Assembly (NCBI GenBank): GCA_021778845.1
Contig: JAJYBU010000009.1
Span: 52,611 to 116,610 of the forward strand
DNA from: Acidobacteriota bacterium
Lineage (GTDB): Bacteria; Acidobacteriota; Terriglobia; Terriglobales; Acidobacteriaceae
Length of the DNA: 64,000 nt
Direction: 5' to 3'
Part shown: positions 1-64,000 of the stretch, in pieces
Position numbering within the stretch: the first letter of the stretch is position 1
Layout of the letters: the number at the start of each line of letters is the position of its first letter
Notes under the pieces: generated by a model
Seen by the model: the letters and a program-made list of their open reading frames with translations, nothing else
Told to the model about the DNA's origin: nothing
The model's database searches: none
Translations under genes and position numbers: made by a program

Positions 1-30
1 CGTCTTTGTGTGTAGGAGTTCGAGGAGTGG

Positions 31-813
31 ATGATGCGTCGTAAGGCGATGATGATGGCGGTGATTGTGATGCTGGCCGGTGCGGCCGCGCGGGTGCAGG
101 CGCAGGCTGCCGGAGCAACGCAGCCGGGTCAACAGCAGGGCCAACAGCAGGGGCGTGGGGCGTTCGCGGGGATGCAGCGGGTGGCAGGCGAGGTGACGGC
201 GGTGGCCGGGTCGACGCTGACGGTGAAGACCGAGGATGGAGCGACGATGCAGATTGTGACCACTGACAATACGCGCGTGATGAAAGGGCGCGGCGTGACG
301 GTGAAGATTGCGGAGTTGAAGGTGGGGGATGGGGTGATGGCCGCGGGGATGCTGGATGCGCCGAAGAAGACGCTGCATGCGGCGGTCGTATTTGCGACCG
401 ATGCCGCGCAGGTGAAGGCGATGAAGGAGAACCTGGGAAAGACGTACATCGTGGGGAGGGTGACCGCGATCGATATGGACAACGCCACGATGACCGTGGA
501 GCGGCCGGACCATGTGACGCAGACGATCGGGTTCGATGAGACGACATCGTTCCGGAGAGGCGGGCGTGGTGTTGGAGGCGGATTTGGTGCGAGTGGTGTG
601 AGTGCGGCGCAGAGTGCAGCTCCGGAGACTGGCGGAGAGAGTATTACGCTGGCCGACATCAAGGTGGGTGAGGGCGTGCGCGGAACGGGAGCGGTGAAGG
701 GCGGGAGATTCGTTCCGACGCAGCTAGTGGTGATGGAGAGGGTTGGGCGGCGGAATGGCGATGCGGCTTCGGGTGGGAATGCGCGACCGAGTAACAATCA
801 GGCTCCGCAGTAG
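31..813 (+). CDS. Secreted DUF5666-like protein
   Basis: A 260-aa protein with an N-terminal signal peptide (basic MMRRK, hydrophobic stretch, cleavage probably after AQA near residue 26). The body has two repeated small beta modules, around residues 50-125 and 138-235. Each carries a 'VxGxVTAVxxxTLTV' or 'VGRVTAIDMDNATMTV' opening and a 'ADIKVGEGV' or 'AELKVGDGV' closing, as in DUF5666 proteins. A Gln/Gly-rich linker precedes the first module and a Gly/Ala-rich insert splits the second. GGAG lies 7-11 bases before the tandem ATGs at 31 and 34. It sits 85 bases before the Oar-like receptor on the same strand. The function is unknown; periplasmic or exported location is inferred from the leader. 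Confidence 0.75.
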   Translation: MMRRKAMMMAVIVMLAGAAARVQAQAAGATQPGQQQGQQQGRGAFAGMQRVAGEVTAVAGSTLTVKTEDGATMQIVTTDNTRVMKGRGVTVKIAELKVGDGVMAAGMLDAPKKTLHAAVVFATDAAQVKAMKENLGKTYIVGRVTAIDMDNATMTVERPDHVTQTIGFDETTSFRRGGRGVGGGFGASGVSAAQSAAPETGGESITLADIKVGEGVRGTGAVKGGRFVPTQLVVMERVGRRNGDAASGGNARPSNNQAPQ

Positions 814-897
814 TTTGCCGGTGAGATGGCGTGACGCTGTGCGTAGTGCGATCGAGCGGGCGGGGAAACGCCAGCTCGGGTGACGGGAGAGGTGTAG

Positions 898-3800
898 GTG
901 AAGGGTTTGGAGATGAGGCGGATGCGCAGAGGAGCGGTGGGAGTTGCAGCAGGTGCGGTGTTGCTGATGGGGTGGGGTGCGGTGACGGCGCAAAGCACGG
1001 CGGTAGAGAGTGCAGCCGTGCAGGCTCCAACGACACAGGTGACGGCGGTGGCCGGGCAAGGTGGGACGATTGCAGGACACGTGGTTGCGGGTGCGGTGGG
1101 TAAGGCGGGAGGAGTTCCGCTGCCGGGGGTTGCGATCACGGCGACCAACACGCTGACGGGGAAGAAGTATGCGACGTCGACCGACATCGACGGAGCGTAT
1201 GCGATGGCGATACCGCGCAATGGGCGCTACGTGGTGCGCGCGGAGCTGGCCGGATTTGCGGCGGCGACGGCGGAGGATGTGTTGACCGGAGTGGAGTCTC
1301 AGGCGGCGGCACAGGGAATTCGGATTGTGCTGAAGGCGACGGACTTTGGGTTGGAACTGGCGAGTCGAGCCGCGGAGGCGGAGGCTCGACAGAGTGGCGG
1401 CACGAGTGCGGGCCAGGGGTTGCAGGGGCTGAGCCTGAGCGCGGGCGAGAGTGTGATGGATGCGACGACGGGTGCGGGGAATACGGGCGCTGCGTTACCG
1501 ACACTGGCGGGGATAGGAGACGATGCGACGGACTCAGTGGCGGTGACCGGGCAGACCGGACAGATGAATGGCCTGGCGAACTTCAGCGAGGATGAGATGC
1601 GGCAACGCGTGCAGGACGCTGTGGCGCGGGCTCGGCAGAGTGGGATGCTGCCGCCGGGAAGTGATCCGACGAATGCGATCGTAGGAGTGCTGGGCGGAAT
1701 GATGGGTGGCGGCGGTCCAGGCGGACGCGGAGGACGTGGAGGATTTGGTGGAGCATTTCGGAACTTCAATCCTGCGCAGCCGCATGGGAGCGTCTTTTAC
1801 ATGGGGAACAATGCGGCGCTGGATTCGGCGCAGTGGTCGCCAACGTTGCAGCCGCAGACAAAGCCTTCGTCGTATACGAATCGGTATGGCGTGACGCTGG
1901 CGGGATCGCCGTATATTCCGGGATTGGTGAAGCCGAATACGAGTCAGTTCGTGTTCTTCAATTTGACGGGACAGAAGAATTTGAATGCGTTTCTGGGCGG
2001 GCCTTCTCGCGTACCGACAACGCTGGAACGGACGGGGGATTTTTCGCAGTCGACGCAGGTGGTAAACGGCGTGGTGAGGCCGGTGCAGATTTATGATCCG
2101 TCGACGGGGCTGGCGGTGTTGAACAACAACCTGACGAATGCTGTAACGCCGATCTCGGCGCAGGCGCTGGCGCTGTTGCAGTATTATCCTGCGCCAAACA
2201 TTGCGACAAATGCGCAAGGGTTCAACTACGAGACAATCGCAAATGCGGGCAACAACGTGGTCGCGATCAATACGCGGTATGTGCGCACGGTGGGACAGAA
2301 GTCGGGCTCGCCGTTTCCGATGTTTGGAGGCGGAAGAAACTCGAATCTGCCGGCGTCGCTGCGACAGAATATCAACATTGGATATAACTACTCGCACTCT
2401 GCGAGTGATGTGCGGAACATCTTTCTGCCACTGGGTGGGACGACGGAGAGCGATGGCAATGCGCTGAATGCGGGGTACACGCTTTCGTATGGAAGATTCT
2501 CGAATCATGCGATGGTGAGTTGGAATCGGATGAACTCGCAGACGCGCAATTACTTTACAGACACGGCAAACAATCCGACGCAGACTGCAGGAATCACGGT
2601 TCCAAATGAGTCGGGAGGGTTTGCCGATCCGCAGTTTTATAACGGACTGCCAGCGCTGAACATCAGCAACTTCGCGGGGCTGTCCAATTCGACGCCGAGC
2701 TCGTTGATTAATCAGACGATCGGGTTTTCGGACTTCGTTGCGTACCGGCACAAGAGACATAATGTGCGGCTGGGGCTGGATGTGAGGCGGGTGCAGGCGA
2801 ACTCGATTGGCGGAAATAATCCACTGGGGCAGTTTACGTTTTCGGGATATGCGACGGAGAGCCCCGCGGATAAAACTGCAGGAAGCGCGGCGACGAGTGG
2901 ATCGGGGTTTGCGGATTTTCTGCTGGGGCTGCCGCAGAGTACGGCGTTGCAGGCGGGGTTGTACAAGATCTATCTGCGCGAGAACCAGTATGACTGGTTT
3001 GCGACCGATGACTTCCGCGTGGCTTCGAACCTGACGCTGAATTATGGCGTGCGCTACGAATATTTCGCGCCGTATACGGAGAAGAATAACCGGCTGGTGA
3101 ACCTGGATCACAATGCGGACTTTACCGAGGTGGATCCGGTGCAGCCAGGACAGGTGGGCAAGTATGAAGGCGCGTTTCCGAGCGGGTTGATTGAGCCGGA
3201 TCGGACAATGTTTGCGCCGCGATTCGGGATGGCGTGGACGCCGCGGCTGACGTCGACGCTGGGGTCGAGGCTGACGAGAGCGACGGTGATCCGCGCGGGA
3301 TATGGGATCAACTACAACACGGGACAGTTCGCTACGATGGCGAAGTCGCTGTCGTTCCAGCCGCCGTTTGCAGCGACCGAGACGAATGCCATTGCTATCG
3401 CCAGCGCAACGAATCCTACGCCGACGGCTACGGGTTGCGTGACGACGACGACGACGACGACGGCGAACATGACGCTGGCGAATGGGTTTGGGTGCTCGAC
3501 CGCCGATACGATTCAGAATAGTTATTCGGTGAACAAGAATTATCGGCTGGGAATGGTGCAGGCTTACAACATAAATATTCAGCGGACGTTGCCGCTGCAG
3601 ATCGTGCTGAACGTTGGATATAGCGGAGCGAAGGGCAGTGGGCTGGATGTGATGGGGTCGCCGAACAGTACGCCCGCTGGGGTGACGACGCCGGGCGTGG
3701 CGCCGTTTTCGTATGAGACATCGGTGGCGGGATCGCATGCGAATTCGCTGGTGGTGAGCGCGCAGAAGCGGCAGCAAAAAGGGATTGCGCTGGGAATTAC

Positions 3801-4452
3801 GTACACGTATGGACACTCGATCGACAATGCGTCGTCGGTGGGCGGAGTCAGCGCGACGAGCGTGCAGAACTTCCGGCGGCTGGATTTGGAAGAGGCCAAT
3901 TCGTCGTTCGATCGAAGGCAGAGTGCGACGGGAAACTGGCTGCTGGAGCTGCCATTCGGGCCGAACCGCGCATATTTCAACAAGGGTGGATTCTGGTCGC
4001 ATGCGCTGGATGATTTCTCGCTGAGTGGGACGTTCACGTTCTCGACGGGCGCGTACTTTACGCCGTCGTATGCGGGGAGCCAGGCGGAAGCGGCTTCAGG
4101 TAATTTGTTTACGCTGCGTCCGGACCGAGTGTTTACAGAGTCATTGAAAGGACCGGGGACGGTTGGAAACTACTTCAACAAGGCGGCGTTTGTGGCGCCT
4201 GCAGGGGAGTATGGGACGGCATCGCGCAACTCGATTGAGGGGCCGGGGACGGTGGCGGTGAATGCGTCGCTGTCGCGGACGATGGAGTTTGGCGGAACGC
4301 GGTCGCTGGAGGCGAGAGTGACGGCGAGCAATGTGTTCAACACGGTGCAGTACAACGGGATCAATACGACGGAGAACTCGGCGAACTTTGGCGAGGTGAC
4401 CAGCGCGGCTGCGATGCGGTCAGTGCTGGTGCAGGCGCGGTACAGGTTTTAA
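898..4452 (+). CDS. Oar-like TonB-dependent outer-membrane receptor
   Basis: About 1184 aa. A signal peptide ends near AQS (residue ~32). A carboxypeptidase-regulatory-like beta-sandwich follows at roughly 55-150 ('GVPLPGVAITATNTLTGKK', 'TDIDGAYAMAIP'). After a Gly-rich linker (~265-290) comes a long beta-barrel region ending in an aromatic residue ('VLVQARYRF'), as expected for outer-membrane insertion. This matches the Oar/SusC-like proteins that acidobacteria hold in many copies; they probably move oligosaccharides or other large solutes, but the substrate cannot be read here. A GTG at 898 has a good GGGAGAGG site; ATG at 913 is the alternative and leaves the signal peptide intact. A short (ACG)n run near 3440-3460 encodes poly-Thr. 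Confidence 0.88.
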   Translation: MKGLEMRRMRRGAVGVAAGAVLLMGWGAVTAQSTAVESAAVQAPTTQVTAVAGQGGTIAGHVVAGAVGKAGGVPLPGVAITATNTLTGKKYATSTDIDGAYAMAIPRNGRYVVRAELAGFAAATAEDVLTGVESQAAAQGIRIVLKATDFGLELASRAAEAEARQSGGTSAGQGLQGLSLSAGESVMDATTGAGNTGAALPTLAGIGDDATDSVAVTGQTGQMNGLANFSEDEMRQRVQDAVARARQSGMLPPGSDPTNAIVGVLGGMMGGGGPGGRGGRGGFGGAFRNFNPAQPHGSVFYMGNNAALDSAQWSPTLQPQTKPSSYTNRYGVTLAGSPYIPGLVKPNTSQFVFFNLTGQKNLNAFLGGPSRVPTTLERTGDFSQSTQVVNGVVRPVQIYDPSTGLAVLNNNLTNAVTPISAQALALLQYYPAPNIATNAQGFNYETIANAGNNVVAINTRYVRTVGQKSGSPFPMFGGGRNSNLPASLRQNINIGYNYSHSASDVRNIFLPLGGTTESDGNALNAGYTLSYGRFSNHAMVSWNRMNSQTRNYFTDTANNPTQTAGITVPNESGGFADPQFYNGLPALNISNFAGLSNSTPSSLINQTIGFSDFVAYRHKRHNVRLGLDVRRVQANSIGGNNPLGQFTFSGYATESPADKTAGSAATSGSGFADFLLGLPQSTALQAGLYKIYLRENQYDWFATDDFRVASNLTLNYGVRYEYFAPYTEKNNRLVNLDHNADFTEVDPVQPGQVGKYEGAFPSGLIEPDRTMFAPRFGMAWTPRLTSTLGSRLTRATVIRAGYGINYNTGQFATMAKSLSFQPPFAATETNAIAIASATNPTPTATGCVTTTTTTTANMTLANGFGCSTADTIQNSYSVNKNYRLGMVQAYNINIQRTLPLQIVLNVGYSGAKGSGLDVMGSPNSTPAGVTTPGVAPFSYETSVAGSHANSLVVSAQKRQQKGIALGITYTYGHSIDNASSVGGVSATSVQNFRRLDLEEANSSFDRRQSATGNWLLELPFGPNRAYFNKGGFWSHALDDFSLSGTFTFSTGAYFTPSYAGSQAEAASGNLFTLRPDRVFTESLKGPGTVGNYFNKAAFVAPAGEYGTASRNSIEGPGTVAVNASLSRTMEFGGTRSLEARVTASNVFNTVQYNGINTTENSANFGEVTSAAAMRSVLVQARYRF

Positions 4453-4481
4453 GAGCAGAGCGTGGAGCGCAGAGGATAGAG

Positions 4482-6623
4482 ATGCGGAGATTTTTGGCGG
4501 CGATGATGGTTGCAGTGATGGGAGTGGGCGGGCCGATGGGGGCTGCGGCGCAGACGACTGCCGCGCAGGGTCAGGACACGGCCGCGATGCAGCAGGCGGG
4601 GGAGGGGACGTTCAAGCTTAGCTTGAATGCAAATATCGTGCTGACGAATGTGATTGTGCGTGACAAGAAGACGGGCGCTGTGGTGAAGGGATTGAAGGCC
4701 AGCGACTTTACGATCTTCGAGGACAAGAAGCCGCAGAAGATTATCAGCTTCGACTATCAGAATGTGGATGAAGCTGCGGTGCTGGCGGAGAAGTCGACGG
4801 CCGGAGGAAAGGCTTCGGTGGCGGATTTGCTGCAGGGAAATTTTGCGGCGAGTCCGAAACAGTTGAAGGATCATCGGCTGATTGTGATCTTCTTCGACCT
4901 GAGTTCGATGCAGGATGAGGACATCGATCGGGCGGTGGATGCGGCGGACAATTATGTGAACAAGCAGATGCAGCCGGCGGACCTGGTGGCGTTGGTGAGC
5001 ATGTCGACAGGACTGACGATGGATCAGGATTTTACGTCGAACAAGGCGGCGCTGCTGCGAGGGCTGGCGAGATATAACGGCACGGATGAGACGGGGTTTG
5101 TGAATGGAACGACCGGATCGACGGATGGGACGCCGGACGATACGACTGCGTTTGCGGCTGACGATACGGAGTACAACAGCCTGAATACGGACCGCGAACT
5201 GCTGGCGATACGAGCGATTTCGAAGTCGCTCGAACGAGTGGATGAGCGCAAGTCGATGCTGTATTTTTCTGGCGGGCTGACACGCAATGGGATTGAGAAT
5301 GAGGCCAGCCTGCGGGCAGCGACCAACGAGGCGGCGAAGGCGAACCTGGCGATTTATTCGGTGGACGCGCGCGGGTTGCAGGCGCTGACTCCGGTGGGCG
5401 ATGCGAGCCAGGGGAGTTTGCGCGGTAACTCGGCGTACAGCGGAGGCGCTGCGACGGCGCAGTTGAGTGCGAACTTTGGCTCGCAGGAGACGCTGAGTAC
5501 GCTGAGTGTGGATACGGGCGGAAAGGCGTTCTTCGACGCGAATGATTTTGCGCCGGCGTTTCAGCAGGTGGAGCATGACACGGAGGCTTACTACTTATTG
5601 GGCTTCCACTCGACTAATCAGAAGCGCGATGGATCGTATCGGCACCTGACGGTGAAGGTCGATCGCAATGATGTGACGCTGCAATACAGGCCGGGGTATT
5701 ACGCTGCGTCGGACTTCCAGCACCAGAAGACCGAGGACCGCGAGATGGCGCTGACAGAGCAGATGCGCAGCGATCTTCCGGCGACGGATGTAGCTGTGTA
5801 TCTGCAGGCGCTGTACTTCAGAGAGGGCAGAGGTTCTTACTTTGTTCCGGTGAGCCTGATTGTGCCGGGCTCGCAGATTCCGTTTGTGCAGGGTGGCGAT
5901 CGGGACAAGGCGACGCTGGACATTATGGGACAGGTGAAGGATGCGCAGGGGCTGGTGGTGGGCAATGTGCGCCAGACGGTGAAGCTGGCGGTGGATGCAT
6001 CGCAGGAAGTGAAGCGGAAGAATATTCAGTACTCGACTGGCTTTGCGCTGGCGCCGGGAAAGTATCATCTGAAGTTTGTGGTGCGCGAAAATCAGACGGG
6101 GAATATGGGGAGCTTCGAGACGGATATCCAGGTGCCGGATTTGAGGAAGGCTCCGCTGAAGATGAGTTCGGTGGTGGTGGCGAGCCAGCGCACGCCGGAT
6201 GCGGAGAAACATGCGGCGAGTCCGCTGGTGCGCGAGGGATTGGAGTGGGTGCCGAATGTTGCGCATGTATTTCGCCAGGATCAGCATCTTTATTTTCTGT
6301 ATGAGGTGTATGACCCGGAGAGAGAGAAAGGCGCCAAGGGCGATGCCGTCAAGGTGCTAACGAGTATCGAGTTTCTGAACAAGGGGACGAAGGTGTATGA
6401 GACGGCGCTGGTGACGGCGCACGCGATCAACGACGCGGAACATGATGCGGTGGCGTTTGAGTTCGATGTGCCGCTGGCGACGTTGAAGCCGGGAACGTAT
6501 ATCTGCCAGGTGAACGTGATCGACGACGCAGGTGGGAGCTTCATGTTTCCGCGGCTGGCGTTGAAGGTGACGCCGGCGGCTGTAGTCGCGGGACCGATGG
6601 CTGCAGTGTCCGCTGCACGTTAG
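4482..6623 (+). CDS. VWFA-related secreted protein (large)
   Basis: 713 aa with a signal peptide cleaved near AAAQT. Residues ~45-90 form the entry strand of the acidobacterial VWFA-related family ('VIVRDKKTGAVVKGLKASDF', then 'FEDKKPQKI'). The von Willebrand A fold follows, with a MIDAS-like 'IFFDLSSMQDED' near 130 and 'SMLYFSGGLTRNG' near 260. The family trademark 'YYLLGFHSTNQKRDGSYR' then 'LQYRPGYYA' lies near 370-405. The C-terminal ~300 residues look like beta-sandwich repeats. It starts 29 bases after the Oar-like receptor and may share its transcript. The family is abundant in acidobacteria and its role is unknown; extracellular adhesion or scaffolding is a guess. Confidence 0.85.
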   Translation: MRRFLAAMMVAVMGVGGPMGAAAQTTAAQGQDTAAMQQAGEGTFKLSLNANIVLTNVIVRDKKTGAVVKGLKASDFTIFEDKKPQKIISFDYQNVDEAAVLAEKSTAGGKASVADLLQGNFAASPKQLKDHRLIVIFFDLSSMQDEDIDRAVDAADNYVNKQMQPADLVALVSMSTGLTMDQDFTSNKAALLRGLARYNGTDETGFVNGTTGSTDGTPDDTTAFAADDTEYNSLNTDRELLAIRAISKSLERVDERKSMLYFSGGLTRNGIENEASLRAATNEAAKANLAIYSVDARGLQALTPVGDASQGSLRGNSAYSGGAATAQLSANFGSQETLSTLSVDTGGKAFFDANDFAPAFQQVEHDTEAYYLLGFHSTNQKRDGSYRHLTVKVDRNDVTLQYRPGYYAASDFQHQKTEDREMALTEQMRSDLPATDVAVYLQALYFREGRGSYFVPVSLIVPGSQIPFVQGGDRDKATLDIMGQVKDAQGLVVGNVRQTVKLAVDASQEVKRKNIQYSTGFALAPGKYHLKFVVRENQTGNMGSFETDIQVPDLRKAPLKMSSVVVASQRTPDAEKHAASPLVREGLEWVPNVAHVFRQDQHLYFLYEVYDPEREKGAKGDAVKVLTSIEFLNKGTKVYETALVTAHAINDAEHDAVAFEFDVPLATLKPGTYICQVNVIDDAGGSFMFPRLALKVTPAAVVAGPMAAVSAAR

Positions 6624-7001
6624 AAGGCGTCAGGTGCGGGAGCGATGGGTGCGGAGAGTTGCAGAGCGAACGTTTGCTCCTCGATTTTTGGTCGTCTGTG
6701 ATTCCTGATCGACCATGAATTCCTGGTCGTCTGCGCCTTGATCTTCTGCATGCCGATGGTGCCTGCCGATCGGCGGGGATCTTTCAAGGACGACGACAAA
6801 CTGGTCGCCGCCAAGATTTGCGTCGAAGTTCGGCGGAAGGACTCGTCTTCTGCGCGGATGAACGGTATGTCACGCAATAAGAAGTTCACTGGGGGCGATT
6901 GGACGCGTCTTACTATGTGCAGGCCGCTGAACGAGGTAGAGGCTGCGCGTCTTTCGTTGCAGGAGACGACGACCTTGTGTCAGGCGGCGGGAGGATGCCG
7001 G
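6624..7001. other. Non-coding gap between the two VWFA genes
   Basis: 378 bases between VWFA genes on the same strand. The downstream reading frame is open through much of it, but no candidate start before 7002 has a Shine-Dalgarno or is followed by a signal peptide. I therefore treat it as intergenic. I see no hairpin followed by a T-run and no clear promoter hexamers. Confidence 0.5.
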
Positions 7002-8060
7002 ATGTCGATGAAGCGGATCTGGGTTGTGGGTGCAGGTTTTTTGGGCCTGTGGGTTGGGCTGTTGATGGTTCAGACGGGAAGCGCGTTGGCCCAACAGACG
7101 GCGGTGCAGAAGGATGCGCCGGGCAAGATCCATCTGGATGTGGCAGTGACGACGTCGAAGGGTGACCCGGCAGGAGCCCTGAGCAAGCAGCAGTTTACCG
7201 TGCTGGACAACAAGCAGCCACGCCGGATTGCATCGTTCGCGGCGGTGCGGGGAAAGGCGGCTGCGGTCGAGGTGGTGATCGTGATCGACTCGGTGAATAC
7301 GCCGTATACGTACCTGGAATACCAGCGCAACCAGATTATGAATTATCTGCGCAGCGACGGAGGGAAGCTACCGTATCGGACGACGTTTGCGGTACTGACG
7401 GATACGAAGTTCGTGCTGAACGAGGGGGGCAGCAAGGATGGCAATGCCGTGGCGAATCAGCTGGCGAATACAGACATTGGGCTGCGGGATGTTACGCGGA
7501 GCCAGGGATTCTGGGGGGCGGCTGACCGGATGACGATCTCGCTGAACGGACTGCGGAGTTTGACCCAGGTGGAGGAGAAGAAGCCGGGACGCAAGCTGGT
7601 GCTGTGGGTGTCGCCGGGCTGGCCGCTGTTGTCGGGCCCGGAGGTGGAACTGGACGGGAGCCAGGCCGAAGAGGTATATCAGAACGCGATTGAGTTTTCG
7701 AGGGAGCTGCGCAAGGCCGACATTACGCTCTACAGCGTGAATAGCTGGGGCGCGACGGAGTCCCTGGGTCGGGAGTTCTACTATGAGAGCTTTCTGGATG
7801 GGCTGAAGGGGCCGGGGGACGCAGAGTGGGGCAACCTGGCGCTACAGGTGCTGGCGGCGCAGAGTGGAGGGCTGGTGCTGAGCTCCAACAGCGTGATTGA
7901 CATGATGAAGCAGTGCGTGGCCGATGCCAACCTGTATTACCGGATCGTGCTGAACGCGCCGCCTGATGAGAAGCCGAATACGTATCACCGGATAGAAGTG
8001 AAGGTGGCGCAGAGCGACGTGCAGGCGCGTACGCGCGCGGGCTACTACTCGCAGCCTTGA
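7002..8060 (+). CDS. VWFA-related secreted protein (short)
   Basis: 352 aa from ATG at 7002, chosen because GGAGGA ends six bases upstream and the protein then begins with a clean signal peptide (MSMKRIW, hydrophobic core, cleavage near ALAQQ). Residues ~40-75 carry the family entry motif ('LDVAVTTSKGDPAGALSKQQ', 'VLDNKQPRRIASF'). The A-domain starts with 'VEVVIVIDSVNT', and 'RKLVLWVSPGWPLLSG' is in the middle. The end has 'YYRIVLNAPPDEKPNTYHRI' and 'TRAGYYSQP', the short form of the tail seen in the larger paralogue upstream. It resembles the acidobacterial VWFA-related family. Its partner is unknown. Confidence 0.85.
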   Translation: MSMKRIWVVGAGFLGLWVGLLMVQTGSALAQQTAVQKDAPGKIHLDVAVTTSKGDPAGALSKQQFTVLDNKQPRRIASFAAVRGKAAAVEVVIVIDSVNTPYTYLEYQRNQIMNYLRSDGGKLPYRTTFAVLTDTKFVLNEGGSKDGNAVANQLANTDIGLRDVTRSQGFWGAADRMTISLNGLRSLTQVEEKKPGRKLVLWVSPGWPLLSGPEVELDGSQAEEVYQNAIEFSRELRKADITLYSVNSWGATESLGREFYYESFLDGLKGPGDAEWGNLALQVLAAQSGGLVLSSNSVIDMMKQCVADANLYYRIVLNAPPDEKPNTYHRIEVKVAQSDVQARTRAGYYSQP

Positions 8061-8101
8061 GGTTGATGCTGGGACGCGCTACTTTTATAGGGGCTCGCTA
8101 C

Positions 8102-8329
8102 CTATTTATAGGGGCAGTGGCGGCAGCCGGAGTTGCAGCAGTGGCCGCGGCGGAGATGATAGGCGGCGGTGAAGACGAGGGTTGGGCCTTCCATGTAGAA
8201 GTCTTCAGGGCGGAGCGGAGGCCTTCCCTCCGGGGCTAAAGCCCGCTGACTTTTTTCTCGCTCTACGGACGGGCTGAAGCCTGTCCCCTTCAATGCGTCT
8301 GAGCGCGAAGGATCGTTGCTGTCGCTCAT
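8102..8329 (-). CDS. DUF5522-like Cys-rich small protein
   Basis: 75 aa. The conserved C-terminal half 'RPEDFYMEGPTLVFTAAYHL' followed by 'RGHCCNSGCRHCPYK' matches DUF5522, whose C-C-x3-C-x2-C cluster suggests metal binding. The start codon overlaps the stop of the Lhr helicase gene in an ATGA arrangement (8326-8329), so the two genes are probably translationally coupled. Residues ~13-38 ('ALKGTGFSPSVEREKSQRAL') are encoded by a dispersed inverted-repeat element (8218-8293) read in frame. The native N-terminus may therefore have been shorter. The function is unknown. Confidence 0.75.
   Translation of the reverse strand: MSDSNDPSRSDALKGTGFSPSVEREKSQRALAPEGRPPLRPEDFYMEGPTLVFTAAYHLRRGHCCNSGCRHCPYK
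8218..8293. repeat. Dispersed 'GGGCTTTAGCCCC' palindromic element
   Basis: Two small inverted repeats sit side by side: 'CCGGGGCTAAAGCCCG' and 'GGACGGGCTGAAGCCTGTCC'. They are separated by 'CTGACTTTTTTCTCGCTCTA'. Elements of this look are scattered through acidobacterial genomes. This copy is inside the 5' half of the DUF5522 gene and is translated without breaking the frame. Confidence 0.6.
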
Positions 8330-11300
8330 GAGAAGAGACCGGGGGAGGGTGCGGGCTGGGAGGTGCGGGAGGCGAGGGCTTCGGCGCGGAGCAGGTCGGA
8401 GATGCTGCGGGTGCGAGGGGTGCGAATGGGCTTGGCAGGGGCTTCGGATTCGGGGGAGGGGGGTTCGCTGGCGACGGAGCCGTTGAGGTAGGTGACGGCG
8501 CGGCCGGGGATGGCGGGGACGCGGTCGCCGGGGACGAGGATGCCGGCGAGGTTGAGTGGGTCCGCGGCAGCTATGGAGATGGCTGGTTCGGTGGCGCGGG
8601 CTTCGTGCTGTTTGCGGAATTTGCGGAGGCTGTCGACGGCTTCGGGGAGGGCGTACTGCTCGCCGAAGGGGCCGGAGATGAAGCGGCCGCCACGGATCTC
8701 GCCACGGGCTTCGAGACGGCGGAGGATGGGGAGGAGGTCGCGCCACCTGGGAGCGTTGGCTTCGCGGGCGAGAAGTTCGCGGAAGAGGACGCCGTAGCGG
8801 CAGAGGAGGATGCGGGCGTGGGCGTCGAGTGCGGCGTCGGTGCGGCGGGCGTGGTCGATGGCGGCTTGCGACCCCACCCATGACGATGATGCTGTCATGG
8901 ATGGGGCACCCGGAATGGTCGCGAGGAGCGGCTGCGCCCCGGATAACAACGACCAGCGGCCGGCGGTGGTGCGGGCGGCGGCGCGCTTGCGGAGGGTCGG
9001 GGCGGCGGTAGTGGAGGTTGTCGCGGACTTGCGGCGGGGGTCCATCATCGAGCGGAGTTGGTCGAAGCCGTCGGCCGAGGCGAGGCCGGCGGTGGCGAGT
9101 TCCCAGAGGGCGGTGGTGGTTTGGAGTTTGGTGAGGCCTGAGAGGCGCTGAAGATCGGCGGTGAAGGCGGCGCCGTGGGCGGTGAGAAGCGCTCGGAGGG
9201 TTTGGGCTTCGGGCGAGAGGGATTGGGTGAGGATGGACTCGTCGATGGACTTGGAGGCGAGGGCGTGGTGGAGCCAGTCGGTGGAGTCGCGGAGGTAGAA
9301 GGTGATGGGCGCGGCGGTGGTGGGGATGACGCGGCGGGGCGCGGTTCTGGGCTGTGAGGATGGATCGTCGCCAGCAGAAACTGCGGGTCTCTCCGCTGCG
9401 TCCGCAAAGTACGCGGACTCCGGTCGAGATGACAACTTTGTGGAGCCACGAGATGACAAATTTGTGGAGCCACGAGATGGCAGAGTTGCGGAAGCGGGGG
9501 CCGAGGACCATGCGGGGTGGGGGGAGAGGCGGCCCCAGGCGATGACGCCGGCGAGGCAGAGGTTGTCGAGCCACTGGGAGTCGTAGTTGGCGACGCGGGC
9601 GGGAAGGAGGGTGCGCTCCCACTCGATGGCGGGGGCTTCGAAGCCTTCGAGTTGCTCGATGGCCGCGAGGACGGCTTCTTCGCCGGTGGGCCTGGGGTTG
9701 GCTTCGGTTTGCGGGGCGAGGTGGTGCCAGTCGAGGAGCCAGCGCATGAAGACGGTGGGCGTGACGGGCTCAACCTGCTTGCGCAGCGTGCCGAGGGTGA
9801 GGCGGTGGATGCGTTGCAGGATGCGGCGCTCGCACCACTCGGTTTCGTGAGGTGCTTCGGGGGACGGTGCGGGGTTTTCGAAGACGCCGCGGAGGGCGAG
9901 GCCCTGTAGCTCCATGGTGAGGAGAGACTGGAGGATGCTGGCAGCAGGAAGGTGGGTGAGTGCGGCGAGATGCGCGGCGGTGGTGGGGCCGAGGAGTTGG
10001 AGCCAGCCCTGAGTGAGGGCGAGCGTGGCTTCTTGCGGGCCCACGTGAGGCGACGATGGGGCACCCGGCTTCGTTGGCGCAGCGGGCGGAATACTGAGAT
10101 CCTTCGCTGCGCTCTGGATGACGGCGTCCAAAGGGTGGGCGATACAAGTGGGCCAGAGAGCGGCGGCTTCGGGGAGACGCTCGGTGGCGATCCAGGCGGG
10201 CGAGCCGTCGAGGTCGATGCAGTGGGCTCGGCCTTGTTGGGCTAGGCGGTCGAAGAAGAGGGGCCAGTGGTGGGTGGAGCGGGAGATTGTCGCGGGTGTT
10301 GAAACCCAGGTCCGAGAGTCCGGACCCGGGGCACCCAGAGTGTCGAGGCAATGAAGAGGCAGCGCGATGAGTTGGAGGAGAAGGTCGTGGAGTTCGTGCT
10401 CGTCGCGGAGGTCGGGCCAGAGCTGGGTGCGGATGGTGGCGATGGCGGCGGGGTCGATGCGGCCGGGAGATTCAGGGAGACGCGAGGGGACGTTGCCGCG
10501 CGTGGCGACGGCGCGGGCGCGGCGGGCGACGGCGTCCTCGGGATCGAGGAAGGCGTAGGGCATGGCGTGGATGAGCTCGTGCGCGAAGACGGATGGGATG
10601 GGCGTGTCTATCGCCAAAGTACGGATAGCTCCGGAAGAGATGCCGCTGAGGACTTCGAGGAGGCCGTCGATGTCCATGGCCTCGGTGAGGGTGTCCTTCA
10701 TGACCTCGCGGACGAGGGGGTGGTCGGGAATTTCGATGTCGCCGGACATGGTCTCGGGGCAGGCGGAGGCGTGGGGGAAGACGCTGGCGAGGAGGTCGTC
10801 GGAGCGGGTGCGCTGGATCTGCGGGGCGACGCGCTTTCCCTTCTGCATGCGCAGGAGCTGGAGGCTGCGGCCGGCGGCCCAGCGCCAACGATTTTTGAAG
10901 AGTGGCGAGGGGATCGAGGCCTGCTCGAGGAGGTCGCGGGCGGTGAGGGTGGTGAGGAAGTGGAAGACGTCGGCGAGCGGGAAGCTGTGCTGCTCGGCGA
11001 GGGAGATGTTGATGCCGTTGTCAGTGGCGGCGGCCTGGAGTTCGAAGTTGAAGCCGCGGCAGAAGCGCTTGCGGAGGGCGAGGCCCCAGGCCTTGTTGAG
11101 GCGGCCGCCGAAGGGTGCGTGGAGGATGAGTTGCTGGCCGCCGCCTTCGTCGAAGAAACGCTCGGCGATGAGGGTGGTTTTGGTGGGGACGGCGCCGAGG
11201 ACGGCGCGGCCGTGGACGATGTAGGTGATGATTTGGAGCGCGGCGGAGGCGGAGAGGAAGCACTCGCGCTGGAGGAAGGCGATGGTGGCGTGGAGTTGGT

Positions 11301-13335
11301 GTTGGGGGTCATGGGGATCCGGACTACAGGTCTCTCCACTGCGCTGCGCTCCGGTCGAGATGACAGGGTTTAGAAGATGCGCGGAAGTTAGGCTACGGGT
11401 GCGGAGGTCGATTTCGGTGCGGAGGTCGCTGACGGCGTCAGAGAGGACGGAGGTGCGCTGGGGGGCTTCGCCCTCCCAGAAGGGGATGCTGGGTGGTGCG
11501 CCGTGGGCGTCCTCGACGAGGACCTTGCCGGTGGGGTCGACGCGCTGGATGCGCCAACTGGTGTTGCCAAGGAGGACGACGTCACCGGGGGAGCTCTCGA
11601 CGGCGAAGTGCTCGTCGAGGGTGGCGATCTGGACGTTCTCGGGCTGGAGCATGACGGCGAAGATGGAAGTATCGGGGATGGCACCGCCGTTGGAGATGGC
11701 GATGCTGCGCGAGCCGCGACGGGCGTGGAGATGGCCCTGGACCTGGTCGCGCATGATGTAGGCGCCGTAGCGTCCGCGGGAGTTTTCGATGCCGTGATGG
11801 AGGAGCGCGAGGACCTCTTCGTAGTGCTCGCGGGTGAGGTTGCGGTACGGGTAGGCGCGGCGGAGGACGTGGAAGAGATCGTCCTCGCGCCAGGACTCGG
11901 CACCGACGGCGGCGACGATCTGCTGCATGAGGACGTCGATGGGAGCTTCGGGGACTTCGAGGAGGTCGAGCTCGCCGGCGACCATCTTGCGCAGGAGCGC
12001 GGCCTGCTCGAAGAGGTCGTCGCGGGTGGTAGCGAAGAAGCGGCCTTTGGGGATGGCTCCGCGCCAGTGGCCGGCACGACCGACGCGCTGCATCGCCACG
12101 GCGACGGCGCGGGTGGTGGCGATCTGGCAGACGAGATCGACGGTGCCGATGTCGATGCCGAGCTCGAGCGAGGCGGTGGCGATGAGGATGCGGCACTGGC
12201 CGGACTTGAGGCGCTGCTCGGCGTCGAGGCGGAGGGTGCGGGAGAGGCTGCCGTGATGCGCTGCGACGGCGTCCTCGCCGAGGCGCTCGGCCAGCTCAAA
12301 GCTGAGCTTCTCGACCAGGCGGCGCGTGTTGACGAAGACGAGCGTGCTGCGGTGCTGCTGGGCGAGTGCGGCGAGCTTGTCGTAGATCTCGGTCCACATC
12401 GCGGTGGAGGTGATGGAGGTGAGCTCGGCGCTGGGGACTTCGATGGCGAGGTCGAGAGTGCGGCGTTGGCCTACCTGGATGACGGTGGCGGGTGGACGCG
12501 CGCTGCCCGCAGACGCTGGACGCTCCAGACGAGAAGCAGATCCTTCGCTTTGCTCAGGATGACAATTCTTTGGTTGGATATTTGGTTCAGGGGCGGCACT
12601 GACGCCGGTGAGGAAGGCTGCGACTCGCTCGATGGGGTTCTGGGTGGCGGAGAGGCCGATGCGCTGCGGCGGGGTGTTGAGGCCGGTGAGCATGGTGCCG
12701 GGTGCGAGGTGGTTGTCGCCGCAGACGAGGGCGTCGAGGCGTTCGAGGGTGAGGGCGAGATGCGAGCCGCGCTTGTTACCGGCCATGGCGTGTATCTCGT
12801 CGACGATGACGGTTTGCACGCGGGTGAGGTTGAGGCGCGACTTGCCGGCGGTGAGCAGGATGTAGAGCGACTCGGGCGTGGTGACGAGGATGTGCGGCGG
12901 ATGCTTGAGCATGGCCACGCGGTGTTTGGTGAGGGTGTCGCCGGTGCGGACGCCGGTGCGGATCTCGGGACAGAGATAGCCGCGCGCGATGGCGAGTTGT
13001 TGAATCTCGGCGAGCGGGCCATCGAGGTTCTTCTGGATGTCGTTGGAGAGAGCCTTGAGCGGCGAGATGTAGACGACGTGGGTGTGCGCGGAGAGACGGC
13101 CTTCGATGGCTGCGCGCAGAAGCTTGTCGATGCAGACCAGAAACGCTGAGAGGGTTTTGCCGGAGCCGGTGGGCGCGGAGATGAGGGTGGGGTCGCCGCG
13201 CAGGATGGCGGGCCAGCCAGCGATCTGCGACTCGGTGGCGGAGCCGAATTTCGAAAGGAACCACTCGCGCACAATGGGATGCGCCCATGCGAGGGGGTCC
13301 AGAGCGGGATCGGCTGGGAGCGGTTCGATCGCCAT
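8326..13335 (-). CDS. lhr: Lhr-type ATP-dependent DNA/RNA helicase
   Basis: 1669 aa, longer than a usual Lhr (~1500 aa). N-terminal superfamily 2 motor: motif I 'APTGSGKTLSAFL' near residue 55, DEIH box 'VIVDEIHAMAG' near 160, motif III 'GLSATQNPIERV', motif VI 'MQRVGRAGHWRG' near 415. The winged-helix and Lhr-specific C-terminal regions follow. The family translocates 3' to 5' on single-stranded DNA and is tied to repair. At least six peptide inserts come from dispersed repeats and keep the frame, for example 'KNCHPEQSEGSASRLE', 'NPVISTGAQRSGETCS', 'AVIQSAAKDLSI' and 'LSSRGSTKLSSRPESAYFAD'. They account for most of the extra length. The DUF5522 gene follows with an ATGA overlap. A repeat element lies just upstream. 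Confidence 0.92.
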   Translation of the reverse strand: MAIEPLPADPALDPLAWAHPIVREWFLSKFGSATESQIAGWPAILRGDPTLISAPTGSGKTLSAFLVCIDKLLRAAIEGRLSAHTHVVYISPLKALSNDIQKNLDGPLAEIQQLAIARGYLCPEIRTGVRTGDTLTKHRVAMLKHPPHILVTTPESLYILLTAGKSRLNLTRVQTVIVDEIHAMAGNKRGSHLALTLERLDALVCGDNHLAPGTMLTGLNTPPQRIGLSATQNPIERVAAFLTGVSAAPEPNIQPKNCHPEQSEGSASRLERPASAGSARPPATVIQVGQRRTLDLAIEVPSAELTSITSTAMWTEIYDKLAALAQQHRSTLVFVNTRRLVEKLSFELAERLGEDAVAAHHGSLSRTLRLDAEQRLKSGQCRILIATASLELGIDIGTVDLVCQIATTRAVAVAMQRVGRAGHWRGAIPKGRFFATTRDDLFEQAALLRKMVAGELDLLEVPEAPIDVLMQQIVAAVGAESWREDDLFHVLRRAYPYRNLTREHYEEVLALLHHGIENSRGRYGAYIMRDQVQGHLHARRGSRSIAISNGGAIPDTSIFAVMLQPENVQIATLDEHFAVESSPGDVVLLGNTSWRIQRVDPTGKVLVEDAHGAPPSIPFWEGEAPQRTSVLSDAVSDLRTEIDLRTRSLTSAHLLNPVISTGAQRSGETCSPDPHDPQHQLHATIAFLQRECFLSASAALQIITYIVHGRAVLGAVPTKTTLIAERFFDEGGGQQLILHAPFGGRLNKAWGLALRKRFCRGFNFELQAAATDNGINISLAEQHSFPLADVFHFLTTLTARDLLEQASIPSPLFKNRWRWAAGRSLQLLRMQKGKRVAPQIQRTRSDDLLASVFPHASACPETMSGDIEIPDHPLVREVMKDTLTEAMDIDGLLEVLSGISSGAIRTLAIDTPIPSVFAHELIHAMPYAFLDPEDAVARRARAVATRGNVPSRLPESPGRIDPAAIATIRTQLWPDLRDEHELHDLLLQLIALPLHCLDTLGAPGPDSRTWVSTPATISRSTHHWPLFFDRLAQQGRAHCIDLDGSPAWIATERLPEAAALWPTCIAHPLDAVIQSAAKDLSIPPAAPTKPGAPSSPHVGPQEATLALTQGWLQLLGPTTAAHLAALTHLPAASILQSLLTMELQGLALRGVFENPAPSPEAPHETEWCERRILQRIHRLTLGTLRKQVEPVTPTVFMRWLLDWHHLAPQTEANPRPTGEEAVLAAIEQLEGFEAPAIEWERTLLPARVANYDSQWLDNLCLAGVIAWGRLSPHPAWSSAPASATLPSRGSTNLSSRGSTKLSSRPESAYFADAAERPAVSAGDDPSSQPRTAPRRVIPTTAAPITFYLRDSTDWLHHALASKSIDESILTQSLSPEAQTLRALLTAHGAAFTADLQRLSGLTKLQTTTALWELATAGLASADGFDQLRSMMDPRRKSATTSTTAAPTLRKRAAARTTAGRWSLLSGAQPLLATIPGAPSMTASSSWVGSQAAIDHARRTDAALDAHARILLCRYGVLFRELLAREANAPRWRDLLPILRRLEARGEIRGGRFISGPFGEQYALPEAVDSLRKFRKQHEARATEPAISIAAADPLNLAGILVPGDRVPAIPGRAVTYLNGSVASEPPSPESEAPAKPIRTPRTRSISDLLRAEALASRTSQPAPSPGLFS
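8878..8922. repeat. Dispersed 'GGGGCACCCGG' insert in lhr
   Basis: Contains 'CCCATGACGATGATGCTGTC' then 'ATGGATGGGGCACCCGGAAT'. The phrase 'ATGGGGCACCCGG' recurs near 10052 and a relative near 14637 ('ATGGGGCACCTGG'). In lhr it encodes 'PGAPSMTASSSWVGS' in frame. Confidence 0.5.
9378..9482. repeat. Type II dispersed repeat plus 24-bp tandem in lhr
   Basis: The core runs from 'ACTGCGGGTCTCTCCGCTGC' to 'CTCCGGTCGAGATGAC', with a small variable hairpin (TCCGC...GCGGA) between. Immediately after, a ~24-bp unit beginning 'CGAGATGACAA' and ending 'TTGTGGAGCCA' occurs twice in tandem. It is translated in frame as the 'SSRGSTNLSSRGSTKLSSR' stretch of Lhr. Confidence 0.7.
10090..10125. repeat. Type I dispersed repeat in lhr
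   Basis: 'GAGATCCTTCGCTGCGCTCT' plus 'GGATGACGG', identical over 29 bases to a copy at 26256-26284, with near-identity extending further on both sides. It encodes 'AVIQSAAKDLSI' within the Lhr C-terminal half on the minus strand. It is followed by a GGGGCACCCGG-type element near 10030-10065. Confidence 0.75.
11322..11364. repeat. Type II dispersed repeat in lhr
   Basis: 'ACTACAGGTCTCTCCACTGC' runs to 'GCTCCGGTCGAGATGACAGG'. It shares the CAGGTCTCTCC...CTCCGGTCGAGATGACA framework with copies near 9380 and 13394. In Lhr it encodes 'VISTGAQRSGET' in frame. Confidence 0.7.
12536..12563. repeat. Type I dispersed repeat in lhr
   Basis: 'CAGATCCTTCGCTTTGCTCA' followed by 'GGATGACA', a variant of the element at 10090. 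In Lhr it encodes 'CHPEQSEGSA', read in frame in the N-terminal helicase region between motifs III and IV. Confidence 0.7.
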
Positions 13336-13392
13336 GAGCTATTGTAGCTGTTCGTGGTTTCTTCGCTTATTCCGGCTGAAGCCGGAAAGGGC

Positions 13393-13455
13393 AAACTGCA
13401 GGTCTCTCCGCTGCGCCAAACGATGGAGCCGTTTGGCTCCGGTCGAGATGACAGA
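13393..13455. repeat. Type II dispersed repeat upstream of lhr
   Basis: 'CTGCAGGTCTCTCCGCTGCG', then a variable hairpin (CCAAACG...CGTTTGG), then 'CTCCGGTCGAGATGACAGA'. It lies in the 154-base gap between the lhr start and the end of the cupin gene. This is the only extragenic type II copy recognised here, so it gives the clearest view of the element's ends. Confidence 0.7.
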
Positions 13456-13489
13456 TACCTTCCCTGCTAACGACGTCTTAGAACAATTC

Positions 13490-13894
13490 TTAGCTGGGGC
13501 CTTTGGTGTATTGCTCGGCGGTGACGTGCTCGAGCCAGTCGACTGCCTTGCCGTCGAGGCGCTCCTGGATGGCGATGTGGGTCATGGCGGTGGTGGGGGT
13601 GGCGCCGTGCCAGTGCTTCTCGTTGGGGGCGAACCAGACGACGTCACCGGGGTGAAGGGATTCGATGGGGCCGTCCCAACGCTGCGCCCAGCCGCTGCCG
13701 GCGGTGATGATGAGGGTCTGGCCGAGGGGGTGGGTGTGCCAGGCGGTGCGTGCGCCGGGCTCGAAGGTGACGCTGGCGCCGGCGACGAAGGCAGGATCGG
13801 GAGCGCGGAAGAGCGGGTCGAGACGGACGGTGCCTGTGAACCAGTCTGCGGGGCCAACTTCGGAGGGTTGGGTGCCGACGCGTTTGATCTCCAT
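13490..13894 (-). CDS. Cupin hydroxynitrile lyase-like protein
   Basis: 134 aa, single cupin domain. The two metal-binding boxes are 'WHTHPLGQT' (His53, His55, Gln59) and 'KHWHGA' (His94, His96). Recalled numbering for the Mn-dependent hydroxynitrile lyase of Granulicella tundricola has ligands His53, His55, Gln59 and His94 and a nearby Gln110. All five are at the same positions here, and length and flanking sequence agree. That enzyme cleaves or forms alpha-cyanohydrins, but the natural substrate of these cupins is not known. The gene is monocistronic in appearance. A purine-rich AGGAGA-type site precedes the ATG. Cytoplasmic, with no leader. Confidence 0.85.
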
Positions 13895-13947
13895 GGGATT
13901 CTCCTGAGGTTGAAATGCAGTGAGTGAGATGCGTGGGTCAGATGCTG

Positions 13948-14550
13948 CTACATGTTGCCGGAGCCGATGTCGGCGGATTTGGCCTCGGCGCTGGTGGGGT
14001 CGAGGTAGCGCTCGATGGTCTGGTCGAGGATTCCGCGAGCGGTCAAGATGAAGTCGATGGCGTCGCGGCCGGCGCCGTTCCCGCCGGAGTTGGGCGTGAT
14101 GTAGTGCGCGGCGGCCTTGGCCTGCGGGCGGGCGTTGGCGGTGGCGATGGCCAGGCCGACGACGCGCATCACGGGCAGGTCGATGATGTCGTCGCCGACG
14201 TAGGCGATCTCGTCGAGGGTACAGGCTTCGGCAGCCATGATCCTGTTGAGCGCGTCAACCTTGTTCGACTGGCCCTGATAGACGTGGTCGATCTTGAGGT
14301 CGCGGGCGCGGATGGCTACGACCTGCGATTGACGCTTGGTGACGAAGCCGATTTTGAGGCCGGCGAGACGGGCGATGCCGATGCCCATGCCGTCGTGCGC
14401 GGAGAAGGATTTGATTTCGGTGGCGCGGCCTTCGGGATTGCCGTCCAACGGCGGGATGATGGTGATGTCGCCGTTGGTGAGGACGCCGTCGACGTCGTAG
14501 AGGAGGACTTTGACGCGGCGGGCACGAGCTTCAGGGGTGAGTTCAGACAT
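13948..14550 (-). CDS. kdsC: KDO-8-phosphate phosphatase, KdsC family
   Basis: 200 aa from ATG at 14550. A longer in-frame start at 14610 only adds a Ser/Pro-rich tail and has no Shine-Dalgarno. HAD motif I is '[14 protein letters not shown]' near residue 15, motif II is the Ser of '[12 protein letters not shown]', the motif III Lys is in 'GFVTKRQS', and motif IV is '[14 protein letters not shown]'. Small KdsC-type HAD enzymes lack a cap and form tetramers; they remove phosphate from 3-deoxy-D-manno-octulosonate-8-P during lipopolysaccharide core synthesis. No other kds gene is next to it. N-acylneuraminate-9-phosphatase-type activity in the same family cannot be excluded. Confidence 0.85.
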
Positions 14551-14690
14551 GCCTCTATGGTAGCCCGACGCGGATGGCGAAGGGGTCGGACTTAAGCAGG
14601 AGCACCCCACCCGTCGACAAAAGACGCGGACGAATGGGGCACCTGGGCTGAATACTGACGAGCGACTGCTTCTCCAGGACTCGGTCGCTG

Positions 14691-14990
14691 TTAGCGGAGC
14701 CAGTGGCCGGGGATCCAGACGTAGCCGCCGGGGCCGGGACGCCAGTGGCCGGGGATCCAGCGAGCGCCGAAGAAGGGCGGCCGGACGTAGCGGCCGGGGA
14801 ACCAGACGTAGCGGAAGCCGTTCCAGCGATGGAAGCCGGGCTGCCAGACCCAGCCGGGATGGGGGACTACAGGGATGACCTCGACCGGCGGGGGCGGAGG
14901 ACCGATGCGGACGACAACCTGCGCGCCGGCCGCAAGCGAAGCAGAGAGAAACAGGGCTCCGACGATCGCGAATAACTTGTTGTTCTTCAT
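14691..14990 (-). CDS. YXWGXW-repeat secreted protein
   Basis: 99 aa with a signal peptide (MKNNKLFAIV..., cleavage near AGAQ at residue 23). A Pro-rich segment ('GPPPPPVEVIPVVPHP') follows, then Trp/Gly/Pro repeats such as 'GWVWQPGFHRW', 'RYVWFPGRY', 'RWIPGHWRPG' and 'YVWIPGHWLR'. These are typical of the YXWGXW family of bacterial envelope proteins of unknown role. AGGAG sits seven bases before the ATG and within the tail of the upstream gene, which ends six bases away. The two are probably co-transcribed. Confidence 0.75.
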   Translation of the reverse strand: MKNNKLFAIVGALFLSASLAAGAQVVVRIGPPPPPVEVIPVVPHPGWVWQPGFHRWNGFRYVWFPGRYVRPPFFGARWIPGHWRPGPGGYVWIPGHWLR

Positions 14991-14996
14991 GAGGGT

Positions 14997-15710
14997 TCAG
15001 CTCCTGGATGGATACTGGATCATCTTGCTGCTGGTGGGGTCAAACCGCGACTCTGGAGAAAAGTTGCGGTCGGGGGTTGGGAGGGGGACGGCGGCGTTGG
15101 GGGATGCGGCTGCCTCGGCGGCGAGACGGGCTTGCTCGGCCCTTTGTGCCTTTTTCTCGTCGAGCTTCTTGAGGATGCGGGTAAAAGTGCCCATCGGCCT
15201 GTAGTCCTCGCACTCTTCGGGGTCCTCAGGGTCTTCGTCGGGGGCGATGAGGGTGCCGGTGGCTTCGTCGAGGATGGTCTGGCGAACCTTGCCAGGGATC
15301 TGGTGTTTGGGTGGGAGGGGGTTGAGGTTGCGGGCGTTGGAGCTGGCAATCTGCAGGCCGTAGAAGAGGAGCGCGGCGCGCTTGGGATCGATGCGGTCTT
15401 CGGCGAGGGCGGTGATGAGCACGGAGAGCGCAAGTTGGACGGAATGACGGTCCTCGAGCGGCGGGAAGTCGAGTTGGAGGGGCGCGGGTAGAGGCGGATT
15501 GGGGTACTCGGCGGGGATGGGATCGCGCTGGGTGCCGTCCTGGAGGGTCATGGGATGGAGGATGGCGGGCGTGGGATCGGGCTGCGTGCCGGAGCGGCGA
15601 TGACGACGGCTCTGCTCGACGTGGTAGTAGCAGAATGGCTTGGAGGTGAGAGCGGGTGAGCCGCAGCGCTCGCCGTTGGTGCGAATGTAACGACAGAATT
15701 TGGTGGCCAT
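14997..15710 (-). CDS. Hypothetical protein with N-terminal Cys/His cluster
   Basis: 237 aa from ATG at 15710, which has GGAAG eight bases upstream; an earlier in-frame start at 15812 has no site. Residues 6-30 hold a zinc-finger-like set: 'FCRYIRTNGERCGSPAL' then 'FCYYHVEQSRRHRR', giving C-x9-C-x10-C-x2-H followed by basic residues. The middle (~85-125) is helical and Leu/Ala-rich. An acidic 'DEDPEDPEECEDY' tract precedes a basic coiled-coil-like segment ('RILKKLDEKKAQRAEQARL'). I recognise this as a recurrent acidobacterial orphan but know no function. DNA or RNA binding is a guess from the basic cluster. Confidence 0.7.
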   Translation of the reverse strand: MATKFCRYIRTNGERCGSPALTSKPFCYYHVEQSRRHRRSGTQPDPTPAILHPMTLQDGTQRDPIPAEYPNPPLPAPLQLDFPPLEDRHSVQLALSVLITALAEDRIDPKRAALLFYGLQIASSNARNLNPLPPKHQIPGKVRQTILDEATGTLIAPDEDPEDPEECEDYRPMGTFTRILKKLDEKKAQRAEQARLAAEAAASPNAAVPLPTPDRNFSPESRFDPTSSKMIQYPSRS

Positions 15711-15973
15711 GTGATCTTCCTTCGGGTGGTACGTTGCTGGGTGGGGCACCGGCGGGCGTAAGTATGCCCTGCCGGGGTTGCCCACCCCCCCCTCCCTTTG
15801 CAAAGTATTCAAAAGAGGTGGGTTAGGGGTAAGGTTTTCATTCCATTGGGGTCGATTAACCAGCCTGGAATGAGCTGTTTACGGACTTCTATGGCGATAA
15901 AGTATTGAATTCAAATGCTTTACGCGCAAGATATTCAAAGCAGACGGGTTACGATTGCTCCTCCGGAGGATGG
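15711..15973. other. AT-richer intergenic with imperfect direct repeats
   Basis: A 263-base gap, more AT-rich than its surroundings. It begins with 'GTGGGGCACCGG' repeat-like sequence and a C9 run (15782-15793 region). Two related ~25-base stretches, 15803-15827 and 15928-15953, share the frame AAG-(A)TATTCAAA-G-(A/C)-GGGTTA in the same orientation. A third TATTGAATTCAAA lies between them. It probably holds the promoter of the gene starting at 15710. Confidence 0.45.
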
Positions 15974-16312
15974 CTACCGATTATTGACTGGGTTGGTCGC
16001 CGGGTTATAGACGCTGTCGTTGGGCGAGTGGGACGGCTTGTGGTGGCGGGCTGCGGGAAGATGGGCCACGCCTGGTAGATGGGTGACCATGCGCTTGCGG
16101 TTGCGACGGGCGTTGAGTTCGTGCGGCGGAAGCTTGCGGTCAACCTTGCAGTCATTGTCTTTGCAGGCGTCATGCTTGCAGGTTCCACGCTTGCAGGCGT
16201 CACTTTTGCAGGCGTCATTGTCGCTTGACTTGCTCTTGCAGGCATCGTGCTGGCAGGCGTCGTGCTGGCAGGTTCCGTTCTTGCAGGCGTCGTTCTTACA
16301 GGATTCGTTCAT
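15974..16312 (-). CDS. Cys-rich pentapeptide-repeat small protein
   Basis: 112 aa. Residues 1-57 are a repeat with Cys at every fifth position: 'ESCKNDACKNGTCQHDACQH', 'DACKSKSSDNDACKSDACK', 'RGTCKHDACKDNDCK', consensus [K/Q]-x-[D/G]-[A/T]-C. Ten Cys fall in 52 residues, with His, Asp and Asn between. The C-terminal half is basic and Cys-free ('RKLPPHELNARRNRKRM', then 'RHHKPSHSPNDS'). No signal peptide or membrane segment is seen. AAGGAG stands seven bases before the ATG and a TATAAT hexamer lies ~120 bases upstream, so I take it as a real gene. It is not the Ala-(Asp/Asn)-Leu-x-x pentapeptide family. A metal-binding or redox-buffer role is inferred only from composition. Confidence 0.7.
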   Translation of the reverse strand: MNESCKNDACKNGTCQHDACQHDACKSKSSDNDACKSDACKRGTCKHDACKDNDCKVDRKLPPHELNARRNRKRMVTHLPGVAHLPAARHHKPSHSPNDSVYNPATNPVNNR

Positions 16313-16347
16313 GATGTTTCTCCTTGATTTGGCGCATTAAATGGATC

Positions 16348-16386
16348 AGGGGCTGCAAGTGGCGGTGTCGCCGGCTTGCAGCCCCT
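16348..16386 (-). promoter_or_regulatory. Hairpin in leader of the Cys-rich peptide gene
   Basis: Perfect 12-base arms AGGGGCTGCAAG (16348-16359) and CTTGCAGCCCCT (16375-16386) around a 15-base GC-rich loop, ending 35 bases before the start codon. No T-run follows on the minus strand, so it looks more like a leader structure than a terminator. Confidence 0.55.
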
Positions 16387-16431
16387 GGTCCAGGGAGGAG
16401 TGATTCCCTTCCCGATTTATGGCCTGATTTA

Positions 16432-16437
16432 ATTATA
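16432..16437 (-). promoter_or_regulatory. Candidate -10 box for the Cys-rich peptide gene
   Basis: TATAAT on the minus strand in an AT-rich island (TTTCTATAATTAAATC). A weak -35 candidate is TTGGCA, 20 bases further upstream. It would place the leader hairpin at 16348-16386 inside the 5' UTR. Confidence 0.45.
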
Positions 16438-16566
16438 GAAAGTTGGATGGGTAACTATGCCAACTCTATTTGGTTTGTTTTGTTGTGGTTAGGTGGTTTT
16501 GGGGGTTGACAGGATTTGGGGTGGGGAAGGAATGGGCGCTCGCTCCTACCCCAAGGCTGATGCTGG

Positions 16567-17595
16567 CTAGCCGAGCCATTTGGGGTTGGCGGCGGTGCCG
16601 TCGAAGTGGGGAGTGGTTTTGAAGGGCTCGAATTTGCCGGTGGCCGCGGCCTCTTTGGTGCGGTCGAGGAGGGTTGCGATCTGCGCCGTGGTGAGGGGTT
16701 TGAAGGTGCGGGCCGCGGTGAGGGCCTGGTTCAGGATGGGCGTTGAATCAATGCCGGTGATGACCACGGAGACGGGCAGAGTGAGGCTGTAGTGGAGCGC
16801 TTCAATGGGCTCAACGGTCTTGCTGTTGAGGATGAAGCCGTCGCCGAAGGTCTTCATGGCGAGGACGCCGATGCCCTGCTGGAGAGCGACGGGCATGACC
16901 TCGTGGGTGAAGGAGCGGAAGTGGGCGTCCATGACGTTGATGGGCATCTGAACGGTGTCGAAGTGGAAGCCGTGCTGCTGAGCGATTTCGAGCATGCGGA
17001 GGTGGACGGCGGGGTCCTTGTGGCCGGTGAAGCCGATGTAGCGAAGCTTGCCGGCCTTGCGGGCGGCGACGGCGGCTTCGATGGCGCCGCCGGAGGCGAA
17101 GATGCGGTCGGGGTCTTCCATGCGGATGACCTCGTGAAACTGGACGAGGTCAATCATGTCGGTCTGGAGGCGGCCGAGGGACTGCTCGAGCTGCCTGTTG
17201 TATTCGACTGCGGTGCGGCCATCCATTTTGGTCATGAGGAAGACCTTCTGGCGGTAGCCGCTGCGGAGAGCCTGGCCGACGCGGACTTCGGAGAGGCCGC
17301 CGTTGTAGTCCCAGCAGTTGTCGATGAAGGTAATACCACTGTCTACGGAGGCGTGGATGAGGTGGATGCTTTCGGCGGGATCAGCCTGCTTGCCGATGTG
17401 ATAACCGCCGAGGCCGATGGCCGAGACGGTCTCGCCGGTGGTGCCGAGCTGGCGGTAGATCATGTCCGGGGATTGGGGTCTTGCGATGGCCGGGGAGGCG
17501 AGCGGCTGCGCGGTTTGAGCGACGGTGGCAGGCGTGACGGCTGCGGCAGCAACCCCGGCCGCGGCGGCGGACTTGAGGAAATCCCTGCGTTTCAT
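16567..17595 (-). CDS. Tat-exported aldo/keto reductase
   Basis: 342 aa from ATG at 17595, preceded by GGAGG. The N-terminus has a twin-arginine leader (MKRRDFLKSAAAAG, hydrophobic core, Ala-rich cleavage region near 30). The aldo/keto reductase TIM barrel then starts at 'MIYRQLGTTGETVSAIGLGG'. The catalytic tetrad can be read: Asp/Tyr in 'FIDNCWDYNGG', Lys in 'VFLMTKMDG', and His in 'LVQFHEV'. A C-terminal NADPH-site stretch is less clear. Tat export of a cofactor-bound reductase is common in acidobacteria. The substrate is unknown. The beta-propeller gene upstream ends 121 bases away on the same strand. Confidence 0.85.
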   Translation of the reverse strand: MKRRDFLKSAAAAGVAAAAVTPATVAQTAQPLASPAIARPQSPDMIYRQLGTTGETVSAIGLGGYHIGKQADPAESIHLIHASVDSGITFIDNCWDYNGGLSEVRVGQALRSGYRQKVFLMTKMDGRTAVEYNRQLEQSLGRLQTDMIDLVQFHEVIRMEDPDRIFASGGAIEAAVAARKAGKLRYIGFTGHKDPAVHLRMLEIAQQHGFHFDTVQMPINVMDAHFRSFTHEVMPVALQQGIGVLAMKTFGDGFILNSKTVEPIEALHYSLTLPVSVVITGIDSTPILNQALTAARTFKPLTTAQIATLLDRTKEAAATGKFEPFKTTPHFDGTAANPKWLG

Positions 17596-17716
17596 GCTCG
17601 ATGACCCTCCGGTTTCTGGTCCTGGAATTTGCTGGTTGGACGGCCGCGGCTGCGCGTCTGGGGGAGATGCGCAGCCGCAGGTTGAGATGCACTCCGAGGC
17701 GGTAAAGGTTCGATTG

Positions 17717-18751
17717 CTACTTGCCGACGACGATGAGGCTGAAGGTGCCGGGAATAATTGGAGGACGCGAGGAGCGCTGGCCGGGTTGAGGGGGCGGGGT
17801 GGGGCCGAACTCGGCGGTGGCGGTGATGAGGTGGCCGGTAGTGGAGTCGAGGGTGATGGTGCGGGCTCCGCGTTTGGTGGCGACGGTCTGCTCGACGGCG
17901 AAGCTGGTGGGAGAGGACTCCTTGATGACGGTGAGGGTGCCGTCGCCCTGGGTGCTGAAGGTCTCCTGTGTGGCGGGGTTGAAGACGGCGCCGTCGCAGC
18001 CGACGCCGATGGGGAGCGTGGTGAGGATTTTGCCGTCGGAGGCGCGGAGGATGACCATGTTGTTCTTGTCGCGGCAGGCGGCAAAGAGGATGCCGTGGGC
18101 GACGTCGATGGCCAGACCGGCACAGCCGCCACTGACGCTGGAGATGTCGTAGTTGCCGGTGAGCTTCATGGTCGCTGCGTCGACGACGGCGATGCGATCC
18201 TTATTCTCTACGTCGATGAAGAGATGGCCGTGGTTGTCGAGGACGGACTGCTCGGGCTCTCCGCCGAGGTTGAGGGTGGAGAGGATGGAGCCGGTGGCGG
18301 CGTCGAGGACGATGACGTTGGGCTCGGAGTGAGAGAGGATGTAGACGCGGTGGGTGGCGGGGTCGTCGAGGAATCCGTCGGGGTTGCCGCCGGTGTTGAT
18401 GGTCTTGATGACCTTGAGAGTTTTGGTGTCAAACATGGTGACGGGATTGCTTGTAGCGAAGCCGTGGTGCGTGGCGTCGTCGATGGCTGCTCCGTGGGCG
18501 TTGCCGATGGGTACGTCGGCGATGGGGGTGAGGGTGTCGAGGTTATAGACGTGGAGGGCGCCGTTGGGCCCGGAGCGGGCGAAGTAGAGGCGGCGGTCGG
18601 TGGAGTCAGCCGAGACGTAGTCCCAGCCACCTTCGCCACCGACTTTGTCGATCTTGAGGACTTTGTAGGGGCCAGACTGGGCGAAGAGAGTTGGGGCGAG
18701 AGCTGCTGCGACGACGGTGAGCGCTAGAGCGGAGCGGAGGACACGAGTCAT
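17717..18751 (-). CDS. Secreted YncE-like beta-propeller protein
   Basis: 344 aa with a signal peptide (cleavage near LFAQ, residue 25). About seven short blade repeats follow, such as 'GWDYVSADSTDRRLYFARSG', 'TKTLKVIKTINTGGNPDGF', 'VIVLDAATGSILSTLNLGG', 'IAVVDAATMKLTGNYDI' and 'MVILRASDGKILTTLPIG'. This is the YncE/YVTN-like seven-bladed beta-propeller class. Many are periplasmic proteins of unknown ligand. The start is the only ATG before the leader and lies 29 bases from a purine-rich stretch. It is upstream of the Tat aldo/keto reductase and may share its transcript. Confidence 0.8.
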   Translation of the reverse strand: MTRVLRSALALTVVAAALAPTLFAQSGPYKVLKIDKVGGEGGWDYVSADSTDRRLYFARSGPNGALHVYNLDTLTPIADVPIGNAHGAAIDDATHHGFATSNPVTMFDTKTLKVIKTINTGGNPDGFLDDPATHRVYILSHSEPNVIVLDAATGSILSTLNLGGEPEQSVLDNHGHLFIDVENKDRIAVVDAATMKLTGNYDISSVSGGCAGLAIDVAHGILFAACRDKNNMVILRASDGKILTTLPIGVGCDGAVFNPATQETFSTQGDGTLTVIKESSPTSFAVEQTVATKRGARTITLDSTTGHLITATAEFGPTPPPQPGQRSSRPPIIPGTFSLIVVGK

Positions 18752-18893
18752 GATGCGATTGAGTATACGGCGGGACAGAGCGGGCGAGGATTAAGTCTTA
18801 CTCACGATGGAAGAATTTTCTGGAGACGCGAAAAGGCCCATCCTGCGCGGGGAGAACGGCGGATGGACCGGAGAGAACGTAGGAGAAACGGCG

Positions 18894-19193
18894 CTAATCG
18901 GCCTGGGCCGGATACGAGTGGGTGCGGCCCCAGATGAGGCGTGTGATGAGATTGCCGGGGATCTTGTTGTGACGCTCGATCTGGCTGGGTTTGACGTCGA
19001 TCTCGAAGCCGGTGAAGAGTTCCGTGATGCGCTTGTCGGAGAAGCCGCGCTGGCGAAGGATCTGGATCTCGTCCTCAAGCATGGAGACGACTTCGGCGCC
19101 GGTGTAGCGCTCATCTTCGGCGCCGGCGGCCTCGCGGAGTTCGCGGGCGGCAACGGCGATCTGGTCGATGGTGTAGGTCTTCTTGCTGGCCAT
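18894..19193 (-). CDS. Hypothetical ~100-aa protein, paralogue A
   Basis: 99 aa from ATG at 19193 with an excellent AGGAGG site six bases upstream. The core 'LEDEIQILRQRGFSDKRITE' then 'LFTGFEIDVKPSQIE' and the end 'LITRLIWGRTHSYPAQAD' match the gene at 19681-19977 motif by motif. The central part looks like a helix-turn-helix-sized helical pair ('ILRQRGFSDKRI'). There is no leader and no Cys. The function is unknown. The two copies flank a small membrane protein gene on the opposite strand. Confidence 0.65.
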   Translation of the reverse strand: MASKKTYTIDQIAVAARELREAAGAEDERYTGAEVVSMLEDEIQILRQRGFSDKRITELFTGFEIDVKPSQIERHNKIPGNLITRLIWGRTHSYPAQAD

Positions 19194-19485
19194 GAAATTC
19201 CTCCTGATATGGACCGTGCAGCTACGGCCAGGATGGCGAACTGCGGGGAGTCGTGCGTGGTCGTAAACGTCCCGTGAGGGGTTTATCGGCGGACGGACAG
19301 AATTCTGCACGCTGTTCCAAACTGGGACAGGTGGAAGGAGATGGGGAGGGCCTGACACCTGTTCAGGAAGGTGGGGATGTTTTCTTCTCGCTAATGGAGA
19401 GGCAAACTGGTAGAAGAGTGGATACGGTTCGAGACCCGGCAGGCTGCGGGTGCGGAGACCGCGCGAGGCGGCGGAGGACAGTGCT

Positions 19486-19656
19486 ATGGCCGGAGATCGG
19501 GATACGCGTGGGCCGAAGTCGCGATGGCCTGATCTGGTGCAGTTTGTGTTTGTGGTGTGCCTCACGGTGCTGTTTCTGCTGCTGGCCGTGAGTATGCAAC
19601 GGCACCACTTCCTGCGCGGAGAGTTGTACAAGCAGAGTCATCCGTACTCGCAGTAG
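19486..19656 (+). CDS. Small single-pass membrane protein
   Basis: 56 aa from ATG at 19486 with GGAGGA seven bases upstream. A hydrophilic N-terminus (MAGDRDTRGPKSRWPD) is followed by one membrane helix ('LVQFVFVVCLTVLFLLLAVS') and a short basic tail ('MQRHHFLRGELYKQSHPY'). It lies between the two divergently placed ~100-aa paralogues. I do not recognise a family. Confidence 0.5.
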   Translation: MAGDRDTRGPKSRWPDLVQFVFVVCLTVLFLLLAVSMQRHHFLRGELYKQSHPYSQ

Positions 19657-19680
19657 CGAGAGGGGGAAGGCTCGGGGGGA

Positions 19681-19977
19681 TCAGTCCGTCTGGAGGTGGG
19701 TGGGGTTGATTTTGCCCCAGATGAGGCGAATCAACTGATCGTTAAGCGGGACGGACCAGTTGAATCCGGCGGGTTCAGGACGGGCGTCGATGTTGAAGCC
19801 GCTGAAAAGGCCGTGGATGCACTCATCGCTGAGGCCGCGCTCGCGGAGGATGCGAATCTCGTCCTGGAGGGTGGAGTTGACCTGGATATCGGTGAGTGGA
19901 GCGGCGGCGGCGCGGAGCTCGGGAGAGGAAGCCGGCACGAAGGAGTAATCAGCGGGATTGGGTTGCGGATGGGTCAT
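19681..19977 (-). CDS. Hypothetical ~100-aa protein, paralogue B
   Basis: 98 aa. It shares 'LQDEIRILRERGLSDECIHG' then 'LFSGFNIDARPEP' and 'QLIRLIWGKINPTHLQTD' with the protein at 18894-19193. The N-terminal ~25 residues differ ('MTHPQPNPADYSFVPASSP'). The conserved frame is LR-x-A-A ... DEI-x-ILR-x-RG-x-SD ... LF-x-GF-x-ID ... LI-x-RLIWG. The function is unknown. The pair probably arose by local duplication with strong divergence. Confidence 0.6.
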   Translation of the reverse strand: MTHPQPNPADYSFVPASSPELRAAAAPLTDIQVNSTLQDEIRILRERGLSDECIHGLFSGFNIDARPEPAGFNWSVPLNDQLIRLIWGKINPTHLQTD

Positions 19978-20306
19978 GAGATTCCGGACTCCGGATTCCT
20001 CCTGTGCGTCATTTACGAGGGGCCCGCATCGTTGCGCCTGCTGCTGTGCCGCGCAAGGATGTCTGCAGCGATCGAAACGCCGGCGGCCACACGAACTCTA
20101 CGGGCACATCGAGCGTGCTCACGAGGCTGATCTCTCAACTGAGCAATTTTGATATTAGTGGCGGGGAGGCGAATCCACAGTGGTTTGCTGTGGTTAATCC
20201 GCTGAGTGACCTAGACAGTCAATAGCGCCCTTAGAACGTGTGCAACTGGATGCGGGCAAGGGAGAAGATGCCAAACGCCTGGCTGTGGATGCAGGGGAGA
20301 GGAGCG
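19978..20306. other. Intergenic stretch, nothing recognised
   Basis: 329 bases between two minus-strand genes. The part 20130-20230 is AT-richer and could hold the promoter for paralogue B. A short 'CACGAACTCTACGGGCACA' region shows no structure. I find no protein motif in any frame. Confidence 0.4.
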
Positions 20307-20747
20307 TTAACGGCCGATGCGGTCCATGAGGGCGCGATCGTCGGGGGGAAGGCCGCGGAGCCAGTCGGCTTCGGTTCCGGGCTCGGGGAGGAGATGGCCG
20401 AACTCCGCCATTTGCGTGGGCGGAAGCTCGGCGAGGTAGGCCCAGACGGCGTTGCGGGGAGAGTTGGAGGCGTGGGCGACCGCAGCGACGAGCTGGGTGA
20501 GGAGGTCTTGCTTCTGGGCAGGGGTGCGGCCGGCGCGGATGTGCCCATGGACGAAGATGAGGTCGTGCTGCAGCGGCCTGCCACCGACAAAGTGGTTGCC
20601 GGGCGCGATCTCCGCAAAGATCACCTGCGCGAAGAAAGCCTGGGCACCGGTGACGGCCTTGTGGATGCGCGTGATCTCGTGAGCGATGGAGGCTTTCTGG
20701 CGCGGGGTAAGACGGTGGGCGGAGGTGGAGACGGTGTAGGTCGGCAT
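20307..20747 (-). CDS. Tautomerase-family protein
   Basis: 146 aa from ATG at 20747. The mature N-terminus would be Pro after Met removal ('MPTYTVSTSAHRLTPRQKAS'), the catalytic base of the 4-oxalocrotonate tautomerase superfamily. The following helix and 'FFAQVIFAEIAPGNHFVGG' strand fit the fold, and 'HIRAGRTPAQKQDLLTQLVA' is the second helix. It is about twice the length of 4-OT, like the fused or cis-CaaD-like members. It starts 22 bases after the stop of the FAA-hydrolase gene on the same strand, so a shared role in keto-acid or aromatic breakdown is likely but unproven. Confidence 0.8.
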   Translation of the reverse strand: MPTYTVSTSAHRLTPRQKASIAHEITRIHKAVTGAQAFFAQVIFAEIAPGNHFVGGRPLQHDLIFVHGHIRAGRTPAQKQDLLTQLVAAVAHASNSPRNAVWAYLAELPPTQMAEFGHLLPEPGTEADWLRGLPPDDRALMDRIGR

Positions 20748-20769
20748 GATGGTGCGCCTCGGTTGTGGG

Positions 20770-21621
20770 TCAGAGGGCCTGCTGGATGGGGTTGCTGAGG
20801 GTGCCGATGCCTTCGATGGTGATGGTGACACGGTCGCCGGCGCGCATGTAGAGAGGCGGCTCGCGGGTGAAGCCGACGCCGCCGGGAGTGCCGGTGGCGA
20901 TGACGTCGCCAGGGGAGAGGCGGGTGAAGCCGCTGAGATAGGCGATGATGCGGGGGATGGAGAAGATCATGTCGTCGAGATGCGCGGACTGGACGAGCTG
21001 GCCGTTGAGCTGAGTCTGGATGGATTGGTGGCCGAGGGGGCCTGCCTCTTCGGGCGTGATGAGCGCGGGGCCGAAGCCGGCGGTAGAGGGGAAGTTCTTG
21101 CCGGGAGTGAACTGGTTGGTATGGCGCTGCCAGTCGCGGATGGAGCCGTCGTTGAGGATGGAGTAGCCGCCGATGAGCTGGGCGGCCTGGTCTTCGGAGA
21201 CGTGGTGGCCGGCCTTGCCGATGATGACGGCGAGTTCGCCTTCGTAGTCGAAGTCGGTGGAGTTGGAGGGGAGGAGCATGGGGGTATCGTGGCCGGTGAG
21301 GGTGTCGGCGAAGCGGGTGAAGATGGTGGGATATTTGGCGACGGGACGGCCGGTTTCGGCGCGATGCTCTTCGTAGTTGAGGCCGACGCAGAAGATCTTG
21401 GAGGGGTTGGGCAGGATGGGGAGATAGGTGAACTGGCCGGTGGCGTAGTCGGTGACGGTGGGCGCGGGAAGCGGCGCGAGAAGGCCGAGGCCCTGCGCGG
21501 TGAGGAGCGAGCGGAGGTCAGGGAGAATGGAGCCGATGCGGCGGCCGAGATCGAAGACGCCGTCGGGACGTGCGATGCCGTAGGAGGTGCGACCTTCTGC
21601 GCTGAATGTGATGAATGCCAT
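20770..21621 (-). CDS. Fumarylacetoacetate hydrolase family protein
   Basis: 283 aa from ATG at 21621. The first ~70 residues are the short N-terminal domain; from 'IFCVGLNYEEHRAET' the FAH fold starts. Metal-site residues are visible in 'YEGELAVIIGKAGHHV', and the conserved 'GYSILNDGSIRDWQ', 'GPALITPEEAGPLG' and 'PGDVIATGTPGGVGF' follow. Members hydrolyse or decarboxylate acylpyruvates and oxo-diacids with Mg or Mn. The tautomerase immediately downstream suggests a small catabolic operon. The exact substrate cannot be told. Confidence 0.88.
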   Translation of the reverse strand: MAFITFSAEGRTSYGIARPDGVFDLGRRIGSILPDLRSLLTAQGLGLLAPLPAPTVTDYATGQFTYLPILPNPSKIFCVGLNYEEHRAETGRPVAKYPTIFTRFADTLTGHDTPMLLPSNSTDFDYEGELAVIIGKAGHHVSEDQAAQLIGGYSILNDGSIRDWQRHTNQFTPGKNFPSTAGFGPALITPEEAGPLGHQSIQTQLNGQLVQSAHLDDMIFSIPRIIAYLSGFTRLSPGDVIATGTPGGVGFTREPPLYMRAGDRVTITIEGIGTLSNPIQQAL

Positions 21622-21733
21622 GCTTGCTTCCCTGCCCCTGTGTAGTTTTGTGGCCGGATGACGGCCTGTGTCGATGGTAGAACATGTTGCGGCGGGCGAA
21701 GAGGGAGACCCTGGTTGCTTTTGAGGATAGGCA

Positions 21734-21880
21734 ATGGCAAGAGCAACCGCAAAGCGAAAAACAAGAGCAAGAGCAGAAGCAGATCCCTGCGGGATGACAA
21801 CCAAAAAGGCAAAGGCAAGAGCCAGTGCAACTGCAAAGGCAAGAGCCAGTGCAACTGCAATAGCAGGTGCACTGGCTCTT
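21734..21880. repeat. Low-complexity tandem repeat with inverted arm
   Basis: Runs of 'GCAAGAGCAA' and 'GCAAAGGCAAGAGC' motifs. A 24-base unit beginning AAAGGCAAGAGCC and ending CAACTGC is repeated exactly (21811-21834 and 21835-21858). AAGAGCCAGTGC (21841-21852) pairs with GCACTGGCTCTT (21869-21880), so the end folds into a strong hairpin. That hairpin could stop transcription leaving the YceI gene. Confidence 0.7.
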
Positions 21881-21902
21881 GTGTGGCGGCCGTGGTTCCG
21901 GG

Positions 21903-22481
21903 TTAGTTCGTGGAGGAGAGCGAGCCGGAGAGGGAGAGGTCTACGTCTACTTCCTTGGCTACTTTGAGGACGAACCAGCTGGGGTCCTTGAGTCCCCACT
22001 CGACATAGGGGACTTTGAAGCGGGTATCGGCGGTGCAGTGGGTCCCGTCGATGTGCAGATGCATGGGGACGGTGAGCGGATGGGGAGTGCCGTGGAGGGT
22101 GAAGACGCCGGTGACCTGGAGGGTGGAGTCACCGGTGGGAGCGATGGTGCCGGTGTAGCTCGCGGGAGCAAAGGTGATGTCAGAGTACTTTCCTGCGTCG
22201 AGGACGTCCTTGAACATTTTTTTGTCGCGGCCGTCATTGCCAGAGTTGCCGCTGGTGGCGGCGACGACGATGAGGCCGGAGAGCTTCGGGGAGCTGCGAT
22301 CGAAGTCAACCGTTCCCTTGTCGACGTGGAAGGTGCCGGTGGTGGTGTCGTGATTCGAGGCCAGGGTGAAGGCTACGGTGCTGGCGGCGGGGTTGACGGT
22401 GAGGGTCTGGTGTTGGGCGAGGGCAAAAGGAGTACAGAGCAGCGGGAGGGCTACCAGGAACAGACGTGCAGTGTTTTTCAT
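21903..22481 (-). CDS. YceI-family periplasmic lipid-binding protein
   Basis: 192 aa with a signal peptide (MKNTARLFLVALPLL..., cleavage near ALAQ). The YceI fold is shown by 'NPAASTVAFTLASNHDTTTG', 'FHVDKGTVDFD', 'FAPASYTGTIAPTGDSTLQV', 'GVFTLHGTPHPLTVPM' and 'TRFKVPYVEWGLKDPSW'. Family members form a lipocalin-like barrel that holds a long isoprenoid chain such as octaprenyl compounds. The start overlaps the stop of the MFS-cytochrome fusion (ATGA, 22478-22481). This makes it the last gene of a seven-gene run that begins with a polyprenyl synthase. Confidence 0.88.
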   Translation of the reverse strand: MKNTARLFLVALPLLCTPFALAQHQTLTVNPAASTVAFTLASNHDTTTGTFHVDKGTVDFDRSSPKLSGLIVVAATSGNSGNDGRDKKMFKDVLDAGKYSDITFAPASYTGTIAPTGDSTLQVTGVFTLHGTPHPLTVPMHLHIDGTHCTADTRFKVPYVEWGLKDPSWFVLKVAKEVDVDLSLSGSLSSTN

Positions 22482-24493
22482 TGAATATCTCCGTGAGGGA
22501 TTGGACGAATGGACGGTGAATTTGGGTGCGGGATGATTTGTTGCAACCAAAGTGTGAGCGACGCGACGTCGGCGTCGGGGAGATATTCGTGGCCGGGCAT
22601 GTCGGTGCCGGGGATGCCGAACTTGATGATCTGGGCGAGGCGGTCGCGCCGCGGAGTGCCGGGCTGGGAGGGAATGTCGAGCAGCGGGCCGATGGCCGGG
22701 ATGGGGGGAAGACGGCGGAAGCTGGTGCGCCACTGGTTGCGGGTGGCACCGTTGGCGGCGTGGCAGGTGGCACATTCGGCGGTGAAGAGTTGCTCACCGT
22801 GGGCGGCGGTGGCGGTGGCGTAGTCTGCCGGGGAGGGCTGCCAGGAACGCTGGGCGAGGAGGTGGGCGAGGTCCTGATCAGGGTCTTGCGGGCGGAGGGT
22901 TTGGAGGTAGGCGATGAGGTCGTCGCCACGGGTGTCGGCGGCGTGGCTTCCGGTGCCCTGCTGCGTGCGGAAGAGGTAGGCGTAGGAGGGCATGATGGAG
23001 TCGTGGCTGACCTGTGGGGGCGAGTAGAAGTGGGCGCGGAGCCAGAGCGGAGAGCGGCGGCTGCCGACCTGGGAGAGGTCCGGTCCCTGGCGGCGGTTGC
23101 CGATGAGGGGTGGCTGCTCGGCACGGAGGCTGGCGAGGGTCTGAGTGGGGCCCCAGAGGAGGACGTCGGGGGTGTTGGGACGGACGTACTGGGAGTGGCA
23201 GTTGATGCAGCCTTCGGAGATGTAGACGCGGCGGCCGCGCTGGATTTGGGTGAGGGGTGGGGGCGCGGAGGTAAGGGCTCTCTGCGCGGACCACGCTGCG
23301 GCTGCGACGAGGAGAACGGCAGCGGTGGCGAGAAGTTCGCGGCGGCGGGTCTGGAGGAGCTGCGGCGCGAGGATGAGCGCGGCGGCGAAGAGGACGAAGA
23401 GGGGTGGGATGTGGCCGAGGTTCTGGCCCATGCCGATGCCCATAGCGGAGCCGCACCAGCCGCCGATGGCGTAGAGCAGGCCTGCCTGACGGGCTCGCTG
23501 CGCGAGAGTTTGGGCTGGGGAGAGGAAGGCGGGATAGGCTACGAGCGCCACGGAGTAGAGTGAGACGCCGACGGGATAGAAGAGCGAGGCCAGCAGTGCG
23601 CGGTGAGGGTCCAGCAGGAGGAAGCAGGCCGCGGCGAGGGCGAAGAGAGCGGCGGCGAGCGTGGCGGAGAGGCCCTTGCGGCGAAGGAGATATACGCTGG
23701 CCAGCGCGGCGACGAGGTGGAGAGTGCCGTTGAGATAGAGATGGGCGGTGCCCTGCCAGGTGCCGGACTTGAGGGCGGGGGTGCTCTGGATGATGAAGAA
23801 GGCCGCGGAGTCCAGCCAGATGAGCGCGGTGAAGGCCAGGAGAACTTGCGGGAAGGTGGGAGTTATGGACTGCAGGGCTCTACGCTGCGCAGAACGATGA
23901 GAACGTACGGCTTCGGTAGAGAGGACAGCGGGTTGCGACGACGAAGCTGAGGCCACAAAGACGGCGGCGAGGCAAAGTATGGCGGCGGTGAGGGATTGGG
24001 TTGCGGAAGAGGCAGTGAAGAGCGGCGGGAAGTTGCAGAGAAGGTAGCCGAGGCCAGTGCCCAGGCCGACTTTGAGTAGCGGGTTGGACGCGCCGAGCCA
24101 GAGGCGGAGATGCGTGACCAGGGTGACGGTGAGCGTGCCGAGGGAGGCTCCGATGAGGAAGGCGGCGGCGATGCTGGCGGGGAGATTGAGCGGGAGCAGC
24201 GTGAGGAGGGCTGCGGCGGCGCAGAGGGTGAGGGCTAGTTGCAAGCGTGGCCGCGGGGCCGCAAGGATTTCGGTGCGGGGAGCGAGAAGGCTGAAGAGGA
24301 TTCCGCCGAGGGCCATGGCGGCCATGACCGCTTTGAGGTGTGCGTCGGCGATGTTGAGCTGGGCGAGGCGGTGGAGGAAGGCGAACTGCGCGAAGATGAG
24401 GAAGTAGACGTAAGTGATCGCGATGAGCGCGACGCCGCTCCAGCCGGAGGTGGGCTGGGAGGTGGCGGCGGCGTGCTGGTCGGTGGGGGTCAT
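22478..24493 (-). CDS. MFS-like membrane protein fused to CcoO/CcoP-like cytochrome c
   Basis: 671 aa. Residues ~20-405 have about twelve membrane helices with an MFS look (N-half starting 'GWSGVALIAITYVYFLIFAQ'). Then a CcoO-like monoheme domain: 'RRVYISEGCINCHSQYVRP' (Cys429, Cys432, His433), 'GNRRQGPDLSQVG', 'WLRAHFYSPPQV' and 'DSIMPSYAYLF' (likely Met501). A second haem site, 'ECATCHAANG' (Cys574, Cys577, His578), follows with 'FGIPGTDMPGHEYL' as Met region. CcoO and CcoP are subunits of cbb3 oxidase. Fusion to a transporter-like module is unusual. The loop between helices 6 and 7 carries a decayed dispersed repeat (23873-23936). It overlaps both neighbours by ATGA. Confidence 0.82.
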   Translation of the reverse strand: MTPTDQHAAATSQPTSGWSGVALIAITYVYFLIFAQFAFLHRLAQLNIADAHLKAVMAAMALGGILFSLLAPRTEILAAPRPRLQLALTLCAAAALLTLLPLNLPASIAAAFLIGASLGTLTVTLVTHLRLWLGASNPLLKVGLGTGLGYLLCNFPPLFTASSATQSLTAAILCLAAVFVASASSSQPAVLSTEAVRSHRSAQRRALQSITPTFPQVLLAFTALIWLDSAAFFIIQSTPALKSGTWQGTAHLYLNGTLHLVAALASVYLLRRKGLSATLAAALFALAAACFLLLDPHRALLASLFYPVGVSLYSVALVAYPAFLSPAQTLAQRARQAGLLYAIGGWCGSAMGIGMGQNLGHIPPLFVLFAAALILAPQLLQTRRRELLATAAVLLVAAAAWSAQRALTSAPPPLTQIQRGRRVYISEGCINCHSQYVRPNTPDVLLWGPTQTLASLRAEQPPLIGNRRQGPDLSQVGSRRSPLWLRAHFYSPPQVSHDSIMPSYAYLFRTQQGTGSHAADTRGDDLIAYLQTLRPQDPDQDLAHLLAQRSWQPSPADYATATAAHGEQLFTAECATCHAANGATRNQWRTSFRRLPPIPAIGPLLDIPSQPGTPRRDRLAQIIKFGIPGTDMPGHEYLPDADVASLTLWLQQIIPHPNSPSIRPIPHGDIQ
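23873..23936. repeat. Decayed type II dispersed repeat in the MFS-cytochrome gene
   Basis: 'CTGCAGGGCTCTACGCTGCG' to 'CTTCGGTAGAGAGGACAGCG' keeps the type II outline (CTGCAGG-CTCT-CGCTGCG ... TCGG-AGA-GACA) with several changes. It encodes the hydrophilic loop 'VLSTEAVRSHRSAQRRALQS' in frame. Confidence 0.5.
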
Positions 24494-24921
24494 GGCGCTG
24501 TGGGTAGAGTGGCTTCGATGCTGGGGAGCCAGTGTTTGGCGAGGCCGATGAGTTGGAGGAGTGCGAAGGCGCCGTCAGAGAGAGCAACGCTGAGCCAGCC
24601 GGGTTCGAGTGCGTGGGTGAAGACGCTCGCGAGGACGAAGAGGGCTACGCTGGCGCGGCTGATGGCGGTGAGAAGCCAGACGACCTCCAGCCGGGCGGCG
24701 AAGCCGCGGACGGTGGTGAGCCATGCGCCATAGAAGCAGGCGATGCCGACGGAGAGAACGAAGGCTCCGATGTAGGAGAGGAATGGGAGAGTGTCTGGCG
24801 CAGCGTGCAGGCGCATGAGACGCAGGGTGAGTGCGGGGGCGATGAGCAGAAGGACGCCGGTGGAGGTGTCGGATGCGCCGAGGAGGAGTTGGTAGGCGAA
24901 GAGGAGGGTGCGGGGTTTCAT
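24490..24921 (-). CDS. Small four-helix membrane protein
   Basis: 143 aa, predicted to have four membrane helices ('LLFAYQLLLGASDTSTGVLL', 'LPFLSYIGAFVLSVGIACFY', 'LEVVWLLTAISRASVALFVL', 'GAFALLQLIGLAKHW'). There are no haem or metal motifs. Both ends overlap neighbours by four bases (24490-24493 and 24918-24921), so it is translated together with the CcoN-like and cytochrome-fusion genes. It may be an accessory subunit of that complex. No family is recognised with confidence. Confidence 0.7.
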   Translation of the reverse strand: MKPRTLLFAYQLLLGASDTSTGVLLLIAPALTLRLMRLHAAPDTLPFLSYIGAFVLSVGIACFYGAWLTTVRGFAARLEVVWLLTAISRASVALFVLASVFTHALEPGWLSVALSDGAFALLQLIGLAKHWLPSIEATLPTAP

Positions 24922-26381
24922 GCGGCGGTCTCCGGGAGGGATGGCTGTGAGGTGGAGGACTCGCGGAGGAGTTGGGAGGCGGCGAGGAGCCACTCGGCGG
25001 AGGCCAGGAACATGAGGACGCCGACGAGGAGGCGGCCGGCGTAGAGGAGGTTGCGGGCGGTGCCGGGAAGGATGGTGAATGAGGGGTCGGAGCCCTCGCG
25101 CCAGCCGGCGAGGAACATCAGTGCGATGTAGGCGAAGACGCCGAAGTTCCAGGCGTGGAAGGACCAGGTGCGGTTGAAGATCCAGCCGCCGTCGCCGAGG
25201 AGTTCGACGAGGACAAAGATGAGCAAGGCGGTGACGAAGCCGGCCATCGCCATGAGGGAGTGGCCGACGAGGCCGTCGGTGAACTTGAAGTGGTCGAGGA
25301 CGGCGGGGAGAAAGAGCGCCCAGCCGGTGGGCACGAGCAGCGCCCACCACCAGAGAAAGGCGAGGCGCCAGCGGCGGGTGTTGGGGTGCCAGGCGAAGGC
25401 GGCGAAGTAGGCGGGGATAAGCGGGATCCAGACGAGGAGGCTGGCGAGCGAGATGTATTGCGTGGGGCGATGGTTGCTGACGTCGGCGCGGCCGAGGCCC
25501 AGGCAGAGGAGAGATTCGGCGGCGAAGATGATCCACGACGCAGTGATGGTGTGGGAGCGGACGGTGCGGGAGCGCGGAGCCTTGCGGTGCGTGAGGCCAA
25601 AGGGGAGCAGCAGCAGGATGGCGACAACGACCAGCGTGGACTCAAGCTGGCTGGCGCCGGTGGGTCCGCCGGTGGCCGGGTTGATGGGGGGATAGAGATT
25701 GGGGCTCGCGGAGATGTAGAGGAGGATGGGGACCAGAAGCAGCAGCGCGAGACCGATGAGTTTGGCGATGCGTGCGTTTTGCGTAGAGCATGCGAAGGCG
25801 TAGGCGAGCAGAAGCCAGACCGCGAGGACGGCGAGCGGGAAGAGGATGCGGGAGTAGCCGGTCCAGTCGAGGAAGAGCTTGCCGCTGGTGTGGCCGGTGA
25901 TCCAGGTGAAAGCGCCGACGGCGAGGGCGGTGGACCATATCCAGAGGATGGGGCGGGCCCATCGGGCTGCGGGCTCGCGGTCGACGGCGTAGACCTTGAA
26001 GAGGAAGGCGAGGAGTGGGATGCTCGACCAGCCATAGAGTTCAAGCTCGAGGTGAACGGTGATCCAACGGCCGTAGGTGAAGGTGTCGAAGAGGCGGTTG
26101 GTGGCCGGGAAGAGCAGCATGACGGCGAGCAGGACGCCGATTGCATTGGCGAAGGTGAGCCACGCGAGCGAGTGCCAGGCGGTGATGGCGTAGGGGTGCG
26201 GGGCGGTGGTGGTTGCGGTGAGGCGGCCCGGAACCGCATCGGAAGGAGAAATACGGAGATCCTTCGCTGCGCTCTGGATGACGGCAGTGGTGGGGGTGAC
26301 CGCCGGGGAGTGCGTGCGGTTGTGGGGGAGGGTGGAGCTTGGGGCCGGGCTAGTCGGGCTGGGGCTCACGAATCCTCCCAT
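24918..26381 (-). CDS. CcoN-like membrane protein lacking a visible CuB site
   Basis: 487 aa from ATG 26381; a GTG at 26369 has GGGAGG four bases upstream and is the better start. About twelve helices. CcoN/NorB likeness: 'GRWITVHLELELYGW' (a helix-2 His as for low-spin haem), 'ITGHTSGKLFLDWTGYSRI', 'NPATGGPTGASQLESTL', 'FKFTDGLVGHSLMAMAGF'. The CuB histidine cluster of true oxidases (WWYGH and a His pair) is not seen, and only one His is left where 'GHxHxG' is expected. It may carry haem but is unlikely to reduce oxygen. The N-terminal ~45 residues include a type I repeat ('AVIQSAAKDLRIS'). The start lies inside the ABC ATPase gene. Confidence 0.7.
   Translation of the reverse strand: MGGFVSPSPTSPAPSSTLPHNRTHSPAVTPTTAVIQSAAKDLRISPSDAVPGRLTATTTAPHPYAITAWHSLAWLTFANAIGVLLAVMLLFPATNRLFDTFTYGRWITVHLELELYGWSSIPLLAFLFKVYAVDREPAARWARPILWIWSTALAVGAFTWITGHTSGKLFLDWTGYSRILFPLAVLAVWLLLAYAFACSTQNARIAKLIGLALLLLVPILLYISASPNLYPPINPATGGPTGASQLESTLVVVAILLLLPFGLTHRKAPRSRTVRSHTITASWIIFAAESLLCLGLGRADVSNHRPTQYISLASLLVWIPLIPAYFAAFAWHPNTRRWRLAFLWWWALLVPTGWALFLPAVLDHFKFTDGLVGHSLMAMAGFVTALLIFVLVELLGDGGWIFNRTWSFHAWNFGVFAYIALMFLAGWREGSDPSFTILPGTARNLLYAGRLLVGVLMFLASAEWLLAASQLLRESSTSQPSLPETAA
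26250..26285. repeat. Type I dispersed repeat in the CcoN-like gene
   Basis: Same 29 bases as at 10096-10124 (GAGATCCTTCGCTGCGCTCT + GGATGACGG). It is read in the same relative frame on the minus strand, giving 'VIQSAAKDL' in both proteins. Confidence 0.75.
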
Positions 26382-27054
26382 CGTGCATATCGACGAGGCG
26401 GTCGCAGCGGGCGGCGAGGGCGCGATCGTGGGTCGCCATGACGAGGGTAACGCCTTCGGTGGCGGCGATGTCGAGGAGCAGTTGAAAGACGGTGGAGCTG
26501 GTCTCCTCGTCGAGGGAGCCTGTGGGCTCGTCGGCGAGCAGGATGCGGGGGGAGTTCATGAGGGCGCGGCAGAGGGCGGTGCGCTGGCGCTCGCCGCCGG
26601 AGAGCTTCTGGATGCGGTGGTGGAGACGGTGGCTGAGACCGGTGCGATCGGTGAGATGCTTGAGCCGGGCGAGTGCGGCACCGCGGTTGATGCCGGCGGC
26701 GACGGTGGGGATGAGGCAGTTTTCCTGGAGCGTGAGATCGGGGATGAGGTTGTGGAGCTGGAAGACGAAGCCGATGTCGTAGCGCAGGAGATTCAGGCGG
26801 CTGCGATGGCGGCTGAGCTCGGTGCTGTTGACGGCGACGCTGCCGCGGTCGGGTTCGTCGAGACCGCCGAGGAGGTGCAGGAGCGTGCTCTTGCCGCAGC
26901 CGGAGGGACCGCAGAGTGCGACAGTCTGACCTTCACGGGCTGCGAAGTCGACACCCTTGAGGACGGTGATGGAGCCATCGTCGTAGCTCTTCCAGACCTC
27001 GGAGGCACGGAGGACGATGCGGGGCTCGATGGGATGGATGGTGGGAGGCTTCAT
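26350..27054 (-). CDS. ABC transporter ATPase, MacB/LolD type
   Basis: 234 aa. Walker A 'CGPSGCGKSTLLHLLGG' near residue 45, Q-loop 'FVFQLHNLIPDL', signature 'LSGGERQRTALCRAL', Walker B 'ILLADEPTGSLDEE', and H-loop 'LVMATHDRAL'. This is the class that powers MacB, LolCDE and FtsEX-type permeases for work on the envelope rather than bulk uptake. Its start overlaps the permease stop by four bases. The pair lies between the polyprenyl synthase and the CcoN-like gene, so it may handle a lipid or haem-related step for that complex. Confidence 0.9.
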   Translation of the reverse strand: MKPPTIHPIEPRIVLRASEVWKSYDDGSITVLKGVDFAAREGQTVALCGPSGCGKSTLLHLLGGLDEPDRGSVAVNSTELSRHRSRLNLLRYDIGFVFQLHNLIPDLTLQENCLIPTVAAGINRGAALARLKHLTDRTGLSHRLHHRIQKLSGGERQRTALCRALMNSPRILLADEPTGSLDEETSSTVFQLLLDIAATEGVTLVMATHDRALAARCDRLVDMHDGRIREPQPD

Positions 27055-28163
27055 TCGAAACGCAGCGCCTCCACCGCTCGGATGCGCATGGCGTACATGG
27101 CGGGATAGAGCGCACCGGCGACTCCGGTGAGGAAGGCAAGCACGATGACGGTGAGGACGATGAAGGGCTGAATGGTGACGTCGACGTAGCCGTGGAGGGC
27201 TGGGATTAATTTGAGCACCCAGAGGAAGGCTGCGCCAAGCAGAAGGCCGGTGATGGCTCCGAAGACCGAGACGAGCGCCGACTCACCGAAGATCATGGTG
27301 GCGATCTGGAGATTGGAGAAGCCGTTGACGCGCAGGATGGCGATCTCGCGGATGCGCGTGAAGACCGACATGATCATGGTGTTGGCGACGCCAAGGCCGC
27401 CCAGCAGCAGGCCGCAGCCACCAACGGTCCAGGCCGTGGCTTTGAGGATTTTGAACTGCGAGTAGGAGCGGGTGAACTCTGCGTCTTCAAGGGCGATGAG
27501 GTCGGGATAGTGGGCCTTGATGCGTTGCTTGAATTCGTCGACGAATTTTTTATCAGAGAGCTTGATGGTGATAACCGATGAGGCTCCGGGCTTGTGGAAG
27601 AAGTCCTGCGCGGCGGGGAGAGGCATGAAGACGCCGCCGTCTTCGAAGCCGTTCGCGGTCTGGATGATGCCAGCGACGTGGAAGGTACCGTTGCCGATGG
27701 CGACCGAGCTGTTGAGATGCGCGTGAAGAAATTCAGCGGCGCGCTGGCCGAGGACGACATCGTCGGGCTGGCGGGCGAAGTTGGCACGAGAGCCTTCGAG
27801 CCATGTGGCCTTGCGCAGACGGGCGTCGGCGGCGGTGATGCCGAAGCAGGTGATGATGGGGTGGTCGGAGCTGGTGACGACGCCGAACAAGACCGGGTCA
27901 GCGTGCTGGACGATGGGCCAGGTGGAGATTTCGGTGAGGGCGCTGGCAGGGACGTTGCTGAAGAAGAGGTCGGAGACGTTGCGCTCGAATACGATGATCT
28001 GACTATCGCTGGAGAGGATGCCGGAGAACATGCCGACGGCTCCCTGCAGGATGGTCACGATGGTAAGCATCGCGGCGACAGAGAAGGCGATGCCGGCGAT
28101 GCTGATCAACGATCGAATACGATGCCGCAGCAGATTGGTAAGAATCAGCTTGAGGAAGATCAT
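27051..28163 (-). CDS. ABC transporter permease, FtsX/MacB type
   Basis: 370 aa. One N-terminal helix ('IRSLISIAGIAFSVAAMLTI') is followed by a ~200-residue periplasmic domain and three C-terminal helices near 240-360 ('VGGCGLLLGGLGVANTMIMS', 'FGESALVSVFGAITGLLLGA', 'FIVLTVIVLAFLTGVAGALY'). This is the MacB/FtsX topology. 'MSVFTRIREIAILRVNGFS' is the conserved coupling region. It overlaps the ATPase downstream and the polyprenyl synthase upstream by ATGA. The exported molecule is unknown. Confidence 0.88.
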   Translation of the reverse strand: MIFLKLILTNLLRHRIRSLISIAGIAFSVAAMLTIVTILQGAVGMFSGILSSDSQIIVFERNVSDLFFSNVPASALTEISTWPIVQHADPVLFGVVTSSDHPIITCFGITAADARLRKATWLEGSRANFARQPDDVVLGQRAAEFLHAHLNSSVAIGNGTFHVAGIIQTANGFEDGGVFMPLPAAQDFFHKPGASSVITIKLSDKKFVDEFKQRIKAHYPDLIALEDAEFTRSYSQFKILKATAWTVGGCGLLLGGLGVANTMIMSVFTRIREIAILRVNGFSNLQIATMIFGESALVSVFGAITGLLLGAAFLWVLKLIPALHGYVDVTIQPFIVLTVIVLAFLTGVAGALYPAMYAMRIRAVEALRFE

Positions 28164-29113
28164 GCTGCTCCCTGAAGGGAGGCCGGGGCGAAGCTTTCGC
28201 AGGCGTTGTCGATGATTTCAGCGGCCTCTGCATCCAATTGGACACGCAGCTCCTGAAGGAAAGCAACTCCGGGGCGGAGGACAACGAGGCGGTCGAGCAT
28301 GCGATCGCCCATGCGGATAAGGCGTTGGAGACGATGCACGGCGCCGGTGACGCCAATGGCAAGAGCGATATTCGGGCGACCCATGGAGATGTCGCGCGAG
28401 ACGGTCTTGCCGCTTTCCTCAGGGCTCTGGAGGATGTCTTTGAGGTCGTCGACGATCTGATAGGTGAGGCCCCAGCAGATCGCAACGCGATCGAGCAGTT
28501 GCAGCTCGGCAGGAGAAGCGCCGCCGAGGATGCCGGGGAGAACCAGGGTGAGACGAATGAGCGAGACGGTCTTGCCCATGGCAATGGACTCGGTGACGGT
28601 GTGATCGGTGCGCGGCGAGTTGGCTGCGTGCAATGAACCGTAGTTGATGTCCATGCTCTGACCGTTGAGCAGGCCGCCGACGCCGAGGTAGCGCTCGATG
28701 TATTCGAGAGCGCGCATCTCGCGGCCACGACCGCAGCCAAAGACGCACTTCCAGGTGAGCCCATAGGCGCGGTTGACGAGAGCGAGGGCGGCGAGGATGG
28801 CCTCGGCCTCTCCGAACTCAGCGTGGATGCAGGGTGCGCCGCGACGGTGCAGCGCGTCGTCCATGCAGGGCAGATCGTCGAAGAGGAGAGAGGCGGTGTG
28901 GAAGTATTCGAGAGCGAAGCCGAGTTCGGTGGCGTGAGCTGCGGGGAGGCCGTAGCCGGCGAACATCTTGGCAACGATCTGGGGGCGCACGAGGCTGCCG
29001 GGATTGTTGAGGACGCGATCAAGCGCTGCCCGGAGATGAGGCTCGGTATCTGCGGGGAGGGGAAAAGAATCAGTGAAGGTGCTGGCTAAACTTTTGTGAT
29101 GTTCATCATTCAT
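28160..29113 (-). CDS. Polyprenyl diphosphate synthase
   Basis: 317 aa. First Asp-rich motif 'LLFDDLPCMDDALHRRGAP' near residue 78, and second Asp-rich motif 'YQIVDDLKDI' near 222. A conserved 'GQSMDI' sits between. This identifies a trans-isoprenyl diphosphate synthase (GGPP or octaprenyl type) that extends allylic diphosphates with IPP using Mg. Chain length cannot be read safely. It is the first gene of the overlapping minus-strand run that ends with a YceI isoprenoid-binding protein. A divergent promoter region (29114-29340) separates it from the two-component system. Confidence 0.88.
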   Translation of the reverse strand: MNDEHHKSLASTFTDSFPLPADTEPHLRAALDRVLNNPGSLVRPQIVAKMFAGYGLPAAHATELGFALEYFHTASLLFDDLPCMDDALHRRGAPCIHAEFGEAEAILAALALVNRAYGLTWKCVFGCGRGREMRALEYIERYLGVGGLLNGQSMDINYGSLHAANSPRTDHTVTESIAMGKTVSLIRLTLVLPGILGGASPAELQLLDRVAICWGLTYQIVDDLKDILQSPEESGKTVSRDISMGRPNIALAIGVTGAVHRLQRLIRMGDRMLDRLVVLRPGVAFLQELRVQLDAEAAEIIDNACESFAPASLQGAA

Positions 29114-29340
29114 GGGGTGTCCCGCGTTGCCTACTCGGAAAGAAAAATGGCCCTGGAAGCCTCCGAGACAGTAAGTTGTGAGATTGCACCCAGGCCCTGC
29201 AGCACGCGCGTGCTCTGTACTATCAGACGCACTTGATTCCGATTAGTAGCGTCGAAGATATGGAATGGGCGATGACGATTTGTTCATGGGCTGGAACGTC
29301 CATTGCGCTCAAACAGACAAGGATAGATTACCATCGGGTC

Positions 29341-30015
29341 ATGCGACTTCTATTGGTTGAGGATGAACTCGAGATTCAACATTTTCTGGAGACGTCGCTG
29401 ACGGAAGCCGGTTACGAGGTGGACGTTGCGGAAGATGGAAAGACAGCGGAGATCCACGCCTCGTCGAGGGTCTATGATGCGTTGATTGTTGACCTTGGCC
29501 TGCCGGACCAGGATGGAATCGATCTGATTCTGCGGCTGCGGCGGCTGGGCGTGAGTAGCCCGGTGTTGATTCTGTCGGCGCGGCGTTCGGTGGACGATCG
29601 CGTGGCGGGACTGGAGCAGGGCGGCGATGATTATCTGACCAAGCCGTTTGCGCTCGCGGAGTTATTGGCGAGGCTGCGGAATCTGCTGAAGAGAAATGCG
29701 GCGGCTGGCACGGGGCCGACCAGCTTGCAGGTTGGCGATCTGGAACTGGATCTGCTGAAACGCAGGGCGTCGCGCAGCGGCGAGCTACTGAACCTGAGCC
29801 CGCAGGAGTTTGTGCTGCTGGAGTACCTGTGCCGGCATGCGGGGCGCGTCGTGACGCGGTCGATGCTGCTGGCTGAGGTGTGGGGGATGCGCATTCAGCC
29901 AGACACAAACGTGGTGGATGTACATATTTACCGGTTGCGCGGAAAGGTCGATACGGAGGGCCGCGAGCCCCTGATCAAGACGCTGCGAGGTGTGGGGTAT
30001 GTCCTCAAAGGTTGA
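29341..30015 (+). CDS. OmpR-family response regulator
   Basis: 224 aa from ATG at 29341; a longer in-frame start at 29233 adds a non-conserved tail. Receiver domain: acidic pair in 'LLLVEDELEIQ', phospho-acceptor Asp in 'ALIVDLGLPDQDG', switch Ser in 'VLILSARRSVDD', Lys in 'DYLTKPFALAELL'. C-terminal winged helix: 'LNLSPQEFVLLEYL', 'TRSMLLAEVWG', 'VVDVHIYRLRGKVD', 'IKTLRGVGYVL'. It overlaps the histidine kinase by 17 bases. It is divergent to the polyprenyl-synthase run and is a fair candidate for controlling it. Confidence 0.93.
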   Translation: MRLLLVEDELEIQHFLETSLTEAGYEVDVAEDGKTAEIHASSRVYDALIVDLGLPDQDGIDLILRLRRLGVSSPVLILSARRSVDDRVAGLEQGGDDYLTKPFALAELLARLRNLLKRNAAAGTGPTSLQVGDLELDLLKRRASRSGELLNLSPQEFVLLEYLCRHAGRVVTRSMLLAEVWGMRIQPDTNVVDVHIYRLRGKVDTEGREPLIKTLRGVGYVLKG

Positions 30016-31471
30016 ACGCAAGCGGTTGCGCAGCGCTGCGTGGCGGATCTCGCTGTGGGCGACGCTGGCGTTTGCACTGGGGGCCTCGCTGGTGTTCGCT
30101 ACGCTGTATCGGTTCGTGGCCAATGATATCCAGCGCCGCAGTGATGCCTGGCTGTCGGGCGAAGTCGAGGTGCTGGGGGATGTGGCGGAGCGAACGCCGA
30201 AAGATCGCCTCTATGACCGCGTGGTGAGTGAAGTCGCGGAACTGGCAAGCAACGAAGTACCCAATAAATATCCCGGCGAACGCAGTGAGAACGATTCGGT
30301 GTTCTTTCTTCAGGCCGGGCCGACGGGGCCTGCAACGCTTTGGGTTGGTGCAGGCAACGGACAGGCCAACCTGAGTGCGATTCGCGCCAGCACGGTCGTA
30401 CCGGATGTTCCCTTTCATCTGAATGTGCAGGGTTTCTCTATACCGTTTCGGGTGGTCGCAACGCGAATGGACGATGGCCGATTCATCTACCTGGGGCTTT
30501 CGGAGAGGGATGAATTGCGGGTGCTGCGCAATTTGCTGCTGCGCTTTGTGTCGCTGAACGTGCTCATTGTTCTGTTTGGCTTCGGGATCGTCTTCTACAC
30601 AACCGGAAGCATGCTGGGCTATGTGCGTGAGATCACCGAAGCAGCGTCACGCATTGGAGAATCCGATCTGAGCCACCGGGTGCCAACGACGAAGTACAAC
30701 GACGAGGTGGGCCAACTGGCGCTGACGCTGAACCGGATGCTGGATCGCATCGAAAGTTCAGTACACCAGTTGCACACGATCACGGATGCTCTGGCGCATG
30801 ATCTGCGAAGTCCACTCACGGCTATTCGAGGGAAGCTCGAGATGTCACTTTCCAAAAGCAGCCGAAGCGCGCAGGGAGAGCTGATGGTGGTGTCTGCGAT
30901 TGACGAGCTGGACCGGCTGACGGAGTTCCTGAATGCGTCTCTGGATGTGGCCGAGGCGAGAGCAGATGCGCTGCGGCTCACGCGTTCGGTGATTGATCTG
31001 GATGAGATGATTCGCGTGATGATCGACCTGTATGAACCCTGCATGTCGGAACGCGGGTTGCGGATGCAGTTGCGGAGCGCAGGTGCGGTGAAGGTATTCG
31101 CTGATGCGGCGCTGATTCATCGCGCGGTTTCAAACCTGCTGGACAACGAACTGAAGCACCTGCCGGCTGCATGCACGATCATGATCTATCTCCAGACGGA
31201 GAAGGGTTTTGCGACCCTGATGCTGGAAGATGATGGGCCAGGATTTGGTGAAGAGGTGGGAAGCGAGATGTTCCAGCAACGAGTGAAGGGGAAGTACTCA
31301 AGCGGCCATGGGCTGGGGCTGGCGTTTGTGGAGGCGGTGGCGCGCGCGCATGGCGGAACGGTTTCGGCATCGAACCGGAGCGACGGTGGAGCGCGACTGG
31401 TGATGACGCTGCCGTGCAGGGACTGTCCACAGGAACGTCCGGAAAACCCGCTTGCCGTGGTAGTGGGATGA
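29999..31471 (+). CDS. Sensor histidine kinase
   Basis: About 490 aa. Two membrane helices near residues 15-37 and 175-200 bracket a ~135-residue periplasmic sensor. HAMP follows ('YVREITEAASRIGESDLSHR'), then the H-box 'ALAHDLRSPLTAIRGKLEM' with the phospho-His, N-box 'NLLDNELKHLPA', G1 'LEDDGPGFGEEV' and G2 'GHGLGLAFVEAVARAHGG'. It starts inside the last codons of the response regulator, so the two form one operon. The signal sensed is unknown. Confidence 0.92.
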   Translation: MSSKVERKRLRSAAWRISLWATLAFALGASLVFATLYRFVANDIQRRSDAWLSGEVEVLGDVAERTPKDRLYDRVVSEVAELASNEVPNKYPGERSENDSVFFLQAGPTGPATLWVGAGNGQANLSAIRASTVVPDVPFHLNVQGFSIPFRVVATRMDDGRFIYLGLSERDELRVLRNLLLRFVSLNVLIVLFGFGIVFYTTGSMLGYVREITEAASRIGESDLSHRVPTTKYNDEVGQLALTLNRMLDRIESSVHQLHTITDALAHDLRSPLTAIRGKLEMSLSKSSRSAQGELMVVSAIDELDRLTEFLNASLDVAEARADALRLTRSVIDLDEMIRVMIDLYEPCMSERGLRMQLRSAGAVKVFADAALIHRAVSNLLDNELKHLPAACTIMIYLQTEKGFATLMLEDDGPGFGEEVGSEMFQQRVKGKYSSGHGLGLAFVEAVARAHGGTVSASNRSDGGARLVMTLPCRDCPQERPENPLAVVVG

Positions 31472-31518
31472 GTGCGTGCCAGACTGCTGCAATCCCTTGC
31501 CGGGGTGGAGAGTAAACC

Positions 31519-31965
31519 GTGGATCATCGATGGGTTGCGCGGATACTGCTTGCGCTGCTGTGCGGAATTCAAGGGATTGCGACGCCTCTGATTGATCTGA
31601 ATCGGACGCACGCGACGAACCCGGCGTGGGTGCGGCATGCGCGATTTCATGTGGTGTGGCAGACGCTCACGATGGTTCTGCTGGCGGTCGTTGAGGTGGC
31701 ACTGATCTGGGGACCGTGGGTGGATGCGGAGCGTGGGTTTTATATGGCGGTGGCGCTTGCGGCACTGTCACCGGCTGCGTTTCTGCTCTCGTTTGCGGGA
31801 CGAGCGTGGTTTGGTGGAGCGCTGTCGGATGTGAATGGGATTCAGCCGCTACGGGTGGTGGTCGGAGCGCGAACGCTTGTCGTCGATATGAACCTGGTGG
31901 CGGTGATTGCAGCGATGCTGTCGCTGGCTGCGTTTGTTGCGATCTATCGCTGGCAACTAACGTGA
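31519..31965 (+). CDS. Small integral membrane protein
   Basis: 148 aa with four predicted membrane helices: 'VARILLALLCGIQGIATPLI', 'VVWQTLTMVLLAVVEVALIW', 'MAVALAALSPAAFLLSFAG', 'LVAVIAAMLSLAAFVAIYRW'. The first loop has 'DLNRTHATNPAWVRHARFHV', which resembles small membrane proteins of unknown function in soil bacteria. GGAG precedes the start at 31519. It is 47 bases after the kinase gene and may be the third gene of that operon. Confidence 0.65.
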   Translation: MDHRWVARILLALLCGIQGIATPLIDLNRTHATNPAWVRHARFHVVWQTLTMVLLAVVEVALIWGPWVDAERGFYMAVALAALSPAAFLLSFAGRAWFGGALSDVNGIQPLRVVVGARTLVVDMNLVAVIAAMLSLAAFVAIYRWQLT

Positions 31966-31975
31966 GCGCAGAGCT

Positions 31976-34900
31976 TCAGGGTTTGGTGACGTCGATGGTG
32001 TTGTCGTCGGGGATGCGGTCGATGAGCTTGTTGATGGGGTCGATGCCGGCGCGGGTGGGAAGTTGGTCTACGACGATCTCGAAGGTCTGCTTTGGCTGCG
32101 TGAACTTTTTCTTCTGCAGATAGAGAGTCTTCTCGTGGCCCTTCTTGCCGGAAAAGACGCCGATGTCAATGTAGTCGGCGAACGGCATGGGGGTTTCGTT
32201 GCCGGAGCCGTCGGACTTTAACTTTCTGGCCTGCACGGTGAGGGTTACTTTGTATTTTTTGTCGGGGGTCTTGACGTAGGTGGCGGTGAGGGCCTTGTTG
32301 TCGTAGAGGACGATGTTCTCGAAGGCGTCGGTGATGTAGTACTGATACTCAGGCGGTGTTTGCGCGCGCAGAGCGGCGACGAACTGGCGGGTGTCGGGGT
32401 AGGGGGCGTCCTGATTGTCGCTCGCGTTGGCGTAGCGATATTGCATGAGGAAGTTGTGCAGGGCGAGGTTGACTTTGTCTTCGCCAATGAAGTCGGCGAG
32501 GCCGTACATGACGAGTGACCCCTTCTGATACCAGACGTAGGCTTCGCGCTGTACGAGGACGATGGGCGGCTCTTTGTGGGCTTCGGAGGCGCGTCCGCGG
32601 AGGTAGCCGTCGAGCTCGTGCTTGAGGAACTTGTGCATCTGATCGTCGCCGTATTTCTTCTGTGCGATGCGCAGGGCGGAGTACTCGGCGAGGGATTCGG
32701 ACATCATGTTGGAGCCGGCGACGGCGCCGCCGATGAGCTGATGGCCCCACCATTGATGGGCGAGCTCGTGCGCGGTGACGAAGTACGTGCGGTCGATGTC
32801 TTCCTGGGGATTGACGACGCGGCCGATGAAGCCGGACTCGGCATAGGGAACGGTGTTGGGGAATGACTGCGCGAAGGCGCGGTAGCGTGGAAACTCGAGG
32901 ATGCGGAACTGCTTGAACTCGAAGGGGCTGTAATTTCTCTCGTAGTAGGCGAGGCCGGCCTTGGACGAGGCAATCATGTCGTCGACGTCGTAGGGGTGGT
33001 GGGGATCGTAGTAAACCTCAATGTTGATGGGGCCGTTGACGCCCTGGAAGACGTCGCGTTTGACGTCGTAGCGGGCGGAGACGTAGGCGAAGAAGTCGAG
33101 GGTTTTGACGTCGCCCATGCTGTAGGCGAAGTAGTGGCGGCCATTCTGATGCCAGTCGCGCTGCAGGTAGCCAGGTGCGAGAGCGATCTGGGGCTTGCCT
33201 TCGGAGTCGTGGTCGGAGGTGCTGACGACGGTGTTGTAGGTGATCCAGTCGGAGTCCTTGGTGAAGAGGTTGGTGCGGCTGCCGAGGGGGTCGCCGCGCT
33301 GGGGAAGATCGGTGACGGGACCGAGGTGTTGTTCGCGGCGGCGGCGCGGATCGGTGAGCTCGAAGCCGGGGTCGTAGCCAATGGTGGGGAAATATCCGAC
33401 ATCGAAGAAGGTTCCGGAGTAGGCAAGTTCGGGACGCTCGCCGCCGTCGCGGAAGCCGCGCGAGTTGTAGCCGACGGAGAAGTTCATGTTGAGCTTCTCG
33501 CCGGGCGCGAGGGGTTGATCGAGCGCGTAGATGGTGTAGAGATCGCGCTTCGAGGAGGAGACTTTGTGGAAGGGGCGATCGAAGCGGACGTTGGAGATGG
33601 ACTGCTGGGTGTCGACGATGTGGATCTGGGAGATGGGCGCGGCGGTCTTGTTCTGCAGAACGTAGTGGCCGGTGCCGGAGAAAGATCGGTGCTCGGGGTA
33701 GATGTCGACGTTGGCGTCGACGGCGATGACCTTGGGCTGCGGGAGGAACTGATACTTCTTGAAGTCGCGCTCGTACTGGGCCTGGATGTCGCGACGCTGC
33801 GGCGCGCTGAGGAATTCGTTGAGGACGTGCGTGTTGTAGAAGTACCAGGAGCCGCTGCCGATGGCGATGAGCACGAAGGCCACCGCTGCGGGCATGAGCC
33901 GCGGAGTTCGGTGACGGAAGAGACGCATGCGGGCTGCCCAGCCGTCGTCTGCGCCGCGCATGGCGAGGCCGATGGAGAGCACACCCAGGAAGGCCGCGAT
34001 GGACAGCCAGTAGGTGATGGACCAGAAGAGAGCAGGGACGAAGTGGCCGTAGCCGTTCATGTCCGAGTAGGTGTAGCTGGGCGTGTTGCCGAAGAGGTAG
34101 AGGGTGTCTTCCCATCCGTGGGCCTGCAGGACGGCGAGCAGAACGAAGCTGCCGATGACGATGCCGTGGCCGATGAACTTGTTCTTGAGGACGGTCTGTA
34201 GAAACAGCGCGAAGAGGGTGTAGATGAGGACTTGCGGGAAGACGATGACGTAGAGCTCTTTGAAGTATTCGATGAGTTCGTAGTGGAAGTAGCCGGCGAA
34301 GGTCTGGCTGAGGATGCCGCAGAGCATGACGACGGTGAGGAGGACGAGTTCGATGGCGGCGAGGGCGGCGAGCCTGGAGAGCCAGTCGGTGGATTCGCGC
34401 ATGGGGAGAGCGTCGTGGATGCCGTCGAAGTGCGTGTCGCGCTCGCGCCAGACGAGCTCGCCGGCGTAGAGGGTGGCGACGACGAGGAGGAGGATGAAGG
34501 AGTTGCCGCGAACAGCGTCGAGCATGAGGAAGGTGACGGGATAGACGTTCTGGTCCTGGAAGTGGCCGGCGAAGTGGCCTTGGAGCATGGCGTACATCAC
34601 CATGACGCAGAAGATGGCCCAGAAGGGAAGCTCGGTGAAGATGTTCCTGATGCGGATGCGCGTGAGTGAGACGAACTGCGCGAGGGTGGTGGAGGCGTTG
34701 AAGACCTGATGGATGATGGGCAGACGCGCAGCCACGAGCGAGCGGGCGCCCTGTGCGGCGGAGGCATCGTTTTCGCGTTCGCGGGCGGCGCGGCGGCCTT
34801 GCGAGACGGAGGTGAGGGTTTCAACCGAGAGCGGAAAGAGAGCGTAGACGACGATGAGGCTGAGGACGCCAACGCCCATCCAGACGAGACGGTTGTAGAG

Positions 34901-35626
34901 GCAGACGCCGGACCAGGGGAGTTGCAGGGTGTTCTGTTCGACGGGAGTCCAGTAGCGGGTGACGGCGTCGAGGAGGCGGAGGCCGACGGGGTCGAAGATG
35001 GCCGACCAGAAGTGCTCCAGCGAGCGGGTGGCGTTGAAGATGGCGTTGATGACGAGATAGACGGCGAAGAAGACGACGCCCTGCAGATAGACGACGAAGA
35101 GCTTGCGGGTGAGAGCGGCGATGGTGAAGAAGATGGAGCCGAGGAAGAAGATTTGAACGACGGTGACGATGAGGAAGGCATGCACGTACCAGTGGAAGGC
35201 GCCGTGCGCGATGCGGGTGTGGTCTGCCCAGGGGGCGAGGGTTCCGGCAGCTTCACCGAAGATGAGGCCGGTGAAGACCAGGACCGTCGTGACGAACGAA
35301 CCTGCCCAGCGGCCGCCCAGATACGCGAACCTGGTGATGGGCTTGGTGAAGATGATCTGGTAGGTGTCGCGCTGGAAGTCGCGCAGGATGGAGGTGCCGA
35401 AGAGGGCGGCGATGACGATGCAGCCAAAGAAACTGAAGATGATGTAGATGGCGGTGGTGGCGAACGGGCCGTTGAGCAGTACCTTGTCGTTGCCGGTGTT
35501 GAGGAAGTCTTCCGCGGCGATGCAGAGGAAGCTGAGGAAGAACCAGAGCGCGAAGTAGACGTAGGTGGAGAGGCTCTTTGCGCGGAGCTTTAGCTCGAAG
35601 GTAAAGAATTCCCAGAACTGTGCCAT
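31976..35626 (-). CDS. ABC-2 permease fused to M1-family metallopeptidase
   Basis: 1216 aa from ATG at 35626; the longer open frame upstream overlaps the ATPase gene and lacks homology. Residues ~1-340 and ~390-560 contain two sets of six or so membrane helices of ABC-2 type ('FWEFFTFELKLRAKSLSTYV' at the start). A further helix near 600 leads to a periplasmic M1 gluzincin domain. The zinc site is 'HELAHQWWGHQ' near residue 950, with the third ligand Glu in 'SMMSESLAEYSAL' spacing. The same fusion is known in Bacteroidetes and acidobacteria, next to an ABC ATPase as here. The substrate and transport link are unknown. Confidence 0.88.
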   Translation of the reverse strand: MAQFWEFFTFELKLRAKSLSTYVYFALWFFLSFLCIAAEDFLNTGNDKVLLNGPFATTAIYIIFSFFGCIVIAALFGTSILRDFQRDTYQIIFTKPITRFAYLGGRWAGSFVTTVLVFTGLIFGEAAGTLAPWADHTRIAHGAFHWYVHAFLIVTVVQIFFLGSIFFTIAALTRKLFVVYLQGVVFFAVYLVINAIFNATRSLEHFWSAIFDPVGLRLLDAVTRYWTPVEQNTLQLPWSGVCLYNRLVWMGVGVLSLIVVYALFPLSVETLTSVSQGRRAARERENDASAAQGARSLVAARLPIIHQVFNASTTLAQFVSLTRIRIRNIFTELPFWAIFCVMVMYAMLQGHFAGHFQDQNVYPVTFLMLDAVRGNSFILLLVVATLYAGELVWRERDTHFDGIHDALPMRESTDWLSRLAALAAIELVLLTVVMLCGILSQTFAGYFHYELIEYFKELYVIVFPQVLIYTLFALFLQTVLKNKFIGHGIVIGSFVLLAVLQAHGWEDTLYLFGNTPSYTYSDMNGYGHFVPALFWSITYWLSIAAFLGVLSIGLAMRGADDGWAARMRLFRHRTPRLMPAAVAFVLIAIGSGSWYFYNTHVLNEFLSAPQRRDIQAQYERDFKKYQFLPQPKVIAVDANVDIYPEHRSFSGTGHYVLQNKTAAPISQIHIVDTQQSISNVRFDRPFHKVSSSKRDLYTIYALDQPLAPGEKLNMNFSVGYNSRGFRDGGERPELAYSGTFFDVGYFPTIGYDPGFELTDPRRRREQHLGPVTDLPQRGDPLGSRTNLFTKDSDWITYNTVVSTSDHDSEGKPQIALAPGYLQRDWHQNGRHYFAYSMGDVKTLDFFAYVSARYDVKRDVFQGVNGPINIEVYYDPHHPYDVDDMIASSKAGLAYYERNYSPFEFKQFRILEFPRYRAFAQSFPNTVPYAESGFIGRVVNPQEDIDRTYFVTAHELAHQWWGHQLIGGAVAGSNMMSESLAEYSALRIAQKKYGDDQMHKFLKHELDGYLRGRASEAHKEPPIVLVQREAYVWYQKGSLVMYGLADFIGEDKVNLALHNFLMQYRYANASDNQDAPYPDTRQFVAALRAQTPPEYQYYITDAFENIVLYDNKALTATYVKTPDKKYKVTLTVQARKLKSDGSGNETPMPFADYIDIGVFSGKKGHEKTLYLQKKKFTQPKQTFEIVVDQLPTRAGIDPINKLIDRIPDDNTIDVTKP

Positions 35627-35681
35627 GGATGACCCTGTGTCTCCGAATGGATGCGGATAGATGCGGATGGCCCGAGGTGAA

Positions 35682-36575
35682 TCAGTTCGCGGCCTGACTG
35701 GCAGCTTGGGTGGCGAGGTTGAGGAAATAGACGTCTTCGAGGCCAGAGTCGACGGGCTTGAAGTCTGCGCCGGGATTGGTGCCGGCGTAGATGCGGACTT
35801 CATGAAGGCCGCCGACAAGATGGGTTGAGATGACGCTGAAGGAGGCTTCGAGGGCGCGCAGCTCGTCGTCGGTGGCAACGACTTTTGAGAAGATTTTTCC
35901 GTTGAGCAGATCAAGGGCTGCGGCGGGCGAGCCTTCGAGCAGGACCTGCCCGCTGGCGATGATGGCCATGCGCGGGCAGAGCTCGCGAACGTCGTCGACG
36001 ATGTGGGTGGAGAGGATGACGGTGACGTTGGAGCCGATGGAGCTGAGGAGATTGAGGAAGCGGTTGCGCTCGGCGGGATCGAGGCCCGCGGTGGGCTCGT
36101 CGACGATGATGAGTTTGGGATTGGCGAGCAGGGCCTGCGCGATGCCGAAACGCTGCTTCATGCCGCCAGAGTAGGTGCTGAGTGACTTCTTGCGCGCGGC
36201 CCAGAGATTGGTCTGGTTCAGCAGCGCGTCGACCATCTGGTTGCGCTCGGTCTTGTTGGAGATGCCCTTCATGATGGCGAGGTGATGGAGCATGTCGAGG
36301 GCGGACATGCGGGGGTAGACGCCGAACTCCTGCGGCAGATAGCCGAGGACGCGGCGGACGGCGTTCTTGTCCTTGAGGACGTCGATGCCGTCGAGGGTGA
36401 CGGAGCCGGAGTCGGGGTCCTGCAGCGTGGCCACCGTGCGCATGAGCGAGGACTTGCCGGCGCCGTTGGGGCCAAGCAGACCAAACATCTCGTTGCCGAT
36501 GGTGAGGGAGAGATTCCTGAGAGCTTTGACGCCGTTGGGGTAGGTCTTGGAGAGACCAGAGATGGTGAGTGCCAC
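35682..36575 (-). CDS. ABC-2 type transporter ATPase
   Basis: 297 aa. Walker A 'GLLGPNGAGKSSLMRTVATL', Q-loop 'YLPQEFGVYPRM', signature 'YSGGMKQRFGIAQALL', Walker B 'LIIVDEPTAGLDPAERN', H-loop 'VILSTHIVDDV'. A ~75-residue C-terminal extension follows ('KIFSKVVATDDELRALEAS'), as in CcmA/NatA-like ATPases. It ends the upstream part of a two-gene operon with the permease-M1 fusion, 55 bases apart. Confidence 0.92.
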   Translation of the reverse strand: MALTISGLSKTYPNGVKALRNLSLTIGNEMFGLLGPNGAGKSSLMRTVATLQDPDSGSVTLDGIDVLKDKNAVRRVLGYLPQEFGVYPRMSALDMLHHLAIMKGISNKTERNQMVDALLNQTNLWAARKKSLSTYSGGMKQRFGIAQALLANPKLIIVDEPTAGLDPAERNRFLNLLSSIGSNVTVILSTHIVDDVRELCPRMAIIASGQVLLEGSPAAALDLLNGKIFSKVVATDDELRALEASFSVISTHLVGGLHEVRIYAGTNPGADFKPVDSGLEDVYFLNLATQAASQAAN

Positions 36576-36850
36576 GCGCTACCCTCCGATGTGGATGGTG
36601 CTGAAGGACTACAGTAGCCGGAATATATCACGGCCATCGAGGAGTACGGGGATGAATCGCGTTTGGTTCCATGGCTGCAGCGCGACAGGAGTTTTCTTCT
36701 GCTGAGCCGAGCGGTCGGCTTGTCTGGTTTGTCGGAGAGGGCTGCTGGTTGATAGATTGGGGGCTGAGGGAGGGCCATCGGAACTGACACGATGGCGGCT
36801 GCCCGGCAAATCAGCACCGAAAAGACGGTGGCTCGTGAGAGGATTTGAGT
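36576..36850. other. Divergent intergenic region
   Basis: 275 bases between the ABC ATPase (-) and the small basic protein (+). It is likely to hold both promoters. I find no strong -10/-35 pair and no palindrome beyond short ones. Confidence 0.35.
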
Positions 36851-37054
36851 ATGAGTGATTTTGTTCCCAAAGCAGGCGGAGTGAAGGTCGGCGGGCTGAG
36901 CCGCAAGGCGCAGAAACTACAGTCGTTGCGCGAGAAGGCGGCCTCCGTGAAGAGTGGTGCGAAGCCGCTTCCCGGGGCGTCGGCGGCGGTGTTCAAGGCG
37001 AAGGATTCGTTTGCGAACACGAAGAAGACAACGTTCCAGCGCAAGGCTGTTTAG
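36851..37054 (+). CDS. Small basic protein of unknown function
   Basis: 67 aa from ATG at 36851 with GAGAGGA nine bases upstream; a TTG six bases earlier is less likely. Very Lys/Ala/Ser-rich ('GGVKVGGLSRKAQKLQSLRE', 'KAASVKSGAKPLPGAS', 'KAKDSFANTKKTTFQRKAV'), with an estimated pI well above 10 and no aromatic core. It may be disordered and nucleic-acid binding. No family is recognised. Confidence 0.55.
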   Translation: MSDFVPKAGGVKVGGLSRKAQKLQSLREKAASVKSGAKPLPGASAAVFKAKDSFANTKKTTFQRKAV

Positions 37055-37160
37055 CGAAACGGATAAGGGGCAAGGGCTGGTTGGACAAGCCGTTGGGCGC
37101 TGAATAAACTATAAGCCTGCCCTTTTTTAATCCGCAGATACAAGGATTACCTCCGAGTTC

Positions 37161-38294
37161 ATGGCGTCTCCCCTGTCGTTCACCGGATTTGTGTGGAAGA
37201 ATTTGAAGCGGCGACGGCTGAGAAGTCTGCTGACCCTGTGCGGGATTGGCATGGCCATTGGAGCATTTGTGGGTTTGGTGGGATTTTCGCATGCGTTTGA
37301 ACAGGGCTGGCAGAGCATCTACTCGAGCAGCGGCATTGACATTGCGGTGATCCAGCAGACGTTTCTGAATACGTCGGTGGACGAGGCGGCGGGGGCGAAG
37401 TTGAAGGCGCTGCCGGTAGTGGCCCAGGCTACGCCGATGATCTACAACTTGATGGACCTGACGCCGGAGGTGAATGCGCTGGTGTATGGGTGGAAGGCTG
37501 ATTCGTTCGAGTTTCAGTCCTTGAAGGTGCTCTCAGGCAGGCGTTTCCAGGATGGCCAGGCGGAGGTGATGCTGGGCGATCTGCTGGCTGAGGATCTGAA
37601 GAAGCAGGTGGGCGATACGATGGAGATTCAGGGTACGCCGTTCAAGGTGGTGGGGATCTACCATGGCGGCTCGGGGCTGGAGGCCGGGGCGGTGATCATG
37701 CCGCTGGACCAGTTGCAGCAACTGAGCAGCATGCAGGGAAAAGTCTCGACGTACCACGTGCGGTTGCGTCCGACACCTCGTGGCATGAGTGCGGAGGCGT
37801 ATAGGAAAGAGGCGCAGGCCGAGATCGAGGCCGCACTGCCGGGGCTGCGCGCGATGCCGGCAACCGAGCGCGCCAACAATAATCAATTTGTGCGCATGGC
37901 GCAGGGTTCTGCGTGGGGCACGTCATTGATTGCGTTGCTGATCGGTATTCTGGGCATCGCCAACACGATGGCAATGTCCGTGTTTGAGCGCACGCGGGAG
38001 ATCGGCGTTTTGCGTTCGCTGGGCTGGAAGCGGCGTCAGGTGCTGGTGCTGATTGAGTTGGAGGCAGGGCTGCTGGGTTTGGGCGGTGGACTGCTGGGCA
38101 TCGTGCTGGGATGGTGCGCGCTGCATGTGCTGGCGATACTGCCGCAAACGGCGAGTATCGCATCTTCGTCGTTTCCGTGGGCGCTGGCCGTGGAGGCTCT
38201 GGGGCTTGCTGTACTGGCCGGACTGGCGGCCGGGGCGCTGCCGGCGTGGCGCGGAGCAAAACTAGCTCCGGTGGAGGCTCTGCGGCATGTCTGA
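37161..38294 (+). CDS. ABC transporter permease, LolC/MacB type
   Basis: 377 aa. N-terminal helix 'LRSLLTLCGIGMAIGAFVGL', then a ~215-residue periplasmic domain ('SGIDIAVIQQTFLNTS' start), and three helices in the last 130 residues ('TSLIALLIGILGIANTMAMS', 'GLLGLGGGLLGIVLGWCALH', 'ALAVEALGLAVLAGLAAGAL'). Coupling region 'MSVFERTREIGVLRSLGWKR'. It overlaps the ATPase gene by eight bases and is followed by a LolA-like protein. Lipoprotein or lipid trafficking to the outer envelope is the likely theme. Confidence 0.9.
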   Translation: MASPLSFTGFVWKNLKRRRLRSLLTLCGIGMAIGAFVGLVGFSHAFEQGWQSIYSSSGIDIAVIQQTFLNTSVDEAAGAKLKALPVVAQATPMIYNLMDLTPEVNALVYGWKADSFEFQSLKVLSGRRFQDGQAEVMLGDLLAEDLKKQVGDTMEIQGTPFKVVGIYHGGSGLEAGAVIMPLDQLQQLSSMQGKVSTYHVRLRPTPRGMSAEAYRKEAQAEIEAALPGLRAMPATERANNNQFVRMAQGSAWGTSLIALLIGILGIANTMAMSVFERTREIGVLRSLGWKRRQVLVLIELEAGLLGLGGGLLGIVLGWCALHVLAILPQTASIASSSFPWALAVEALGLAVLAGLAAGALPAWRGAKLAPVEALRHV

Positions 38295-38952
38295 TGCAAC
38301 GCTCGAAGTACGCGATCTCCATAAGAGCTACGACGAAGGACGCATCGAGGCGCTGCGCGGTGTGGACCTCAAGATCGCCGCAGGGGAGTACGTCGTGATC
38401 ACCGGACAGAGCGGCAGCGGTAAGTCCACGCTGCTGCACCTGTTGGGCGGATTGGACCGTCCAACCAGTGGTGAGGTTCGGTTTAGAGACGCGAGGCTGT
38501 GCACGGCGACGGACCTGGATTCGTATCGGGCCGAGAGCGTTGGATTCGTCTTCCAGGCCTTTCACCTGCTGCCAACGTTGCGGGCGATCGAGAATGTGCA
38601 GGTGCCGATGCTGGCGCTGAACCACCCACGAGCGGACCGCGCAGCGAGGGCCAGGGCGTTGCTCGAGGAGATGGACATGGGGCACCGGGCGGAACAGTAT
38701 CCCAACCAGTTGTCGGCAGGAGAGCGGCAGAGGGTGGCGGTGGCACGGGCACTGGCGAACGATCCGGAGATTCTGCTGGCCGATGAGCCGACCGGAAATC
38801 TGGATAGCGTGAACTCAGCGCACATCATGGAGATTCTGATCGGGCTGCAGCGGCGGCGGGGGATGTCGCTGATCGTGGTGACGCATGAGCAGGAGATTGC
38901 GCGGGCCGCGCCGCGGCTGATTCGTATGCGGGATGGGAAGGTCGAAGCATGA
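38287..38952 (+). CDS. ABC transporter ATPase, LolD/MacB type
   Basis: 221 aa. Walker A 'ITGQSGSGKSTLLHLLGG', Q-loop 'FVFQAFHLLPTL', signature 'LSAGERQRVAVARALA', Walker B 'ILLADEPTGNLDSV', H-loop 'LIVVTHEQEIA'. LSAGE in place of the common LSGGE is a small oddity. It is translationally coupled at both ends: an eight-base overlap with the permease and ATGA with the next gene. Confidence 0.92.
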   Translation: MSDATLEVRDLHKSYDEGRIEALRGVDLKIAAGEYVVITGQSGSGKSTLLHLLGGLDRPTSGEVRFRDARLCTATDLDSYRAESVGFVFQAFHLLPTLRAIENVQVPMLALNHPRADRAARARALLEEMDMGHRAEQYPNQLSAGERQRVAVARALANDPEILLADEPTGNLDSVNSAHIMEILIGLQRRRGMSLIVVTHEQEIARAAPRLIRMRDGKVEA

Positions 38953-39707
38953 GATCAGGAGCTCTGACGCTGGCGGCAGCGATGCTCTTCCCGGGGGTAG
39001 CACGGAGCGCGGATGTTCCGGGATCGCTGGCAGCAGCGCGCGCGCAGATCACGACCGCGGACTATCGACTGAGTGGACGCCTGGTGCGCGTGGACGCAAG
39101 TGGAGCCCGGACCAGTGACGGCATCAGCATCAAGGCGCACTGGTTTCCGGGCATGTTGCGGGTGCTACTGGAGGTGAATTCGCCCGCGCAGGCGCGGGTC
39201 CATGCGCTGATCGAGATGCGTCCGGGAGGAGCGACGACGATACAGATTGCGCGTCCGGGCGATGCGGCGGCGCGCGTGCTGCCGTTTGATCAGTGGAGTA
39301 CGGGGCCGCTTGGGGAGGGATTCAGCTACGAGGATTTCGTCGACTCATATTACTTCTGGACGGGCCAGAAGGACATGGGAACGGTGAAGTTCGGGGCGCG
39401 GATGTGCGACCTGCTGCAGAGCACTCCGGGAGCAGAGGACAGGACGCACTACGCCGAGGTGAAGAGCTGGCTGGATGCAACAAGCAGCTTCCCGGTGTAC
39501 GTGGAAAAGACGTTGAAGGGCCACGGGACGGTGAAGGAGTTTACGTCTTATGGGCTGCGGCGTACCGAGGGTGTCTGGTCGGCGAGCCAGGTGGAGGCGA
39601 AACTGCAAGGCCAAAGCGGCTCGACTCTGCTTATAATCGAGCACGGCACGCCTAGAGCACACCTCGGCAACAAGGATTTCAGTTCGGAACAACTTACGCA
39701 TTTTTAG
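38949..39707 (+). CDS. LolA-like periplasmic lipoprotein-sorting protein
   Basis: 252 aa with a signal peptide (cleavage near ARSAD, residue 21). The body matches the outer-membrane lipoprotein-sorting family used with MacB-like ABC pairs: 'YRLSGRLVRVDASGAR', 'GISIKAHWFPGMLRVLLEV', 'FEDFVDSYYFW'-type 'YEDFVDSYYFWTGQKDMG', 'FPVYVEKTLKGHGTVKEF', 'FSSEQLTHF'. These proteins have a half-barrel that can hold acyl chains. The ATGA overlap with the ATPase supports one three-gene transporter operon. Confidence 0.85.
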   Translation: MRSGALTLAAAMLFPGVARSADVPGSLAAARAQITTADYRLSGRLVRVDASGARTSDGISIKAHWFPGMLRVLLEVNSPAQARVHALIEMRPGGATTIQIARPGDAAARVLPFDQWSTGPLGEGFSYEDFVDSYYFWTGQKDMGTVKFGARMCDLLQSTPGAEDRTHYAEVKSWLDATSSFPVYVEKTLKGHGTVKEFTSYGLRRTEGVWSASQVEAKLQGQSGSTLLIIEHGTPRAHLGNKDFSSEQLTHF

Positions 39708-39715
39708 GACGGTGC

Positions 39716-40807
39716 ATGCACTATCTTCTCTGGATGATTGGCTTAATGGCGGCTCTGGTCGCAACGGGTTTCATGTATCAGTGGCTGGGCGCGCACTATG
39801 ACCGGTTGCGTTATGCGAGCAATGGACGGTGGATCAATATCGGAGAAGGACGCAGGCTGTACCTGCTCGAGAAGGGATCTGGCGGCGCGCCGGTGATCTT
39901 CGAGTCGGGGATTGCGGCTACGAATTTGAACTGGTTCCATGTGCAGGAGCGGGTTTCGCGGTTCGCATTCACTGCGTCGTACGACCGCAGCGGCCTTGGC
40001 TGGAGCAGCCCGTCGCAGACAAGGCGGACGCCGGGTAACATTGCCGCGGAACTGCATGCGATGCTGGAGGGCGCTGGAATCAAGCCTCCCTATGTCCTGG
40101 TGGGACACTCGTTCGGCGGCCTGGTGATGCGGAAGTTCGCGCTGCTGTATCCGGATGAGGTGAGCAGCGTCGTGCTGGTGGACCCGATGCGTTGCGAGGA
40201 GTGGCCGCCACTGGATCCGACCAAGCAGGCGCTGCTGAATCGCGGCATGAAGCTCACCAACTATGCGATTCCGATTGCGCGGCTGGGACTGGCGCGGCTG
40301 GCGGTGACCTCGCTGCTGTGCCGCTCGGGAAACCTGGCGGAGCGGCTGGCTGGCGCGGCTGGCAATGGAGGCAAACATGTCCTCGGGCGAGTGAGAGGCG
40401 AGGTGAACAAGATGCCGCAGGAGGTTTGGCCCGCCGTAGCGGCTCACTGGTCGCGGCCTGGATATTACGCTGGGATGCACAACCATGTGGAGGCCGTGCC
40501 GGAGAGCGTGCGGGAGATGCTGAGCTCAGGGCCGATTCGTGGAATCCCCGTGCTGCTGTTGACGCCCGGAAAATCGCAGCCGCTGTCCAAGGAGTGCCTG
40601 CTCCAGATTGGCGACAATGTGCAGCAGGTGATCGCGCATGAGAGCGAGCATTGGATTCATCTCGACGAACCGGATTTGGTGATCGATTCTATTTTGGAGA
40701 TGGTGACGGCCGCTGCTCCTGGGGTGTTGGCCGCCACGCCACAGACACTGGTTCCAGCCGCCGTGGCGATGACCCGCGCTCCCGAGGCTTTGGCCGCCAC
40801 GAGCTGA
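39716..40807 (+). CDS. Membrane-anchored alpha/beta hydrolase
   Basis: 363 aa. One N-terminal membrane helix ('LLWMIGLMAALVATGFMYQW') anchors an alpha/beta hydrolase. Oxyanion region 'PVIFESGIAATNLNW', nucleophile elbow 'LVGHSFGGLVMRKFALLYP' (Ser near 130), a likely acid in 'VSSVVLVDP' or after strand 7, and the His in 'ESEHWIHLDEPD' near 302. The last ~25 residues are Ala/Thr/Pro-rich. It starts eight bases after the LolA-like gene, so it may belong to that operon. It converges on the acyl-CoA ligase gene. The substrate is unknown. Confidence 0.85.
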   Translation: MHYLLWMIGLMAALVATGFMYQWLGAHYDRLRYASNGRWINIGEGRRLYLLEKGSGGAPVIFESGIAATNLNWFHVQERVSRFAFTASYDRSGLGWSSPSQTRRTPGNIAAELHAMLEGAGIKPPYVLVGHSFGGLVMRKFALLYPDEVSSVVLVDPMRCEEWPPLDPTKQALLNRGMKLTNYAIPIARLGLARLAVTSLLCRSGNLAERLAGAAGNGGKHVLGRVRGEVNKMPQEVWPAVAAHWSRPGYYAGMHNHVEAVPESVREMLSSGPIRGIPVLLLTPGKSQPLSKECLLQIGDNVQQVIAHESEHWIHLDEPDLVIDSILEMVTAAAPGVLAATPQTLVPAAVAMTRAPEALAATS

Positions 40808-40839
40808 GAAGCCGGGTGGATTGGGCCGCGGCCGCAGAA

Positions 40840-42468
40840 CTATGTTCCGCTGGCCGGTGAGCCTGTCTCTTTGGAGAACTGCTCGCGCAGCACGCGGCGG
40901 AGCAACTTCCCGTTATGATTCTGCGGGAGCGTGCCGGGAGCGAAGATCCAGATGCGGCGTGGCGATTTGTAGGCCGCAAGCTGCTGGCGGCAGAAGTCCA
41001 TCAGGGCCTGCTCGCTGGTCGCAGCGCCGCTGTGCAGTTCGACAGCCGCGGCGGGAATCTCGTGCATCTCCTTGTGGGGAAGGCCGAACGCAACGGCGCG
41101 GGCGACGGCGGGATGCGCGAGCACGGCCTCTTCCAACTCACGGACGTAGACCGAGTAGCCGCCGGACTTGATGACATCCTTGATGCGCCCGACCAGGCGA
41201 ATGAGCCCAAGGCGGTTGCGCGTCGCCAGGTCGCCGGTGCGCAACCAGCCATCGGAGGTCAGCAGGGCGCTGCTCTCGGCTTCGCCTTTTTCATCCTTCC
41301 AGTAGTGCGGAGCAAGCCCGCGGCGACGGATCTGGCACTCGCCGGTCGCGCCGGTGGGTACCGGTCTTCCCTGCTCGTCAACCACGCGAATGTGAAAGGG
41401 CGGCACGGGAAAGCAGAGGTCGCCGCTGCCGGGCAACAGCGACAGTTCCACGCCCATCATGGCGAGACCGCCAAGCTCGACCATGCCGTAGCCATTGAGC
41501 AGCACGGGAGGAATGCGCCAGCCGCCGGGCAGGCGCAACAGTGCTCCATACGCGCGCAGACGCTGACGGACTTCGGAGGGTAGATGGTCGCTGGCAGAGA
41601 GCCACACACGCACGCTTGCGAGACGTGCGGGGTCCGGGTTGCTGTCGACCAGCCGGGCAAACATGGCGGGGACGCCAACAAAGGCGGTGATGCGGAAGCG
41701 CTCGGCGAGATCGAGGGCACTGGCGACGTCGAAGCGATCGAGAAAACAGCCGCGAATGCCCGCCATCAGACCGTACAGCGCGATGCTGACTGCCATGATG
41801 TGCGACCACGGCAGAGCGATGAGCGCGAGATCGCTGGCGCCGAGCAGAACGCCGGTGAGCACGGTGGAGGAGCGCGCACCCAGGAGCGCGTTGCTGGAGA
41901 GAACAGCGCCCTTGGGAAAGCCACTGGTCCCGGAGGTGTGGAAGATGGCCACGGTTGCGGCCGGATCAACGGCTATCGGTGGGAAAGATGGTCCGGTGAC
42001 GCTGGCGCGGACAAATCCATCGAGAGTGTCGGCCTCGTCATCGGCCTGGATCCAGGTGTGAACAGGCAGAGCGCTGCGATCGGCGATGCTGCGTTGGAAG
42101 ACAGCCTTATCGGTAACGAGAATCTCCGTGCCGCTGTCGCCGAGAATGCGCCGCACCTCGGCAAGAGAGAGCTGCGGGTTGAGCGGAACAGCGATGCCTC
42201 CGGCGCGGATGATGGCTAGAAACCAGTGGAAGCAGCGGCGATCGTTGGTGCGATAGATGCCGACGAGTTGGCCGGGGCGAAGTCCGACGGAGCGGCGAAG
42301 GAAGGCGTCCATGGAGCAAACGTCTGCGTGCAATTCCGCAAGACGATAGGGGCCGGCTTCGGTGACCGCGACCTCGCAATCGCGTTTGCGCCGCAGCAGC
42401 TCGTCGAGGAGATTGGCCACCGTAACGCTGCCGTCACGTGAGAGTTCGAGGCGCTGGACGATGTTCAT
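40840..42468 (-). CDS. AMP-forming acyl-CoA ligase
   Basis: 542 aa from ATG at 42468, overlapping the reductase stop by four bases. ANL superfamily motifs: P-loop 'AIFHTSGTSGFPKGAVLSS' near 160, 'LNGYGMVELGGLAMMG' near 305, 'GWLRTGDLATRNRLGLIR' near 395, and the C-terminal catalytic Lys in 'TLPQNHNGKLLRRVLREQ'. The protein adenylates a carboxylic acid and passes it to CoA or another acceptor. The partner is an NAD-dependent reductase of the fatty-acyl-reductase type. The substrate is likely a medium or long acyl chain, but this is inferred. Confidence 0.9.
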   Translation of the reverse strand: MNIVQRLELSRDGSVTVANLLDELLRRKRDCEVAVTEAGPYRLAELHADVCSMDAFLRRSVGLRPGQLVGIYRTNDRRCFHWFLAIIRAGGIAVPLNPQLSLAEVRRILGDSGTEILVTDKAVFQRSIADRSALPVHTWIQADDEADTLDGFVRASVTGPSFPPIAVDPAATVAIFHTSGTSGFPKGAVLSSNALLGARSSTVLTGVLLGASDLALIALPWSHIMAVSIALYGLMAGIRGCFLDRFDVASALDLAERFRITAFVGVPAMFARLVDSNPDPARLASVRVWLSASDHLPSEVRQRLRAYGALLRLPGGWRIPPVLLNGYGMVELGGLAMMGVELSLLPGSGDLCFPVPPFHIRVVDEQGRPVPTGATGECQIRRRGLAPHYWKDEKGEAESSALLTSDGWLRTGDLATRNRLGLIRLVGRIKDVIKSGGYSVYVRELEEAVLAHPAVARAVAFGLPHKEMHEIPAAAVELHSGAATSEQALMDFCRQQLAAYKSPRRIWIFAPGTLPQNHNGKLLRRVLREQFSKETGSPASGT

Positions 42469-43571
42469 GAGGTTGCGACAGGCTTGCGGCCCCACTCGCT
42501 GGCGACGCAGTAGTGAAAGAGGCGATCGAGATAGTCGAGCACCGGCGGCGGGTAGACACCGGACGGGCCGAGTAGCCGCTCCGCATTCGTGGTATCAAAC
42601 TGCATGCGCATCGTGAAGTAGTCGCGATAGGCACGGCCGTCACGCAGCACGCGGCGCTTGCTTCCCCACAACGCCATGAAAAGCAGTGGCCGCAATGCGG
42701 CAAAGAAAAATTTGGGGTCGACGTAACGCGGTTCCGGGACGTGGAAGTACTCGGATGCACGCTGCGCAACCTGTGCAATCGTCGCGCTGCCGCGAGGACC
42801 AGCGCAGAGATGGACGGTGCTGCCGAGAGCCGCCTCGTCGAAGGCAAGCTGCGCGACCGCGGTCGCAACAAAATCAACGGGCACGATGTCGAGCACCGCA
42901 TCGGGATAGCCAGGCACGGTACGCCACAAGCGGCGAGCGTAGATCTTCAGCGGCCAGTACATCATCTTGAAGCTCGAGGTGACACCCGTGCGCGAATCGC
43001 CGACGATGATGCTGGGACGCAGAATCACGCCAGGCAGCGATCCAAGGCGCGACTGGACCAATGCTTCGGCTTCGGCCTTGGTCTGCTCGTAGGTGTTGCG
43101 ATAGGTCTGGCCAACCACCAGCTCGCCCTCACGGACGAGATCCGCGCGCTCGCCAGCTACATACGCCGTACCAACATAGGCAAGGCTGCGCAGTTGACGC
43201 GCAGCAGTCGCGAAATCGAGAACCCGGCGCGTACCTTCAACGTTGATGCGGCGAGCTTCCTCGAGCGAGTGATCGAAACGCACGGTCGCAGCGCAGTGAA
43301 TGACGCGCGTGGCCTCGGCAGAAAGGCGACTCCAGACTGCGGAGTCAATCCCGCAGTTGGGTAGACCGACGTCACCGGAATACACCTCGACGCGCGAGCG
43401 CTGATCGGGAGCAATGATCGCATCGGCGCGCTGCTGCCCTGATAGTCCGGGCCGGTCGCGGATGAGCAGTGCGAGCCTGGCGTGAGGTTGCTGCTGCAGA
43501 ATCTCATGCACCAGTTGGGTGCCAAGAAAGCCCGTCGCGCCGGTGATAAGAATAAACTCTTCGTTCGTCAT
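42465..43571 (-). CDS. NAD-dependent reductase, male-sterility/thioester-reductase type
   Basis: 368 aa. Rossmann motif 'ILITGATGFLGTQLVHEIL' at the N-terminus, 'RVIHCAATVRFDHSLEEARR' near 85-105, 'SLAYVGTAYVAGERADL', active-site 'NTYEQTKAEAEALVQS' (Tyr-x3-Lys) and 'GVILRPSIIVGDSRTG'. These mark the extended SDRs that reduce fatty acyl or peptidyl thioesters. The C-terminal ~100 residues differ from fatty acyl-CoA reductases. The ATGA overlap with the acyl-CoA ligase downstream suggests activation and reduction of an acid as one unit. Confidence 0.87.
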   Translation of the reverse strand: MTNEEFILITGATGFLGTQLVHEILQQQPHARLALLIRDRPGLSGQQRADAIIAPDQRSRVEVYSGDVGLPNCGIDSAVWSRLSAEATRVIHCAATVRFDHSLEEARRINVEGTRRVLDFATAARQLRSLAYVGTAYVAGERADLVREGELVVGQTYRNTYEQTKAEAEALVQSRLGSLPGVILRPSIIVGDSRTGVTSSFKMMYWPLKIYARRLWRTVPGYPDAVLDIVPVDFVATAVAQLAFDEAALGSTVHLCAGPRGSATIAQVAQRASEYFHVPEPRYVDPKFFFAALRPLLFMALWGSKRRVLRDGRAYRDYFTMRMQFDTTNAERLLGPSGVYPPPVLDYLDRLFHYCVASEWGRKPVATS

Positions 43572-43660
43572 GTAGAAGCCAATCGCAGTGCTGAGTCCAC
43601 GCGATGGCCGCAGAAGGAGAATCCTTCGGCTCCGTTGCTACGTGGGTCGCATATAACATG

Positions 43661-43695
43661 ATAACCGCCAGCACCGGTTCGGTACTGGCGGTTAT
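43661..43695. terminator. Bidirectional hairpin after the cytochrome operon
   Basis: Arms ATAACCGCCAG (43661-43671) and CTGGCGGTTAT (43685-43695) with a 13-base loop that contains ACCGGT. On the minus strand the tail is CATGTTATAT. It sits 61 bases after the last cytochrome gene and upstream of the reductase/ligase pair. T-content after the stem is modest in both directions. Confidence 0.65.
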
Positions 43696-43755
43696 TTGAC
43701 GGAGCGATCGGTGCCGTGGAAAGCGGCGGAGTCAACCGAAAGACACGGCTCGGAG

Positions 43756-44487
43756 CTACTTTTGCCCGTAGACGGTCCCGGCAGGTCGATACGGAGGATC
43801 CGCCATGACCCGGATGTAGGCAATGACAGCTTGAACATCGGTAGGGCTCAACGTGTTGCCGTACGGCGGCATCAGCGCTGAACGATTGAGCGCTGGGCCT
43901 CCATGTTGAATGATCGAAAGCATGTCCGCATTGCTCATCTTGTTGTACGTATTGCCGTCGGTGAAGGCATGCGGCTTCACCGCGAGGTTGTCGTAGTTCG
44001 AGACCTGCGCCGCGGAAGATTCCGGATCGTGGCAACGGCTACAGTACTTGTCCTGAAGAATAGAGCCAAGCTGCTGCTGATAACCGAGCGCCGTCTCCGC
44101 AATCTGCAGCGTCACGGGATGTGACTTTCCGGGGGTGGTGGCGCTGACTTCATAGAGACCGCCGATGGTGCCGAGCCGGACAGCCGTGGTGGCCTGACCG
44201 CTGGAGTCGGTAAGCACCGCAGCGGGATCGAAGAGCACACCCGCAGGACCGTGGAACTCGACGAGCGCCCCGGTGACCGAATTGCCCTGATCGTCATTGA
44301 CCTGCACGACCAGCGGGTTGGCCAGCACCGATCCCGTCGGTGCCGCCTGCTTGTCGCCGCTCGATACGACGATCGCCGAACCGGTGGCGGTTGGTTTCAG
44401 ACCAGACGAGGACGTGGATGGGTGTTTGCATCCGGTCCCAATAGTCGTCAGCAACAGCACTGCGCATGCAACGGGTCGCCTTGTCAT
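43756..44487 (-). CDS. Monoheme cytochrome c lipoprotein with Ig-like domain
   Basis: 243 aa. Lipoprotein leader with lipobox-like 'TTIGTGCKH' (Cys20), so probably anchored to a membrane. Residues ~45-130 form a bacterial Ig-like (Big_1) domain: 'PLVVQVNDDQGNSVTGALVE', 'LTDSSGQATTAVRLG'. A class I cytochrome c domain follows with 'DKYCSRCHDPESS' (Cys-Ser-Arg-Cys-His) and a likely Met ligand in 'ALMPPYGNTLS'. It overlaps the octaheme gene by four bases and ends the operon. It could be the exit point or a dock for another electron carrier. Confidence 0.85.
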   Translation of the reverse strand: MTRRPVACAVLLLTTIGTGCKHPSTSSSGLKPTATGSAIVVSSGDKQAAPTGSVLANPLVVQVNDDQGNSVTGALVEFHGPAGVLFDPAAVLTDSSGQATTAVRLGTIGGLYEVSATTPGKSHPVTLQIAETALGYQQQLGSILQDKYCSRCHDPESSAAQVSNYDNLAVKPHAFTDGNTYNKMSNADMLSIIQHGGPALNRSALMPPYGNTLSPTDVQAVIAYIRVMADPPYRPAGTVYGQK

Positions 44488-46541
44488 TGCTTTCCCTCCT
44501 GCTTGCCGGGGCTCTTCAGCGTCATCAGGAACGCTGTCATCGCACGGGCATCTTCATCACTGATGTTCTGGTTAGGTTCGATCGTGCCGGGGCGCAGCGC
44601 CTGCGGATTCTTTAGCCACGCATAGATCCAGGCTGGTTGCAGCCGCGTTCCCACCTGGGCCAACACCGGGCCGATGTAGCCTTTGTCGGTGTTGGTGTTG
44701 GCTGTGTGACAGGACTGGCAGGCATACTTCGAGTAGAAGAGCTGTCGGCCCTGCTCCACCAGCGCGGGTGGATTGACCGCGGGTGGCGCCTTGTCGGGAT
44801 CGATGTTCGGGGACTGATACGCGACCATGATGTAGTCAGTGAGGGTCTTGCGATCCGCATCCGACAGGTTGAAGCGAGGCATACGCCGTGTAAGCGCCGG
44901 CCGCAGCGTGTTGGGGTTCTTGAGGAAGCTGTCCAGCCATTGAGCCTGCACGGCACTGCCCTCAAGAGAGAGATCGGGAGCCAGGTCGCTGCCGTGTCCG
45001 TTGATGCGGTGGCAACTGAAGCAGGCCAGATCGGCCATGAGCTTGCCTGCACGTCCGGCCGGCTCATAGGTTGTTTGATGGACGCCTGGGATGCGCAGCT
45101 TTTCGGGCATCGTCTGGCTGCGCTCAGAGAGCGCGAGCAGAGCGGTCGTAACCGATTCTCGCTGGGCATCGGTGAGGGGAAGCAGCGGCATCTTCATCCC
45201 GGGACCAAACGCACTTGGATCCTTGATCTTGGACGCAATGTAGGTGGGCAGCGTCTGCTTCATGCCGGGGAGGAAGATGAGTTGAGCCAGAGGCTTGCTG
45301 CCGATCTGGCTGAGATCCGGAGCAAAGTTATCCGGCTTCTTGACGCCATTGATCGTGTGGCAGGCCGCACAGCCAAGTTCTGCCACCAACTTTCTGCCAT
45401 GCGCGATCTGCGCCGCAGTTGCAGTACCGAGATGGACATCGGTGCTGTAGTCGGAGTCGGACTTGCTCATCAGGAAGCCAGTGAGCGTGGCGACCTGCTG
45501 AGGCGTGAAGCGATAGTGCGGCATCAGCGTGTGCGCGTCGTAGGAATGCGGATTCTCGATCCATGCCTGCAGCCATGCTGGCTTTACCTTGTTACCGACA
45601 CGGGTCAGTTCAGGACCTACATCGCCGCCAACCAGGTTACCTGCCGCGTTCTGAACGGCGTGGCAGGTGGCGCAGAACGACTCGCCATAGAGACTCGCTC
45701 CTGCAGATGGGTCGGCATTCTTCGCGGCAGGAATGATCGTCGTATCAACGTCCCCTGCCAGCGGCTTGCTGCTGCTGATCAGGTATGCTGAGAGATCGCT
45801 GGCATCCGCGTCACTAAGCTTGTAGTTCGGCATGGTGGCCGACGCTGCGTAGGCCTGCGGATTCTTCAGCCAGGTGAAGATCCATTCGCGGGTGGTCTTA
45901 TCCGCAATGTGTTCGAGTGACGGAGGATCGTCGGTCGCCTTCATCACGGTGCCGTCAGGCATCTTGACCATGTGGCAGTTGACGCAGCCGTATTGCGCGA
46001 GATACTGGCGGCCAAGATTGAGTTGCGGCGTCCCGGTAAGTGCATTCTGGTGGCACTGACCGCAGCCTGACTCGATGTAGCGCGCGGGAAGGATGGGATC
46101 GACACCAGCGAGCTTGCTGTAATGTGCCTCTTCCACTGTTGTCGCAGCACCCTGGCCGCGATGGCAGATGGTGCAGCCGTAGCGGTCGAGCGGATGCGGG
46201 ATCACGGGATGTTTGCGAAATGGCTGCGTCGTGACATCGGCGAGGCTGGCCTCTTTGAGCCCCTCATGGCAGGTCTCGCAACGATCAACCACACCGATCT
46301 CGGGGTGCCATATCTGCTGGATCCCGGGCTCGAAGCGACGGCGAAGGCTGATAGCGTCGCCGCGTTCGCGGATCATCGCGAGATAACCGTTTTGATAGCC
46401 GTGCCACTGACTGAAATGATCTTTCGCAGGAGCAATGGCGAGGGTGAGCATCAGAATGACGCTGACTATGCCGAAGGCGCGCATGGTGTCCCCAAAGAGC
46501 GCACGCCACGCAGAAGAGATGAGTTGCTTGACGGACTTCAC
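44484..46541 (-). CDS. Octaheme c-type cytochrome
   Basis: 685 aa with one N-terminal membrane helix ('MRAFGIVSVILMLTLAIAP'). Eight CxxCH sites in order: CETCH, CTICH, CGQCH, CVNCH, CATCH, CAACH, CFSCH, CQSCH. Repeated 'WLKNP...MPNYKLSDADASDL'-type stretches show that the protein is built from duplicated monoheme domains of ~90 residues, with Met ligands ('MPNYKL', 'MPHYRF', 'MPRFNL'). This is unlike the compact c-haem stacks of Hao or MtrA. It is inside the bc operon, one base after the cytochrome b C-terminal gene, so it is likely the c1-like electron acceptor of that complex. Confidence 0.9.
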   Translation of the reverse strand: MKSVKQLISSAWRALFGDTMRAFGIVSVILMLTLAIAPAKDHFSQWHGYQNGYLAMIRERGDAISLRRRFEPGIQQIWHPEIGVVDRCETCHEGLKEASLADVTTQPFRKHPVIPHPLDRYGCTICHRGQGAATTVEEAHYSKLAGVDPILPARYIESGCGQCHQNALTGTPQLNLGRQYLAQYGCVNCHMVKMPDGTVMKATDDPPSLEHIADKTTREWIFTWLKNPQAYAASATMPNYKLSDADASDLSAYLISSSKPLAGDVDTTIIPAAKNADPSAGASLYGESFCATCHAVQNAAGNLVGGDVGPELTRVGNKVKPAWLQAWIENPHSYDAHTLMPHYRFTPQQVATLTGFLMSKSDSDYSTDVHLGTATAAQIAHGRKLVAELGCAACHTINGVKKPDNFAPDLSQIGSKPLAQLIFLPGMKQTLPTYIASKIKDPSAFGPGMKMPLLPLTDAQRESVTTALLALSERSQTMPEKLRIPGVHQTTYEPAGRAGKLMADLACFSCHRINGHGSDLAPDLSLEGSAVQAQWLDSFLKNPNTLRPALTRRMPRFNLSDADRKTLTDYIMVAYQSPNIDPDKAPPAVNPPALVEQGRQLFYSKYACQSCHTANTNTDKGYIGPVLAQVGTRLQPAWIYAWLKNPQALRPGTIEPNQNISDEDARAMTAFLMTLKSPGKQEGKQ

Positions 46542-47246
46542 TTAGCTCCTCCAGGGCAATACCCACGACCATCCGGGGCCGCGGAAAAAGGTGCCAACCG
46601 CTGTCAGCACGATGAGTTCAAAAAGAAACCAGGTCATGACCCACCAGGCCATGGGCTTGCTTGCGAGGTACCGCCGCGGAGCACTGAGCGACGTAGGGGA
46701 GCTGTTGGCTGCAATCATCATCGCAATCGCAACGATCAAGGTGGGAACCGCAGCTACATACACATGGAATGCAACCAGAAACACGATCAGACCGATGGCC
46801 GTAATGTAGAAGATCTGCAAGCGCCGCTGGCGGTTATTTAGAAACAGGCCGGCTGCTTCGATGTTGATGTTGAAGTACGGGATGATGACGAGCGAGACGA
46901 CGAGCATGGTTGGAACCAGCACGCCGGCGACTACGGGCGGGAAATAATGCAGCAACTCCTGCAACCCGAGAAAGTACCATGGAGCCTTCGCGGGATTGGG
47001 GGTGTGGGTTGCGTCTGCAATGCCCTCCAGCGGAGCGTTGAACAGCAGGGCCACGACCACCAGCACAATCGCCAGAATCTCAACAGCGAGCAACACGCGG
47101 AAGAGCACTTCCGGATAGGTCTGAACCTGCTCTTCATAGTGGGCTTTGACCTGCGCCGACGTGCGGCGAGTGACAAAGACGACCCGTGTTGGAGAACGCC
47201 GCTGATCGGAGTCAACGCCTGCAACAAAATCCTTGGGGTCACTCAT
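46542..47246 (-). CDS. Cytochrome b C-terminal subunit (subunit IV-like)
   Basis: 234 aa. Four membrane helices after a ~50-residue cytosolic start. The PEWY-like loop is '[19 protein letters not shown]' near 90, and '[20 protein letters not shown]' follows. This is the C-terminal half of cytochrome b as in b6f-type split complexes. The loop forms part of the quinol oxidation site. The end of the upstream cytochrome b gene overlaps its start by four bases. Confidence 0.9.
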
Positions 47247-48037
47247 TGGACCTCCTTGACGAGCTCTGTTTCATCCACGGCTCCTGCCTTCTTAGGCTCA
47301 CTCTGGTGTACGTAGAGGCCACCATCCTTGCGAATGCGCCAGAAGTGCACTGCCACGAACAGCAGCGCCGCTAGCGGCAGGATGAGGCAGTGCAAGACAT
47401 AGAAGCGCAGTAGCGCATTGGCGTCCACCTGGTTACCGCCGAGCAGCAGGAAGTGAATCTTGCTGCCCACCAGCGGAACAGCCGCGGAGATATTCGAACC
47501 CACGGTGATTGCCCAATACGCAAGCTGGTCCCACGGCAGCAGATAGCCGGTGTAGCTGAGCAACAACGTGATCAGCAACAGCACCACACCGATGACCCAG
47601 TTGAACTCGCGGGGTGCACGGTAGGCTCCGCGATAGAAGACCTTGAACATGTGCGCGAAGACCAGGAAGACCATGGCCTGCGCCGACCAGCGATGCAGAT
47701 TACGAAGGAACAGTCCGGACGAGACGACGAACTGCAGGTCCTTCATATCCGCGTACGCCTGCGGAACCGACGGATGGTAGTACAGCATCAGCAGCACGCC
47801 GGTGACGATGAGGATGAAAAACGTCCCCAGGGTCAGCGTGCCGAGATACCAGGTGGAGCTGAAGCTAAGCATCCGCTTGCGCACCTTGGTAGAGAAGAGA
47901 TGCAGGAAGACGCTCTGCTGAATTGCCAGGGCGTTATGAAGAGTGCTGGTGCCGCGTCCGCTGCGGAAGATGGAACGCCACACCCGGCTCTGCTCTACCT
48001 GCTCGAGGATCTTGTCGATTTTTCCGGGCATGCTCAT
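47243..48037 (-). CDS. Cytochrome b N-terminal subunit (b6-like)
   Basis: 264 aa. Four helices with two His pairs for two b haems: '[17 protein letters not shown]' (helix B) and '[20 protein letters not shown]' (helix D). '[18 protein letters not shown]' is the cd-loop motif. The length and separate C-terminal gene match the b6/petB layout used in many Gram-positive and acidobacterial bc complexes. It overlaps Rieske (48034-48037) and the C-terminal subunit (47243-47246). Confidence 0.92.
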
Positions 48038-48525
48038 ATCCTCAAAAACTGCAATGGATGAATATCTGTGGAGCGATCGACCATCAGCTCGCCTTCATCG
48101 CTAACCCAGGTCTTGAGCCACGGAAGCGGCTTCGGCGCGGGGCCTGCGATCTTGACTCCGGTACGCGTGAACTCGCTGCCGTGGCAGGGGCACTTGATCA
48201 TCCCCAACTCCTGGTTCCACGCCGTCAGGCAGCCCAGATGGGTGCAGATGGCGCTAAGCGCGAAAAAACCCTCGGCGATATGCACCAGATAGATGGCCGC
48301 GTTGGGATCCATCGTCACCGAGTCCAACGCAAAGTCTTCGGGCTTGCCGAGATTGACGATGGGAGACGGCTCGTACAAAACGTTGGGAGAGAGATACTGA
48401 TACGCGAAGCCTGCGGTTCCGGCCGCAGCGATGGCGAGCGAGCCGAGACCAATCTTGGCGAAGAAGGCGCGCCGGTTTATCTCGCCGGACGCAGGGGTTG
48501 ATTCGAGTCGTTTACTTTCGGCCAT
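48034..48525 (-). CDS. Rieske iron-sulfur subunit
   Basis: 163 aa. Tat leader '[20 protein letters not shown]' that may stay as a membrane anchor. Cluster ligands: Cys94 and His96 in 'SAICTHLGC', Cys112 and His115 in '[11 protein letters not shown]'. Cys99 and Cys114 give the usual disulfide. 'GPAPKPLPW' is the Pro loop. It belongs to the bc operon, four bases after the flavoprotein gene and overlapping cytochrome b. Confidence 0.93.
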
Positions 48526-48528
48526 GGA

Positions 48529-50511
48529 TTACCTCACACTTGCAGTTGCAACGGGCGGTGCTGGTCTAAATGCCCGGTCGATAGAATCCACTGAAATCAA
48601 ACCAGTGGAGGCTACGGGCAAAATATTGTAGGACTCCATCGTGATGGTGCCTGCCGGGCAGCGCGCTGCACACAGTCCACAACGAATGCAGCGAGACTCA
48701 TCTTTCAGCATCGCGGAGCCGGTGATGACGCCGAGCTCATCGGCCTGAATGTCATTCAGTTCGAGGCCCAGCAACTCGCGGGCATCGGAGATCTTCGCCG
48801 TCGTGTCGTCGCTGAATGCGATGCGGTCGAGCGAGACAAGCTGGAGGCACTGCTCGGGGCAGACATCGACGCAGCCACCGCACAGGATGCACATTGTTCC
48901 ATCCTGCGGAGTGCCCTCGAAGACCGTATTGACCCAGCAGTGGAGGCACCGCTGCGCCTCAGCCATCGCCGAAGCCTCGTCGTATCCAACTTCAACTTCG
49001 GTCACGCCAGTGCGCCGGTTGAGCGGAAGCATGGGAATCGGCTGGCGTACGAGATCAAGCAGATCCAGCGGCATCCGATAGCGATCCATTACCGTAACTT
49101 CGACTACGGGATCGGCATGCTTTTCGCCGCGCAGATACTCGTCGATGCCAACCGCAGCACGCTTGCCATCGGCGACGCTGTCGATGATCAGACGCGGTCC
49201 GAAGACGCAGTCTCCGCCGGCGAAGACGCCTGCTGCCGTCGTCATCAGCGTCTGTGGATTGACGGCGATCAGACCGCGCGGCGAAATTTCTACGCCGTCC
49301 TCAGGCTGGAAGAAATCAAGCTTGGCAGCCTGGCCGATGGCCATGATGATGGTGTCGCACTCGAGCTCGGTTTCGCTGTTCTCGTAGAACGTGGGACTGA
49401 AGCGCCGGTTCGCATCAAAGACGGACTTGGTCTTCAGTGCTTCAAGTGCCACCACGCGGCCATTCTTACCGATAATCTGCTTGGGGCCAAAGCCTGCATG
49501 GATAATGATGCCTTCTTCTTCGGCCTCTTCAATCTCCTCCAGCGCCGCAGGCATCTCCGCTCGCGTTTCGAGGCAAACGAGATGAACCTCCTGAGCACCG
49601 AGTCGCAGCGCCGAAAGCGAGACGTCCATCATCTCGCGGGTTGCCACGGCGTCCATGCTCTCCTGCGAGGGCTCGATGTGTTCGACACCGCCGACATGCT
49701 GGCGCAGCACTTCACGCGCAGCGGAGCGTGCCACATCCATGGCCACATTTCCGCCGCCGATGACGAGAACCTTCTTGCCAATGGTGAACCGGTAGCCGAG
49801 GTTCACGTTGAGCAGGAAATCGATGCCCTTATATACGCCATCGAGATCAACGCCGGGGATGGTGAGGTCGCGGCTGCGATGCGCTCCCACCGCGATCAGC
49901 GTCGCGTCATAGTCGCGGCGGAGGTCGGCGATGCTGAAGTCGCGGCCCGCGGCCTGATTCAGCTTCAGCGTGATATTGCCGGTCTCAAGAATCTCGCGGA
50001 CCTGCGCTTCAACCACGTCGCGCGAGAGCCGATACTCCGGCAAGCCCAGGTAGAGCATGCCGCCCGGTACCTGCGAGGCCTCATAGAGCGTGACAGCGTA
50101 GCCCATCAGCGCGAGATCGTGCGCGGCGGCGAGCCCAACAGGACCCGCACCAACGATCGCGACACGGTAGGGCAGTGCGGGCTGCACTCGTCCTTCGTTG
50201 ACGTTGATCGGATTACGCGACTCCGGTCCGTGGCGTTCGGTGAGGAAGCGCTTGAGGGCGCGGATTGCGATTGGCTTGTCAACCTCGCCGCGGCGGCACG
50301 CCGTCTCGCAAGGATGCGCGCACACACGGCCACAGATGCTGGCCAGTGGATTCGGCTCGCGTGCGTAACGATACGCGTCTTCGAAGTTTCCTTCAGCGAT
50401 GAGTTCGACGTAGCGGCCGGCATTGGTATGCGCGGGACAGGCCATCATGCATGGGAAGTTGGTATTCAACCAATCCCTATCCACCTTCTTGTCGACAAAG
50501 CGGTGCGGCAT
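48529..50511 (-). CDS. GltD-like NAD(P)H flavoprotein with two [4Fe-4S] ferredoxin motifs
   Basis: 660 aa. The N-terminal Fe-S region is as in glutamate-synthase beta subunits: 'CMMACPAHTNAGRYV', 'ICGRVCAHPCETACRRGEVD'. FAD site 'VAIVGAGPVGLAAAHDLALM' near 115; NAD(P)-site 'VLVIGGGNVAMDVARSA' near 250; 'GVFAGGDCVFGPRLIIDSVA' near 440. Then two ferredoxin motifs: 'CILCGGCVDVCPEQC' and 'CIRCGLCAARCPAGT'. No glutamate synthase large subunit is nearby. Inside a bc operon it most likely links NAD(P)H and the quinone/bc chain, in either direction. The start ATG at 50511 follows a purine-rich site. Confidence 0.88.
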   Translation of the reverse strand: MPHRFVDKKVDRDWLNTNFPCMMACPAHTNAGRYVELIAEGNFEDAYRYAREPNPLASICGRVCAHPCETACRRGEVDKPIAIRALKRFLTERHGPESRNPINVNEGRVQPALPYRVAIVGAGPVGLAAAHDLALMGYAVTLYEASQVPGGMLYLGLPEYRLSRDVVEAQVREILETGNITLKLNQAAGRDFSIADLRRDYDATLIAVGAHRSRDLTIPGVDLDGVYKGIDFLLNVNLGYRFTIGKKVLVIGGGNVAMDVARSAAREVLRQHVGGVEHIEPSQESMDAVATREMMDVSLSALRLGAQEVHLVCLETRAEMPAALEEIEEAEEEGIIIHAGFGPKQIIGKNGRVVALEALKTKSVFDANRRFSPTFYENSETELECDTIIMAIGQAAKLDFFQPEDGVEISPRGLIAVNPQTLMTTAAGVFAGGDCVFGPRLIIDSVADGKRAAVGIDEYLRGEKHADPVVEVTVMDRYRMPLDLLDLVRQPIPMLPLNRRTGVTEVEVGYDEASAMAEAQRCLHCWVNTVFEGTPQDGTMCILCGGCVDVCPEQCLQLVSLDRIAFSDDTTAKISDARELLGLELNDIQADELGVITGSAMLKDESRCIRCGLCAARCPAGTITMESYNILPVASTGLISVDSIDRAFRPAPPVATASVR

Positions 50512-50591
50512 GACGGTCCTTTCTTACAGTGGGAGCTTACAGTGGGAGAGATATTCGGCGGCAACCTCGACGGGTTGCCGCCGTGGAGGGG

Positions 50592-51170
50592 TTACTTGAT
50601 GGTGAAGTTGGCGGCCGTGTCGCCGGCGACCTTGACGGTGCTGTTGGAGGGCTGCTTGCCTTCATGCCAGGCGGTCACGGTGTAGGAGCCATCGGGCACG
50701 TTCTCGATCTTGAAGTCTCCCGCCTTATCGGTCAAAGCAAAGTAGGGCGTGGGAGAGACAACAAGGTAACCCGCCATGTCGGGATGCACATTGCAGAGCA
50801 GCGGAACGATGCCCGGGTTATCGAACTTGAAGGACTGGTGCTGACCCTGGGGCCAGGTTCCCATGTTGTGACCCAGCTTCTTGTTGCCGCTGATGGAGGG
50901 CCAGAAGACGTTGTGCGCGACGCTGTCGCTGTTGAGGAACTCGACCGTAGTTCCCTGCTGAACCACCACGATGTGCGGCATGAACATCAGACCCTTCTGG
51001 TCGATGGTGACGTGCTGCGCGGGGGCGGGGAACGTCTTTCCGGGGATAGCTTCCACATAGACGACGGATTCGCCCTTGACGCCGGCTACCTTGCCATGGA
51101 TGGTGCCGGCAAAGGCCGCCGTGCTGCAAGCGGTGAGGAGGGTGAGTACTGCTAGAGCCGTGCGTTTCAT
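50592..51170 (-). CDS. Periplasmic blue-copper (cupredoxin) protein
   Basis: 192 aa, signal peptide cleaved near AFAG (residue 21). The type 1 copper set can be read: His86 in 'SVAHNVFWPS' and Cys126, His129, Met132 in 'LLCNVHPDMAGY', plus the 'VVQQGTTVEFLNSD' strand. Residues ~140-192 form a small carboxypeptidase-regulatory-like sandwich ('ALTDKAGDFKIENVPDGSYT', 'VTAWHEGKQ'). It acts as a mobile electron carrier. It lies between the Cyc2-like porin and the flavoprotein/bc genes and may do the job rusticyanin does in iron oxidisers. Often annotated as a methylamine-utilisation protein, without evidence here. Confidence 0.85.
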   Translation of the reverse strand: MKRTALAVLTLLTACSTAAFAGTIHGKVAGVKGESVVYVEAIPGKTFPAPAQHVTIDQKGLMFMPHIVVVQQGTTVEFLNSDSVAHNVFWPSISGNKKLGHNMGTWPQGQHQSFKFDNPGIVPLLCNVHPDMAGYLVVSPTPYFALTDKAGDFKIENVPDGSYTVTAWHEGKQPSNSTVKVAGDTAANFTIK

Positions 51171-51236
51171 GTTGTCTCCTGTTGGTGCTGAATGGGTAAA
51201 TTATGTACGATGCGTGGTCCGAAGTTCAGGCCGCCA

Positions 51237-52580
51237 TCAAAAAATGAAGCGTGCAAGTAGATAGACCGTATTATTGTCACTCGCATTGCGCCCCGCGCCA
51301 TCATAGTTCGTGGATCCACCGTTGAAGCGGGTGTACCCGGTATATTGCACGGCGAGGTCCACGTTCTGCAAGGGCCAGTAGGACAGGTTGGCGATGTATC
51401 CAGCGCTGTGCGGGCTGCTGCTGGCGCTGCCGGAGATTGCGGCTGGAGCGTACAGAAATGGGTCGGATGTTCCTGTGGTATCGAACATTCCAAAAGCTCC
51501 TGAGTAGCGGTCGCCAAAGTGGTACTCGACGTTGGCGTTGCCCGAGTTCAGCTTATGGTCGATCGCCTCTCCCGGATTGGCGGCTGCCGTTGCCGCCAGG
51601 GAAGCCGTCTCGTGGATGAAGGTGCCACGCACGGTGAGCGTATCTTTCCGATGGATGGTCAGGTCGTACTGAAGGTCCGGACCAAAGTCTGTGTAGGTAT
51701 CCTGGGGTCCCGTGACTGCTCCCGGGGTGGAAGCGACGTGCATGCCGTAGGCGCCGACTTCAAGATCATACTTGGCTCCAACCTGCTGCCATGCCGCTCG
51801 CCAGTAGGGCGCAACGCCGCGGATGTTGTAGCTGGCACCCTGCCCGTTCGTCGGCTGAGAGCTTCCAATGTGATCGGAACGGTACACCGTCAGGTCCCCG
51901 TAGAGATGCTTGTCCCACATGGCGTAACCACCGATGCCTGCGACGTCCTCAGCAAGCAATCCGTTTATGATCGGTGCGGCCGCCGGCGTCGGCGCCGAAT
52001 CGGAAGCGATGAACGGATAGCCCCATGCCGGCGTATCATTCCACAGATCTTCAAGGGTGGGATTGTTGTTCAACGTGATGCCGTAGACGAAATCCTTCCC
52101 CCCAACCTTGGCGGTGTTGGCATAGCGGATATCGGTGTTATCCATGCCGAAGTGGTCGGCCTGCGCATCGTAGGTCACCTGCAGAAAGCTGCCGAGGTGG
52201 TCTCCCCATGCACCAGCGAGGAAGAGCGATACGTCCTGCGGAAACTCGAAGTTGCCATTCTGCGTCCCAGGCTGCGCTGCCTTCGTGCTGTCGAACGAGG
52301 TCTCAAACCAGGCGCCGAGCGGCAGTACCTGCAGCAGGTTCATCGGAGCGTAGCGCTGGCTGGATGCGGCCGAAATGAGGTCGCGGTTGGCTGCCCGGTT
52401 GACGTACCCGAGAAGCTTGAATTGCCGGCCTGCGTCATTCAACTCCGGTGGCGTCGTGTGGCAGCCAGTGCAGGGTAAGCCAGTCTGGCGCGCGTAGCTG
52501 GGAAGCGCGTGGGCCCTGGGGGCGAAACCACCCAGTGCAAGCATTCCCGCTACTACAGAAAGCACAATTGTACGTCTCAT
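51237..52580 (-). CDS. Cyc2-like cytochrome-porin fusion
   Basis: 447 aa from ATG at 52580, with GGAGG five bases upstream; ATG at 52592 is the alternative. Signal peptide to about AHA (residue 25), then 'LPSYARQTGLPCTGCHTTPP' with Cys37, Cys40 and His41, and 'ELNDAGRQFKLLGYVN'. This ARQTG-CxxCH-x-P-x-LN-x-GR-x-FK-x2-GY block closely resembles the start of Cyc2, the outer-membrane iron oxidase. The remaining ~390 residues are amphipathic beta strands and end 'NTVYLLARFIF', a barrel-type terminal Phe. It is the first gene of the respiratory operon. Cyc2 activity is inferred; related porin-cytochromes of unknown donor exist. Confidence 0.78.
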   Translation of the reverse strand: MRRTIVLSVVAGMLALGGFAPRAHALPSYARQTGLPCTGCHTTPPELNDAGRQFKLLGYVNRAANRDLISAASSQRYAPMNLLQVLPLGAWFETSFDSTKAAQPGTQNGNFEFPQDVSLFLAGAWGDHLGSFLQVTYDAQADHFGMDNTDIRYANTAKVGGKDFVYGITLNNNPTLEDLWNDTPAWGYPFIASDSAPTPAAAPIINGLLAEDVAGIGGYAMWDKHLYGDLTVYRSDHIGSSQPTNGQGASYNIRGVAPYWRAAWQQVGAKYDLEVGAYGMHVASTPGAVTGPQDTYTDFGPDLQYDLTIHRKDTLTVRGTFIHETASLAATAAANPGEAIDHKLNSGNANVEYHFGDRYSGAFGMFDTTGTSDPFLYAPAAISGSASSSPHSAGYIANLSYWPLQNVDLAVQYTGYTRFNGGSTNYDGAGRNASDNNTVYLLARFIF

Positions 52581-52592
52581 GATCCTCCTCAT

Positions 52593-53155
52593 AACTCACA
52601 AACAATGTCTAAAAGCGCTACAGGAAATTCGGTTGCTCCGTCGTGGCGGAACGACTCCTGAAACTCCCACCCATGCCACGGGAGAGAGTAGCGTAGGGTT
52701 ATCTTGCAGGATGGCCCGAAGGACCGTATGTGACGGGAATCACCAACTAATTTCAGGGATGTGTTCAACGTACCCGCGGACGTCACGGACGGAGTTGTCC
52801 ACCCCACCCAGCTAAACCGATTCAGTCAATAAATACGTGCCTGAAAGCAATGCGCAGAAGATGCGGAGACGGAGAGTGGTGAGCGTCCCAATCAAGCTAA
52901 GATGACAGAATTGTCATCTTGCATTCGACGGCTAATTTCGCTCCGTACTTTAGCCGGTCGCGTCGATAGGAGCGGGGCAACCGAGGCAGCACAACACAAG
53001 GGCGGATGCGCCCCGCCCCTGCTCGCACCATCTCCCTGTTTGGCGAATCCGCTGAGACGGCGATGGTCACAAGGGGGCTACTCCGCGCCGGTGATGACGC
53101 AGAAGGGGTTGCGGGCCAGCCAACGGACAGGCGGGGGCGGGCAAATACGGTGGCG
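52593..53155. other. Regulatory gap upstream of the cytochrome-porin gene
   Basis: About 560 bases between the cytochrome-porin gene and the end of the PHP gene. It holds the palindrome at 52899-52920, a GC-rich imperfect inverted repeat near 52970-53030 (GGAGCGGGGC ... GCCCCGCCCC), and no convincing coding potential. It should hold the promoter of the respiratory operon. I cannot fix -10/-35 boxes. Confidence 0.45.
52899..52920. promoter_or_regulatory. Perfect operator-like palindrome
   Basis: Arms AAGATGACA (52899-52907) and TGTCATCTT (52912-52920) around GAAT. The inner TGACA-N4-TGTCA half-sites look like a dimeric repressor or activator site. It lies ~320 bases before the cytochrome-porin start. 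It is not the FNR (TTGAT-N4-ATCAA) consensus. Confidence 0.5.
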
Positions 53156-54316
53156 CTAAGCCTTCTGGGGGCTCAGAGCCATGCGCAGTGCCTGTCGATC
53201 ATTCCACGCCAGGCGCAGGCTGCTCGACAGGGGGCCGCGGCCAAGAAGCCGTACTCCGCCAAGAATGTACCGCGCGAAGATGGGTGCACGACCGTCCCCG
53301 GGCCACAGCTGAGAGATGGGCCGGATGACACCATTGGCGTCCGGGTGATAGACGCGATCGTCCCAGTTGCGCGTCCCCTCCGGGAAGTCCGGATAGTGGC
53401 GGATCACGTCCAGCGTCGACTCGAGGATGCGGTACTTCCACGACACGGCATAGGAGGGCATGAAGAGGATGTGGCTGCGGTGCTCGCGGCGTACTTCGTG
53501 GACGAACTCCTCGAAGCTGGTGGCGTGCGTCAGGTTGGTGTTCGCATTGGGCTGGACGCCGTGGCGGTCACCGCCGCTGATCAGCAGTTGTTGCCACTGC
53601 TGCGCAAGCTCCTGCACGGCCCGGTTCTCCTGCCAGCCACGCAGGCCGTTCAACTCCATGGCATGGATGAAGTGGCCGCAGTTGGTCATAAACTCGTGGA
53701 TGCAGAAGCGATGTCGCTCGTCACCAACCTTATTCAAGTCCCACACCGGATGATTGAAGACGATCAACACGTTCGGCAGATCATTCAATTCCGAGAGAAG
53801 TTCCTTGAGTCGCACCATCGACGGCGAGGCGGTGAAGGTAGCGAAGGTTTGCATCCATGCCGTCGCCGTGGTGCCGGGCAGATTATGGATGCCGAGATGA
53901 AAGAGCGAGTCGCGGTAGGGCACGGTCCACTCGACCGAGATGGGGACGTGGCTCGCCCGGGGAGTCGAACGCAGCAGGGTCGGCGCCTGAATGTCGTCGT
54001 GGTCTGTGATGGAAACCAGCGCAGGGAGCTGGAGGTGATCCTCAATCTGGCGGCGCTCGAGATCGAAGGCCAACTGCGGCGACAGCGGCGGCGTCCAATA
54101 ACTGGCCTTGTAGTTAAGCTCAAAACCCAGCTTGCGGCAGTAGCGCTCGCGATTGGCAAAGATGGGGCGCAGCACTCTGAAGTCGTTCCCCATCTCGGCG
54201 AGAAAGCCGAGGGTCTCCTTCGACATGCAAGTGTGACTGTGAAGAGATACGCCAGAAGCGAAACCGCGTGAGGCGTTTCGTTTGCGCCAGGCATAAGAGA
54301 TGCTTAGTTTTTGAAT
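53156..54316 (-). CDS. PHP-domain metal-dependent phosphoesterase, probable ATT start
   Basis: 386 aa if it starts at ATT 54316. The first ATG (54226) lies just after the codons for 'VSLHSHTC', which is the first PHP metal motif (HxH), so starting there would remove two ligands. No ATG, GTG or TTG lies between the upstream in-frame TGA and that motif; ATT 54316 (or ATC 54301) is the only usual rare start. Further motifs: 'LVSITDHDDI' near 100, 'VFNHPVWDLN' near 190, 'LISGGDRHG' near 250. PHP proteins hydrolyse phosphoesters with two or three metals. The substrate is unknown. It is divergent from the glycosyltransferase. Confidence 0.7.
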   Translation of the reverse strand: MQKLSISYAWRKRNASRGFASGVSLHSHTCMSKETLGFLAEMGNDFRVLRPIFANRERYCRKLGFELNYKASYWTPPLSPQLAFDLERRQIEDHLQLPALVSITDHDDIQAPTLLRSTPRASHVPISVEWTVPYRDSLFHLGIHNLPGTTATAWMQTFATFTASPSMVRLKELLSELNDLPNVLIVFNHPVWDLNKVGDERHRFCIHEFMTNCGHFIHAMELNGLRGWQENRAVQELAQQWQQLLISGGDRHGVQPNANTNLTHATSFEEFVHEVRREHRSHILFMPSYAVSWKYRILESTLDVIRHYPDFPEGTRNWDDRVYHPDANGVIRPISQLWPGDGRAPIFARYILGGVRLLGRGPLSSSLRLAWNDRQALRMALSPQKA

Positions 54317-54322
54317 GGTAGC

Positions 54323-54355
54323 CCCCGCTCAGCGGTTGAGTTGCAATGAGCGGGG
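54323..54355. promoter_or_regulatory. Strong hairpin directly upstream of the PHP gene
   Basis: Arms CCCCGCTCA (54323-54331) and TGAGCGGGG (54347-54355) with a 15-base loop, followed on the plus strand by TTTCTT, so it could stop plus-strand transcription. On the minus strand one arm covers the GCGGGGG stretch just before the proposed ATT start and could hide the ribosome site. Confidence 0.6.
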
Positions 54356-54668
54356 TTTCTTATGCCGCGTGGGAGGGGTCCATAGACCACGACCACGAAC
54401 ATTTCCTCTTTATCCCCCTGATCTTCGATCGAGATGGAAGAGGCGAACCTTCTGCATCATGCGCGGTACTGCATGGACTCTCTGTAGATGAGACGAAGCT
54501 ATCATACGTATGTCTACCGCGCTCCGGCATGACATTTCATTCATCGGGCTGTGCCAGCGGCGTGCTTGAGGCGTACGGTCATAGTTGTCAACCACATGCG
54601 AGGACCCTGCGCTCCTATACTCGAGCAGTGAGGACGATTCCCATAACCCGAATCGAGGTGCTGCAAGG

Positions 54669-55871
54669 ATGAGAATTGTCCTGATGACCGAGCCGTTTCT
54701 GCCCAAGATCGACGGCATTGTGACCATGCTGACCAGGACCGTGGAGTGCCTGCGCCGCAGAGGCGACGACGTGCTGATCTTCGCACCCAGCGGCGGCCCG
54801 GCCGAACTCTTTGGAGCGGAGGTCGTCGGGCTGCCTTCCACGCGATTTCCCTTGTATCCGGAGCTCAGGCTGGCCCTTCCTCGCGCTTCCATGCGAGCCA
54901 GATTGAACGCCTTTCGTCCCGACATCGTTCACCTGTTCGAACCCGCGCTCCTGGGCCTCGGAGGGCTTTATTACAGCCAGGTTCTCAAGCTTCCGCTGGT
55001 GATCTCAAGCCACACCAACTTGCCGGCGTATCTCCGCTATTACAAGCTTGGCGCTCTCGAGAGCCTGACCTGGATGCTGATGCGCGAACGGCATCGCCGA
55101 GCCAACTTGAATCTCTGCACATCGACCGTGACGATGAATGATCTTCACATTCATGGAATCAAAGATCTGGCGCTATGGGAGCGAGCGGTCGATTCCACGC
55201 TATTCGCGCCGGGTGCGCGATCTGCCGAGATGCGGAACCGTCTGAGCAACAATGAGCCCGGTAAGCCTCTCCTGCTCTACGTCGGGCGTCTCTCCTCCGA
55301 GAAGGAAATCCCCAGACTTCGCGATGTGCTCCGGGCATTGCCCGAGACTCGATTGGCGATCGTAGGCGATGGTCCCGTACGGCAGGAACTGGAGAAGCTA
55401 TTCCACGGAACGCCGACGGTCTTCACAGGCTACCTGCGAGGCGAAGCCCTGGCCAGCGCCTATGCTTCGGCCGATCTCTTTGTGCTGCCCTCGAAGACCG
55501 AGACGCTCGGCCTGGTACTGCTGGAGGCAATGGCCTCGGGGTGCCCTGTCGTTGCCTGCCGCGCCGGTGGCGTTCCGGATGCGGTGCAGGATGGCGCAAC
55601 CGGCTTCCTGTTCGAACCCACCGATCCGGATGGGCTCGTCCGCACGGTGAAGCATGCTCTGAGCAGCGCGACCGATCTCGACGCCATCCGCGGAAACGCG
55701 CGGCAGGATGTTGAGCAACATAGCTGGGAGGGCGCAACCGACCAATTGCGACAACTCTACGCAGAGACAATCCAGAACTATTCGCCGAACACATCAAGCC
55801 GGCCGGACAACGCCCTCAAGCGACTTGCCATCCGGGCGACACTTGCCACGCTGCGCACGCTGCTGCCTTGA
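54669..55871 (+). CDS. GT4-family glycosyltransferase (MgtA/SQD2-like)
   Basis: 400 aa from ATG at 54669 with GAGGT nine bases upstream; an earlier in-frame start adds a non-conserved tail. N-terminal Rossmann half: 'RIVLMTEPFLPKIDGIVTML' with the Gly-rich donor loop. C-terminal half: 'LLLYVGRLSSEKEIPRLRDV', 'AIVGDGPVRQELEKL', 'LFVLPSKTETLGLVLLEAMA' (EX7E motif region), 'GCPVVACRAGGVPDAVQDG'. The retaining GT-B fold and the 'PKIDGIV' start resemble glycolipid mannosyl- or sulfoquinovosyl-transferases. The acceptor is probably a membrane lipid. No partner gene is adjacent. Confidence 0.88.
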   Translation: MRIVLMTEPFLPKIDGIVTMLTRTVECLRRRGDDVLIFAPSGGPAELFGAEVVGLPSTRFPLYPELRLALPRASMRARLNAFRPDIVHLFEPALLGLGGLYYSQVLKLPLVISSHTNLPAYLRYYKLGALESLTWMLMRERHRRANLNLCTSTVTMNDLHIHGIKDLALWERAVDSTLFAPGARSAEMRNRLSNNEPGKPLLLYVGRLSSEKEIPRLRDVLRALPETRLAIVGDGPVRQELEKLFHGTPTVFTGYLRGEALASAYASADLFVLPSKTETLGLVLLEAMASGCPVVACRAGGVPDAVQDGATGFLFEPTDPDGLVRTVKHALSSATDLDAIRGNARQDVEQHSWEGATDQLRQLYAETIQNYSPNTSSRPDNALKRLAIRATLATLRTLLP

Positions 55872-55917
55872 AGCATCCGCGCAGACTCCGCTCTGGCCCC
55901 AAAGCCGGGCTCTCCCC

Positions 55918-57174
55918 TCAGCGTGTGAACAATCCCAGCGGAACAGCATCTCCCATCGCGCGATACCCCGCAGGCGATGGATGCAGGTGGTCCCCAGAAT
56001 CGTAGGCGGACAGGAGGCGATCGGGATGCGCTGGGTCGCGCACGACCTGATCGAAATCGATCACTGCATCATAGTGGCCGGGCGTTCGAATCCACGCATT
56101 CACGGCTGCGCGGTCCGCCTCGCTCAATGGGCCTGGATGATAGTAATTCGAGCCGGCGTCGGGCGTGATCGTAGCTCCGAACACGCGCAGTCCGTGCGCA
56201 TGCGCCCGCTCAATGATCTGCTGATAGGCTGCAAGCATTCGCTGCACCAGCGCTGCATGTTGTTCGGGCGAGACCTCTCCGTCGCGCGTCAGGCCGCCAA
56301 GATCATTCACGCCCTCGAGCACGATGACCCACCGCACACCCGCAGGCGCGAGCACATCACGATCGAAGCGCGCCAGAGCGTTCGGCCCCAGCCCATCGGT
56401 CAGCAGATGGTTGCCGCCAATTCCCTGGTTTGAAACGCCAACATCTTTCGTGTCGCGCGATCGCTGTAGCCGCGCTGCCAGCACATCGGTCCAACGATCA
56501 TTGCCATTGGTTGTGGCGGCGTGCCCATCCGTAATCGAGTCGCCCAGAGCAACGACGGAAGCAGCGCCGGCGTCTGACGCAACATCAATCCCGGAGAGTT
56601 GGAACCAGTGGTCCACCTTGCCCGGATGCGACAGATTCTGCGCGGCGACCGCATCGCCATGCACGTACCACGTCGTGGAACGAGAGCCGGGATGGCTCGT
56701 CTCGCGCGCAGGCGGCGCATCGAGATGGAACGAAACTGCAAGGTCCGAGAGAGCGCCCACCGGATACGCAATCGGGTCCGACACAAACTCCGCGCCCGCA
56801 GGAATCGTGACATCGCTGGCTCCGGCGAAGCTCAGCGCGCGATCGCTCGCAGGATCAATCGCCGCCGCATCAGGAGCGAGCGGCCGAGCAATGTGCACCG
56901 ACGTAATGTGTAGCGACTCCGGTCCAAACGCATTGGACAGATGCACTCGCAACGCCGTGCCGCCTGCGGAAACGTGCACGATCTCGCGCACGGTGGCATC
57001 GGTCAAATCTGCGGGTGGCAGCGTGTTCTGCGCCTCTGGAATTTGTTGCGACGCTCCCCACGTGGCAACCCAGACCACAGGCTTCGCTCCGGTCTGCGCA
57101 TTCAATCCAGATCCCATCGAACAGGCAGTGAGTACAACCATTGCAAACGTGCGGTGAGCGTGTGTGTTTTTCAT
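55918..57174 (-). CDS. Secreted SGNH/GDSL hydrolase
   Basis: 418 aa with a signal peptide (cleavage near GLNAQ). A ~170-residue beta-sandwich N-terminal domain ('VREIVHVSAGGTALRVHLSN') precedes the SGNH domain. Block I Ser is 'VVALGDSITDGHAATTNGND', block II Gly 'GIGGNHLL', block III Asn 'LEGVNDLGG', block V 'DSGDHLHPSPAGYRAMG' with Asp and His. This layout is common in secreted carbohydrate esterases of acidobacteria. The substrate may be an acylated polysaccharide. No operon partner. Confidence 0.9.
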   Translation of the reverse strand: MKNTHAHRTFAMVVLTACSMGSGLNAQTGAKPVVWVATWGASQQIPEAQNTLPPADLTDATVREIVHVSAGGTALRVHLSNAFGPESLHITSVHIARPLAPDAAAIDPASDRALSFAGASDVTIPAGAEFVSDPIAYPVGALSDLAVSFHLDAPPARETSHPGSRSTTWYVHGDAVAAQNLSHPGKVDHWFQLSGIDVASDAGAASVVALGDSITDGHAATTNGNDRWTDVLAARLQRSRDTKDVGVSNQGIGGNHLLTDGLGPNALARFDRDVLAPAGVRWVIVLEGVNDLGGLTRDGEVSPEQHAALVQRMLAAYQQIIERAHAHGLRVFGATITPDAGSNYYHPGPLSEADRAAVNAWIRTPGHYDAVIDFDQVVRDPAHPDRLLSAYDSGDHLHPSPAGYRAMGDAVPLGLFTR

Positions 57175-57311
57175 CGTGAGATTGTTGTATCTCCAAGAGG
57201 CAAATGGATTTTCACTGCGGGAGAATCTTGCGGTCTCACCTGGAATCTCACCGGGAAATAGAGGGCAGCGCTTCCCATGTACAGACCAAGCGGGTGAAGC
57301 AACTGGTCACG

Positions 57312-57358
57312 TGGTAGGCCCGGAGGGATTTGAACCCCCAACCAAGGGATTATGAGTC
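57312..57358 (-). other. 3' half of a tRNA(CAT): att-type scar
   Basis: On the minus strand the sequence reads from the anticodon loop CTCATAA through 'TCCCTTGGTTGGGGGTTCAA' and 'ATCCCTCCGGGCCTACCA', with T-loop GGTTCAAATCC and encoded CCA. The 5' half, D-arm and matching acceptor strand are absent: the five bases before the loop are CCCGA, where AGGGA is needed to pair. A tRNA 3' end without its 5' half is the usual mark left by a tRNA-targeting integrase. Given the orientation, the inserted element lies to the right. Confidence 0.75.
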
Positions 57359-57376
57359 GGGGCCCAACGCGTAAGT

Positions 57377-57670
57377 CTATGATAATAAAGCGCAATACAG
57401 CGAAGCTTTGCGAAGAGCTAAATCATTGATTAATCGTAGTTTACGAATAACCCACCGAAGTTGACAGCTACTCACGGGTGTACCGCTATTGTACCGAACC
57501 AGTCGAACGTTATAGCCGACTTTGACACCCTCTCCGGTGATCTGCTGGACCTCGGCAGCCAACCGTTCAACCTGTGCGCGGTCATGCTCGGCGACGGTCA
57601 CATCCAGCGCCAGCAAAAACCCGTCGGCATCAACCTGGCTTAGTTTTGTGTTTCGGATCAACAAATACAT
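57377..57670 (-). CDS. Orphan 97-aa reading frame next to the tRNA scar
   Basis: Protein-like middle ('VDADGFLLALDVTVAEHDRA', 'QVERLAAEVQQITGEGVKVG', 'YNVRLVRYNSG') with low-complexity ends. No start context and no known motif. It may be the remains of an element gene. The plus strand of the same bases also has an open frame, so coding strand is not certain. Confidence 0.3.
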   Translation of the reverse strand: MYLLIRNTKLSQVDADGFLLALDVTVAEHDRAQVERLAAEVQQITGEGVKVGYNVRLVRYNSGTPVSSCQLRWVIRKLRLINDLALRKASLYCALLS

Positions 57671-57692
57671 TCACGGTCTTCAGACCGCCCAT

Positions 57693-58340
57693 GCAACGCA
57701 TTAATATCGTGAAGGACTACGTGCGCGGCGAACAACGGCGCACCCGGTAGATGTTCATTCCGCTAACACACACTCCGGGCGAGGCGCAGGCGGACTTTCC
57801 ACCCCAGCGAACCAGAATCGGTTCGCCGGGGACCCCGGACCTTGGCGAAGACATGGTGATGATCGCTCGCGTGGAGCAGAAGGCCCACTACCTGGCGATG
57901 GACTTGCCGCACTCGGATGGTTGCTTCGTCGTGGCGTTTCCGGCCGAGACCTTCGAGGCGTGCCTGGGAGGCCATGTGCGGGCCTTCGCCTACTTCGGTG
58001 GCGTGCCCACGCGGATAGGGACACAGTCAGGTTCTGGTGAAGGGCTTCGTGCATGAAGTGGTGATTGCCTGCGCCAGCAAGGTCATCGCACGACACCAGC
58101 GCAGCTATGAACGCGAGACAGTAGCCTTCGATCCGCTGCACTATCTGGCGCTGCCCGAACAGAAGTCGCGGGCGCTGGACCAGGCGGCTCCACTCGCCAG
58201 TTGGACGGTGCCGGACTGCTTCGCCGTCCTGCGGCGTCTGCTCGAAGCCAGGCTCAAGAAGCATGGCAGCCGCGAGTACCGGGCCCCAATGACAGGTCTT
58301 CGTCACTGGGGTGGGAGTATGTGCAGGTGCTACGTCTGAT
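57693..58340 (+). pseudogene. Decayed IS21-family transposase (istA remnant)
   Basis: Three reading frames join into one IS21 IstA region: 'MQRINIVKDYVRGEQRRTR', then TAG at 57748 where Glu is expected, 'MFIPLTHTPGEAQADFPPQ', 'KAHYLAMDLPHSDGCFV', 'AFPAETFEACLGGHVRAFAY', 'FGGVPTRI', then a shift into 'IARHQRSYERETVAFDPLHY', 'LALPEQKSRALDQAAPLASW', 'LRRLLEARLKKHGSREY', and a second shift before 'EYVQVLRLMET'. N- and C-terminal parts and the istB partner are missing. At least one nonsense change and two frameshifts make it inactive. Confidence 0.85.
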
Positions 58341-58366
58341 GGAGACCTTGACCGCCGCGACTGGAC

Positions 58367-58456
58367 ATGGAGAACGATCCCTACCTGCCACTGGCCCAGG
58401 TCCACACCATCCAGACCGCCGATTCCATGACCCTGCTGACGGAGGCACGCGCATGA
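58367..58456 (+). pseudogene. 3' remnant of an unknown gene after istA
   Basis: 29 codons, 'MENDPYLPLAQVHTIQTADS' then 'MTLLTEARA', ending in a TGA that overlaps the ATG of the next small gene (ATGA at 58453-58456). That coupling suggests it is the tail of a longer native gene that was cut by the IS21 element. Confidence 0.35.
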
Positions 58457-58635
58457 GCAACGATACTTCCAACACCGCCGCTCACACCTCCGATACGCAC
58501 ATGACCGATGACATGCTGGACCCCGAACTCTGCGAGCAATGCAGTGGCGGAATAGTCGAGGAGTGCGATCGCTGTCTCGCCCTGAAGGATGTTGACGCCA
58601 ACGAGCGGGATCTTGACTTTGGCCCGACCACCTGA
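58453..58635 (+). CDS. Small Cys-rich acidic protein
   Basis: 60 aa from ATG at 58453 with GGAGG seven bases upstream. Thr/Asp-rich start ('MSNDTSNTAAHTSDTHMTDD') and a Cys knuckle 'CEQCSGGIVEECDRC' (C-x2-C-x8-C-x2-C), which could bind zinc. Strongly acidic. The family is not recognised. It is within the island-like region. Confidence 0.5.
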   Translation: MSNDTSNTAAHTSDTHMTDDMLDPELCEQCSGGIVEECDRCLALKDVDANERDLDFGPTT

Positions 58636-58652
58636 TCTTTGGAGATCGCAGT

Positions 58653-58934
58653 ATGCCTAAACCTGTTCGCCGCTTTCTGGATTGGGCTGTCATTGGCTCC
58701 TTCTATCTTTCCAACTCTGGCCCTTCAGGCCCTGCTGAGCTTTTTCTTCCTCTGCCTGACGACATCTCCACGTTTCATTGCCCCTCCGGCTATGACAATC
58801 CTGAGTTTGCCGACGGCGGCATAGTCTGCCAACGAGATGAAGGCTTGGACTCGCACCAGTCCTTCCACCACGCGCAACATTACCCCACAGTCAAGCTCCA
58901 ATCTCTGTCCTCGACTCGTTACAACGTCCGGTAA
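58653..58934 (+). CDS. Uncharacterised 93-aa reading frame
   Basis: ATG with a GGAG-type site eight to eleven bases upstream, 17 bases after the Cys-rich gene. Content: 'MPKPVRRFLDWAVIGSFYLS', 'GPAELFLPLPDDISTFHCPS', 'GYDNPEFADGGIVCQRDEG'. No domain is seen and its codon use is less GC-rich than the chromosome to the left. It may be an element gene. Confidence 0.35.
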   Translation: MPKPVRRFLDWAVIGSFYLSNSGPSGPAELFLPLPDDISTFHCPSGYDNPEFADGGIVCQRDEGLDSHQSFHHAQHYPTVKLQSLSSTRYNVR

Positions 58935-59043
58935 ATCTCCACCGTCACGCAATCTCATCCTCCAGGCTCAGTGTCGCGCTACCCGCGACACCGAGCCTTT
59001 TCGTTTTCCCGTGCCAGACCATTACGACTCAGAAGAGAAGCCT

Positions 59044-59334
59044 ATGGCAACGTACTCAGTCGACTGCGAATTGGCGTCGACTCATATCCCAGCACATCCC
59101 GATCGAACCGTCATCGTCCAAACGAATCCCTATAGCGTGTACTTTCGCGAGTTCTCCATCTGTCAGGAGATGCAGCGGTGGGTCAACAAACAGTCGTGGC
59201 AAGACAAGCAGCTGTGGAGCCCATGGATGGCTTCCCTCGCCAATCGTCGTCTTCTTGCGCGTGCGCGCCAGCGCAGCCGCCGTGCGTCTCGGCGGGCCAT
59301 GTGTGAGCAGCAGCAAGATCTGTTGTTTGCGTAA
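59044..59334 (+). CDS. Uncharacterised 96-aa basic protein
   Basis: ATG at 59044 after GAAGAGAAG. 'MATYSVDCELASTHIPAHPD' then 'NPYSVYFREFSICQEMQRWV', 'SWQDKQLWSPWMASLANRRL' and an Arg-rich tail 'ARARQRSRRASRRAM'. Unknown. Neighbours are similarly small orphan genes and IS remains. Confidence 0.4.
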   Translation: MATYSVDCELASTHIPAHPDRTVIVQTNPYSVYFREFSICQEMQRWVNKQSWQDKQLWSPWMASLANRRLLARARQRSRRASRRAMCEQQQDLLFA

Positions 59335-59365
59335 GCGTAACACCATCTCTACAAGGAGGATCTCA

Positions 59366-59518
59366 ATGCCCATCACTCGCCAGCAGGCTTTCACTGCGGC
59401 TAAAGCGTAGCTCAAAGATGCTGCCAACTACCGCCGGCAGACTGGTCAACAGTGCGCTATTCGCACCGATCTGGCCGCTTCGTACATGGTCATGTGGCCG
59501 GTCCGGATTGCTGTATAG
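59366..59518 (+). pseudogene. Small gene broken by an internal stop
   Basis: A strong AAGGAGG stands seven bases before ATG at 59366. Translation gives 'MPITRQQAFTAAKA', TAG at 59408, then in the same frame 'LKDAANYRRQTGQQCAIRTD' and 'LAASYMVMWPVRIAV' to a TAG at 59516. The continuation looks like one helical protein, so TAG probably replaced a sense codon. Confidence 0.5.
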
Positions 59519-59731
59519 CGAGAGTCCTTCGCGACACGCATTCGGCAGTTTTCTGCCCTTTTTGGCGTGGAACGATGGTCAAAAAGATTTGCCGCTGCAC
59601 GCCTTCCGCTAAGGGAGCCTTTGACTCACGATCAAGCCGACCCCCTGGACCGCTTCGCGCGGTAAAGATCCGGATTATGTCTGCCGATACACCTAATGAC
59701 AACCAACATTTGTGCATTCACAAGGAGCACC

Positions 59732-60886
59732 ATGAATTTTCGTAAGCCAGTCCTCGCCGCTGTTCTCTCATTTGCTGCGCCCGTCCTCGTTGTGCTAACA
59801 GGATGCGGCGCAAACCCAAGTGGAAGCAGTGCCCTCGCAACGACCACGCCCAATGTCCCTGTTGGACCACAGCTAATCACTGTTTCTGGCTTTTGGGCCT
59901 CCGCCGTGAACTCTGCTACCAATATGGTCTACGACCTGGGGAACGACAATACGATGCAGGTCGTGGATGGATCAAAGAATGTTGTGGTCGCATCCGTGAC
60001 GTTGGGAAGTGTACCTTACGCCTTGGCAGTGAATTCTGCCACGAATATGATCTACGTTAGTACCCCAAACAGTAGTAGCGTAACGGTGATTGACGGTGCG
60101 ACTAATTCCATTGTTGCGACCGTGCCAGACGCTGACGGCCCCGGCAATGTGGCGGTTAATCCTATTACCAACACTGTTTACGTTACAAATAACGACGCCA
60201 GTACCATGACGGTGATCAATGGCGCTACCAATACATCTACCGCGACGGTAAAGACGGGATCTGGTTATTCTGCCCTGGCTGTAAATACACTGACAGACAC
60301 GGTCTACGTGTCTTCAGAGATCACCGGAACGCTAACGGTGGTCAACGGTGCTACCAATGCTGTGGCTGCGACCGTGCAGGTCGGAGCGTATCCGTTATCT
60401 GTTGCCGTGAACCCTGTTACGAATACTGTCTACGTCTCTAACTCCAATAGCAGCAGTCTGTCCGTGGTGAACGGTAGAACTAACACCTTGACAGCGACCG
60501 TGCAGGTCGGAGGCCTCCCCGGCAACGTCGCGGTGAACTCTGTTACGAATGCTGTCTTCGTTGCCAATATCTCAGGTGGAACACTGTCCGTGATTAATGG
60601 TGCTACCAATGCTGTGGCTGCGACCGTGCAAACAGGATCGTATCCGCTCGGAGTCAAGGTAAACTCCACCACTAACACGGTCTATGTTTCGGACTACACC
60701 GGGAACTCAGTCACTGTGATTGACGGTGCTACCAATACTGCCACCGCGACAATCCCTGTCATCGTCTCGCCTGAATCGGTCTCCATCAACGCTGACGCGA
60801 ACATGATCTATGTGGCTGCACACGCAGGTGGATCAGTGTCAGTGATTAATGGTGCGACGAATACAGTGGCAGCAACAATCAAATAA
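59732..60886 (+). CDS. YVTN beta-propeller lipoprotein
   Basis: 384 aa from ATG at 59732, with AAGGAG seven bases upstream. Lipoprotein leader with lipobox 'VVLTGCGAN'. From residue ~45 there are about eight ~42-residue blades of the form 'ALAVNSATNMIYVSTPNSSS' + 'VTVIDGATNSIVATV' (consensus N-x-T-N-x-x-Y-V-x-N, then V-x-V-I-(N/D)-G-A-T-N). This YVTN/YncE-type propeller is typical of surface proteins. It is probably anchored in a membrane and faces the periplasm or outside. The near-identical blades suggest recent amplification. It lies between IS remains, so it may be cargo. Confidence 0.85.
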   Translation: MNFRKPVLAAVLSFAAPVLVVLTGCGANPSGSSALATTTPNVPVGPQLITVSGFWASAVNSATNMVYDLGNDNTMQVVDGSKNVVVASVTLGSVPYALAVNSATNMIYVSTPNSSSVTVIDGATNSIVATVPDADGPGNVAVNPITNTVYVTNNDASTMTVINGATNTSTATVKTGSGYSALAVNTLTDTVYVSSEITGTLTVVNGATNAVAATVQVGAYPLSVAVNPVTNTVYVSNSNSSSLSVVNGRTNTLTATVQVGGLPGNVAVNSVTNAVFVANISGGTLSVINGATNAVAATVQTGSYPLGVKVNSTTNTVYVSDYTGNSVTVIDGATNTATATIPVIVSPESVSINADANMIYVAAHAGGSVSVINGATNTVAATIK

Positions 60887-61380
60887 TTCAACCGCGGGCC
60901 GGCGCGTTATCCGGCCTTCGATTCTCGACGAGATGTGTTCCGTATGATGCTTACTCGCACAGTCACATTTGGAACTCTTCTCGACCTGAATCTCACTGAG
61001 TACGGGCCTCGGGTTGAACTCGAGGCCCTCGAGTTTGTCGGGAATGCTCCCATCGAGTGGCGTATTGTTACTCATCCGTGGCGGCCAGGACTCCACTCAG
61101 GCCACCCATCACTGTGTGGCTTCCACGACCTCCAGTTCCCCATAGCCGGGGGCACGCGAGGCACCACGCCCACAGCAATCGAAACAATTGGCATAGGTGA
61201 CGATATTCTTCACGTCTGGCTCCCTGACGGTGGATTGCCCGATGTTTTGTACCAGTGAGGAGTTTGTGTAGCGCATTGACTGAAGGGCCTAGTTTTCTTG
61301 TACCAAGCCTAAGGATCCTCTGCACAAGTTCTGCGACCACCGCCTGATTGATTAATCTGATAGCTATGGGGTGAGGATCG
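60887..61380. other. Intergenic: short terminator, then IS5 left flank
   Basis: A small hairpin GGCCGG (60897-60902) / CCGGCC (60911-60916) followed by TTCGATT is a possible terminator for the propeller gene. An open frame at 60935-61258 shows no domain or ribosome site, and I do not call it. The last ~110 bases probably include the left end of the IS5 copy, but I could not fix its inverted repeat. Confidence 0.4.
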
Positions 61381-62150
61381 ATGAAGGAGCAGAGTTTTGC
61401 GTTACAGAGTGGGTTTGAGAAGTATGGACGAAAGAGCCGCCGTGAGTTGTTCCTGGATGAGATGGAGCACGTGGTTCCGTGGTCGGCACTGGAGTCGTTG
61501 GTGCGTCCGCACGATGCGAAGGCGGGCAACGGACGGCAGCCGGTGGGGCTTTCGATCATGCTGCGGACGTACTTCGTGCAGCAGTGGTTCAACCTGTCGG
61601 CCCCTGGCGTCGAGGAGCTGCTGTATGAGTCTCCGGCCGTGCGCAGGTTCGTGGGCGTCGATCTCGGCATGGCATCTGCGCCAGACGAAACGACCGTGCT
61701 GCGCTTCCACCATCTCTTGGAGAAGCACGATCTTGGCGGTCTGATGCTGGAGGCGGTGAACGTGCATCTGGAGGCCAGGGCATCAGGATACAGACGGGCA
61801 CGATCGTGGATGCGACCATCCTCCACGCGCCTTCTTCAACCAAAAACAGCACGGGCGAACGCCCACTGAGATGCATCAGACGCGCAAGGGCAGGCAGTGG
61901 TACTTCGGGTTTAATGCGCACATCGGCGTGAATGCGAAGGAGGGTATCGTGCACTCGCTGGTGACCACGTCTGCCAATGTGGCCGACTCGACGGTGCTGC
62001 CCGATCTGCTGCATGGCGAGGAGCGCAAGGCGTGGGGCGACGGGGGCTATCAGGGACAGACCGAGGCAATCCGGGAAGCCGCTCCAAAGGAGCAAGACAT
62101 AACCTGCCGCAGGACGAAGTTCAAGCAATACCCACCTGAGCCTGCTTCAA
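61381..62150 (+). pseudogene. Decayed, truncated IS5-family transposase
   Basis: The N-terminal part is intact: 'MKEQSFALQSGFEKYGRKSR', 'VGLSIMLRTYFVQQWFNLS', 'SAPDETTVLRFHHLLEKHDL' (first DDE Asp region 'VDLGMASAPDETT'). A one-base loss near 61782 shifts the frame where '[19 protein letters not shown]' should follow. A second shift near 61860 returns to '[20 protein letters not shown]', '[20 protein letters not shown]' and '[14 protein letters not shown]'-like '[15 protein letters not shown]'. The match ends near 'CRRTKFKQY' and the usual last third of the protein (~90 residues) is missing, replaced by unrelated DNA. Inactive. Confidence 0.85.
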
Positions 62151-62279
62151 TACACCTACTATTTACTCTGCGGAAAATCGCTCCTTTTTCAGGCACAATC
62201 TCCTCTCATGTTTGGCCGAAGGCTAACATTTCAATTGGTCCCAAATTACCGGGGTCGATCAGTGGCCGCGCACACTCTC

Positions 62280-62987
62280 TTATCCTGACATTTCCTCCAG
62301 TTGTTCATGGCGCAGAATCGTGATGTTACTGCCGTTTTGTGCGATGATGCCTTCTTCTCGAAGTTGAGTGATGGAACGAGTGACCGTTTCCCGTCTACTG
62401 CTGACCATTTCAGCAATTTCTTGGTGTGTCAGCAGCAACGGGAACGCTCCGTATGCATCCGCTTCATGCCATCCTTGCTTCAACTTCAAGAGAACACGAG
62501 CGACTCTCTCAGTGATGGTGTTCGATAAAGACGCGTGGCAAGTCTCGGAAACTGCAGCCTGATGTTGCCTTGCCAATAACTCCGTGACGCAATGGTTGGC
62601 AGCCTTATTTTCAGCGACAAGTCTACGTACCTCGACGCTTGGTAAGACGCGTAACAGGCACGGGGTAAGAGTCTCCGCCGTGATTTCATAAGGATCGTTT
62701 GCGATTGCGGCACTTATCCCGAGGACCTCCCCTGGTGATGCGAGCTTCACAATGAATGTATTCCCGGTTTTGGAATTACTCGAAAGTTTGATGGTGCCAC
62801 TGCAAACGATGAATATGTTCTGTGGGGAGTCGCCTCTGCTAAAGAGGAGAGTCTTACTTTTCGTAAAGATGTGTAAACCGATCTTGCAATCTCGGGGAAT
62901 TACTTTAGTGCAGATTTCACACGATACTTCCACCTGTTGTCGTGTAGAAAGCTGTTTCGCAAATGCCAATCTTGATGTCTTCTGCAT
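62280..62987 (-). CDS. Crp/Fnr-family transcription regulator
   Basis: 235 aa from ATG at 62987, chosen for GGAAGG six bases upstream; open frame extends to 63167. Cyclic-nucleotide-type barrel: '[20 protein letters not shown]', '[20 protein letters not shown]'. Dimer helix: 'ALLARQHQ'-like '[20 protein letters not shown]'. C-terminal winged helix: '[20 protein letters not shown]', '[20 protein letters not shown]'. The N-terminus has two Cys close together ('[14 protein letters not shown]'), but the four-Cys FNR pattern is not clear. The region is less GC-rich than the left of the window. The effector is unknown. Confidence 0.85.
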
Positions 62988-63213
62988 GATGCCCTTCCAG
63001 TCCATTGTGTGAACATGACAAGGTTCGATTCCATTGAATGCATCAACCTCAAGCCCACCGTGCCGTAACGACTTGGAGTTGAATGCTCCAAGGTCCGTAG
63101 GACTTAGTGTGCTATGGGAGCACTCTATTATTTGAAAATTGGCGATAGAACGTCGAGCCCTGTGCACAGAAGGTTCTGGAGCGCAACCGACCGGCGCAGT
63201 GGGCCTGTGAAGG

Positions 63214-63585
63214 CTAGATTCTAATCACAGAAGGAGTACAGGCTCGCAATCTCAAATGTGAGGATTTGAAGCTGCAGCATCGCCGTATGTGAGACGCAGC
63301 AGGTACTGAGAGGTTCAAATACTGCGAGGTGAGCGTTGTGCTCGACACCGGAGTGGCGACATATTTTCGTTGTTGTAATGCACATCGGCTGGCACGTTCG
63401 GAATGTAACAGGGCGCATTTGGTACCACATGCACCCTGCATGTGGGTGCAGAGAACATGTGCTTCGTGGCAGCATGACATGTCCGACTGGAATGCACACC
63501 TGTCAGCATTGCAGCAATTCATGGCCGGTGCAATCGCCCAGACGATGAACAGAAGAACCGTACCGAGTATGGGAAAATTCTTCAT
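63214..63585 (-). CDS. Cys-rich secreted small protein
   Basis: 123 aa. Signal peptide 'MKNFPILGTVLLFIVWAIAP' with cleavage near AMN, then a Cys-rich segment 'CCNADRCAFQSDMSCCHEAH', 'VLCTHMQGACGTKCALLH' with nine Cys and three His in ~35 residues. The C-terminal 60 residues are basic and less ordered. AAGAG is close to the ATG. It resembles the small secreted Cys/His-rich proteins that often sit near metal-efflux genes, but no such gene is in view. Confidence 0.45.
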   Translation of the reverse strand: MKNFPILGTVLLFIVWAIAPAMNCCNADRCAFQSDMSCCHEAHVLCTHMQGACGTKCALLHSERASRCALQQRKYVATPVSSTTLTSQYLNLSVPAASHIRRCCSFKSSHLRLRACTPSVIRI

Positions 63586-63941
63586 CTCTTGGATCCAGGG
63601 GCGACGGTAAGTACATCACACGCCAACTGCCACGCTTCTTAAGTTGAGTGTCTAAGAGCCTATGGCACATCGTCTGTGACCTATATCACCTATTGTCAGA
63701 GCCATAGAATTGGCTGACTAAGGGTGAAGGACCCTCTGTTGGGCCTTAATGTAGCGTTAGGTCCTGACTCTGGAAGACAGATAGCCCAGAGCCGAAGGCG
63801 AAAGTTTGGGACACGGAGACCCAGACCTCCGTGCGCTCCGTTGAGATGTCCCCTTGTCTCGGCGGACGGGCTGCGGCAGAAGGTGTAGGGGAGACAGCGA
63901 ATCCCCGGGTGAGGCCGGGGATTCGCTGAATGCGTGGGTGG
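63586..63941. other. Intergenic with a hairpin at the right end
   Basis: Mostly non-coding. Arms AGCGAATCCCC (63896-63906) and GGGGATTCGCT (63917-63927) with a ten-base loop sit 14 bases after the stop of the gene entering from the right, as a likely terminator without T-run. Otherwise nothing recognised. Confidence 0.5.
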
Positions 63942-64000
63942 TCAGGCGGTGGGTGCTGCCGTCATCTGGGTGGCGACGAAGGTGTAGGCGCCTGCGTTGT
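63942..64000 (-). CDS. 3' end of a gene entering from the right
   Basis: 19 codons and a TGA: '...NAGAYTFVATQMTAAPTA'. No ATG in frame gives a full gene inside the window. The product cannot be named. Confidence 0.45.
   Translation of the reverse strand, partial: NAGAYTFVATQMTAAPTA

Follow-up and report, generated by a model that had tools for sequence, protein, structure and literature searches.

Gene content and organization of the cluster

We analyzed a 64,000-nucleotide stretch of an Acidobacteriota genome, likely from a soil bacterium (the window, to which all coordinates refer), and identified a compact cluster of eight genes, all on the minus strand, spanning 52592-43756. The first encodes a Cyc2-like monohaem cytochrome-porin (51237..52592; ALPSYARQTGLPCTGCHTTPPEL), 451 amino acids long from the ATG at 52592 and 447 from the ATG at 52580. 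It is followed by a type 1 copper protein (50592..51170) with the candidate copper ligands His86, Cys126, His129 and Met132 and a C-terminal carboxypeptidase-regulatory-like domain, and by a GltD/Nfn-like FAD and 4Fe-4S pyridine-nucleotide oxidoreductase (48529..50511; hereafter the flavoprotein), predicted to be cytoplasmic, in which no hydrophobic segment was found. The next three genes encode a Rieske [2Fe-2S] protein with the motifs CTHLGC and CPCHG (48034..48525), a cytochrome b6-type subunit with the b-haem histidines 115, 129, 216 and 231 (47243..48037), and a subunit IV-type C-terminal half of cytochrome b (46542..47246). The last two are an octahaem c-type cytochrome with eight CXXCH motifs and a single N-terminal hydrophobic anchor (44484..46541), and a monohaem cytochrome c with one CXXCH, a Big_1-like spacer and a lipobox-like start (TGC), predicted to be a lipoprotein (43756..44487).

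The gaps are 66 bp between the porin and cupredoxin genes, 80 bp between the cupredoxin and flavoprotein genes, and 3 bp between the flavoprotein and Rieske genes. From the Rieske gene onward, neighboring genes overlap by 4 bp or abut. The earlier note on this DNA, made from the letters alone, had described this near-contact as well as the eight genes, their ligands and haem counts, and all of these were borne out. Downstream of the monohaem gene lies a terminator-like hairpin of 16 pairs (43661..43695, minus strand). It has by far the longest stem of the 13 terminator-like sites in the region (7.8 +/- 3.0 in shuffles), and the weaker sites fall within genes. Promoter-like sites are at chance level (4 found, 3.6 expected). 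Past the hairpin are SDR and AMP-ligase genes, which are probably not members of the cluster because they are absent from all 36 relatives' loci.

Several domain assignments exceed the Pfam cut-offs: Copper-bind and CarboxypepD_reg in the cupredoxin, Pyr_redox_2, Fer4_20 and ferredoxin domains in the flavoprotein, and Rieske, Cytochrome_B and Cytochrom_C. Cytochrom_B_C (subunit IV) and Big_1 (monohaem protein) fall slightly below. In NCBIfam, b6 matches ExtP best and subunit IV matches ExtQ best, both below cut-off; for the octahaem protein, SoxX ranks first (above cut-off) and ExtS second (below). Of the 23 octahaem genes examined, 22 have eight haem motifs, and the remaining gene, cut by a contig end, has seven. 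Beyond its ferredoxin motifs, the flavoprotein has the N-terminal cysteines of the Fer4_20 type, which the earlier note had not mentioned. In 25 of 29 core loci the flavoprotein shows the pattern C(L/I)E.R (the pattern missed four), at a position where the PDB relatives shown have YRR; we draw no conclusion from this about NADP versus NAD.

A Cyc2-like cytochrome-porin

The earlier note had placed a Cyc2-like porin at the head of the cluster. The protein has no match in Pfam or NCBIfam, and none in the PDB by sequence search up to E 10. A profile of our own, built from 25 sequences of iron-oxidizer-type loci (source titles seen for 18 of the 25), matched all eight window-type porins, with a best E-value of 7e-26 and a median of 3e-24, relative to a set of 59 sequences, and matching between the window-type and iron-oxidizer-type profiles is mutual. 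In the tree, window-type porins form their own group (98), separate from the iron-oxidizer-type sequences.

The single CXXCH is at Cys41, and four residues past the haem site is a PXL motif (CTGCHTTPPEL in the window porin); exactly one CXXCH and the PXL are found in all 120 homologues listed. The start of the protein has a hydropathy peak at residue 9 and an AHA-like site, candidate marks of a signal peptide, followed by the motif ALPSYARQT. This departs from the Cyc2 motif AXPXFAR[Q/K][T/Y] in having Y for F. Among the homologues listed, 3 of 120 fit that motif strictly and 116 of 120 do so once Y is allowed. The strict motif occurs in 110 of 114 sequences of iron-oxidizer-type loci, a set drawn by a pattern containing FARQTG, and also in a paralogue within the same genome (C26; AVPSFARQT). 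We call the window porin Cyc2-like because Y replaces the F of Keffer's defining motif.

The AlphaFold model is a 16-strand barrel, as the Cyc2 assignment had anticipated; its haem domain has low confidence (pLDDT about 40). No porin other than Cyc2 surfaced in the sequence comparisons. The fold search placed ordinary porins on top, OprO and OprP among them; Cyc2 itself is likewise matched to ordinary porins by fold (Keffer et al., PMC8406198).

Cyc2-like genes are described as diverse and widespread. Biochemical evidence of Fe(II) oxidation, i.e., inward electron flow, exists for three representatives, one from each cluster (PMC8406198). The role of many others is called uncertain, foremost that of cluster 3 in iron oxidation (PMC8406198, PMC13264449), the cluster to which Cyc2 from an acidobacterial MAG has been assigned (PMC9671151).

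Similarity of the Rieske/b6 set to anammox complexes

The first two PDB matches of the Rieske protein, among the best 60 of 78, are 9rk4 (1.3e-24) and 9rk3 (6.5e-20), both anammox Rieske proteins. They correspond to Kuste4569 (printed as Kustd4569 in the table) and Kustd1480, respectively (PMC12954380). For the complexes of both, a role in NAD(P)H formation is proposed in which the electrons of quinol are split: the first climbs to NAD(P), and the second descends via the Rieske protein and a multihaem cytochrome; in the parts of that paper drawn on here, no driving partner reaction is proposed for Kustd1480-1485 (PMC12954380). The window cluster holds an anammox-type set, namely b6, subunit IV, Rieske, multihaem c and a flavoprotein of the NAD(P) type that carries Fe-S motifs. 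The hydropathy profile of subunit IV has five peaks, two of them contiguous, and the anammox subunit IV has five helices.

At the position of the b6f cysteine that binds haem cN, the window b6 has Tyr64. Across 55 module loci this position is Y in 44, W in 5, F in 4, C in 1 and A in 1 (Y/F/W in 53 of 55). An additional histidine, His46, is invariant in the 55 module loci and present in 15 of 16 related loci, the 16th having a gap there; the segment that carries it has no equivalent in the plain cytochrome b paralogue that this genome also encodes. In Kuenenia, His43 (Kuste4571) or His62 (Kustd1481) is proposed as the ligand of a new b haem (PMC12954380). His46 is a candidate counterpart of this ligand.

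A constant cytochrome-porin of changing lineage

We defined the core as cupredoxin plus flavoprotein and collected 58 core loci including the window, 56 by a motif/profile rule and two (L247 and L275) by inspection, as the rule missed their cupredoxin. Sampling covered 76 of 106 distinct flavoprotein matches, the window aside (36 of 36, 24 of 36 new and 16 of 34 new). A cytochrome-porin gene is upstream, ending <1 kb from the flavoprotein gene, in 48 of the 58 core loci and 3' of the last gene in five. The other five lack a porin and each has <2 kb of contig upstream; thus, all 53 loci with enough flank have one. Cytochrome-porins also accompany all five variant loci, in which a small monohaem cytochrome replaces the cupredoxin, and were detected in none of 14 more distant flavoprotein loci outside the core (one with only 1,959 bp upstream). 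Porins were scored by motif, so a diverged porin could escape detection. The arrangement varies in places: the porin is between cupredoxin and flavoprotein in L261, and no subunit IV was recognized in L275. Related flavoprotein/Rieske/b6 clusters with no detected porin exist (e.g., L193 and L278), and because of these we conclude that such complexes can do without one.

The association of the porin with the copper protein, Rieske/b6 and multihaem cytochromes, which the earlier note had seen in this one locus, is thus conserved among relatives. A Cyc2-like porin does head the cluster, as that note held. It is not a fixed component, however: another porin lineage occupies the place in most relatives. 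The CXXCH of the head gene and its surrounding motif are conserved across core loci, and the two lineages can be aligned over 76 N-terminal columns only. The AlphaFold model of the other lineage is poor (pLDDT 49); its haem-domain motif and length support calling it a cytochrome-porin too, and we claim no barrel for it.

The sister locus L243 holds the other lineage. It is colinear with the window over 7,429 bp at 77%, and DNA similarity stops at the cupredoxin start codon. Neither of the two genomes contains the head porin of the other at full length. On the flavoprotein tree (quick method), five changes between porin lineages are needed, five of them forced by starred branches. The porin gene thus seems to have been replaced by one of the other lineage several times, at least five on this tree. 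What is new here is that, across the phylum, every core locus with enough flank has a cytochrome-porin beside it while the porin lineage apparently swaps.

Possible roles of the cluster

Judged from the porin that recurs beside its core, the cluster likely serves to trade electrons with the cell exterior. In our main reading, to which we assign a probability of about 0.45, it is a single envelope-crossing electron path in which the electrons of menaquinol are split and the outward branch leaves via the porin. The Rieske/b6/flavoprotein set would perform the split. One electron would pass to the flavoprotein and reduce NAD(P)+ inside the cell; the other would pass via the octahaem cytochrome and small carriers to the porin haem, and from there to an outside oxidant, which may be Fe(III) or another high-potential acceptor of acid soil. 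In this view the porin is a port in the outer membrane that can be exchanged and that serves a bifurcating Rieske/b6-NAD(P) complex. The genes, their cofactor motifs and conserved order, and the findings on the porin lineages are shown; we infer where the proteins sit, that they form a physical complex, that it bifurcates, that electrons run outward and what takes them up outside.

Published potentials of related proteins are about +208 mV for the porin haem, -320 mV for NAD(P) and -70 mV for menaquinone. With these borrowed numbers, the mean of the two acceptors is -56 mV, within 15 mV of menaquinone; therefore, the path would be near equilibrium and could reverse. Run backward, it would use up NAD(P)H as electrons enter. 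Several points speak against this main reading. The three biochemically studied Cyc2 representatives are iron oxidases, working inward (PMC8406198). The step from a Rieske protein like that of Kuenenia (>+300 mV) to a porin haem at +208 mV would be uphill, again with values borrowed from other proteins. The genome encodes three COX1 genes, so the high-potential electron could simply reach O2. The b6 subunit lacks the haem cN cysteine, unlike the anammox models, and gene linkage alone does not prove a physical path. The low confidence of the haem domain in the porin model and the related clusters with no detected porin count against it too.

A credible, if tentative, alternative is that electrons flow inward. 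The porin would take them from Fe(II) in solution or some other external donor, and the copper protein and cytochromes would feed mostly a terminal oxidase, with some electrons driven uphill by the pmf via Rieske/b6 into menaquinol and NAD(P)H acting as a second donor, not as the product. The same biochemistry of the three Cyc2 representatives and the same COX1 genes fit this alternative, as do the match of the window porin to the iron-oxidizer-type profile and the setting of the C26 paralogue's relatives, which have a c-type cytochrome gene nearby in the six plasmid loci inspected and, in one of these, a HiPIP gene too. Against it, the porin is genetically linked to the Rieske/b6 set (oxidase genes, not specifically sought in those loci, were not noticed there), and the acidobacterial Cyc2 belongs to the cluster of uncertain role in iron oxidation. 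The earlier note had proposed that part of the incoming electrons could be pushed, by way of the flavoprotein, back to NAD(P)H. This part finds no support: in the anammox scheme NAD(P)H comes from quinol splitting (PMC12954380), and with electrons arriving from the periplasm a complex of this kind would be expected to use NAD(P)H up. The genome, about 89% complete, yielded no RuBisCO, so the analogy with uphill flow for CO2 fixation in Acidithiobacillus gains no support from this side; the same result also weighs against inward flow. We slightly favor outward over inward flow.

Reduction of a metalloid or other soluble oxyanion, admitted by the porin and reduced by periplasmic cytochromes, as has been discussed for the Geobacter extHIJKLMNOPQS cluster, appears quite improbable. 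The ExtP, ExtQ and ExtS models hint at it, all three below cut-off, and selenite/tellurite reduction falls on loss of ExtI (PMC5877670); however, ExtI is described as a porin with haem not mentioned in the text drawn on here, the ext cluster lists neither flavoprotein nor cupredoxin (PMC5877670), and window-type head genes carry CXXCH in a conserved motif. That the porin gene is a mere neighbor, functionally separate from the core, could be argued from the 66 bp gap and the varying porin lineage, but it is very hard to credit when a cytochrome-porin accompanies every testable core and variant locus and none of the 14 others, and when exchanges insert another cytochrome-porin at the same place. 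We dropped a plain Cyc2 iron-oxidation operon because of the porin's link to the Rieske/b6/NAD(P)-type set.

Taken further, the bifurcating path to the outside would make the cluster a dedicated, reversible extracellular electron-bifurcation machine of Acidobacteriota, in which a swappable haem port sets soil iron or another outside couple against NAD(P)H around menaquinone, and the port changes with the outside partner. We regard this extension as rather unlikely as it stands. One conserved cluster joins two questions, the roles of Cyc2-like genes and the partner reaction of the anammox complex Kustd1480-1485, and makes both testable. The repeated porin swaps at one site are a natural experiment on what the porin contributes.

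Comparison with known systems

In the rus operon of Acidithiobacillus, the porin is grouped with an oxidase. Acidithiobacillus resembles the window in having a cytochrome-porin, a copper protein and a bc-type complex in one organism (PMC10654088, Table 1); it differs in that its pet operon, given as cycA-sdrA-petABC, has no porin (PMC10654088). A gene cluster like that of the window was not found in the open-licence PMC literature searched, which does not imply its absence from print. The Geobacter ext cluster also joins a porin to a Rieske protein and to b-type and multihaem cytochromes, and differs in having a rhodanese and, as described, a porin with no haem noted (PMC5877670).

With the Cyc2 of iron oxidizers (Keffer et al. 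2021, PMC8406198), the window porin shares one N-terminal CXXCH, ARQT upstream of it, PXL, a length above the 365-amino-acid minimum and a 16-strand barrel; it differs in the Y of its motif and in its link to the Rieske/b6/NAD(P) set. In 120 pattern-matched Cyc2-type loci (each at most 8 kb; Gallionellaceae genera account for 43 of the 80 titles shown), no flavoprotein, Rieske or b6 of the window kind was found.

The anammox complexes Kustd1480-1485 and Kuste4569-4574 share with the window a Rieske protein, a four-helix b6, subunit IV, a multihaem c where cytochrome f would otherwise stand and an Fe-S NAD(P) oxidoreductase, and differ in that their models contain haem cN (PMC12954380). The window cluster, in a different phylum, adds a cupredoxin, a monohaem lipoprotein and a cytochrome-porin to this set.

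A conserved gene cluster with a cytochrome-porin

Eight consecutive minus-strand genes, running from 52592 to 43756 with intergenic gaps of at most 80 bp, make up the cluster. The first encodes a cytochrome-porin, a Cyc2-like protein with a predicted outer-membrane barrel (451 residues, hydrophobic start, one haem motif), and the second a cupredoxin (type 1 copper protein) that also has a carboxypeptidase-regulatory-like domain. Third comes a GltD/Nfn-like flavoprotein of 660 residues (48529-50511), which bears iron-sulfur motifs at its N- and C-terminus; it is followed by a Rieske protein, a cytochrome b6-type protein, a subunit IV-type protein (46542-47246), an octahaem cytochrome with eight haem motifs and a single hydrophobic segment at its N-terminus, and a monohaem cytochrome that has a Big_1-like part and begins with a lipobox-like sequence. 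The copper ligands and haem counts of the earlier note were borne out by a motif check of these proteins. A terminator-like hairpin of 16 pairs (43695-43661) lies after the last gene. Beyond it, on the same strand, are SDR/thioester-reductase-like and AMP-ligase genes (40840-43571), which recurred in none of 36 relatives' loci.

At family level, 33 of 100 genomes contain a flavoprotein match with E <= 1e-100. With a cut-off of E <= 1e-140, matches occur in 45 of 200 class genomes and in 38 of 198 phylum genomes; the genome sets overlap. Apart from the window there were 106 distinct matches, and the loci of 76 of them were analyzed, which with the window makes 77 loci. Cupredoxin and flavoprotein genes occur together, as the core, in 58 of these. 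Where contig ends do not cut the locus, the order Rieske, b6, subunit IV, octahaem and monohaem is kept after the core, with the sole exception of L275, in which subunit IV was not detected. Copper ligands are kept in all 29 core loci checked for motifs, and 22 of the 23 octahaem genes seen in them have eight haem motifs (the other, cut by a contig end, has seven).

A cytochrome-porin gene lies upstream in 48 of the 58 core loci (in L261 it is between the cupredoxin and flavoprotein genes) and after the last gene in five. The five core loci in which no porin was found all have a contig end less than 2 kb upstream. An additional or displaced cupredoxin gene precedes the cytochrome-porin gene in L183, L188, L244, L259 and L261. 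Five further loci (L191, L192, L195, L262 and L276) encode a small monohaem cytochrome at the cupredoxin position, and all five have a cytochrome-porin upstream. This replacement, in a distant version of the core, is reminiscent of the plastocyanin/cytochrome c6 interchange. The remaining 14 loci, whose flavoproteins are more distant, have no cytochrome-porin. In some of these, L193 and L278 among them, Rieske, b6 and subunit IV genes and a multihaem gene are nevertheless present, thus a related complex exists without a detected porin. In L263-L266, L280 and L281, b6 or subunit IV and heptahaem cytochrome genes are upstream of the flavoprotein gene, and no cytochrome-porin was detected.

Apparent exchange of the porin

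Two porin lineages occupy this position. The window (ARQTG) type occurs in ten core loci, upstream in five, including the window, and downstream in five. The xRxY type (e.g., AIPAFSRQYGTSCSTCH) occurs in 43, always upstream. Profile comparison aligned the two over 76 N-terminal columns only (probability 96.9). On the porin tree, sequences of the window type form a single group (98), and the xRxY type requires two changes. The flavoprotein tree needs five porin-type changes, all five forced by starred branches; it was built by a quick method with SH-aLRT support only, and L275, L261, L268 and L274 are flagged as long branches.

The sister locus of the window, L243, has a flavoprotein 89% identical (support 100) and an xRxY-type porin. 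The two are colinear over 7,429 bp (77% DNA identity), and the match stops exactly at the cupredoxin start codon. Each genome lacks a full-length copy of the porin found in the other. What is conserved at this position is thus a class of protein and not a single orthologue. We regard this as the strongest evidence that the machine includes a haem-bearing port.

Other porins in the window genome

Two further cytochrome-porins are encoded on contigs C26 and C79. The C26 protein (L004:7449-13466; motif AVPSFARQT) is 51% identical to the window porin. Its gene immediately precedes another Rieske gene and a gene for cytochrome b with a fused multihaem extension; on its other side is a gene with two CXXCH motifs, presumably TsdA-like. 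No flavoprotein gene was found in the C26 stretch examined around the porin, and in that stretch the arrangement is a version of the same idea without one. The C79 porin (L005:7913-10160; AVPQFARRYNLKCSACH) has the motif FARRY; the next gene encodes two CXXCH motifs, and one a few kb upstream is probably for heavy-metal RND efflux. The genome (~89% complete) has three COX1 genes, and RuBisCO was not found in it.

Relatives of the C26 porin (nine records, H1-H9) are on plasmids of Caballeronia, Paraburkholderia, Polymorphobacter, Methylocystis, Acidiphilium, Ideonella and Acidithiobacillus ferrooxidans. A c-type cytochrome gene is nearby in the six records examined (L006-L011). Six plasmid loci gave no match to the core profiles.

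The predicted inner complex and the possible direction of electron flow

Among 78 PDB matches of the window Rieske protein below 0.001, the top two were 9rk4 and 9rk3, the Kuste4569 and Kustd1480 Rieske proteins of the anammox bacterium Kuenenia (PMC12954380). The parent complexes, for which NAD(P)H formation by quinol bifurcation has been proposed, contain an NAD(P) oxidoreductase together with b6, subunit IV and a cytochrome of six or eight haems (PMC12954380). This gene make-up is common to the window set; however, the window b6 has Tyr64 where the haem cN cysteine would be, and an aromatic residue (Y, F or W) occupies the position in 53 of the 55 module loci. An additional b6 histidine, His46, is invariant (55/55), and the plain cytochrome b encoded on C26 lacks the segment bearing it. 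His46 is a candidate counterpart of the N-terminal His43 or His62 that, in the anammox models, ligates a newly proposed b haem on the route to the flavoprotein (PMC12954380).

Within subunit IV, APW is invariant in 51 of 51 sequences and His100 is present in 50, the remaining one having a gap. We take the APW position to be the PEWY site of b-type complexes. Core flavoproteins have C(L/I)E.R in 25 of 29 loci (the pattern missed four) at a pyridine-nucleotide site that reads YRR in the PDB relatives listed; this difference may bear on NAD versus NADP.

By analogy with anammox, the complex would bifurcate, one quinol electron passing to NAD(P)+ and the second through the Rieske and octahaem proteins to a high-potential acceptor, perhaps the porin haem. 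With −70 mV for quinol and −320 mV for NAD(P)+ (PMC12954380) and +208 mV for the porin haem of Mariprofundus Cyc2 (Keffer et al., 2021; PMC8406198), the mean of the porin haem and NAD(P)+ potentials is −56 mV, near that of quinol, so that on these numbers, borrowed from related proteins, the chain would be close to balance. An acidic, oxidized outside would draw it outward. The main rival is inward flow through the same complex, which we infer would use up NAD(P)H. If the Rieske potential is as in Kuenenia, above +300 mV (PMC12954380), the outward step to a +208 mV haem would be uphill. We prefer outward flow, with modest confidence.

Comparison with known systems

We found no prior description of the gene cluster or its porin exchange in a literature search that covered few subscription papers. 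A Cyc2-annotated gene of an acidobacterial MAG has been assigned to cluster 3 (PMC9671151). Profile searches of 120 iron-oxidizer-type loci (drawn by a sequence pattern containing FARQTG, <=8 kb each, 883 kb in all) detected the core flavoprotein, Rieske and b6 in none, and matched the cupredoxin profile in one and the monohaem profile in one. Set beside Cyc2 and the anammox complexes, the gene cluster unites two known kinds.
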